Shown here piece by piece: positions 1-21,576 of a stretch of DNA of 21,576 bases (position 1 is its first letter; the number at the start of each line of letters is the position of its first letter). The stretch comes from a virus, in the IMG/VR virus record IMGVR_UViG_3300030328_002969, positions 1-21,576 of that record. The stretch is one strand, 5' to 3'. The notes under the pieces are model-generated. The model had not been told where the DNA came from. It ran no database searches and worked only from the letters and a program-made list of their open reading frames with translations. The position numbers were made by a program, and so were the translations under genes.

Positions 1-521
1 GTAGTTATATATGTTCCACCAGCTATATCAACAGTCTCTCCGTCATCTATTGTTTGCGTACCTGAATCTCCTGTTAATATCCAAGTAGACATTGTGCCTG
101 GAGATGAGCCTGAAGAAGCTGCTGTTAAACGTCCTTGAGCATCAACTGTAAAACTTGCGTATGTATAAGAGCCAGCACTAACAGCTGTATCATCAAGATT
201 TAAGGTTACCGTATTGGTAGCTCCTACAACAGAGGATAGTGCTGTACCTCCTGCGATGTCTACACTTTCTCCATCATCAATAGTTTGGTCTGAACCACTA
301 TCTGCAGTTAATACCCAGTTTGACATTGAGCCTGAACTTGTCCCTACTGTCACCCATGTTCCAGAGCCAGTGTGATATTTTAACGCATTAGTGTCAGTTC
401 TATAGATTAACTGACCTTCTCCAGCCAGACCTGCGGGGTCTGATGTTACGTTGTCGACTTTAAACTCCTCAAGTTCTGAGTTTTGAAGGTTTATATCTGC
501 ATAATAAATAATTTCTGCCAT
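1..521 (-). CDS. Tail-fibre-type virion protein, 3' end outside window
   Basis: The ATG at 519-521 opens a leftward frame that stays open to the window edge, giving 173 codons with the C-terminus missing. The N-terminus (MAEIIYYADINLQNSELEEF) is followed by a segment GEGQLIYRTDTNALKYHTGSG, the usual way phage tail or neck fibres introduce their repeats. Then come two copies of a motif W(V/I)LT.DSG..QTIDDGE(S/T)VDIAGGT, separated by VTLNLDDTAVSAGSYTYASF and VDAQGRLTAASSG. The repeats are conserved in protein but diverged in DNA. This repeat type is common in marine phage structural proteins. It is the last visible gene of the leftward late block, 18 bases after the 245-residue tail protein. 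A fibre or adhesin role is inferred from the repeats and the position. Confidence 0.75.
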   Translation of the reverse strand, partial: MAEIIYYADINLQNSELEEFKVDNVTSDPAGLAGEGQLIYRTDTNALKYHTGSGTWVTVGTSSGSMSNWVLTADSGSDQTIDDGESVDIAGGTALSSVVGATNTVTLNLDDTAVSAGSYTYASFTVDAQGRLTAASSGSSPGTMSTWILTGDSGTQTIDDGETVDIAGGTYIT

Positions 522-539
522 AATTTTTTTTCTTTATTT

Positions 540-1277
540 TTAATTAAAAAATGCTTGTCCCGTAAATTGATCATTAAACGTCAACGTGCATTGATTTAAG
601 CTATTGTACTCTACCTCGCAGCCAATCTCTAAATTATTACCATCTACGACTGAAACTGCAACATACTTATTAAGGTTATGATTAACCACAAACGTTGTAT
701 TAGATGGAGTGAGGTTTGCTACATAATTTTTATCCCCAGGAACATTCGTTCCATAGTCCAACAAAGATATAAAATAATCTTCATTATGCTCGAAGCCCCC
801 ATTGCTGGCCGTATGAGTCAGAACAATGTCATAAAAAGTTGGTTCAGGCCCATTCTGGGTGGATGAAACCCAAGAAAAAATTCCCCATTGAGATATATCG
901 GAACACTTTGAAATTATCACCGAAGAACCAACTAAAGGTGAGGTAAACCACGATGATATGTCTACATTAGGATGCCCTAATTGGGATTTACTAATTCTAA
1001 AAGTTGTAACTGTATTAAAAGGCACAAGTGAGCCTTGCTGCGGATCAAAAGTAATACTTCCTGAGTTTCTTACTGTCTGTCCTGGAACATTAACATCTAT
1101 AATTTGATAATAAAAGCGCGGCACATCCAGCTCTATTCTCGCATCTAAGTTTAAAAAATCTGCTACTGACTGAGCTGTAAAGTTTTTTGTTGCATTTAAA
1201 AAACTTGCATCTGTTCCAATCCACTTGTCATCCGCCTTAACAACCTCTTGATTTATATATGTACTAATTCTTGCCAT
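540..1277 (-). CDS. Putative tail fibre/tail tip protein with HNLN-type C-terminal domain
   Basis: A 245-residue protein without signal peptide or membrane segment. The first 190 residues match nothing I recognise. The last 50 (FVVNHNLNKYVAVSVVDGNN ... CTLTFNDQFTGQAFFN) resemble the small beta domain that ends many T4-like and marine phage fibre proteins, with the pattern HnL.KyV.V.V.D ... G. The gene lies between the holin-like gene (5 bases away) and the repeat fibre gene, and reads with both. This supports a structural or receptor-binding role. The C-terminal domain is an observed resemblance; the tail-fibre call is inference. Confidence 0.6.
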   Translation of the reverse strand: MARISTYINQEVVKADDKWIGTDASFLNATKNFTAQSVADFLNLDARIELDVPRFYYQIIDVNVPGQTVRNSGSITFDPQQGSLVPFNTVTTFRISKSQLGHPNVDISSWFTSPLVGSSVIISKCSDISQWGIFSWVSSTQNGPEPTFYDIVLTHTASNGGFEHNEDYFISLLDYGTNVPGDKNYVANLTPSNTTFVVNHNLNKYVAVSVVDGNNLEIGCEVEYNSLNQCTLTFNDQFTGQAFFN

Positions 1278-1282
1278 TCTTT

Positions 1283-1714
1283 TTACTTATGCCTATTATT
1301 TCCCATTACTTTTTCAATTCCTCTCGATCCGAAATATGCTCCAACAATTAAAGACAAGACTCCTGCTACAGAATCTAATTGATAATCTAAATACCAACCA
1401 ACTATATAAGCCACTGAAAAGAAAATTAATGTTATAGGGCGAACATTTTTACTTAACCAACTTGTAGAAGCCATGTCGGCTGTCCATCTTTTACTTACCT
1501 CTTCCATTTCTATCATGTCTAACTCTAAAAGCTTCATTGCTTTTTCCTTATCCTCGGCAGGTAATGTATTATCTTTTTGAATTAAATTTTTTACCACTCC
1601 TAACACTCCTTGATTAGGCAAAACATCTCCAATAGTTCCTAAAAGACCTGGGGCTGCTTTAGATAAAAAAGCTCCTACTTTTGTGTCACGAAATTTCTTT
1701 TTTTGTTTTGCCAC
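1283..1714 (-). CDS. Holin-like membrane protein (GTA-holin 3TM type)
   Basis: A 143-residue protein with a basic N-terminus (MAKQKKKF), an amphipathic middle, the segment RWTADMASTSWLSKNVRPIT, and two hydrophobic helices at about residues 92-110 and 115-132. The 'RW.ADM.S.SWL...RP' element just before the helices is typical of the phage and gene-transfer-agent holin family described as 'holin of 3TMs, for gene-transfer release'. Such proteins pierce the inner membrane so that the endolysin reaches the wall. Its start touches the stop of the M15 peptidase gene upstream by one base, a typical endolysin-holin pair. Family assignment is from motif memory; the lysis role also rests on the neighbour. 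Confidence 0.7.
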   Translation of the reverse strand: MAKQKKKFRDTKVGAFLSKAAPGLLGTIGDVLPNQGVLGVVKNLIQKDNTLPAEDKEKAMKLLELDMIEMEEVSKRWTADMASTSWLSKNVRPITLIFFSVAYIVGWYLDYQLDSVAGVLSLIVGAYFGSRGIEKVMGNNRHK

Positions 1715-2172
1715 TATATTACTTTATATTTAGTTTTATAACTTTCTTTATATGCTTTTAAACACCTGTTTCTATTCTCTTCTTTTGAGACGAAAGAAAC
1801 GTGAATCCAATTAGGGTTCATGTCCGTCCCAAATTCCCAGATGAGTTGGTCGAAACAAAGATTTTCTTTAATCCAATGAAACATTTCTGCATTGGATTTT
1901 CTCCCATAAACATCATCAAGGTCAATTGCTTGGCCTTTACAATGCTGAGAGGATGCTACGCCTCCAATTGCCTCATTAAGAGCGACAGACCTAAAAAACG
2001 AATTTACTTTAATTGGCCCTCCTACCCATTCACGTAATGGCTCAAACACCTCTTGAGCCGTAAGCTTCATCGCTTCCACTTGTGTTGGATTAGGCGTGTT
2101 ATCTATTCTTTTACGTTTTGCCGTATTAGAATGGATAGCTTCTGCATAAGTTATATGGTCGCTTATTATCAT
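1714..2172 (-). CDS. Peptidase M15A-type endolysin
   Basis: A 152-residue zinc peptidase of the M15 family (D,D- or L,D-carboxypeptidase/endopeptidase), which cleaves the peptide cross-links of peptidoglycan during lysis. The zinc site can be read: H77 and D84 in SSQHCKGQAIDLD and H124 in NWIHVSF. The likely catalytic acid is E113 in LIWEFG. R61 in SFFRS matches the conserved substrate-binding arginine. There is no signal peptide, so release would need the holin encoded next. The start overlaps the stop of the 429-residue gene upstream by four bases (ATGA), which implies translational coupling. Length and motifs fit intact single-domain phage M15 enzymes. Confidence 0.9.
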   Translation of the reverse strand: MIISDHITYAEAIHSNTAKRKRIDNTPNPTQVEAMKLTAQEVFEPLREWVGGPIKVNSFFRSVALNEAIGGVASSQHCKGQAIDLDDVYGRKSNAEMFHWIKENLCFDQLIWEFGTDMNPNWIHVSFVSKEENRNRCLKAYKESYKTKYKVI

Positions 2173-3458
2173 AATTCAAGGTTTAAGCCAATAGTTGATT
2201 TAAATATTTCAGTGTCCCAAAACTTGGTATATTCACCTTCTACAAATATACCTAATTTTGAATTAATGTTCCAGCCCAGAATTAATCCCGCCTGGTAATC
2301 ATCCCACTGCTCTAACTCAGAGTCTTGGATTAATCCTCCAAGTCCCCAATTGTTTCTGTTTAAATAACTAAAAGCCTCATCTCCCTTGAAATAATGATGA
2401 TAAGGTAATATATAATTTGCATAAGCATGAACCCATATTTTGTCAGTATAGGTATACCAGTCAGCTCCGACAATCGGAGCAACTTCCGCAAATGCGTCTA
2501 ATAAAGCCCATTGTTCTCTATTATATCGGTTCATCAAGTCAGCAAAAACTGTCTCACGAAATTCTAAATCTGAATCGGCTACAATATTTCCATCAGGATC
2601 TATCCAATACCAATCAGATATATTATTTCCCAATGCGTCTTGTTGTGTGTAATATATGTCGTCATAGCCATATTCAAACCCTAAAGTATACCAAGGGTTT
2701 AAGGCTTGACCTGATTCATTTGTTTCATTTAACCATATTTCAACAGGGTTGTATCCGAAAGCTTGTTGGTGTGTTCTGGCAATGACTCCTGCGGAAATAC
2801 TAAACTTTTTTCCAATTGGTAATCTTCCTCTCACTTCAGCTGATTGGTATTTAAACCCTACATTACCTTCCTCTCGTGATTCAACTTTAGCAATGTGATG
2901 CTTACCTGTATGCCTAAGAAAGTAGCGGTGGTTTTCAAAAACCTCACCTCTCTGTCTTTCTTTCTCCCAGTGGAATAAATATTCCCATCCGTTAAATGCA
3001 GCGGTTGGAGCTGACAGGGCTACGTTTTTTTCTGTTCCATCATAGTATGCTTTTTCCTTATTCTCATAATCAAAGCGTGCAATTCTTCTAATCCCCACCC
3101 CATATCTGTAATCAAATTCATGATATTCCGTAGCATCCTCCACTACAGGCACATCATAAAGACTACCGCTTGGATTAGTTCTAACTACATAATCAATAGA
3201 TTGTTTTTGATAAGGGTTACTTATATCTCCTGCAACATAAAAAGTTCCATACTTTAATAAGTCTTCATAAACCTTTTTAAAAAATTTACCTTTCTTTTGT
3301 TTTTTTTCAAATCCCTCTATTAGGGTTTGTTCTTGGACGGAATCTAATTCCTGTACAACTTGAGCCTGAGATGCTACGCAAAACAAAGCTAAAAGTGTTA
3401 CTACTATAATAAATATAGCCTTAGAGGCTATTGATTCAGTTTTTTCTTTTCTTTTCAT
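2169..3458 (-). CDS. Exported protein resembling an outer-membrane beta barrel
   Basis: A 429-residue protein with an N-terminal hydrophobic segment (AIFIIVVTLLALFCVASQAQ) that reads as a signal peptide cleaved near residue 32. The rest is rich in aromatic residues and alternating patterns (for example KKFSISAGVIA, LGIFVEGEYTKFW) and ends STIGLNLEL, resembling the C-terminal strand of outer-membrane barrels. It lies between a small secreted protein and the endolysin, in the same leftward operon. I know no function. Possibilities are a host-surface change such as superinfection exclusion, help with outer-membrane disruption at lysis, or a virion component. The barrel is inference from pattern and export signal. 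Confidence 0.65.
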   Translation of the reverse strand: MKRKEKTESIASKAIFIIVVTLLALFCVASQAQVVQELDSVQEQTLIEGFEKKQKKGKFFKKVYEDLLKYGTFYVAGDISNPYQKQSIDYVVRTNPSGSLYDVPVVEDATEYHEFDYRYGVGIRRIARFDYENKEKAYYDGTEKNVALSAPTAAFNGWEYLFHWEKERQRGEVFENHRYFLRHTGKHHIAKVESREEGNVGFKYQSAEVRGRLPIGKKFSISAGVIARTHQQAFGYNPVEIWLNETNESGQALNPWYTLGFEYGYDDIYYTQQDALGNNISDWYWIDPDGNIVADSDLEFRETVFADLMNRYNREQWALLDAFAEVAPIVGADWYTYTDKIWVHAYANYILPYHHYFKGDEAFSYLNRNNWGLGGLIQDSELEQWDDYQAGLILGWNINSKLGIFVEGEYTKFWDTEIFKSTIGLNLEL

Positions 3459-3460
3459 AT

Positions 3461-3799
3461 CTAAAATTTACTTTTTACTATTTTATTAATATGTTCTTGA
3501 ATTTTCTCTAACGCGTCTTCAGGAAGCTTTAGTGATATATCGCTTTCCACTTTTACTACCAGCTTTCTGTTATGATATAAACATACAGTAGGTAGAAATT
3601 TTATATTTTCTTTTTCAAAAATTTTTGGATGATCGGTCATAGCCATACGAATCAAGTCAGCTCCTTCTAACTTGCTAATATCTATTTCGTTGGCTTTGAC
3701 AAAGTCAGCAGAATACTGAACTACAACAATACCGTCTTTAAAAGATTGCGCAAAAGTTAGAGTGGGAATTAAAAATAATATTACTATCCATAATTTCAT
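3461..3799 (-). CDS. Small secreted protein with thioredoxin-fold-like C-terminus
   Basis: A 112-residue protein with a clear signal peptide (MKLWIVILFLIPTLTFAQ), probably cleaved after residue 17 or 18. The mature part starts with a beta segment (GIVVVQYSADF), has a helix, then IKFLPTVCLYHNRKLVVKVE and a final amphipathic helix. The order beta, helix, 'LPT' turn, beta-hairpin, helix resembles thioredoxin, in which a cis-proline precedes the last strands, but there is no CxxC active site. It would therefore be a redox-inactive relative, if related at all. It overlaps the neighbour upstream by four bases and ends 2 bases before the barrel-like gene. Function unknown. Confidence 0.6.
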   Translation of the reverse strand: MKLWIVILFLIPTLTFAQSFKDGIVVVQYSADFVKANEIDISKLEGADLIRMAMTDHPKIFEKENIKFLPTVCLYHNRKLVVKVESDISLKLPEDALEKIQEHINKIVKSKF

Positions 3800-4080
3800 C
3801 TTTCTTTTGTTAATTCAAAAATTCGTGTTTCCAATAATTTTAAAGTCTCTTTCATCTCTTTAACATCTTCTTGGGTTGTCATTATGGCATCACGAATTAT
3901 TTGGTCTTTATAAGTAAATTCTGTTTTAGTTACTTCTGGTTCTGGTCTTTCCATGGCCAAAGCAATGTCAGCTTGTAAGACAAAATACATGCTACATAAG
4001 GAGATAGTAAAACCTACTATCATACCAATTGTTTTAAGATCTAATGTGACTTTTGTGTCTTCTCCTATTTGCTGCGCCAT
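3796..4080 (-). CDS. Small membrane protein with periplasmic coiled coil
   Basis: A 94-residue protein with a short N-terminal stretch (MAQQIGEDTKVTLDLK), one hydrophobic helix at about residues 17-36 (IGMIVGFTISLCSMYFVLQA), and a charged C-terminal helix with heptad spacing (EDVKEMKETLKLLETRIFEL). The 'TKV.LDLKTIG' start recurs in small phage proteins as far as I remember. Single-span topology with an outer coiled coil recalls an inner-membrane spanin or a lysis-timing protein, and the lysis genes are nearby, but no lipoprotein partner is visible. Its start is one base from the stop of the repeat virion gene. Function inferred only weakly. Confidence 0.55.
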   Translation of the reverse strand: MAQQIGEDTKVTLDLKTIGMIVGFTISLCSMYFVLQADIALAMERPEPEVTKTEFTYKDQIIRDAIMTTQEDVKEMKETLKLLETRIFELTKER

Positions 4081-4081
4081 A

Positions 4082-4879
4082 TTACCAGATTGCTAAAAGT
4101 CCGTCACAGTTAGTACCTGATGCCATAACTTGTACAACTTGAACAGGTAAATAAGTGCCAACTTTTATATTGTAGAATGTTACTATATCTCCTGCTACTG
4201 TTCTTACAGTAACATTGTAATATTCAGTTGCTATAGTTGTAGCAGCAGTCTGGTCGGATACATAAATTAAACAGCCTTCTGAATTTGCTTCAACTGCTGA
4301 GCCGCCATTTGCGCCTCCATAAGCAGGATACCATTGCAAGCCTGTTCCAGCTTGTGAGTAAATTCTAAAGTTATCATTATAGGTTGTGTCTGTTCCAAAT
4401 ATGTTTGCACTCAAAGTAAGTTGATCTGCATTTACTACAGCTGTTACTGACGCAATAGTTCGAGCATCAGTGTTTAGGACAATATCGCCCACTTGAACAC
4501 CTGATGTTAAGAAATTAACTTCGTCATCTACTAAAGCATCTTGCCTTACTATTAAATAGTCTTGGGAAGTCGAAGCAAATATGTTAGATCCAAATGCCAA
4601 CTGTGTTGTGGAATCTACTGCGGTGACGGCAGCATTTGCAGGAGTTGTTGTGTTATAGGCTACATCACCAATAACTACAGGGAGTGGAGTAGTAGTGCTT
4701 TCAAATGTTGCTCCACTATCAACTAACTTGTTTGTTGTTACTGAGGTATTAGTACCAGCGTCCACGCTGTTGCCGACTCCGTTGGTTGCTAAAAAATTTG
4801 GGTTTGGGATAGGTATTGTGTCACTGGGTACAACTGCAACAACTTGACCTGTGTTTACGGTTATTTTTGGGTATGCCAT
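4082..4879 (-). CDS. Virion protein with internal duplication
   Basis: A 265-residue protein rich in Thr, Ala, Val and Asn, with no charged clusters and no signal peptide, a composition typical of phage decoration, tail or fibre proteins. Two related segments can be aligned by eye: about residues 50-110 (LVDSGATF ... VAYNTT ... VTAVDSTTQLAFGSNIFASTS) and 118-168 (NFLTSGVQVGDIVLNT ... VTAVVNADQLTLSANIFGTDT). The shared core is 'VTAV..(T/D)QL..(G/A)SNIF', near-identical in pattern. The C-terminus (IVTFYNIKVGTYLPVQVVQV ... CDGLLAIW) is a separate beta domain. It is the first large gene after the small basic proteins in the leftward block. A structural role is inferred from composition, repeats and place. 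Confidence 0.6.
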   Translation of the reverse strand: MAYPKITVNTGQVVAVVPSDTIPIPNPNFLATNGVGNSVDAGTNTSVTTNKLVDSGATFESTTTPLPVVIGDVAYNTTTPANAAVTAVDSTTQLAFGSNIFASTSQDYLIVRQDALVDDEVNFLTSGVQVGDIVLNTDARTIASVTAVVNADQLTLSANIFGTDTTYNDNFRIYSQAGTGLQWYPAYGGANGGSAVEANSEGCLIYVSDQTAATTIATEYYNVTVRTVAGDIVTFYNIKVGTYLPVQVVQVMASGTNCDGLLAIW

Positions 4880-4909
4880 TTTTTTGTTTTTGAGGGTTAA
4901 AAATCTCTT

Positions 4910-5098
4910 TTACTTATCATATGGAAACAATTCGTTTAAATTGTCTCTTCTTTTTTTGCAGCCGCAGTCACTATTAGTTGCTTTCGCAACAGTCTCTACG
5001 ACTTTTTTAATACCAGTTGCTGAAGTAAACTTCTCTATCGTGTCTCCTAAGCCCCTGGATTGTTTTTTATTCAATTCAATTACAGGTGTTCTTTTCAT
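4910..5098 (-). CDS. Small conserved phage protein with CGCKKRR motif
   Basis: A 62-residue protein ending DCGCKKRRDNLNELFPYDK. This ending, with CGC followed by basic residues and 'LN.LFPY', recurs in small proteins of marine phages near structural genes; I know no established function. The first half (MKRTPVIELNKKQSRGLGDT) is basic, and the middle (IEKFTSATGIKKVVETVAKA) looks helical. The two cysteines could bind metal only with a partner. It starts right after the stop of the next gene upstream (0-base gap) and precedes the repeat virion gene. The motif and context make it real; the role is open. Confidence 0.7.
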   Translation of the reverse strand: MKRTPVIELNKKQSRGLGDTIEKFTSATGIKKVVETVAKATNSDCGCKKRRDNLNELFPYDK

Positions 5099-5335
5099 TT
5101 AATCTTGAGTTGAGCTGTAATATGGGTCATCACTTCCTGGGCTTCCATCCATATTGGTTGGATTCATCGCCCCAGCTCCCATATCTACAGGCTTATCCCT
5201 TTTACATTCACACATTTTATAAGGGCAGCTGGTTACATTAAATAGTAATTTAGATACCATCCAGTTCCAACAACATTTAAACCTACACCACCATCCCTGT
5301 AATTTTATTCCAATCTTTTCTAAAAATTTTCCCAT
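5099..5335 (-). CDS. Cysteine-rich small protein, unknown
   Basis: A 78-residue protein in two parts. The first half is basic and aromatic, with clustered cysteines (WWCRFKCCWNWM, then TSCPYKMCECKRDK), six in all. The second half is a polar Gly/Pro/Asp tail (GAMNPTNMDGSPGSDDPYYS). The spacing does not match a zinc finger I know. It abuts the CGC-motif gene, so two cysteine-bearing proteins are made side by side in the late operon. Membrane-interface binding through the Trp/Cys part is possible. No function assigned. Confidence 0.6.
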   Translation of the reverse strand: MGKFLEKIGIKLQGWWCRFKCCWNWMVSKLLFNVTSCPYKMCECKRDKPVDMGAGAMNPTNMDGSPGSDDPYYSSTQD

Positions 5336-5336
5336 A

Positions 5337-5579
5337 TTATTTTACTCCTTGTGCTTTTAAATAATTAAACTTTGGTTTTACATAAACCCTTTGAATACTG
5401 TCTTTAACAAGTGGAACTGTGATAACAGGTCCTTCTTTTTTATTCTTTGTTTGCTTCTTGTCAGTTACTTCTTTAACTTCTGTAACTCCTACTACTGTTA
5501 CTTCTTTTGAGTCTTTTACCTCAATTTTTTTTACAGCAGACTTCTTAGAAATCTTTTTTTTAGCTTTCTTTTTTGCCAT
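5337..5579 (-). CDS. Lysine-rich small protein, unknown
   Basis: An 80-residue protein that begins with a dense lysine tract (MAKKKAKKKISKKSAVKK), continues with a Val/Glu/Lys-rich middle, and ends with a more ordered segment (ITVPLVKDSIQRVYVKPKFN). The charge suggests binding to DNA or to an acidic surface. It is one base from the next gene downstream and is one of five consecutive basic proteins at the start of the late block. A role in packaging, head structure or as a minor head protein is inference from charge and place. Confidence 0.6.
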   Translation of the reverse strand: MAKKKAKKKISKKSAVKKIEVKDSKEVTVVGVTEVKEVTDKKQTKNKKEGPVITVPLVKDSIQRVYVKPKFNYLKAQGVK

Positions 5580-5600
5580 TTGATTAAATTTAGTTAATAC

Positions 5601-5759
5601 TTATTTTTTTGCTCTACCCTTTACTTTTCTTAGTTTAGGGTTTTTGCGTTTAGCCGCAGGACTCGCCTTACGAGACGCTGAAGCTAAAATAGCTGATGCA
5701 GCTTTTTTAGAATACCCGCCTTTGCGAGCAATCTTAGCTGCTACTTTTTTAAAACTCAT
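5601..5759 (-). CDS. 52-residue basic protein, KKAASAILASASRKAS type
   Basis: A short leftward frame from the ATG at 5757-5759 to the TAA at 5601-5603. The protein starts MSFKKVAAKIARKGGYSKKA, followed by ASAILASASRKASPAAKRKN and PKLRKVKGRAKK. The pattern 'GYSKKAA.AILA..SRKAS..AK.KNP.L.KVKG' recurs in small proteins of many phages, which supports it as a real gene despite its length. About one third of the residues are Lys or Arg. The spacing to both neighbours (6 and 21 bases) fits the operon. Nucleic-acid binding is likely from charge; the function is not known to me. Confidence 0.75.
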   Translation of the reverse strand: MSFKKVAAKIARKGGYSKKAASAILASASRKASPAAKRKNPKLRKVKGRAKK

Positions 5760-5765
5760 ATTTTA

Positions 5766-5963
5766 TTATTTTAAGTGATCATGCCTCTTCCATGTAGAAG
5801 CGTGTCTGTAAGACATAGACTCGTCTGCGCCATAAGCGTGACCATATAGTTTTTTAGACATAGCTTTACTCTCATCTCTTCTGTCTTTAAGAGATTGTGA
5901 GTGTTTGCCTTTATGTCTTGCTCCTAATGATTCGTCAAGTCTTGCGTTGTAACCTTGTGCCAT
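5766..5963 (-). CDS. Small phage protein, GYNARLDESLG type
   Basis: A 65-residue hydrophilic protein starting MAQGYNARLDESLGARHKGK and continuing SQSLKDRRDESKAMSKK. The 'GYNARLDESLG ... KDRRDES' pattern recurs in small late proteins of phages in my memory, with unknown function. It is rich in His, Lys and Arg and is probably disordered. It is the first gene behind a perfect -7 motif (5989-5996), so it may open the main virion operon. The first ATG is used, with an A-rich leader and no Shine-Dalgarno site. Confidence 0.7.
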   Translation of the reverse strand: MAQGYNARLDESLGARHKGKHSQSLKDRRDESKAMSKKLYGHAYGADESMSYRHASTWKRHDHLK

Positions 5964-5988
5964 AGTTTTGTTGTTTTTATTAATTATA

Positions 5989-5996
5989 CAAATATA
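5989..5996 (-). promoter_or_regulatory. Bacteroidetes-type -7 element for the late operon
   Basis: On the minus strand these bases read TATATTTG, a perfect match to the Bacteroidetes -7 consensus TAnnTTTG, 25 bases before the ATG of the 65-residue gene. I see no clear TTG at the -33 distance, so the promoter may be weak or need an activator. It would drive the leftward virion and lysis genes. Confidence 0.5.
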
Positions 5997-6010
5997 CTGA
6001 TTTATTATTA

Positions 6011-6292
6011 TTATTTATCGCCTTGATAATTTAGCATTCCTGCTTTAGATAATTTTCTATTAATTGCCTCTTTCTTTCGCTTTATATCGGTAGCCCTCTT
6101 ATTGATCATACTTACTGTTTTAGCATCATACATGTCCAACTTAACCTTTCCTGTTCTTAATTGTTCGTACTGTTCATCTCCAAGTTTTTTGCGTAGTCTC
6201 TCTGATTCTTTATCAATAAAAGCTTGCTTTTTATTTATGTTCTTGGTTTTTCTTTTTACCGCTTTTAATTTTCTTGTAACCTTGTCTGCCAT
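6011..6292 (-). CDS. Basic helical protein, unknown
   Basis: A 93-residue protein, almost wholly helical in appearance, with alternating Lys/Arg and Glu and heptad-like leucine and isoleucine spacing (ESERLRKKLGDEQYEQLRTG, then INKRATDIKRKKEAINRKL). A coiled-coil, nucleic-acid-binding or scaffold-like role is possible. It lies one base from the 122-residue gene upstream, so both probably come from the promoter at 6685-6692. No family recognised. Confidence 0.6.
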   Translation of the reverse strand: MADKVTRKLKAVKRKTKNINKKQAFIDKESERLRKKLGDEQYEQLRTGKVKLDMYDAKTVSMINKRATDIKRKKEAINRKLSKAGMLNYQGDK

Positions 6293-6293
6293 T

Positions 6294-6662
6294 TTAGTAT
6301 CCGTGTTTCTTTCTTAGTTTCTTTCCTAATTCTCTAATATCTCTAAGTTTTTGATTGTCTTTTGAAAATGTATAAAACTTTCGCCAATCAGACCTTCCTT
6401 TCTCAGTATCAGGGAAAGTAGGCAAATGATGCTTATCGCTTTTAGGAAGTCTTCTCAGACTATCATTTTGTTTCCTCATGTCCGCGTAATATGCTTCTTT
6501 TTTCATATTTCGCTTCCATGCAGGATTATCCGATGATTCTTTTCTGGTGTTATCGGTCTTTACTTGTTTTGTTCCTTCTTGAAGTTTACCATTGGTCTGG
6601 TGTTTTTTCTGAAGCCTTCTTCCCGCTCCAGAACTCATCCTGTTTGAATTATATCCTTTCAT
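6294..6662 (-). CDS. Basic hydrophilic protein, unknown
   Basis: A 122-residue protein rich in Lys, Arg, Asn and Ser, without hydrophobic core segments. The first half looks disordered; the second half has SDWRKFYTFSKDNQKLRDIR and a helical basic end. It is the first gene of the leftward block, behind the minus-strand motif at 6685-6692. The ATG at 6660-6662 is the only sensible start. High charge suggests DNA or head association; this is inference only. Confidence 0.6.
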   Translation of the reverse strand: MKGYNSNRMSSGAGRRLQKKHQTNGKLQEGTKQVKTDNTRKESSDNPAWKRNMKKEAYYADMRKQNDSLRRLPKSDKHHLPTFPDTEKGRSDWRKFYTFSKDNQKLRDIRELGKKLRKKHGY

Positions 6663-6672
6663 AATTTCTTGT

Positions 6673-6680
6673 TATATTTG
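6673..6680 (+). promoter_or_regulatory. -7 element for the rightward winged-helix gene
   Basis: TATATTTG on the plus strand, a perfect TAnnTTTG match, 38 bases before the ATG of the gene at 6719. A TTTG at 6643-6646 lies 26 bases upstream, longer than the usual spacing of about 19. It sits only 4 bases from a minus-strand -7 motif, so the two promoters overlap and would compete. Confidence 0.5.
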
Positions 6681-6684
6681 TAGA

Positions 6685-6692
6685 CAAAGATA
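6685..6692 (-). promoter_or_regulatory. -7 element for the leftward late genes
   Basis: On the minus strand these bases read TATCTTTG, a perfect TAnnTTTG match, 22 bases before the ATG of the 122-residue gene. No clear -33 TTG is seen. It is interleaved with the plus-strand motif at 6673-6680, so RNA polymerase can probably occupy only one at a time. Confidence 0.5.
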
Positions 6693-6718
6693 CAAATTTA
6701 ATTTAATTCATTTCAGAC

Positions 6719-7156
6719 ATGCCTACCTACAACTATTTAAAATATTGGCGAGTAGTCCGATATTGGGCAAAGGCTAAATATGGTTTAACTACACCAGATT
6801 TAGATATGCTGTTTTTCCTCTACAGCGAAGAGTACTTTAACAAAACTAAGTTCAAAGAATATGAAGAAGTGATGTCTTGGGATATAAATCGGTTTAACTC
6901 TTTACTTAGAGATGGATGGATACATGTGTGGAGGAGGCGTAAAGGAAAACATGCCACTCTTTATGAATTAACTTATAAAGCTAAAATGGCTGTAAATACT
7001 ATATATAAAAAATTAAATGGAGATGAAATTGGAGAACACCCTGCGGTTAACCCTTTATTTAAAGTAAATGTTAGCTATATGGATAAAGTTTATAGACAGA
7101 AAATTGTAGAGATGAATAAATTTATAAAACAACAACGACATCTCTCTCTTGAATAA
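6719..7156 (+). CDS. MarR-like winged-helix protein
   Basis: A 145-residue protein resembling a winged helix-turn-helix of MarR type: helices at about residues 5-20 (LKYWRVVRYWAKAKYGL) and 26-40 (DLDMLFFLYSEEYF), a recognition-like region (MSWDINRFNSLLRDGWIHVW), and a basic wing (RRRKGKHATLYELTYKAK). A C-terminal helical part follows and could dimerise. It is the only rightward gene between 1 and 9820. It starts between two divergent promoters and ends 35 bases inside groES on the other strand, so it may regulate the leftward genes or itself. The fold call is from pattern; the target is inference. Confidence 0.65.
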   Translation: MPTYNYLKYWRVVRYWAKAKYGLTTPDLDMLFFLYSEEYFNKTKFKEYEEVMSWDINRFNSLLRDGWIHVWRRRKGKHATLYELTYKAKMAVNTIYKKLNGDEIGEHPAVNPLFKVNVSYMDKVYRQKIVEMNKFIKQQRHLSLE

Positions 7157-7379
7157 TAGTAACTTGTTCGTTTTCTATAAGCATTGTATGACCTGCATTA
7201 CGATCATAATAAACTAAGTCTTTTTCTTTTATAACCTGCACATCACTCCCAGGTTTTATTATTCTTCCTTTTTTGTACCTAAACTCATCTACATCTTGAG
7301 CGGATAATAAGATTCCTGACTTTGTTTTTAATTCTTCTTCTATAGGGGTTAGGGCTATATATTTTCCAATTGGTTGCAT
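7122..7379 (-). CDS. groES: GroES co-chaperonin
   Basis: An 85-residue GroES/Cpn10 protein, a little shorter than the usual 95-100. The N-terminus (MQPIGKYIALTPIEEE) matches the first strand of the family. The mobile loop (KTKSGILLSAQDVDEFRYKKGRI) contains the hydrophobic tripeptide ILL, equivalent to the IVL with which GroES binds GroEL. The C-terminal strands (QVTIIQERDVVVVL) close the barrel. The heptameric lid would cap the phage GroEL encoded just upstream. It is the last gene of the chaperonin operon, 1 base after the 45-codon ORF. Its 3' end overlaps the winged-helix gene on the other strand. No terminator was seen. Confidence 0.9.
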   Translation of the reverse strand: MQPIGKYIALTPIEEELKTKSGILLSAQDVDEFRYKKGRIIKPGSDVQVIKEKDLVYYDRNAGHTMLIENEQVTIIQERDVVVVL

Positions 7380-7380
7380 A

Positions 7381-7518
7381 TTAGTCGTTTTCTTTAAAGA
7401 TTGCGTAAACTTTTACTTTGCCTGTACTGGCTATTAATTTCTTAGTAGCTTTTTCAATTTTTTCTTCAGACTGAGGAAAGTATTTAGGGTTTTTAGAATT
7501 AAGCTTCCTTTTCTTCAT
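7381..7518 (-). CDS. 45-codon ORF between groEL and groES
   Basis: A leftward frame with ATG at 7516-7518, inside the last codons of groEL in another frame (20-base overlap), and TAA at 7381-7383, one base before the groES ATG. The protein begins MKKRKLNSKNPKYFPQSEEK and continues with a helix (IEKATKKL) and a strand-like end (KVKVYAIFKEND). It is basic at the start. It fills the groEL-groES gap almost exactly, with overlap on one side and a 1-base gap on the other, which supports translation. I know no family. It might tune the chaperonin or only keep the two genes translationally coupled. Confidence 0.6.
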   Translation of the reverse strand: MKKRKLNSKNPKYFPQSEEKIEKATKKLIASTGKVKVYAIFKEND

Positions 7519-9151
7519 GTTTTCTTGCGTGTGTTACTATAGCGTTAGTACTTAAGATTGTGGTAGCTACGCTAATTGCGTTAATCAATGCATGTCGTGT
7601 AACTTTGACAGGATCAATAACCCCCATCTTCAGCATATCTCCATATTTTTCATTCTTTACATCATATCCTAAATTGTCAGCCTTAAATGTTTTTTCGTCT
7701 ATATCTTCAAAAGACATAATCTTTCGCACATCCAGTCCTGCATTTATTAGTATTTGATGGAGAGGAGCTTTTAAAGAATCAGACAAAATAGATAAAGCTG
7801 CTTCTTGGTTTTTATCTACATTAGCATTTGCTTCTTGCGAACACCCACACTCATCCCAAAATTCATCAGACAAATCGTGTAGTGCTACTCCTCCTCCTGA
7901 AACAATGCCTTCTTGTAAGGCACTGCGCACCGCGCATACCGAGTCATCGACTCGGTCAAATTTTTCTTTTTGCTCTACATCAGAGTTTCCTCCCACGTAT
8001 ATACACCCGATTCCTCCAGCTAAGCTGGCCACTCGTTCATTTATAAAGTTTTTTGATACGGGGTCTTTAGTATTTTCTTGTTGCTCCTTTAATTCTACTA
8101 TACGTTGTTTTATTTCCTGACTAATTTCTCCTTCTTTTATTACAACAGTGGAGTCTTGCCCTACAATAATCTTGTCGGCTCTTCCTAAATCATGAGGAGT
8201 CATAAGGCTTAGATCATCTCCAGTCTTTTCAGAATAATATTTAGCTCCTACAGCTAATGCTATGTCCTGCATTAACTCGTGTTGTTTGTATCCAAATTGA
8301 GGAGGTAGAATATTACAGAACTTCAGTCCGTTTCTTACTACATTAGCAGCAAGTGTGTTTATAACATTAGTAGTACATGTCCCTATTATTAATAACTTCT
8401 CTCCTTTATTGATAATATGTTTTAATATATTTTCTAACTGCAGTATATTACTTATCTCACTATCACATACTAAGATGTTCACATCCTCCATAATACATTC
8501 ATCCTTTTTTTGATTATTAATAAATAGATTAGAAGTATAACCTCTATTTATTTTAATCCCGTTAGTTATCTCTGCATAAGTCTCGGCTGTTTGAGATCGT
8601 TCAACAGTCACCACTCCATCTTTTCCTACCTTCTTATATGCATCGGCTATAATTTTTCCTACCGCCTTGTCATTATTAGCTGAGATTGTAGCTACATCTA
8701 ACAGCTTTCTTTTAGAAATTTTTTGGGATTGACTTTTAAGCTCCTCTACAATCTTTTCGGTATAATGATTAATATACCTGACTACTTCAGTTATATTATG
8801 TTTAGGGGTGATGTATTTTTCTCCCGCCATAATAACAGCTTCAGTCAAGACAATAGCTGTAGTTGTTCCATCACCTGCCGAGTTAGCTGTTCTATTAGCT
8901 GCATCTTTCATCATCTGTATTGCAAGATTCTCCACTGGATCGATTAACTCTATTGCTCGTGCAACAGTCACACCGTCTTTAGTAATAGTAATATTGTTTG
9001 TGTGTTGAGGAGATTCTATTAGCACTGTTTTTCCTCGCGGACCTAATGTAGATTTAACAGCTTTTGATATTGTAGTTATTCCTTTGATTAGTTTTTTTCT
9101 TCCTTCATCATCGAAACAAATGTCTTTAGGAATGTATCCCGAATTGCTCAT
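7499..9151 (-). CDS. groEL: GroEL chaperonin, phage-type
   Basis: A 550-residue full-length group I chaperonin. ATP-site motifs are intact: TLGPRGK (35-41), TKDGVTVA with D59 (57-64), GDGTTT with D94 (93-98), the D403 equivalent of the E. coli hydrolysis residue D398 (DRVDDSVCAVR), and EGIVSGGGVAL (414-424). The apical domain (about 190-375) keeps RGY..(N)LFIN and hydrophobic helices for substrate and GroES binding. Two oddities: the almost invariant KAPGFGDRRK is PPQFGYKQH here (about 283-291), and the C-terminus ends HARKHEEKEA without the Gly-Met tail. First in an operon with a small ORF and groES; it probably folds virion or replication proteins in the host cytoplasm. Confidence 0.95.
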   Translation of the reverse strand: MSNSGYIPKDICFDDEGRKKLIKGITTISKAVKSTLGPRGKTVLIESPQHTNNITITKDGVTVARAIELIDPVENLAIQMMKDAANRTANSAGDGTTTAIVLTEAVIMAGEKYITPKHNITEVVRYINHYTEKIVEELKSQSQKISKRKLLDVATISANNDKAVGKIIADAYKKVGKDGVVTVERSQTAETYAEITNGIKINRGYTSNLFINNQKKDECIMEDVNILVCDSEISNILQLENILKHIINKGEKLLIIGTCTTNVINTLAANVVRNGLKFCNILPPQFGYKQHELMQDIALAVGAKYYSEKTGDDLSLMTPHDLGRADKIIVGQDSTVVIKEGEISQEIKQRIVELKEQQENTKDPVSKNFINERVASLAGGIGCIYVGGNSDVEQKEKFDRVDDSVCAVRSALQEGIVSGGGVALHDLSDEFWDECGCSQEANANVDKNQEAALSILSDSLKAPLHQILINAGLDVRKIMSFEDIDEKTFKADNLGYDVKNEKYGDMLKMGVIDPVKVTRHALINAISVATTILSTNAIVTHARKHEEKEA

Positions 9152-9175
9152 AGTATAGTGAATTTAATTAAGAAG

Positions 9176-9183
9176 CAAATATA
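9176..9183 (-). promoter_or_regulatory. -7 element of the groEL operon
   Basis: On the minus strand these bases read TATATTTG, a perfect TAnnTTTG match, 24 bases before the groEL ATG. No strong -33 TTG is visible; TGTTT at 9197-9201 is closer than expected. An inverted relative of the TCAACACTAA repeat lies about 26 bases upstream (9209-9223), well placed for an activator or repressor. Confidence 0.5.
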
Positions 9184-9208
9184 CAAATTATATTTTAAAC
9201 AGCTGGTG

Positions 9209-9400
9209 TTAAGTGTTGGTTTTTATAGCTACTTATTAAAATATATATCCGTTTGACTCTCTCGGTTTTATTTTTTTATTTTTTTTAGTAGTAAAATCAA
9301 CACTAATTAATAATTATTAATATAAAGTATTATATTTCAATAACTTATAGTAAATAAAATCAACACTAAATCAACACTAATATAACAATATAGTGTTAAT
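9209..9400. repeat. TCAACACTAA repeat cluster, iteron or operator candidate
   Basis: Three exact copies of TCAACACTAA lie at 9297-9306, 9360-9369 and 9371-9380; the last two start 11 bases apart, about one helical turn. An inverted copy with one mismatch (ATTAACACTA on the minus strand) lies at 9391-9400, and a diverged inverted copy (CAACACTTAA) within 9209-9223. Between copies one and two is a very AT-rich stretch (about 9304-9359), and long T runs precede them. This is the content of most of the 316-base gap between groEL and the 79-residue gene. Repeats plus AT-rich DNA fit a replication origin with iterons, or operators for the groEL promoter. Function is inference. Confidence 0.55.
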
Positions 9401-9406
9401 AAGCAA

Positions 9407-9438
9407 CAAAAAAAATAGGATTCCAAATTGAAATCCTA
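9407..9438 (-). terminator. Intrinsic terminator after the 79-residue gene
   Basis: On the minus strand a 7-base-pair stem (TAGGATT/AATCCTA, 9432-9438 with 9416-9422) with a 9-base loop is followed by a run of eight T. It begins 30 bases after the stop of the leftward gene at 9468 and would stop its transcript before it enters the repeat cluster and the groEL promoter. Confidence 0.75.
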
Positions 9439-9467
9439 CTTTTCACTACTAATCAAACAAAGGGAAA

Positions 9468-9707
9468 TTAAAATTCGTAGATATTTTTATCACCGTCCAT
9501 ACGCATCTTGGCTCTTTCGATACCGTCTGCGATACAGTCGATCTTATATTGTTTTTTCATTTGTTTTCTGCGCATTGAAGCTTCTTCAATTCCTGACATA
9601 CCATTTGGTCTGTCATTAATTAATCTCCCGTCTTTAACATACAGACCGTTTACATAATCTGATGTCGCTCTACTTGGAGAAATTCTTTTACCGTCTTTGT
9701 AACTCAT
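9468..9707 (-). CDS. 79-residue protein, unknown
   Basis: A hydrophilic protein: MSYKDGKRISPSRATSDYVN, then a Gly/Asp/Asn turn-rich part, then a basic helix (IEEASMRRKQMKKQYKIDCI) and ADGIERAKMRMDG. No family recognised. It has its own terminator and a weak -7-like sequence (TATCTTTA at 9724-9731), so it forms a single-gene leftward unit between groEL and the switch region. That place suits an early regulator, and the basic helix could bind nucleic acid, but there is no clear helix-turn-helix. Confidence 0.6.
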   Translation of the reverse strand: MSYKDGKRISPSRATSDYVNGLYVKDGRLINDRPNGMSGIEEASMRRKQMKKQYKIDCIADGIERAKMRMDGDKNIYEF

Positions 9708-9723
9708 AGTTTCTATTTTTATG

Positions 9724-9731
9724 TAAAGATA
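9724..9731 (-). promoter_or_regulatory. Weak -7-like element for the 79-residue gene
   Basis: On the minus strand these bases read TATCTTTA, one mismatch from TAnnTTTG, 17 bases before the ATG. Low confidence because of the mismatch and the missing -33 element. Confidence 0.3.
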
Positions 9732-9858
9732 ATAAATTTTTTTTAGATATACTGAGGTTTAGGGCTATACTACATTATACAGTTGATACCCCCCTAATAG
9801 AAAACGATTTTTTTTCAGGTTGGAAAACAAAACTAAAACTTTTTTCTGCAACTTTTTA

Positions 9859-9979
9859 GCTTTTTTTCTGGTGGGGGTTGGGGGTTGGTTGGCTCTCTCC
9901 TGTCTGCTCTTCTCGTTCTTCTCTCGTTGCTTGTTGCGTGGGTTGTTCTTCTCTTCTTCTCCTCTCCTCTCCTCTCTCT
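9859..9979. other. Adenine-free tract with G-rich run
   Basis: The 515-base gap from 9708 to 10222 holds no convincing gene. At its centre are 121 consecutive bases with no A on the plus strand, in a genome where A is the commonest or second commonest base. The tract starts with T and G runs: GG, GGGGG, GGGGG, GG, GG at 9870-9892, enough for a two-layer G-quadruplex. It then becomes a C/T tract (9893-9979) with repeated CTCTTCTC and CCTCT. A leftward transcript would lack U and be purine-rich, and could form a stable RNA-DNA hybrid. It ends with a CTCTCT/AGAGAG hairpin (9974-9979 with 9991-9996) around TATATATA. A run of six C lies upstream at 9789-9794. Origin, R-loop or structural role is inference. 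Confidence 0.6.
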
Positions 9980-9999
9980 ATATATATAAAAGAGAGTGC

Positions 10000-10030
10000 A
10001 AAGGGGTTAAGGTGCGAAGACCTTCCCTTT
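10000..10030. other. Strong hairpin next to the adenine-free tract
   Basis: AAAGGG, a three-base bulge (GTT), AAGGT, a six-base loop (GCGAAG), ACCTT, CCCTTT: 11 base pairs without mismatch. No T run follows on either strand, so it is not a classical terminator. It lies about 145 bases before the first rightward promoter. It could be a protein-binding cruciform, a primer RNA structure or a transcript end. Confidence 0.5.
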
Positions 10031-10162
10031 AATCACACACCGACACAAAAAAACCATAAACAAAAGCAAGTGATAAAAGCGTTATCAACTGATTGAAATA
10101 CAACAAATTAAAGCAATTCAGGGATCTATTAAAATAAAAACATTAAAAAACATTAGGATTTG

Positions 10163-10200
10163 AACAAATTATTTATATCTTTGCTAATATTATAAACAAA
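10163..10200 (+). promoter_or_regulatory. Rightward early promoter, copy 1 of a duplicated element
   Basis: Contains TATCTTTG at 10176-10183, a perfect -7 motif, 40 bases before the first rightward gene. The whole 38-base segment recurs at 15978-16015 with 35 of 38 bases identical. The nearest upstream TTTG (10159-10162) is only 13 bases from the -7 element, closer than usual, so this copy may be weaker or activator-dependent. Confidence 0.7.
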
Positions 10201-10222
10201 ATACTAACTAATTTTATACACT

Positions 10223-10423
10223 ATGCGAAACACTTTTAAAAGATATTCACACCCCCGAAAATATCAATATTATGTATTGGATATTATGGATAACAGGGTA
10301 ATAAATGGATTTAATGAAAAATCAGAATGTAAAGAATTTATTTTAGACCAAATCAGCGAAGAGGGGACAAAGCAAGAACAAAAAGAAGAGTTAAAAAACT
10401 ATAAAATAATAGGCAAACACTAA
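10223..10423 (+). CDS. 66-residue protein, unknown
   Basis: The first rightward gene behind the promoter at 10163-10200. A charged protein (MRNTFKRYSHPRKYQYYVLD) with a possible beta start, then an acidic helical end (SEEGTKQEQKEELKNYK). No family recognised. As the first early gene it might act on the host at once, but nothing in the sequence shows how. Confidence 0.6.
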   Translation: MRNTFKRYSHPRKYQYYVLDIMDNRVINGFNEKSECKEFILDQISEEGTKQEQKEELKNYKIIGKH

Positions 10424-10451
10424 AACAAATTATTAACTAAATTTAAACCTT

Positions 10452-10667
10452 ATGCAAGACACAACAACAAAAACCAAATCAATAAAAATGTTTTCAAATG
10501 CTGAAGTTTTAGCAATGAATTCAATCGGTCAATATTTGGATAAATGCGACAATGTAATATTAACACCAGAAGAGCATAAGCTCTCAATGAATGTAATTTT
10601 TGAAGCATTACGCCAACTTGAAAAAAATGATTTGTTAAAATGCACTTTAGACGAAATATTTGACTAA
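10452..10667 (+). CDS. 71-residue helical protein, unknown
   Basis: A mostly helical protein: MFSNAEVLAMNSIGQYLDKC, then a middle part ending LTPEEHKLSMNVIFEALRQL and an acidic end (LDEIFD). No motif known to me. The ATG used has the A-rich context seen throughout the early region; an internal ATG at codon 13 is less well placed. A cluster of TGTAAAA repeats follows its stop. Confidence 0.55.
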   Translation: MQDTTTKTKSIKMFSNAEVLAMNSIGQYLDKCDNVILTPEEHKLSMNVIFEALRQLEKNDLLKCTLDEIFD

Positions 10668-10693
10668 TTGTATTTGACATAATATTAAGAAAA

Positions 10694-10739
10694 TTTACAG
10701 CTGTAAAATAACCTGTAAAACAAAACATTCTATTTTACA
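10694..10739. repeat. TGTAAAA repeat cluster, operator candidate
   Basis: A perfect 14-base palindrome TTTACAGCTGTAAA (10694-10707) is followed by a direct copy CTGTAAAA (10713-10720) and an inverted copy TTTTACA (10733-10739). Four occurrences within 46 bases in a 107-base gap between two early genes suggest binding sites for a dimeric regulator of the next gene. The last two could also pair as a 7-base-pair hairpin. Confidence 0.45.
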
Positions 10740-10774
10740 TAATATAAAATAATTATTAACTAAACAAAAACAAA

Positions 10775-11050
10775 ATGATAACTAAAATTAAAGTCAGTAA
10801 TCTGACAAGTAACAACGGAAATAAAATTCCAAATCAATTTGAAATTAGAACGAATAAAGGCGTTTATTTTCAAAGCTATAATACTATAATTGCGTTCTGG
10901 AATAACAAAGGGCAAATCTTTTTAGATTCTAATTCTTGGGATTATTCAAGAACGACAGGCAAATACAGAAATCAATTTTTAGGCGAGAATATCGCAGAAA
11001 CACGCAAAAAAATTGCAAGTAAAGAATATAAACTAAAGAATTTAAACTAA
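10775..11050 (+). CDS. DUF8033-like small phage protein
   Basis: A 91-residue protein with the pattern NQFEI.T..G.YFQSY.TIIAF.. (residues about 20-45), then ILDSNSWDYSRTTGKYRNQFLGE and a C-terminal helix with KKIASKEYKLKNLN. The run 'FQSY..IIA ... WDYS.TT.KYRNQFL' is the mark of a small family found in phages and plasmids, called DUF8033 as I recall; no function is known to me. The gene is alone between two structured gaps. The family name is from memory and should be checked; the gene itself is secure. Confidence 0.7.
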   Translation: MITKIKVSNLTSNNGNKIPNQFEIRTNKGVYFQSYNTIIAFWNNKGQIFLDSNSWDYSRTTGKYRNQFLGENIAETRKKIASKEYKLKNLN

Positions 11051-11058
11051 TCAAATTT

Positions 11059-11112
11059 ACACCTCGCAGAGAGTTAATCTGTGGGGTGTCTGTCGTTGGG
11101 TGTGTGCCTAAC
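11059..11112 (+). other. Tandem hairpins in an early intergenic gap
   Basis: A 12-base-pair stem without mismatch (ACACCTCGCAGA/TCTGTGGGGTGT, two G-U pairs, 7-base loop; 11059-11089) is followed by a 6-base-pair hairpin (GTTGGG/CCTAAC, 11095-11112). Both are GC-rich in an AT-rich region. No T run follows. They may be a structured leader of the 89-residue gene at 11173, an RNA-processing site or a small RNA. Confidence 0.5.
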
Positions 11113-11172
11113 CTGAAGAAGCAAAAGCAGAAACAGAACAAATTAAAATAAATATTAATTAACACTTAAACA

Positions 11173-11442
11173 ATGGGACACAAAAACCAAAAATGCGTAA
11201 TCTGTGAAGAGAATTTTACAGAGTGGGGGAATAATCCTGAACCAATTAAAACAATGGAACAGGGGACTTGTTGCAATGAATGTAACGACCTTGTCGTTAT
11301 TCCTTTTAGATTGTATTTAATACAATTAGACAAATCAATACAAGACAATAAAGACAGAAAACTAAACAAGCTAATATCTAACAAAAAATATCTTTGTAAA
11401 GATTCTGATGCTCTGGCTTATAGAACAATAAATATTAACTAA
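11173..11442 (+). CDS. Small zinc-binding protein (CVIC/CCNEC type)
   Basis: An 89-residue protein with CVIC (residues 8-11) and CCNECND (34-40) around ENFTEWGNNPEPIKTMEQGT. The set CxxC ... GNNP.PI ... CC..CN..VVIPFRL recurs in small phage proteins; the cysteines should bind one zinc ion. The C-terminal half is a charged helix. Its role is unknown; such proteins may be transcription or host-takeover factors. It follows the tandem hairpins, and its start is the first ATG. Confidence 0.65.
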   Translation: MGHKNQKCVICEENFTEWGNNPEPIKTMEQGTCCNECNDLVVIPFRLYLIQLDKSIQDNKDRKLNKLISNKKYLCKDSDALAYRTININ

Positions 11443-11452
11443 AATTATAACA

Positions 11453-11779
11453 ATGCAAATACAAATAAGAAATACAAGTGTAGGAATAAACGAGGTAAAT
11501 TTTAATTATGTTTTACGATTTTCAGGAAGTGGAGAAGAAACAAAACACCAAACAATTTTGGTTAATGGATATTACTGCGTTAATGATGGTGGGAGAGAGT
11601 TTAAATACTTAAAATTAGATGATGTACATACAATTAGACACAACGAGTCAAACGACATTAATAAGTGCCTAGCAACGCCATTAACCGAAGAGCAAATTGA
11701 AGAAATTGAAGAGAGTATAATTGAACGCTTAAATATAGAGGTGTGCGTTGAAGACCAAGAATTTTCACTAAACATATAA
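11453..11779 (+). CDS. 108-residue protein, unknown
   Basis: The protein starts with beta-rich sequence (MQIQIRNTSVGINEVNFNYV, then VNGYYCVNDGGREFKYLKLD) and ends with an acidic helix (LTEEQIEEIEESIIERLNIE). No motif recognised. It lies 10 bases after the zinc protein and 2 bases before the next zinc-finger gene, in one rightward operon. Acidity is typical of this block. Confidence 0.55.
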   Translation: MQIQIRNTSVGINEVNFNYVLRFSGSGEETKHQTILVNGYYCVNDGGREFKYLKLDDVHTIRHNESNDINKCLATPLTEEQIEEIEESIIERLNIEVCVEDQEFSLNI

Positions 11780-11781
11780 CT

Positions 11782-12003
11782 ATGAACAAAGAGAAAGAAA
11801 AATTTGAATGTGCATCTTGTGGGTGTTTCTATTGGGTAAACGATAGGGACACCTTTGAATGCCCTAATTGTGAGGACTCAAAAGAGGAAAATTTAGATCT
11901 AAATTTTTTTCCACCTTTGACCAAAATAGGCACAAAAACCACTAAAGATTTTAACGAGTGGATAAACTACATTTTTACTAACCTAAATGATTTTAAACAA
12001 TGA
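11782..12003 (+). CDS. Small zinc-ribbon protein
   Basis: A 73-residue protein with a four-cysteine ribbon near the N-terminus: CASCGCFYW ... FECPNCE (CxxC at about 10-13 and 28-31). The rest is acidic, with an aromatic end. Rubredoxin-like or transcription-factor-like knuckles look like this; no further call is possible. The stop overlaps the next ATG by three bases (ATGA). Confidence 0.6.
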   Translation: MNKEKEKFECASCGCFYWVNDRDTFECPNCEDSKEENLDLNFFPPLTKIGTKTTKDFNEWINYIFTNLNDFKQ

Positions 12004-12344
12004 AACCAACACCAAAAAACCAAAATAAAGTAACCTATCAAATTAAAAGATATTACTCTAAAAACTTAAAACGCTATATGTATAGAATAGTTATTTTCTT
12101 TGGCTCTATGTACTTTGGAGATATTGAAATAGAAAGAATTGAAGATATACTATACAAGAAACAAGCACAAAAATTAGTTGCTCTTCTGCAAAATAAAAAT
12201 TGGAAATTAGAAATTTTAAAAGCAGATAATGAGTGTAGAGAGAGCATACTAAAATCTACATTAGTAAATTATAATTGGAAACAAGACAATTTAAGAGCAT
12301 CAATTTCAGAGGTGCAACAAAGATATTCAACAACTATTAATTAA
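12000..12344 (+). CDS. 114-residue basic protein, unknown
   Basis: A basic protein opening with MKPTPKNQNKVTYQIKRYYS and an aromatic beta-like part (YMYRIVIFFGSMYFGDIEIE), then two charged helices. No family recognised. Its ATG lies inside the stop of the zinc-ribbon gene, so the two are probably translated together. It is unusual in being basic among acidic neighbours, which would fit nucleic-acid binding. Confidence 0.55.
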   Translation: MKPTPKNQNKVTYQIKRYYSKNLKRYMYRIVIFFGSMYFGDIEIERIEDILYKKQAQKLVALLQNKNWKLEILKADNECRESILKSTLVNYNWKQDNLRASISEVQQRYSTTIN

Positions 12345-12354
12345 ACCTAAAACT

Positions 12355-12495
12355 ATGATGAAAATTATAAAATATTATGTATGGATAGGTGGAACGCCTA
12401 ACATTTTTGACAATCTTCTTGATGCTGAAATAGAGCAAATAGAATGGCACGAAAAAGGATATAAAGAGGTGTATATTGAAACTAAAACCAAATAA
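12355..12495 (+). CDS. 46-residue protein, unknown
   Basis: A short frame starting with two ATGs (12355 and 12358): MMKIIKYYVWIGGTPNIFDN, then LLDAEIEQIEWHEKGYKEVY and a basic end. It fits between neighbours (10 and 2 bases) and has the standard start context. Its first 16 bases after the second ATG equal those of the gene at 12689, perhaps by chance. Function unknown. Confidence 0.5.
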   Translation: MMKIIKYYVWIGGTPNIFDNLLDAEIEQIEWHEKGYKEVYIETKTK

Positions 12496-12497
12496 CT

Positions 12498-12668
12498 ATG
12501 AAAACAGAAAATATAATAGAATTATGGTTAGATGCCGAAGAAGAGTTAAGAAAAGGTAATGATGATAGATGTATGGAATTAAAAGATGAATTTAGTAAAA
12601 GATACCAAAAAATAAATAAGAAAGAGCAAGATTATGTTAAGGACTATTTAGATAGTATAGGAGTATAA
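12498..12668 (+). CDS. 56-residue acidic helical protein, unknown
   Basis: The ATG follows an AAATAACT leader, the common start context here. The protein (MKTENIIELWLDAEEELRKG, then a charged helix ending DYLDSIGV) is nearly all helix and negatively charged. It lies 2 bases after the 46-residue gene and 20 before the next. No function known. Confidence 0.5.
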   Translation: MKTENIIELWLDAEEELRKGNDDRCMELKDEFSKRYQKINKKEQDYVKDYLDSIGV

Positions 12669-12688
12669 ACAATTAAAAATAAATAATT

Positions 12689-13237
12689 ATGAAAATTATA
12701 AAATTTAAACAAAAGAAAAATCAAAAAATTTATTTTATCAATCAGGAAGAATTGATAAACCATTTAAAGAATGTTGTATTGATAGATGAGCCAGAGGCGA
12801 CCAATGGAGTGAGTGATGAATTTATTGTAAATGAATCCTTTGAAATTGGCGAGTGGGACTATGTTGATGCTGATTTAGAATATCTTGATTATGGAATATT
12901 GGGCGAAACAGAAAAATGGTTTGAAAAGAAAACAGGCAAAATATTAATCGTACCAACTGAAATTGTAAGAAATTTTGATTTAGCAGAGGTAAACGAAAAA
13001 TATAGTCGTGAATCTCTACAATATAGAAAGAAAGCCCTAATTGAAGCTATCGTAAGTTTAAATGATGAAGATAGCGTACATTTTTGCAATAAATGGGATT
13101 TAACTCATTATGGCGAAGAAAGAGCAACAGACCATTTGTATAACTATGCAAAAAATGTTGTAGAGGGAGAGTGTAAAACTATTGAAGACATAAAAGATAT
13201 GGAAAACTATTTAAATAAATATAAACTAAACAAATAA
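12689..13237 (+). CDS. 182-residue protein, unknown
   Basis: A soluble protein with a basic N-terminus (MKIIKFKQKKNQKIYFINQE), an acidic centre (EIGEWDYVDADLEYLDYGIL) and a helical C-terminal half (VSLNDEDSVHFCNKWDLTHY). No signal peptide or family motif. It is one of the longest genes of the early block and has two helix-rich parts, which may be separate domains. Its start has an A/T-rich leader without Shine-Dalgarno site. Confidence 0.6.
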   Translation: MKIIKFKQKKNQKIYFINQEELINHLKNVVLIDEPEATNGVSDEFIVNESFEIGEWDYVDADLEYLDYGILGETEKWFEKKTGKILIVPTEIVRNFDLAEVNEKYSRESLQYRKKALIEAIVSLNDEDSVHFCNKWDLTHYGEERATDHLYNYAKNVVEGECKTIEDIKDMENYLNKYKLNK

Positions 13238-13239
13238 CT

Positions 13240-13359
13240 ATGAAAGAACTACTAAAACAAATCAAACAAAATCCATTTGAGATATTACAAGGTGTAATAT
13301 TTCTGGTGGTGTTAAGTATTTTATTTTACTTATCAATTTGGATATTTTATACTAACTAA
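13240..13359 (+). CDS. 39-residue single-span membrane protein
   Basis: A short frame 2 bases after the 182-residue gene: MKELLKQIKQNPFEILQGVI followed by a hydrophobic helix (about 19-36, IFLVVLSILFYLSIWIFY). The basic N-terminus suggests N-in topology. Early single-span phage proteins often act on the host envelope or block superinfection; here this is only a possibility. Confidence 0.55.
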   Translation: MKELLKQIKQNPFEILQGVIFLVVLSILFYLSIWIFYTN

Positions 13360-13371
13360 AACTTAAACATT

Positions 13372-13602
13372 ATGCCGAAAAAAATATATTTAAAACTCTT
13401 AAAAGAGCAGAAAGAAAGAGGGATCTATTTTTCCTCTACTTTATCGCCTTATAGGTTTGAATCTTCAGACACTACAAGGCACGAAATAACAAACAAAGAA
13501 TATCAGGAAGATTATAACAAAGCAGAGGAAAAAGAAAGCAGGTTAAAAGATGATAGCTTTTTTAATTCCTCGCACTTTAAATTTAATATAATTAGAACAT
13601 AA
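13372..13602 (+). CDS. 76-residue protein, unknown
   Basis: A charged protein with MPKKIYLKLLKEQKERGIYF at the start and a Glu/Lys-rich middle (NKEYQEDYNKAEEKESRLKD). The ATG has an A-rich leader. No motif recognised. It stands between the small membrane protein and the 154-residue gene, all in one direction. Confidence 0.55.
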   Translation: MPKKIYLKLLKEQKERGIYFSSTLSPYRFESSDTTRHEITNKEYQEDYNKAEEKESRLKDDSFFNSSHFKFNIIRT

Positions 13603-13615
13603 AACAACTATAACA

Positions 13616-14080
13616 ATGGAAACTACAACACAACAATGGGAAGCACTTTATGATGTTAATGCCCATATACAAAACGAAATTGACTTTTTTAAAAGAGATA
13701 AACAGGAATTTCTTGTTAGCATATTATGGGATGAGGATAGAGATGCTGAAAGCGTAACAGACAAAGAGATTGAAGAGCATTTTTACAATGACCATTATAT
13801 AGGAGATTATCATTTTGATTATTTCAGGGAAGATTTGGAAGAAGAATTTAGACAACATATAGGTAAAACAATATATGTTGAGGGTACAAATATGGGGTGG
13901 AGAAACAGGACAGGACATAAAGAGTTTGAACTGATTAATTATGAAGATATATTTTATCAAATTGTACCAGAATGCGACTTAACCTACCATATAAGAAAGA
14001 TAAAAGAAAATGAGTATGAGATAAACATATCGCATCACGATAGCCCTATGGGAGAATATTATGCAATTAAAATAAAATAA
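13616..14080 (+). CDS. 154-residue phage protein, unknown
   Basis: An acidic N-terminal half (for example SVTDKEIEEHFYNDHYIGDY) and a more ordered C-terminal half containing IYVEGTNMGWRNRTGHKEFE, ECDLTYHIRK and ISHHDSPMGEYYAIKI. The elements 'NMGWRNR.G' and 'SHHDSP.GE.Y' look like strongly conserved blocks of a phage family, but I cannot name it. The paired histidines and aspartate in HHDSP could form a metal or catalytic site. This is observation, not assignment. Confidence 0.6.
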   Translation: METTTQQWEALYDVNAHIQNEIDFFKRDKQEFLVSILWDEDRDAESVTDKEIEEHFYNDHYIGDYHFDYFREDLEEEFRQHIGKTIYVEGTNMGWRNRTGHKEFELINYEDIFYQIVPECDLTYHIRKIKENEYEINISHHDSPMGEYYAIKIK

Positions 14081-14082
14081 CA

Positions 14083-14244
14083 ATGGAAAGAAAAATATAT
14101 TTATTTAACGATTGGTTAAAATGGTTAAATAAGCAAGGGATCAGAATTACTATGGAACACGAGTATTTTTGTGAATATTATCAGAATTTAAAAACATTTA
14201 AAAACAACTTAAAAGAATTTAACTTATGGAAAGAGGATATATAA
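14083..14244 (+). CDS. 53-residue protein, unknown
   Basis: The ATG 2 bases after the preceding stop, in the AATAACAATGG context, opens a 53-codon frame: MERKIYLFNDWLKWLNKQGI, then RITMEHEYFCEYYQNLKTFK and a basic helix. It overlaps the next gene by 19 bases in another frame. Rich in aromatic residues and lysine; no family recognised. Confidence 0.5.
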   Translation: MERKIYLFNDWLKWLNKQGIRITMEHEYFCEYYQNLKTFKNNLKEFNLWKEDI

Positions 14245-14537
14245 CAAATTTTGAAGATGATTTTATTGACAAACTAAACTTTGAGTTAAAAGATGAGAGT
14301 TTGACTGAAGAAGAGTTTAACGATAAAATTGATATATTTCTGCACGAAGAATTGGATTGGGGTTTAATACACTATGAAGAACAAATTGAAGTGCTGAAAG
14401 AACTACACCTATACGATTTTTCACACCTTGATAACCCTCAAACTTTAGGCGAGGTGTGTTATTTAGGAGTGAGAGATGAACTATACAATTCAGGAAGAAT
14501 ATTTGACAAAGACAATTATAAACTTAAAATAAAATAA
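14226..14537 (+). CDS. 103-residue strongly acidic protein, unknown
   Basis: About a quarter of the residues are Asp or Glu, with far fewer Lys and Arg (for example DESLTEEEFNDKIDIFLHEE and HYEEQIEVLKELHLYDFSHL). Small early phage proteins with such charge include DNA mimics that block host nucleases or repressors. That is only a possibility; there is no family match. It starts inside the preceding gene's 3' end. Confidence 0.55.
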   Translation: MERGYITNFEDDFIDKLNFELKDESLTEEEFNDKIDIFLHEELDWGLIHYEEQIEVLKELHLYDFSHLDNPQTLGEVCYLGVRDELYNSGRIFDKDNYKLKIK

Positions 14538-14539
14538 CT

Positions 14540-14755
14540 ATGGAATCAGATTTAGGAACACAAATAAAAAATTATATAGATTGGTTTCTATATGAATGCA
14601 CCGATCCACAAGATGAATTAGAATACCTAATAACCCTAATAATAGATAGTGGAGGAAAAGAAAAGAGAGAAATTTTAGAGGTATTAGAGTTGATAGCAAG
14701 AGCAATGATAAAAAACAATGAGCAAAACACCTATAACAATGGAAAAAGAATATAA
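14540..14755 (+). CDS. 71-residue acidic helical protein, unknown
   Basis: The protein starts MESDLGTQIKNYIDWFLYEC and continues with helices (LEYLITLIIDSGGKEKREIL, EVLELIARAMIKNN). It is 2 bases after the acidic 103-residue gene and overlaps the next gene by 17 bases. No motif recognised. The AAATAACTATGG context supports the start. Confidence 0.55.
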   Translation: MESDLGTQIKNYIDWFLYECTDPQDELEYLITLIIDSGGKEKREILEVLELIARAMIKNNEQNTYNNGKRI

Positions 14756-14903
14756 ATATATCTACTTACCTAATGGCGATTTTATTCAAATAAAATTTGA
14801 GGAATGGGGAATGGTATATGATAGCTTTAATAAACATAATGAACATATCAAAAGTTATGGATATGATTTATACGAAGAACTTAATTTAACTAAAAATAAA
14901 TAA
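14739..14903 (+). CDS. 54-residue protein, unknown
   Basis: Two in-frame ATGs are available, at 14718 and 14739. I chose 14739 because it has the ATAACAATGG context of its neighbours, and because the extra seven residues of the longer form carry no pattern. The protein starts MEKEYKYIYLPNGDFIQIKF, with two strands and a turn, and ends with an acidic helix. No family recognised. Confidence 0.55.
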   Translation: MEKEYKYIYLPNGDFIQIKFEEWGMVYDSFNKHNEHIKSYGYDLYEELNLTKNK

Positions 14904-14905
14904 CT

Positions 14906-15259
14906 ATGGACAAATTACAACAAATTGGATTACACTATAAGAAAAATAAAAAAGATTTTAATTACAACTCAATAGGCGAATATTTTGAAGATGATCTGGG
15001 TACACTTATAGACAACTATATAATGGACTCAAAAAAATATTACTATGTAAACGAGGAGGGAGAATTATTTTTTGAGGATAACGACAGAATGGATAGATAT
15101 TATGATACTGCGTTAGCCAACTTATTATATCTATTAAAAAAAACATACAATTCGCCCAAACTTGCGTGTAAAACGACAGGCAAAATTATAAATAATCCTG
15201 ACTATGTTGAAGATAAAGAAAAAGAGGTTTTTCAAGAGATTGGAGATCGATATTGGTAA
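14906..15259 (+). CDS. 117-residue acidic protein, unknown
   Basis: Rich in Asp, Glu, Tyr and Asn: MDKLQQIGLHYKKNKKDFNY, then EYFEDDLGTLIDNYIMDSKK and a Tyr/Asp-rich middle, with a helical part (ALANLLYLLKKTYNSPKLAC). No motif known. It starts 2 bases after the preceding stop. Its stop is followed by a tandem 17-base repeat. Confidence 0.55.
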   Translation: MDKLQQIGLHYKKNKKDFNYNSIGEYFEDDLGTLIDNYIMDSKKYYYVNEEGELFFEDNDRMDRYYDTALANLLYLLKKTYNSPKLACKTTGKIINNPDYVEDKEKEVFQEIGDRYW

Positions 15260-15265
15260 AACAGG

Positions 15266-15299
15266 TTTATAAAATAAACTAATTTATAAAACAAACTAA
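15266..15299. repeat. Tandem 17-base repeat
   Basis: Two abutting copies of TTTATAAAA(T/C)AAACTAA with one mismatch, in the 57-base gap before the small zinc-ribbon gene. They may be a regulatory duplication or simple slippage. Confidence 0.55.
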
Positions 15300-15316
15300 C
15301 AACTAAATAAATAACT

Positions 15317-15448
15317 ATGAAAGAAACAACAATGTGTCCTAAATGCTACAACGAGTTAGAAAAAGAAAAAGAACTCGACTATCCTTATGTATGTAGGGAT
15401 TGTGATGAAAACTTTTATAGCTTTGAAGCTATTACGATTAATAACTAA
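15317..15448 (+). CDS. 43-residue zinc-ribbon protein
   Basis: A short frame behind an AAATAACT leader. It begins MKETTMCPKCYNELEKEKEL and continues YPYVCRDCDENFYSFE. Two CxxC knuckles 15 residues apart (C7/C10 and C26/C29) form a complete four-cysteine ribbon like those of small transcription-related proteins. The cysteine pattern makes it very likely real; its target is unknown. Confidence 0.65.
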   Translation: MKETTMCPKCYNELEKEKELDYPYVCRDCDENFYSFEAITINN

Positions 15449-15465
15449 TAACTAAATAAATAACA

Positions 15466-15759
15466 ATGGAAAAAGAAACTAAAACAATGAAAGAAATAAA
15501 AGAATATAAAATTGAGGGAAAATCAATAGAACAATATTGGACTGATAAAATCTCAAAAGCATTAGTGGGTAAAACCATCACAAAAGTAGAGTATATCGGA
15601 GATCAGGAAATGGAAGATAGTATGTGGTATAAAAAACCAATAGCAATATGTTTAGACAATAGATATTGGCTTATCCCAATGTCTGATGATGAGGGAAATG
15701 ATGGAGGATCAATACGAACCACTATTTCAGGACTGCAAGTCATTCCTGTTCTATACTAA
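15466..15759 (+). CDS. 97-residue small phage protein, DDEGNDGG type
   Basis: A charged N-terminal helix is followed by VGKTITKVEYIGDQEMEDSM and an ordered end with WLIPMSDDEGNDGGSIRTTI and LQVIPVLY. The block 'G+.I..VEY...E ... P.SDDEGN.GG ... IPV' is reminiscent of small phage and bacterial proteins of unknown function. The cluster DDEGND could bind a metal. The gene has the standard start context. Family name not recalled. Confidence 0.6.
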   Translation: MEKETKTMKEIKEYKIEGKSIEQYWTDKISKALVGKTITKVEYIGDQEMEDSMWYKKPIAICLDNRYWLIPMSDDEGNDGGSIRTTISGLQVIPVLY

Positions 15760-15769
15760 ATAAACAATT

Positions 15770-15979
15770 ATGGAAAATTCACAAACAAAAGAAACGCAAA
15801 AAAACTTTAACGCAATACAAAAAAATATTGCAAACAATTTAGAAAAAAAACAGAAAAAAGAACTAACAATGCGAGAAAAAAGGAGATATGAGGGAAAAAT
15901 AATAAGTGCTTTTATCTCTGTAATTGGCTTAATTTTATGTCTTATTTGGATATTTCTCTCAAAATATTTTGGATATTAA
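15770..15979 (+). CDS. 69-residue C-tail-anchored membrane protein
   Basis: A charged helix rich in Lys, Asn and Gln (about 1-42) followed by one hydrophobic helix near the C-terminus (about 45-66, ISAFISVIGLILCLIWIFLS). Basic residues before the helix suggest the N-terminal part stays in the cytoplasm. Its end overlaps the promoter copy 2 region by two bases. Function unknown; host-envelope or exclusion roles are possible. Confidence 0.6.
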   Translation: MENSQTKETQKNFNAIQKNIANNLEKKQKKELTMREKRRYEGKIISAFISVIGLILCLIWIFLSKYFGY

Positions 15980-16015
15980 CAAATTATACATATCTTTGCT
16001 AATATTATAGACAAA
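15968..16015 (+). promoter_or_regulatory. Second rightward promoter, copy 2 of the duplicated element
   Basis: TATCTTTG at 15991-15998 is a perfect -7 element, and a TTTG at 15968-15971 lies exactly 19 bases upstream, the expected -33 distance. This makes it the best promoter in the window. Positions 15978-16015 repeat 10163-10200 with 35 of 38 bases identical. It should start RNA near 16004-16006, just before the structured segment. Confidence 0.75.
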
Positions 16016-16017
16016 CT

Positions 16018-16035
16018 ATGAAACATATATTGTAG
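16018..16035 (+). CDS. Possible five-codon leader ORF
   Basis: ATG in the common AACTATG context, coding MKHIL, with the TAG at 16033-16035. It overlaps the left arm of the following stem, so a ribosome on it would open the stem. Could be a leader peptide for attenuation; chance is also quite possible at this length. Confidence 0.25.
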   Translation: MKHIL

Positions 16036-16135
16036 GAGGTTTAAGGTTGGAAGTCGAAAGACAGAAAAACAGGATAAACAGATAAAATGGTTTTTAATCA
16101 TAACATTCCAGTCCTGTTCGCCTCCTAAAATATAT
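16025..16135 (+). ncRNA. Candidate structured RNA or leader
   Basis: A 111-base segment without a convincing frame between a strong promoter and the gene at 16161. Its ends pair over 15 positions (16025-16039 with 16121-16135): ATATATT, one G-A mismatch, TAGGAGG, against CCTCCTA, A, AATATAT. Inside, GTC-GAAA-GAC makes a GNRA-type hairpin (16053-16062) and ACAGGA (16069-16074) pairs with TCCTGT (16112-16117) around a weaker AATG/CATT stem. TAGGAGG resembles a Shine-Dalgarno site and CCTCCTA the end of 16S rRNA. I recognise no known RNA family. It may be a free small RNA or a regulatory 5' leader. Confidence 0.5.
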
Positions 16136-16160
16136 AATAAATAATTAAAATTAAATAACA

Positions 16161-16502
16161 ATGGGGTATAGAAGCACAATGATTTTAGGAATACCACCTG
16201 AACAAAAAAAAGAGTTTGAAGTCATACTCAAAAAACATTATGGGGAATTTATGAATGAAGTATATAAAACGCTTCAGCTTGTAAAAGAAAATAAGGATGT
16301 ACTGATCTATGAGGGAGAGTACCTTAAGTGGTATCCTGAATTTGATGATGTAAAAGAGATTACAGAGTTTTTAGAGAACACCTACAAGAAAAATGAAACT
16401 TGGTGTTTTTCAGTAGGCATTGGAGAAGATGGAAAGATACATACTGAATTAGGAGAGTGGTACGACTTTGTAGGAATATACACAACACACGAAATTTACT
16501 AA
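16161..16502 (+). CDS. 113-residue phage protein, GYRST type
   Basis: MGYRSTMILGIPPEQKKEFE, a helix, then IYEGEYLKWYPEFDDVKEIT, a helix, and WCFSVGIGEDGKIHTELGEW. The order 'GYRS ... LKWY..F.DV..I..F ... IGED' recurs in small proteins of phages and a few bacteria in my memory; no function known. It resembles in style the GTRSLT and Api92-like proteins that follow, suggesting one module of conserved accessory genes behind the second promoter. Confidence 0.65.
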   Translation: MGYRSTMILGIPPEQKKEFEVILKKHYGEFMNEVYKTLQLVKENKDVLIYEGEYLKWYPEFDDVKEITEFLENTYKKNETWCFSVGIGEDGKIHTELGEWYDFVGIYTTHEIY

Positions 16503-16518
16503 CTAAAATAAAATAACT

Positions 16519-16740
16519 ATGGAACAACAATTAGCAGAAATAGTAATGTGGGAAAAAGTCAGGCAAGATTGTAAATACCCAAAAGAAGATAACAATAATG
16601 GACTTATATATGGACTTTATCTTATAGATGATTTTGATGAGGATGGTTGGTGTGGAGATATTATAGATGTAGAGTGGTTTGAAACAGATGAGGAAAGATA
16701 TAAAGTTATAAAAGAAAACAATTTAAAAATAATTAACTAA
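16519..16740 (+). CDS. 73-residue acidic protein, unknown
   Basis: Starts MEQQLAEIVMWEKVRQDCKY and has an acidic middle (LIYGLYLIDDFDEDGWCGDI, then DVEWFETDEERYKVI). Mixed beta-helix appearance; no motif. Reads with the GYRST gene upstream and the GTRSLT gene downstream at short spacing, in the AAATAACTATGG start context. Confidence 0.55.
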   Translation: MEQQLAEIVMWEKVRQDCKYPKEDNNNGLIYGLYLIDDFDEDGWCGDIIDVEWFETDEERYKVIKENNLKIIN

Positions 16741-16751
16741 AATAAAATAAA

Positions 16752-17219
16752 ATGGGAACAAGAAGTTTAACGCATATTATCGAAGACAACAAAACCCTCA
16801 CAACAATGTATCGACACTATGATGGGGGTTTATCAGGACACGGAAACGATCTGGCAGAATTTTTAAAAGATTTTAAAGTCGTTAATGGATATTCTGGCGA
16901 CACAACAAAATTGGCTAATGGAATGGGTTGTTTAACTGCTCAACTAATAGCACACTTTAAACAGGGTTGTGGAAATATTTATATCCACCCTCCAAACACC
17001 AAAGATTGTTGGGAAGAGTACGACTACACTATTTATTTAGAAGACAACAAGATCAAAATTAAAGCTGTAAAAGTTTACGACAAAGAGTTTATATTTCAGG
17101 GAACGCCAAATGAATTATTGGGGTTACCTGAAGACCAAAAATTAGATCCACCTTTATATAAAAAGGTTTATCAATACTTAAAACAATTATTAACTACTAA
17201 AATTAAGAAAAATGCCTAA
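16752..17219 (+). CDS. 155-residue conserved phage protein, GTRSLT family
   Basis: MGTRSLTHIIEDNKTLTTMY, then RHYDGGLSGHGNDLAEFLKD, a glycine-rich loop with NGMGCLTAQLIAHFKQGCGN and IYIHPP. The set 'GTRSLT ... Y..YDG...GHG..LA.FL ... NGMG.L.AQL..HFK' marks a family common in phages and plasmids whose function I do not know. The histidines and aspartate in YDGG.SGHG could be a metal or catalytic site. The 3' end overlaps the next gene by eight bases. Confidence 0.75.
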   Translation: MGTRSLTHIIEDNKTLTTMYRHYDGGLSGHGNDLAEFLKDFKVVNGYSGDTTKLANGMGCLTAQLIAHFKQGCGNIYIHPPNTKDCWEEYDYTIYLEDNKIKIKAVKVYDKEFIFQGTPNELLGLPEDQKLDPPLYKKVYQYLKQLLTTKIKKNA

Positions 17220-17970
17220 TCATTGCTATTGTGCTATAATTGTACACCACGACAAAGATCGTAAAGTATTAGAAAAAATTGTAAAGAAAGAGGGGGGTTT
17301 AGCAGAATATCTTTTGCCTATGCCTAAAGAACTCGAGAACACAACCTCTCCTACGCAAGTGGTAACACCTAAAGCGTTTAAAGAACACGAAAAAAAGAAA
17401 GACACAGAGAAGTTTTGGACTCGAAGAATAACCAAAGAAATGCAAGAAGAATATATTGACAAATATAATTTTGATAATTGGTATGACTGGAGTTTGCATA
17501 ATTGGGGAACTAAATGGGGTTGTTATGAAAATAGTGTATCAGACAATGTCTATCACTTTACAACAGCTTGGTCGCCTCTGTGTGAAGAGTTAATAGAGGA
17601 GTTTTCTAAATTGGTAACCTCTTTTGTTTATACTTATGAAGAAGAACAAGGATGGGGAGGATGGATGAGTTATAAAGATGGAGTGTGTTACGAGTGGGGA
17701 CAATACGACATTCCTAATTGGACTGAGGATAAAACTTTTGTTATAAACCAACAAGGAGTAATTAAAGAAATGGAAGAAGACACCCCATTTTCTGATCCTA
17801 TATATGAAGAGTGGAAGATTTTAGGAACTCTATCGTATTTAGATGAGGATGAATACACAAACATAGATGACACCTACAAGCGAGGATGGTATCAGGAGTA
17901 TTGTTTAGAAGAGTTTGTGGGAGAAACAGAAAAAGAGGCGTTAGAGTTTTTCTCCCAACAACAGAAATAA
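17212..17970 (+). CDS. DUF1281/YubB ferredoxin-like (Api92-like) protein
   Basis: A 252-residue protein starting MPNHCYCAIIV, typical of the Api92/YubB ferredoxin-like family found on phages and plasmids (usually MPNWC.N...). Further family blocks are GGLAEYLLPMPKEL (28-41), DNWYDWSLHNWGTKWGCYE (88-106) and FTTAWSPLCEEL (116-127). The C-terminal 90 residues are acidic and less typical. No enzymatic role is established as far as I know; a role in plasmid or phage maintenance has been suggested. Its 3' end forms one arm of an inverted repeat (17949-17997). Confidence 0.75.
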   Translation: MPNHCYCAIIVHHDKDRKVLEKIVKKEGGLAEYLLPMPKELENTTSPTQVVTPKAFKEHEKKKDTEKFWTRRITKEMQEEYIDKYNFDNWYDWSLHNWGTKWGCYENSVSDNVYHFTTAWSPLCEELIEEFSKLVTSFVYTYEEEQGWGGWMSYKDGVCYEWGQYDIPNWTEDKTFVINQQGVIKEMEEDTPFSDPIYEEWKILGTLSYLDEDEYTNIDDTYKRGWYQEYCLEEFVGETEKEALEFFSQQQK

Positions 17971-18036
17971 AAAGTAAATGGTTGTTGTTAGGAGAAACCA
18001 ACAATGTAATTGATGGCTATATGTCGTGCCATCTCC
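17949..18036 (+). promoter_or_regulatory. Alternative stems around the stop of the DUF1281 gene
   Basis: TTTCTCC-CAACAAC (17949-17962) pairs with GTTGTTG, a three-base bulge, and GGAGAAA (17981-17997): 14 base pairs, including the last codons of the gene. A second stem GATGGC/GCCATC lies at 18012-18033. A third choice, GGAGA (17991-17995) with TCTCC (18032-18036), would exclude both. Such mutually exclusive pairing before the gene at 18053 is what a leader switch or ribosome-controlled attenuator looks like. Confidence 0.45.
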
Positions 18037-18052
18037 CATAAAAATAAAGAAA

Positions 18053-18307
18053 ATGAAAAACAAAAAATTATATAAATTAAAAAAATCAAGATTTCTGGAC
18101 TGGATGTTTAGCGACTTTGATGACATTCAGTATTGGGGAGGTTATCTTCTTAATGAGTTTAAAGCAAATGGAAAAATAGATTATACCATTGACCAGATGT
18201 TAGAAGAAAGAGATGCATTACCTGTATGGCTAATGGAGGGACACAACCTTGACTATATGGAGGAGGAGATGATCGAAGATATGGATGAAATAGAGCTGAT
18301 AGATTGA
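18053..18307 (+). CDS. 84-residue protein, unknown
   Basis: The frame could start at a GTG at 18026, but that lies in a hairpin loop; the ATG at 18053 has an AAAGAAA leader and is preferred. A basic N-terminus (MKNKKLYKLKKSRFLDWMFS) is followed by an acidic rest (MEEEMIEDMDEIELID at the end). No family recognised. The TGA stop overlaps the next ATG by one base. Confidence 0.55.
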   Translation: MKNKKLYKLKKSRFLDWMFSDFDDIQYWGGYLLNEFKANGKIDYTIDQMLEERDALPVWLMEGHNLDYMEEEMIEDMDEIELID

Positions 18308-18564
18308 TGGAAGAAAAAAACAAAATAATAAAACAAATAGTGGATATAGAAAGTTATGCCTTGTCAAATCAGGAAAACGAAGATAACTATATAAAAGAGT
18401 TAAATTTTTTATACCACAAACTGCATAAGTTATATGACACCAGATCCAAACGATCTCACGATAGTATAGAGGGAAAAGATTACCATATTGTTGAGTGTGA
18501 GGGAGAGTTGATATTTAAACATAAAACAAGTGGATTTGCACCACGATTAAAACAAATAAAATGA
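18307..18564 (+). CDS. 85-residue protein, unknown
   Basis: Starts at the ATG directly on the preceding TGA (TGATG), rather than the TTG one codon earlier. A helical charged protein (MEEKNKIIKQIVDIESYALS) with a beta-like end (YHIVECEGELIFKHKTSGFA). It opens a chain of six genes that each overlap the next by a few bases. No function known. Confidence 0.55.
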   Translation: MEEKNKIIKQIVDIESYALSNQENEDNYIKELNFLYHKLHKLYDTRSKRSHDSIEGKDYHIVECEGELIFKHKTSGFAPRLKQIK

Positions 18565-18689
18565 AAGAAACGATAAAAGAATTAAAAAAATTAGTATCAC
18601 TATTTGAACACAGAAAATTATTTACCAACGATAGTATATTAATGGTTGGTGATTTAGAAAAATTAAAAAACTTAATTAATAAACTATGA
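18561..18689 (+). CDS. 42-residue helical protein, unknown
   Basis: ATGA overlap with the gene before. MKETIKELKKLVSLFEHRKL, then a turn and a second helix ending LEKLKNLINKL, a possible helical hairpin. The overlap at both ends supports translation. No family. Confidence 0.5.
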   Translation: MKETIKELKKLVSLFEHRKLFTNDSILMVGDLEKLKNLINKL

Positions 18690-18799
18690 AGGATATAAAA
18701 TTCTGGAAAGAATGCTTGAGACAAGCATTAAAAAGTAACGACACAATGTATGCTATGTATTGTGAGGAAATGATTTACAAATTAAAACAAAAACTATGA
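18686..18799 (+). CDS. 37-residue protein, unknown
   Basis: ATGA overlaps at both ends. MKDIKFWKECLRQALKSNDT followed by a short helix with two Met-Tyr pairs. Too small for a functional call; the coupled position is the main evidence. Confidence 0.45.
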   Translation: MKDIKFWKECLRQALKSNDTMYAMYCEEMIYKLKQKL

Positions 18800-19050
18800 A
18801 GCATAAACAATTAACATACGACTGGGAAATTTCTGCTAACAATATAGTAGAGGTTGAGTATACTTATTCCCAAGAAGATGGCGACAGGTTGCAACCTCCA
18901 TACGAGGAAATCTATATAGATAAAATGACATTAAATGGAGATGATGTAACAGATCGCTTTGAAAACTATATAGAGGAAATTACAGATGAAATTATTAACG
19001 AGGGGGATTACGATATTGATCTCTCTCTCAATTTTTGGAATAAATTATGA
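18796..19050 (+). CDS. 84-residue acidic protein, unknown
   Basis: Beta-like first half (LTYDWEISANNIVEVEYTYS, then YEEIYIDKMTLNGDDVTD), acidic helix (ENYIEEITDEIINEGDYDID). ATGA overlap on both sides. No family recognised; strongly acidic like the protein at 14226. Confidence 0.55.
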   Translation: MKHKQLTYDWEISANNIVEVEYTYSQEDGDRLQPPYEEIYIDKMTLNGDDVTDRFENYIEEITDEIINEGDYDIDLSLNFWNKL

Positions 19051-19211
19051 AAGAAACAATAGATTTTTTACACGAACAAGTAAGGGCGTTGCAAAGAAAA
19101 GTGGCGTTGTTAGAAGAACATAACGACATACTCTTTGATTATGCTGATAGTAAAATGGTGGAGGGATGCGAAGATGCTGAAAAAGTGGTTGATAAAGTAT
19201 TAAAAAAATGA
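19047..19211 (+). CDS. 54-residue coiled-coil protein, unknown
   Basis: MKETIDFLHEQVRALQRKVA then LLEEHNDILF, with leucines in heptad spacing, so a short dimeric coiled coil is likely, followed by a small acidic helix. Overlaps both neighbours by four bases. Function unknown. Confidence 0.5.
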   Translation: MKETIDFLHEQVRALQRKVALLEEHNDILFDYADSKMVEGCEDAEKVVDKVLKK

Positions 19212-19321
19212 ACAAAGAAAAACAGCTATTAAAATGGTATAATCTGTTTGTGGATTATGTAGAGGATCAGAACGCTAACCTGTATAACGAGGCGTGTGAT
19301 TATGCTGATGATAATGAGTAA
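19208..19321 (+). CDS. 37-residue acidic protein, unknown
   Basis: MNKEKQLLKWYNLFVDYVED then an acidic end (CDYADDNE). Last gene of the overlapping chain; a hairpin terminator candidate begins 13 bases after its stop. Function unknown. Confidence 0.45.
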   Translation: MNKEKQLLKWYNLFVDYVEDQNANLYNEACDYADDNE

Positions 19322-19333
19322 AAATTTACCTCC

Positions 19334-19370
19334 ATTAGTTTGTTTATGAACAACTAATTTATTATTTTTA
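19334..19370 (+). terminator. Terminator candidate after the overlapping gene chain
   Basis: A stem of 10 base pairs with one bulged T (19334-19344 with 19349-19358) and a four-base loop, followed by a T-rich stretch. The stem is AT-rich, so it may be leaky. Confidence 0.45.
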
Positions 19371-19403
19371 CCAAAGTTATTCATACTATTTGTTTTTGTG
19401 TTT

Positions 19404-19496
19404 GAAGAGGAGAGGATCGGTTAATTTTACCACTAACTTAAAGGGTGTATAAGAGCATCCATTAATATTAAATGTTTTGATTCTCTCCTTTTTTTT
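19404..19496 (+). terminator. Structured attenuator-like element before the replication genes
   Basis: AGGAGAGGATC (19408-19418) pairs with GATTCTCTCCT (19479-19489) over 11 pairs with one G-U, extendable outward by up to four weaker pairs. The enclosed 60 bases contain GGGTGT/GCATCC (6 pairs with two G-U). A run of eight T (19489-19496) follows directly. This has the shape of an intrinsic terminator or attenuator in the 211-base gap before the replication module; it may instead be the 3' end of a small RNA. No perfect -7 motif was found just upstream. Confidence 0.5.
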
Positions 19497-19532
19497 ACTA
19501 CTAATTAAAATGCACTAAATACCAATTTAAAA

Positions 19533-19769
19533 ATGCAAAACTCAACTGATGACAGAGTGCCTCATTATTATATAGGCACAAACAAAAATAGAAACTATCA
19601 GGCTCGTTATGTAGTTAGCGATTTTGATTGTACATATAACATTGGGACTGCTGTTACATACTGCCTCCGAAGTTCTCGAAAGCACGACACTCCTGTTGAG
19701 GATCTCCGAAAGGCGATTGCTCATTTAGAATTTGAAATAGAAAGATTAAACGAAAAATTAAAACAATGA
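19533..19769 (+). CDS. DUF3310-like protein
   Basis: A 78-residue protein resembling DUF3310, a small phage family related to gp1.7-type proteins. Visible blocks are VPHYY (9-13), the typical start 'P.HY', and YCLRSSRKHDTPVEDLRKAI (43-62), equivalent to 'KYL.R...K....EDL.KA'. The C-terminal helix is charged. The role is not settled; the T7 relative is a nucleotide kinase, but this short form lacks a nucleotide-binding loop. First gene of the replication module, four-base overlap with the next. Confidence 0.65.
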   Translation: MQNSTDDRVPHYYIGTNKNRNYQARYVVSDFDCTYNIGTAVTYCLRSSRKHDTPVEDLRKAIAHLEFEIERLNEKLKQ

Positions 19770-20062
19770 AAAAAAAGATATTTGACAAGTACGCACACGC
19801 AATAGCAGAACAATTTCACTTAACATTAGATGAAATGTTTGACAAAAGCAGAAGAAGAGATCTGGTGGATGCCAGACAGCTATTGTTCTATTTATGTTTA
19901 GAACGACCAATACGAGTGTCGTATGTAAAAAAATTTATGGAAGACAATGGATGTAAGATTGCTCACTCCACTATACTACACGGATATAAACAAGCCAAAG
20001 CATTAATAGATGCAGATCAGGACTATTTTGAAATGATTGAAAAAATAAATAAAGAAGCATAG
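19766..20062 (+). CDS. Stand-alone DnaA domain IV-like DNA-binding protein
   Basis: A 98-residue protein that matches only the C-terminal, DNA-binding domain of DnaA. Visible are the basic helix SRRRDLVDARQLLFYLC (28-44), equivalent to the 'R...(I)V.ARQ.A.YL' region, and AHSTILHGYKQA (66-77), close to the DnaA signature '(D/A)HSTV.HA...'. There is no AAA+ ATPase part. It should bind DnaA-box-like DNA: it may mark the phage origin, compete with host DnaA or regulate transcription. Overlaps DUF3310-like upstream by four bases and the next GTG by one. Confidence 0.85.
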   Translation: MKKKIFDKYAHAIAEQFHLTLDEMFDKSRRRDLVDARQLLFYLCLERPIRVSYVKKFMEDNGCKIAHSTILHGYKQAKALIDADQDYFEMIEKINKEA

Positions 20063-20463
20063 TGAAGTACAACCTGAAAGACATAGTAGATCAGGCATTA
20101 GAGGATAACACTGCTGTTACCTCTATTCTCCCTAAAGGAGTAAGCGTTATGGGAAATGGCGTGAAGTTGCAATCTTTTCCCAGTAAAATAGAAATACTTA
20201 ATTGCTCTAAAGGAGGACACTACTATAAAGAGATAGAGGAAGAGGAATATAATTATTTTTTAGAGAATGGATGGAGAAAAGGAAAAATCCAGGTTGCTAT
20301 TAATAATTGTAAATACAAACTTGCTCTCATTGAAAAGCGTATGCAAGTGGAGATGAACACCAGAAAAAACGATAAGCATATTCAAAATTTAAAAACTCGG
20401 AGGGAAAATCTGATAAAAAAATATGCAGATCACAAAGTAAAATTAAATCAAATCACTAATTAA
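20062..20463 (+). CDS. 133-residue coiled-coil protein, unknown
   Basis: The frame starts with GTG sharing a base with the TAG stop of the DnaA-like gene; later ATGs would cut into ordered sequence. The N-terminal half is mixed (MKYNLKDIVDQALEDNTAVT, then GNGVKLQSFPSKIEILN); the second half is a long basic helix (about 85-130) with coiled-coil spacing. Placed between a DnaA-like and an ERF gene, it may help in replication or recombination. No family recognised. Confidence 0.6.
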   Translation: MKYNLKDIVDQALEDNTAVTSILPKGVSVMGNGVKLQSFPSKIEILNCSKGGHYYKEIEEEEYNYFLENGWRKGKIQVAINNCKYKLALIEKRMQVEMNTRKNDKHIQNLKTRRENLIKKYADHKVKLNQITN

Positions 20464-20473
20464 AATAAAAACA

Positions 20474-21103
20474 ATGGAAAGAAAAAACATTTACAAAGCG
20501 TTGGCTAATTTCCAACAAGAAGTACCAGTGCTATTAAAAGACACTGATGGTTATGGATATAAATATGTAAAATTAGAGCATATCATTGCTCAAATAAAAC
20601 CTGTTCTTAAAAAACATCATTTAGGGTTTACCCAGTTTGTAGAGCAAGATGGGTTAAGAACAACTTTATTTCACACCACAACAGGAGAAAGTATAGAGGC
20701 TTGGTGTCATATTCCTGATTGCGATATGAAAGGGATGAATAAATTTCAATCTGCTGGTGCTGGTATAACCTACTTTAGAAGATATGCCTTGTCTTCAATG
20801 TTAGGGGTAATAACAGATGCTGATACTGATGCAAAAGTGTATACATCTACTCCTTTAAAAACACCTAAAAGTAAATTAGATACTTTAAAAAAAGCATTTG
20901 ATTTGGAAGAGGTTAAAGTAACTAACTTAAAAACAGGTAAGACAAAGGTAAAGTTAGAGCTTAACACTAAAGAATATGACAATGCTGTCAAGCATATTAA
21001 GAAAAACACAGACAAGAGTTTGAGTTTGTTAATGAAAGATATAGAAAAGCACTATATCGTGGATGCTAAAATGAAAAAGGAACTCTCTAAATACTTGGCG
21101 TGA
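20474..21103 (+). CDS. erf: ERF-family single-strand annealing protein
   Basis: A 209-residue member of the ERF superfamily, ring-forming proteins that anneal single-stranded DNA in phage recombination. Visible: the N-terminal helix (NIYKALANFQQEVPVLLKDT), YGYKYVKLEHIIAQIKPVLK (27-46), 'HHLGFTQFV', and the signature AGITYFRRYALSSMLGVITD (96-115) with D116-D120 following. The C-terminal half is lysine-rich and specific. Neighbouring exonuclease at once downstream (four-base GTGA overlap) makes this an Red-like pair: exonuclease makes single strands, ERF anneals them. Confidence 0.9.
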   Translation: MERKNIYKALANFQQEVPVLLKDTDGYGYKYVKLEHIIAQIKPVLKKHHLGFTQFVEQDGLRTTLFHTTTGESIEAWCHIPDCDMKGMNKFQSAGAGITYFRRYALSSMLGVITDADTDAKVYTSTPLKTPKSKLDTLKKAFDLEEVKVTNLKTGKTKVKLELNTKEYDNAVKHIKKNTDKSLSLLMKDIEKHYIVDAKMKKELSKYLA

Positions 21104-21576
21104 AAAACTTAAAACCAACTCAATCAAATCTTAATAAGTTAAAAAATGATGAGTTATATTATGGAGAGTTCGGACAACAATGGTTGTCTAACTCTGATAT
21201 ATATTCCTTGTTAAAAGATCCTAAATCTTTTAGAACACCTAAAGACCAAACTAAAGCTATGCTTGAGGGAAGGTATTTTCATACAGCTTTGTTAGAGCCT
21301 AATAAGTTATCACAATATAAGGTAGTGGATTTCACAAGCAGAAACACTAAAGCATATAAAGATATGTTAGAAGAGGAAGGGAAGATGATGTTGCTCCAGA
21401 AAGAAAAAGAAAATCTGGATAAGATGATAGAGGTAATTAATAACAATGAAGAAATGAGTTCTCAAGTTAATAATCTCAGTAATCAGTATGAAATTCCTAT
21501 GATAAAAAACATAATGGGGGTGGACTGGAAAGGTAAGGCAGATATAGTTTGTGAAGATAAATTAATTGACATCAAA
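21100..21576 (+). CDS. PD-(D/E)XK exonuclease, 3' end outside window
   Basis: The start is a GTG overlapping the ERF stop; 159 codons are visible and the frame is open at the edge. The family is of the exonuclease VIII/RecE-like PD-(D/E)XK type. Marks are MLEGRYFHTALLEP (54-67) with H61, E131 in QYEIPM, and the catalytic core W143-KGKADIV-150 with D148 and D157-I-K159 (LIDIK), after which the window ends. It would degrade one strand from DNA ends to feed ERF. The part after the catalytic lysine is missing only because of the window. Confidence 0.88.
   Translation, partial: MKNLKPTQSNLNKLKNDELYYGEFGQQWLSNSDIYSLLKDPKSFRTPKDQTKAMLEGRYFHTALLEPNKLSQYKVVDFTSRNTKAYKDMLEEEGKMMLLQKEKENLDKMIEVINNNEEMSSQVNNLSNQYEIPMIKNIMGVDWKGKADIVCEDKLIDIK

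Follow-up and report, generated by a model that had tools for sequence, protein, structure and literature searches.

The groEL-first order of a chaperonin block is an inherited trait in an already known kind of aquatic phages

Why does a phage genome encode both groEL and groES, with groEL first where bacteria have it second, and with a small gene between them? The question is raised by a viral DNA stretch of 21,576 nucleotides (here called the window), taken from a virus record of 43,667 bases (IMGVR_UViG_3300030328_002969, our G000), of which it makes up the first half. An earlier note on this DNA had described the order groEL, 45-codon ORF, groES, and every coordinate in it was right. The features of the locus are the following:

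6719..7156, plus strand: candidate regulator of the MarR-like winged-helix type, 145 aa (E=3e-5 with phrog_12817, a 'transcriptional regulator')
7122..7379, minus strand: groES-like co-chaperonin, 85 aa, with the mobile loop SGILL (Pfam Cpn10, phrog_3188)
7381..7518, minus strand: basic 45-aa ORF (13 K/R, 5 D/E) between groEL and groES, a probable gene judged by homologues and codon differences
7499..9151, minus strand: groEL-like group I chaperonin, 550 aa (Pfam, PHROGs, conserved ATPase residues, AlphaFold model)
9159..9170, minus strand: TAATTAAATTCA, an A/T-rich element in the leader, which separates the groEL start from the -7 box
9176..9183, minus strand: TATATTTG, a -7 promoter box of the Bacteroidota type, 25 nt ahead of groEL

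The three minus-strand genes are tightly packed. The small ORF overlaps the end of groEL by 20 nt and its stop lies 1 nt before groES; because of this, the three genes appear to share a transcript and to be translated in a coupled manner. Both chaperonin genes are full length, as had been stated. GroEL scored 203 bits with Pfam Cpn60_TCP1 over its full length (cut-off 34.3) and 460 bits with the PHROGs chaperonin family phrog_5725, and GroES reached 36.4 bits with Pfam Cpn10 (cut-off 21.1). An AlphaFold model of GroEL (pLDDT 80.9) matched group I GroEL/Hsp60 structures. The GroES model (pLDDT 89.8) was searched with Foldseek and matched GroES and Hsp10, which have a beta-barrel fold; the match to gp31 was weaker. 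The equivalents of the E. coli GroEL ATPase residues D52, D87 and D398 are all present in the window protein, and the description of the pair as apparently active holds at the sequence level. D52, D87, the GDGTTT loop and D398 were found in 19/19 window-type GroEL sequences.

The gene order was then compared between phages and bacteria. For the viral set, a protein search of viral contigs was used, and the best 80 of 379 related stretches were taken together with the phage ctfjg026 (81 loci). The bacterial set consisted of the best 80 matches listed from a genome scan. groES was located downstream of groEL on the same strand in all 80 scorable window-type loci; the 81st, a short contig without detected groES, was left unscored. 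Bacteria had been said to carry groES first, and this was confirmed in 79/79 testable loci among the best 80 listed, one locus being truncated. L140, a candidate for a bacterial groEL-first locus, was ruled out as an overlapping-start artefact. The Elemovirus-type loci were groEL-first in 13/13 scorable cases. Immutovirus had groES first in 75/75 loci. A mixed set around Calle contained both orders, and GroES was undetectable in many of its members. A third phage clade (the L213-type viral contigs, L210-L242) has groEL, groES and a MarR-like gene on one strand. The arrangement had been presented as rare and special to this phage, a view that the counts do not support. In phages with GroEL identities as low as 54%, the pair is still found as a unit with both genes intact.

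In a 92-row GroEL tree, the groEL-first loci formed one branch of window type, Elemovirus type and L213 type (SH-aLRT 88). The same three-group clade was recovered in a 62-row tree (SH-aLRT 92); both support values are below the threshold of 95. Thus, the phage GroEL groups with two other phage clades, and the gene order on the tree is explained by two changes. A constraint that joined window-type GroEL with Bacteroidota GroEL was rejected (AU p=0.009). Based on the order counts, the three-group branch, the two changes and this rejection, we conclude that the groEL-first order is an inherited phage trait and not a rearranged host operon. The 2017 survey by Marine and colleagues is said to have found viral GroEL divergent from the bacterial protein. 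One isolated locus outside the main clade, L234, also has the order groEL-groES, which suggests a second origin.

That the phage acquired a host operon by a simple and fairly recent transfer and then rearranged it is very improbable. Such a transfer would agree with the clearly bacterial type of GroEL and GroES, and other phages have taken host copies: the tree places the GroEL of Vibrio phage VB_VaC_TDDLMA next to that of E. coli, and this protein is likely a recent host capture. However, the nearest cellular GroEL is about 40% identical to the phage protein among the bacterial matches listed, none of the best 80 bacterial loci listed has the order groEL-groES, and the AU result points the same way. 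Recent capture was rejected on these grounds, in agreement with the earlier note, which had not read the locus as simple transfer.

The main finding is already known in kind, because three sources precede it. Phages carrying both GroEL and GroES are mentioned in PMC7185714. Both subunits were reported in phages of the virioplankton, as in the window phage (Marine et al. 2017, ISME J 11:2479, as reflected in citing papers), and the conclusion of Marine et al. that viral groEL/groES order is tied to GroEL phylogeny is relayed in PMC9611531. The GenBank records of Elemovirus annotate groEL and then groES. Phages with both genes had been called exceptional, which is only partly right; Elemovirus, Immutovirus and Callevirus carry both as well. 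The groEL-first chaperonin is an old, fixed trait of a known aquatic phage type and no oddity.

Elemovirus (Flavobacterium phages vB_FspP_elemoA-F, podoviruses of about 60 kb) has groEL, groES immediately behind it and a convergent MarR-like gene, in the order seen in the window. The window locus shows the features of this module: groEL before groES on one strand, and a MarR-like gene adjoining groES. Elemovirus GroEL is 38% identical to the window protein, and the chaperonin block and the structural genes of Elemovirus are on different strands, unlike in the window. In the Elemovirus protein (L166 3992-5554 and relatives) the ATP loop GDGTTT is changed to GDSTTC, in one of three to GDATTC; this change may alter its ATPase. 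Immutovirus and Callevirus (the phi38:1 group) are flavobacterial phages that also carry both proteins, but they have the bacterial order groES-groEL, with an ORF between the genes in Calle, and no linked regulator adjoins the pair. Phages EL, OBP and AR9 encode a GroEL-like protein, as the window does, with no GroES partner known. The GroEL of phage EL is about 22% identical to GroEL, and the window protein is much closer to group I.

Only L003, L013, L014, L030, L039 and L040 have a homologue of the 45-aa ORF in the corresponding slot. It is thus present in 7 of about 81 loci (best 80 of 379 plus ctfjg026). Compared with L003, it differs at 6, 2 and 10 sites at codon positions 1, 2 and 3, with 7 synonymous and 8 nonsynonymous codons. 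Position 2 carries the fewest differences, a weak sign in favour of coding, and the ORF is probably a real gene. The gap between groEL and groES in window-type loci has a median of 12 nt and is often -4 or +3, and other loci of this type contain one to several small ORFs in it. A 185-aa ORF occupies the slot in L047, L049-L052 and L066. We take its product to be a probable 2-oxoglutarate/Fe(II) oxygenase, and the slot is therefore an insertion site for unrelated genes. The conserved ends of the 45-aa ORF and its homologous family in one slot might suggest that its product serves the machine as a third functional subunit or as an adaptor. Such a role is highly unlikely, given the few loci that have the ORF and the many in which groEL and groES are in direct contact (-4 to +3 nt) or flank unrelated ORFs. 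A function as essential adaptor was ruled out by its absence from most relatives. The ORF is optional cargo that was gained and lost.

An own promoter had been proposed for the block, and the comparison supports it. Using the Bacteroidota -7 consensus TAnnTTTG, a box was detected at comparable distance before groEL in 60/61 distinct window-type loci, versus 8% in shuffles. The box alone occurs at chance density across the window, so its weight comes from the conserved position. TATATTTG also precedes groEL in Elemovirus. The box together with the leader AA[TA]T[TC]AAAT was present in 46/78 groEL upstream regions versus 5/2085 other ORFs of the same loci, a ratio that serves as a guide only because many control ORFs are spurious. 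The window's own leader copy has one mismatch to this motif. The motif was not enriched over the window as a whole and is specific only relative to the other ORFs of the same loci. It is possibly an operator or a ribosome-loading leader. Further upstream of the groEL promoter, AATCAACACTAA repeats occur at 9292-9382 in an AT-rich region that separates the minus-strand block from plus-strand genes. These repeats are possible operators or replication iterons.

The MarR-like gene is convergent (tail to tail) with groES and overlaps it by 35 nt. A homologue was found beside groES in 80/80 window-type loci (best 80 of 379 set) and in 13/13 Elemovirus-type loci, in all cases convergent. In 14 L213-type loci it lies on the same strand, and in 10/14 it overlaps groES by 4 nt in an operon-like manner. 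As a control, the best 80 bacterial loci listed and 80 Immutovirus loci were searched, and the gene was found in 0/160. A reciprocal search that started from the regulator revealed groES as its neighbour in 45/45 testable loci. Calle and phi38:1 have a partial homologue, which in Calle is far from the chaperonins. The MarR-like gene thus belongs to the chaperonin module, and it may regulate it. Its label rests on PHROGs and weak hints, since Pfam MarR (E=0.55) and solved structures of SarA/Rot (E=0.08) gave no weighty match.

We then compared lid and ring in detail. In the window GroES, 8-9 residues of the roof loop are missing in a profile comparison with solved GroES, and the model has no strands at residues 44-54, the roof position. 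T4 gp31 likewise lacks the roof loops; this is thought to help admit and fold the large 56-kDa capsid protein gp23 (PMC6318259). A missing roof therefore neither defines nor excludes the Cpn10/GroES family. In a structural match, gp31 and the window GroES are 13% identical; gp31 caps only host GroEL and has a longer mobile loop. The window does not hold such a gp31-type system, a co-chaperonin without phage GroEL, as its phage GroEL lies adjacent. In the Flavobacterium phage MaF61 (L173), 2424-2987 encodes a 187-aa 'putative chaperonin' before groEL, which resembles two fused Cpn10 domains.

The end of the GroES mobile loop is retained and SGLLL-like, with the pattern G-L/I-hydrophobic-hydrophobic. 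On the GroEL side, the apical groove is changed in 18/18 window-type relatives: Y203 to L/M, L234 to E, E238 to K, and both V263 and V264 to A. Hydrophobicity is thereby reduced at Y203, V263 and V264, and L234 is turned to E. The apical hydrophobic positions Y199, F204 and L237 are unchanged and L259 is conservative (I); R197 is retained and E386 is mostly D. As the groove changes occur together with such a mobile loop end, the residues suggest that phage GroEL and GroES are adapted to each other. L234E, V263A and V264A could also be read as weaker substrate binding. At the ring-ring contact, R452 is R in 1/18 window-type relatives versus 24/25 bacteria. The R452-E461 contact is unconserved and S463 and V464 are also largely lost; these losses hint at weak ring pairing and are common to other phage groups too. 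The GGM tail was absent from window-type GroEL in the residue comparison. In the literature covered, which includes Marine et al. 2017 through citing papers only, we found no description of the conserved -7 box before groEL, the roofless GroES, a GroEL with altered groove and without GGM tail and R452-E461 contact, or the linkage of the MarR-like gene to groES.

Taken as a whole, the block is probably a group I chaperonin operon inherited within phages, whose matched GroEL/GroES pair would fold phage proteins. The phage would make the GroEL ring subunit and the matching GroES lid from its own Bacteroidota-type promoter, and ATP-driven cycles of the pair would fold phage proteins during infection. 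We infer that GroEL and GroES form a working pair and that it serves virion proteins; the most likely clients would be virion proteins whose size or abundance exceeds what the host machine can handle. A client that the host system folds poorly, as the earlier note had suggested, is plausible. The order groEL-then-groES would go back to a single origin, or very few, in an old phage lineage whose descendants have retained it. Small genes would enter between the two without breaking either, and the neighbouring MarR-like gene, as part of the module, may regulate the block.

Other readings of the same residues and neighbours are less convincing. It is unlikely that the phage GroES acts as a gp31-like lid on host GroEL and the phage GroEL works with host GroES. 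The precedent of gp31 (PMC6318259) speaks for this, as do the ATPase residues and the mobile loop, which are needed for generic partners; against it, groEL and groES occur together in every scorable locus, and the lid-binding groove carries changes at invariant positions that go along with a specialised lid. A chaperonin that mainly protects against stress or host defence, replacing disabled or monitored host chaperones instead of folding virions, is quite improbable. The host-type promoter, separate from the structural genes, would fit such a role, but no defence or stress signal was seen nearby, and the proposed need to work while host GroEL is inhibited found no support. Rather unlikely, too, is an orthogonal and self-regulating chaperonin, in which neither the roofless lid nor the altered GroEL, possibly a single ring, would pair with its host counterpart, and the MarR-like gene would set expression by acting on the conserved element between the -7 box and groEL. 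If this were true, the supply of folding capacity would be controlled by that capacity itself, in the way known from HrcA in some bacteria.

The inherited operon would mean that phages have handed down a complete folding machine over long periods, in a line distinct from that of their hosts, and that such machines are found in 60-kb podovirus-like phages and not in jumbo phages alone. Since the cultivated Elemovirus has the same module, orthogonality, ring state, client and regulation are testable in a Flavobacterium host.

The window phage is podovirus-like. Its closest annotated relative is Podoviridae sp. ctfjg026 (MW202828), a circular, complete 60.9-kb genome from Manatee Spring, with identities of 54% in GroEL, 52% in GroES, 51% in the regulator, 67% in the primase and 61% in the helicase. 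The chaperonin block of ctfjg026 has the gene order and orientation of the window but, unlike it, lacks the small ORF. Elemovirus, cultivated podoviruses of Flavobacterium sp. BAL314, is more distant kin (primase 42% over 40% of its length). From the relatives and the promoter type, the host is probably a member of the Bacteroidota, and a flavobacterial host is plausible. The record encodes a Peptidase M15 endolysin and a BT4734-type primase. No portal or terminase was recognised in its 43,667 bases, and it is therefore probably a genome fragment.

Two further observations were made. The Vibrio phage VB_VaC_TDDLMA (L172) has a GroEL gene flanked by those for tail sheath and tail tube, and no GroES was found near it. 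A 3053-aa protein of the record (G000 28753-37914; L083:7177-16338, minus strand) has an N6_N4 DNA methyltransferase domain mid-protein and a distant likeness to a giant structural protein of Elemovirus, and it is perhaps an injected multi-domain protein.

Follow-up and report, generated by a model that had tools for sequence, protein, structure and literature searches.

We found that a hairpin of 111 bases at positions 16025-16135 (plus strand) of an uncultured phage sequence is almost certainly a member of a real RNA family that has no counterpart in Rfam. The window, by which we mean the whole 21,576-nucleotide stretch of DNA that was analysed, belongs to a virus record of 43,667 bases whose phage genes include those for an endolysin, a holin, GroEL, GroES and an ERF recombinase. 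The preliminary description had proposed a structured non-coding RNA at this place, and the stability of the fold, homologs in other phages and the covariation among them all bear this out. The family as found is small: its members amount to no more than five distinct sequences from about four types of phage. Phage-encoded structured RNAs are already known; what is new here is a family that matches no Rfam 15 model. Few structured RNAs are understood in phages infecting Bacteroidota, and a family with a defined consensus, covariation and members in distinct phages lends itself to immediate tests of self-cleavage, of release from transcripts and of partner binding. Only a demonstration of cleavage, or of some new way of controlling the host, would make it new in category.

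A stable fold close behind a promoter

All the parts first described are present in the window: an outer stem of 15 positions (16025-16039 with 16121-16135) with one mismatch (G16032/A16128), a GUC-GAAA-GAC hairpin of the GNRA type at 16053-16062, and an inner stem (16044-16052 with 16106-16115). The minimum free energy of 16025-16135 is -29.8 kcal/mol (z -4.74), a stability that none of 200 dinucleotide shuffles attained, and the reverse strand folds more weakly (z -3.6). Taken alone, the stem leaves some room for a chance or decayed inverted repeat without function. Inverted repeats with arms of 15 nt, no more than one mismatch, four or more G-C pairs and a separation of 40-120 nt are expected 0.13 times in the 43.7-kb record, against two observed, so that the stem by itself is only moderately unusual genome-wide and would not settle the matter; it is also missing from the nearest syntenic phages. 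What places the element beyond chance is its position in a short leader and, most of all, that homologs with compensatory changes exist. These homologs, their covariation and an independent covariance-model match, all given below, refute the chance reading, which we regard as extremely improbable.

A motif scan placed a Bacteroidota-type promoter just upstream on the plus strand (15968-15999), with TTTG (-33) at 15968-15971 and TATCTTTG (-7) at 15991-15998, from which we infer a transcription start near 16005. The element begins about 26 nt downstream of the -7 box and ends 25 nt ahead of the next start codon, that of a 113-aa ORF (MGYRSTMILG..., 16161-16502, plus strand). This ORF belongs to a family of unknown function, has homologs in relatives with no RNA upstream, and gave no convincing Pfam or PHROG family. 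A near-copy of the promoter region lies at 10146-10203 (83% over 58 nt), with no such element behind it.

No T-run or U-run, a feature of intrinsic terminators, follows the outer stem, which gives way to AATAAATAATTAAAA. The true terminator of the record, near base 22270, has AGGAGG/CCTCCT plus a T-run, and an origin of the element from a terminator was considered because AGGAGGTTTA..CGCCTCCT also occurs in the operon terminator; this was rejected, since the family has a variable stem and conserved ends unlike the terminator. The ARAGORN model found no tRNA or tmRNA in the element. A retron was likewise rejected, with no Rfam match and no reverse transcriptase seen nearby.

Homologs in other uncultured phages

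Sequence searches of known phages, Rfam and relatives with the window element gave no match, and a single-sequence model built from the window alone was too weak to find the family (best other matches E 0.34 and above). Of exact patterns taken from the 5' and 3' parts of the element and run against viral contigs, GGTTGGAAGTCGAAAGAC occurred in only two unrelated contigs with surroundings unlike the element, and CAGTCCTGTTCGCCTCCT had no match. The stem pattern TAGGAGGTT..GCCTCCTA gave 25 unrelated matches, as is to be expected when the stem sequence of the family varies. It was a 22-base pattern from the unpaired core that matched contig L127 (BLAST E 1.4e-12), which has GGTTTAAGGTTGGAAG and CAGAAAGACAGGATAAACAGATAAAATGG in common with the window and differs in the middle segment. 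A relaxed pattern, TTGGAAG-N(6-36)-ACAGGATAAACAG, yielded the true members L130, L133, L134, L138, L142 and L146, its other matches being coding or chance matches. The core pattern thereby has homologs in seven other uncultured phage contigs representing about three further phage types, and the homologs group as L127/L129 (cut at the contig end), L130, L133/L138/L142, L134 and L146.

A covariance model trained on the other members alone recovers 16027-16133 of the window with 78.6 bits (E 1.5e-16). Whole-record searches with a model picked up the RNA once in each of the six homolog records tested; 43 other related records gave nothing convincing, with one weak match at E 0.03, and a model search of 395 Bacteroidota genomes found no copy. 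In two further Bacteroidota samples (399 and 396 genomes), DNA searches gave only short matches that the covariance model did not support; across the Bacteroidota genomes sampled, about 1,190 in all, matches proved to be chance on inspection or were rejected by the model. Phage and plasmid collections held no copy of the family. A search with a primase-like protein encoded outside the window had brought up 80 related contigs. An Rfam search, one of the checks suggested at the outset, came back empty: none of 4227 Rfam 15 families matches the element at E up to 10 or overlaps the homologs at E up to 5. We found no published description of the RNA family in a literature search of incomplete coverage.

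Consensus structure and covariation

In an alignment of the five distinct sequences, 98% of cells are paired under the consensus structure, 10 pairs are changed on both sides, and covariation scores 0.282. The count of changed pairs and the score were reached by none of 500 shuffles, and all slid versions were far lower. With the independent model match, the test of covariation and conservation in relatives that the preliminary description had called for thus came out positive. Compensatory changes fall in seven of the ten aligned outer-stem pairs, on the two strands at 16025-16039 and 16121-16135.

The inner part of the molecule differs from what was first described, in that a helix had been missed. 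This helix C pairs AACAGGA (16068-16074) with UCCUGUU (16112-16118) in the window and is GACAGGA/UCCUGUC in the family; its end pair is A-U in the window and G-C in all other members, so the sole compensatory pair of this helix comes from the window. The window fold that contains helix C has nearly the same stability as the minimum (-27.5 vs -29.8 kcal/mol). Once helix C is formed, UUGGAA (16047-16052) and UUCCAG (16106-16111) can pair only as a pseudoknot, helix B. These two strands can pair in 5/5 sequences, with an invariant U.G wobble, and never vary, so that covariation lends no support to the predicted pseudoknot. The inner stem as described had three further pairs, one of which is broken in 3/5 sequences; the described inner fold is only partly conserved.

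Between these helices, the GUC-GAAA-GAC hairpin gives way in the homologs to a longer GGCACTAAATCGGTAAGCC segment (GGCACUAAAUCGGUAAGCC). The core CAGAAAAACAGGAUAAACAGAUAAAA at 16062-16087, mostly unpaired outside helix C, is near-identical in all full-length members, L146 being without its last bases. It is followed by a variable hairpin, UGGUUUUUAAUCA at 16088-16100, which reads GAGUGUA..UGCAUCUC in others, is absent in L146 and has two pairs changed on both sides. The interiors of L127, L130, L133 and L134 are very similar, and recent horizontal spread could therefore account for some of the conservation. The homologs do not preserve the 12- and 13-aa ORFs found inside the window copy, and this marks the element as non-coding.

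The outer stem of the window pairs AGGAGG with CCTCCT, and these had been proposed to act as Shine-Dalgarno and anti-Shine-Dalgarno sequences. A ribosome-directed switch that hides or shows either of them would fit the complementarity of AGGAGGU to the 16S tail and a TTG placed 7 nt past AGGAGG. Work on Flavobacterium, in which ribosomes lacking bS21 can use Shine-Dalgarno sites such as AGGAGGU (PMC9976891), made the idea worth testing. In the homologs, however, the motif is replaced by GTGAGG/CCTCAC, GTAGGG/CCCTAC or GTGGGG/CCTCAC while compensatory changes keep the stem, and the 12-aa reading frame is not kept. The pairing is thus conserved and the motif is not, on which the proposal fails; we consider the switch very improbable, and a Shine-Dalgarno role is possible at most as a private feature of the window phage.

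Genomic contexts and possible function

The RNA lies on the same strand as its flanking genes in every context seen. In the window it forms a 5' leader, the presumed first part of a transcript ahead of the 16161 gene. In L130 it stands between short ORFs with a DnaA-like gene next, and a homolog of the 16161 gene is also present in that contig. L133, L138, L142 and L146 carry it directly after a 92-aa ORF whose stop codon falls inside the stem (L129 is cut), with a large hairpin plus T-run further downstream. In L134 it lies between an ORF and a tRNA-like stretch, in which neither ARAGORN nor Rfam called a tRNA. The two closest syntenic relatives of the window, L006/L057 and L007/L048, share its small membrane-protein-like ORF and its promoter, but there the 16752 homolog comes directly afterwards, and neither the hairpin nor the 16161 and 16519 genes are found at that site. 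Since these relatives keep the promoter and the later genes without the RNA, and the homologs adjoin unrelated genes, the RNA is not tied to the genes at 16161-17970. The earlier suggestion that it is a leader for those genes agrees with its position in the window.

The same evidence bears on a possible cis-acting role, in which this 5' structure would stabilise or process the early mRNA that begins at about 16005. Its start close behind the promoter and its end shortly before a start codon suit such a role, and structured leaders also stand behind such promoters in other members of the phage group (L055, L060, L082 and L092). Yet in the L133 group the RNA comes after a gene rather than before one, the same promoter occurs without it at 10146-10203 and in the syntenic relatives, and a simple stabilising hairpin would need no nearly invariant unpaired core. 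We therefore regard a cis-acting leader as distinctly unlikely.

The gene-independent position, the single copy, the invariant unpaired core and the covarying stems point instead to a self-contained RNA. We put at about an even chance the reading that the element is a member of a small family (about 100-140 nt) of pseudoknotted phage RNAs that are self-contained and most likely act in trans; action in trans, taken as a claim of its own, we advance tentatively, at somewhat below even. In the window, transcription from the adjacent upstream promoter would make the RNA the leading portion of an early mRNA. The outer stem would close off helix C and the variable hairpin, and the putative UUGGAA/UUCCAG pseudoknot would hold the nearly invariant A-rich core. 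The RNA would then be kept in, or possibly released from, whatever transcript carries it, and the core may bind a conserved host or phage partner in trans. There is no terminator between the RNA and the next gene in the window, so a free RNA would need processing.

The main rival to a self-contained, trans-acting RNA is self-cleavage, because related phages have pistol ribozymes between genes of the same region, plus a hammerhead-like element. On that reading, the RNA of the window would represent a new class of small ribozyme, one that cleaves itself and thereby cuts phage transcripts in the intervals between genes. The three pistol ribozymes of L097 and the hammerhead-like element of L008 (a weak Rfam score, E 0.041, below the cut-off) give this some plausibility, as do the small, possibly pseudoknotted form, the invariant unpaired core, the sporadic presence and the gene-independent position, the RNA being tolerated behind a gene or between two genes as well as in a 5' leader. 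On the other hand, no Rfam ribozyme matches it, each record has a single copy as against three pistol copies in L097, and no conserved cleavage site is identifiable. We judge this unlikely. The broader proposition that the family is either a new natural class of self-cleaving ribozyme or a new phage RNA that commandeers some conserved component of Bacteroidota hosts, in both cases a movable module of unrelated phages, is possible but rather doubtful.

Comparison with known ribozymes gives likeness in outline and difference in detail. The pistol ribozyme (RF02679) resembles the element in its small size, its place between genes and its combination of a hairpin, an inner helix and, as predicted for the element, a pseudoknot; unlike it, the element has its variable hairpin before rather than after the 3' strand of the predicted pseudoknot, carries an extra closing stem and differs in its conserved bases, and RF02679 matches neither the element nor its homologs, whereas the same model does match L097. 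A hammerhead-like element occupies a comparable intergenic site in the related phage L008, but the GAAA of the window is a hairpin loop that is not found at that place in the homologs, the hammerhead core CUGAUGA...GAAA...NUH is absent (there is no CTGA in 16025-16135), and Rfam gives no match. In the HDV fold it is the second strand that pairs with the last, the first being paired internally. The first strand of our element, by contrast, pairs with the last, and no HDV-like Rfam match was obtained. HDV-like theta ribozymes of gut phages are phage RNAs near tRNAs (PMC10879173), and the L134 member similarly stands beside a tRNA-like stretch. With phage small RNAs and the stem structures at the 5' ends of phage mRNAs, the element shares a presumed early-promoter transcript and a compact fold; it differs from them in that no Rfam 15 sequence or structure family matches it.

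Other RNA elements in the window and related phages

The family draws attention to a group of phages with many RNA modules in their early region, among them known ribozymes and further conserved RNAs that Rfam does not match. The pistol ribozymes of L097 lie at 1978-2047, 2808-2877 and 3960-4031. The hammerhead-like sequence of L008 (CUGAUGA...GAAA...GUC, about 2928-2982) lies directly ahead of the 17212-gene homolog.

A second conserved structured RNA was found at 19405-19495 of the window and in L005 (about 2855), L053 (6524), L066 (1478), L072 (2690), L103 (3999), L079 (6868), L126 (6522) and others. It has an outer stem, one or two small hairpins, an invariant AATATTAAATGTT and often a T-run at its end, and lies upstream of the DnaA-like gene region. 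With 20 sequences aligned, double changes occur in 9/9 predicted outer-stem pairs. Rfam matched it neither in the window nor in those relatives that were scanned, and the equivalent position in L057 lacks it.

A recurrent leader hairpin (CCUCACUA-UGAAA-UAGUGGGG, UUUU, then GUGGUA) shows compensatory changes and has up to four candidate copies per locus. It occurs in L050 (about 3545), L051 (1380), L052 (2555), L053 (4270), L055 (2490 and 4325), L058 (1070), L092 (4417), L103 (297) and others; it is absent from the window and has no Rfam match. Long-stem leaders whose sequence is unlike the family described here lie between a promoter and the DnaA-like gene in L092/L093/L094 (about 6943-7018, L092 and L094 numbering), L060 (about 3340-3420) and L082 (about 2634-2698).

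Within the window, small hairpins lie at 17977-18041 between the 17212 and 18055 genes, and the equivalent interval of L048 (2513-2587) holds a tRNA with a CAU anticodon. Hairpins followed by T-runs, with long extra sequence in their loops, occur at L058 5745-5816, at L081 about 9880-9983 and upstream of 2596 in L082, as if material had been inserted into terminators.
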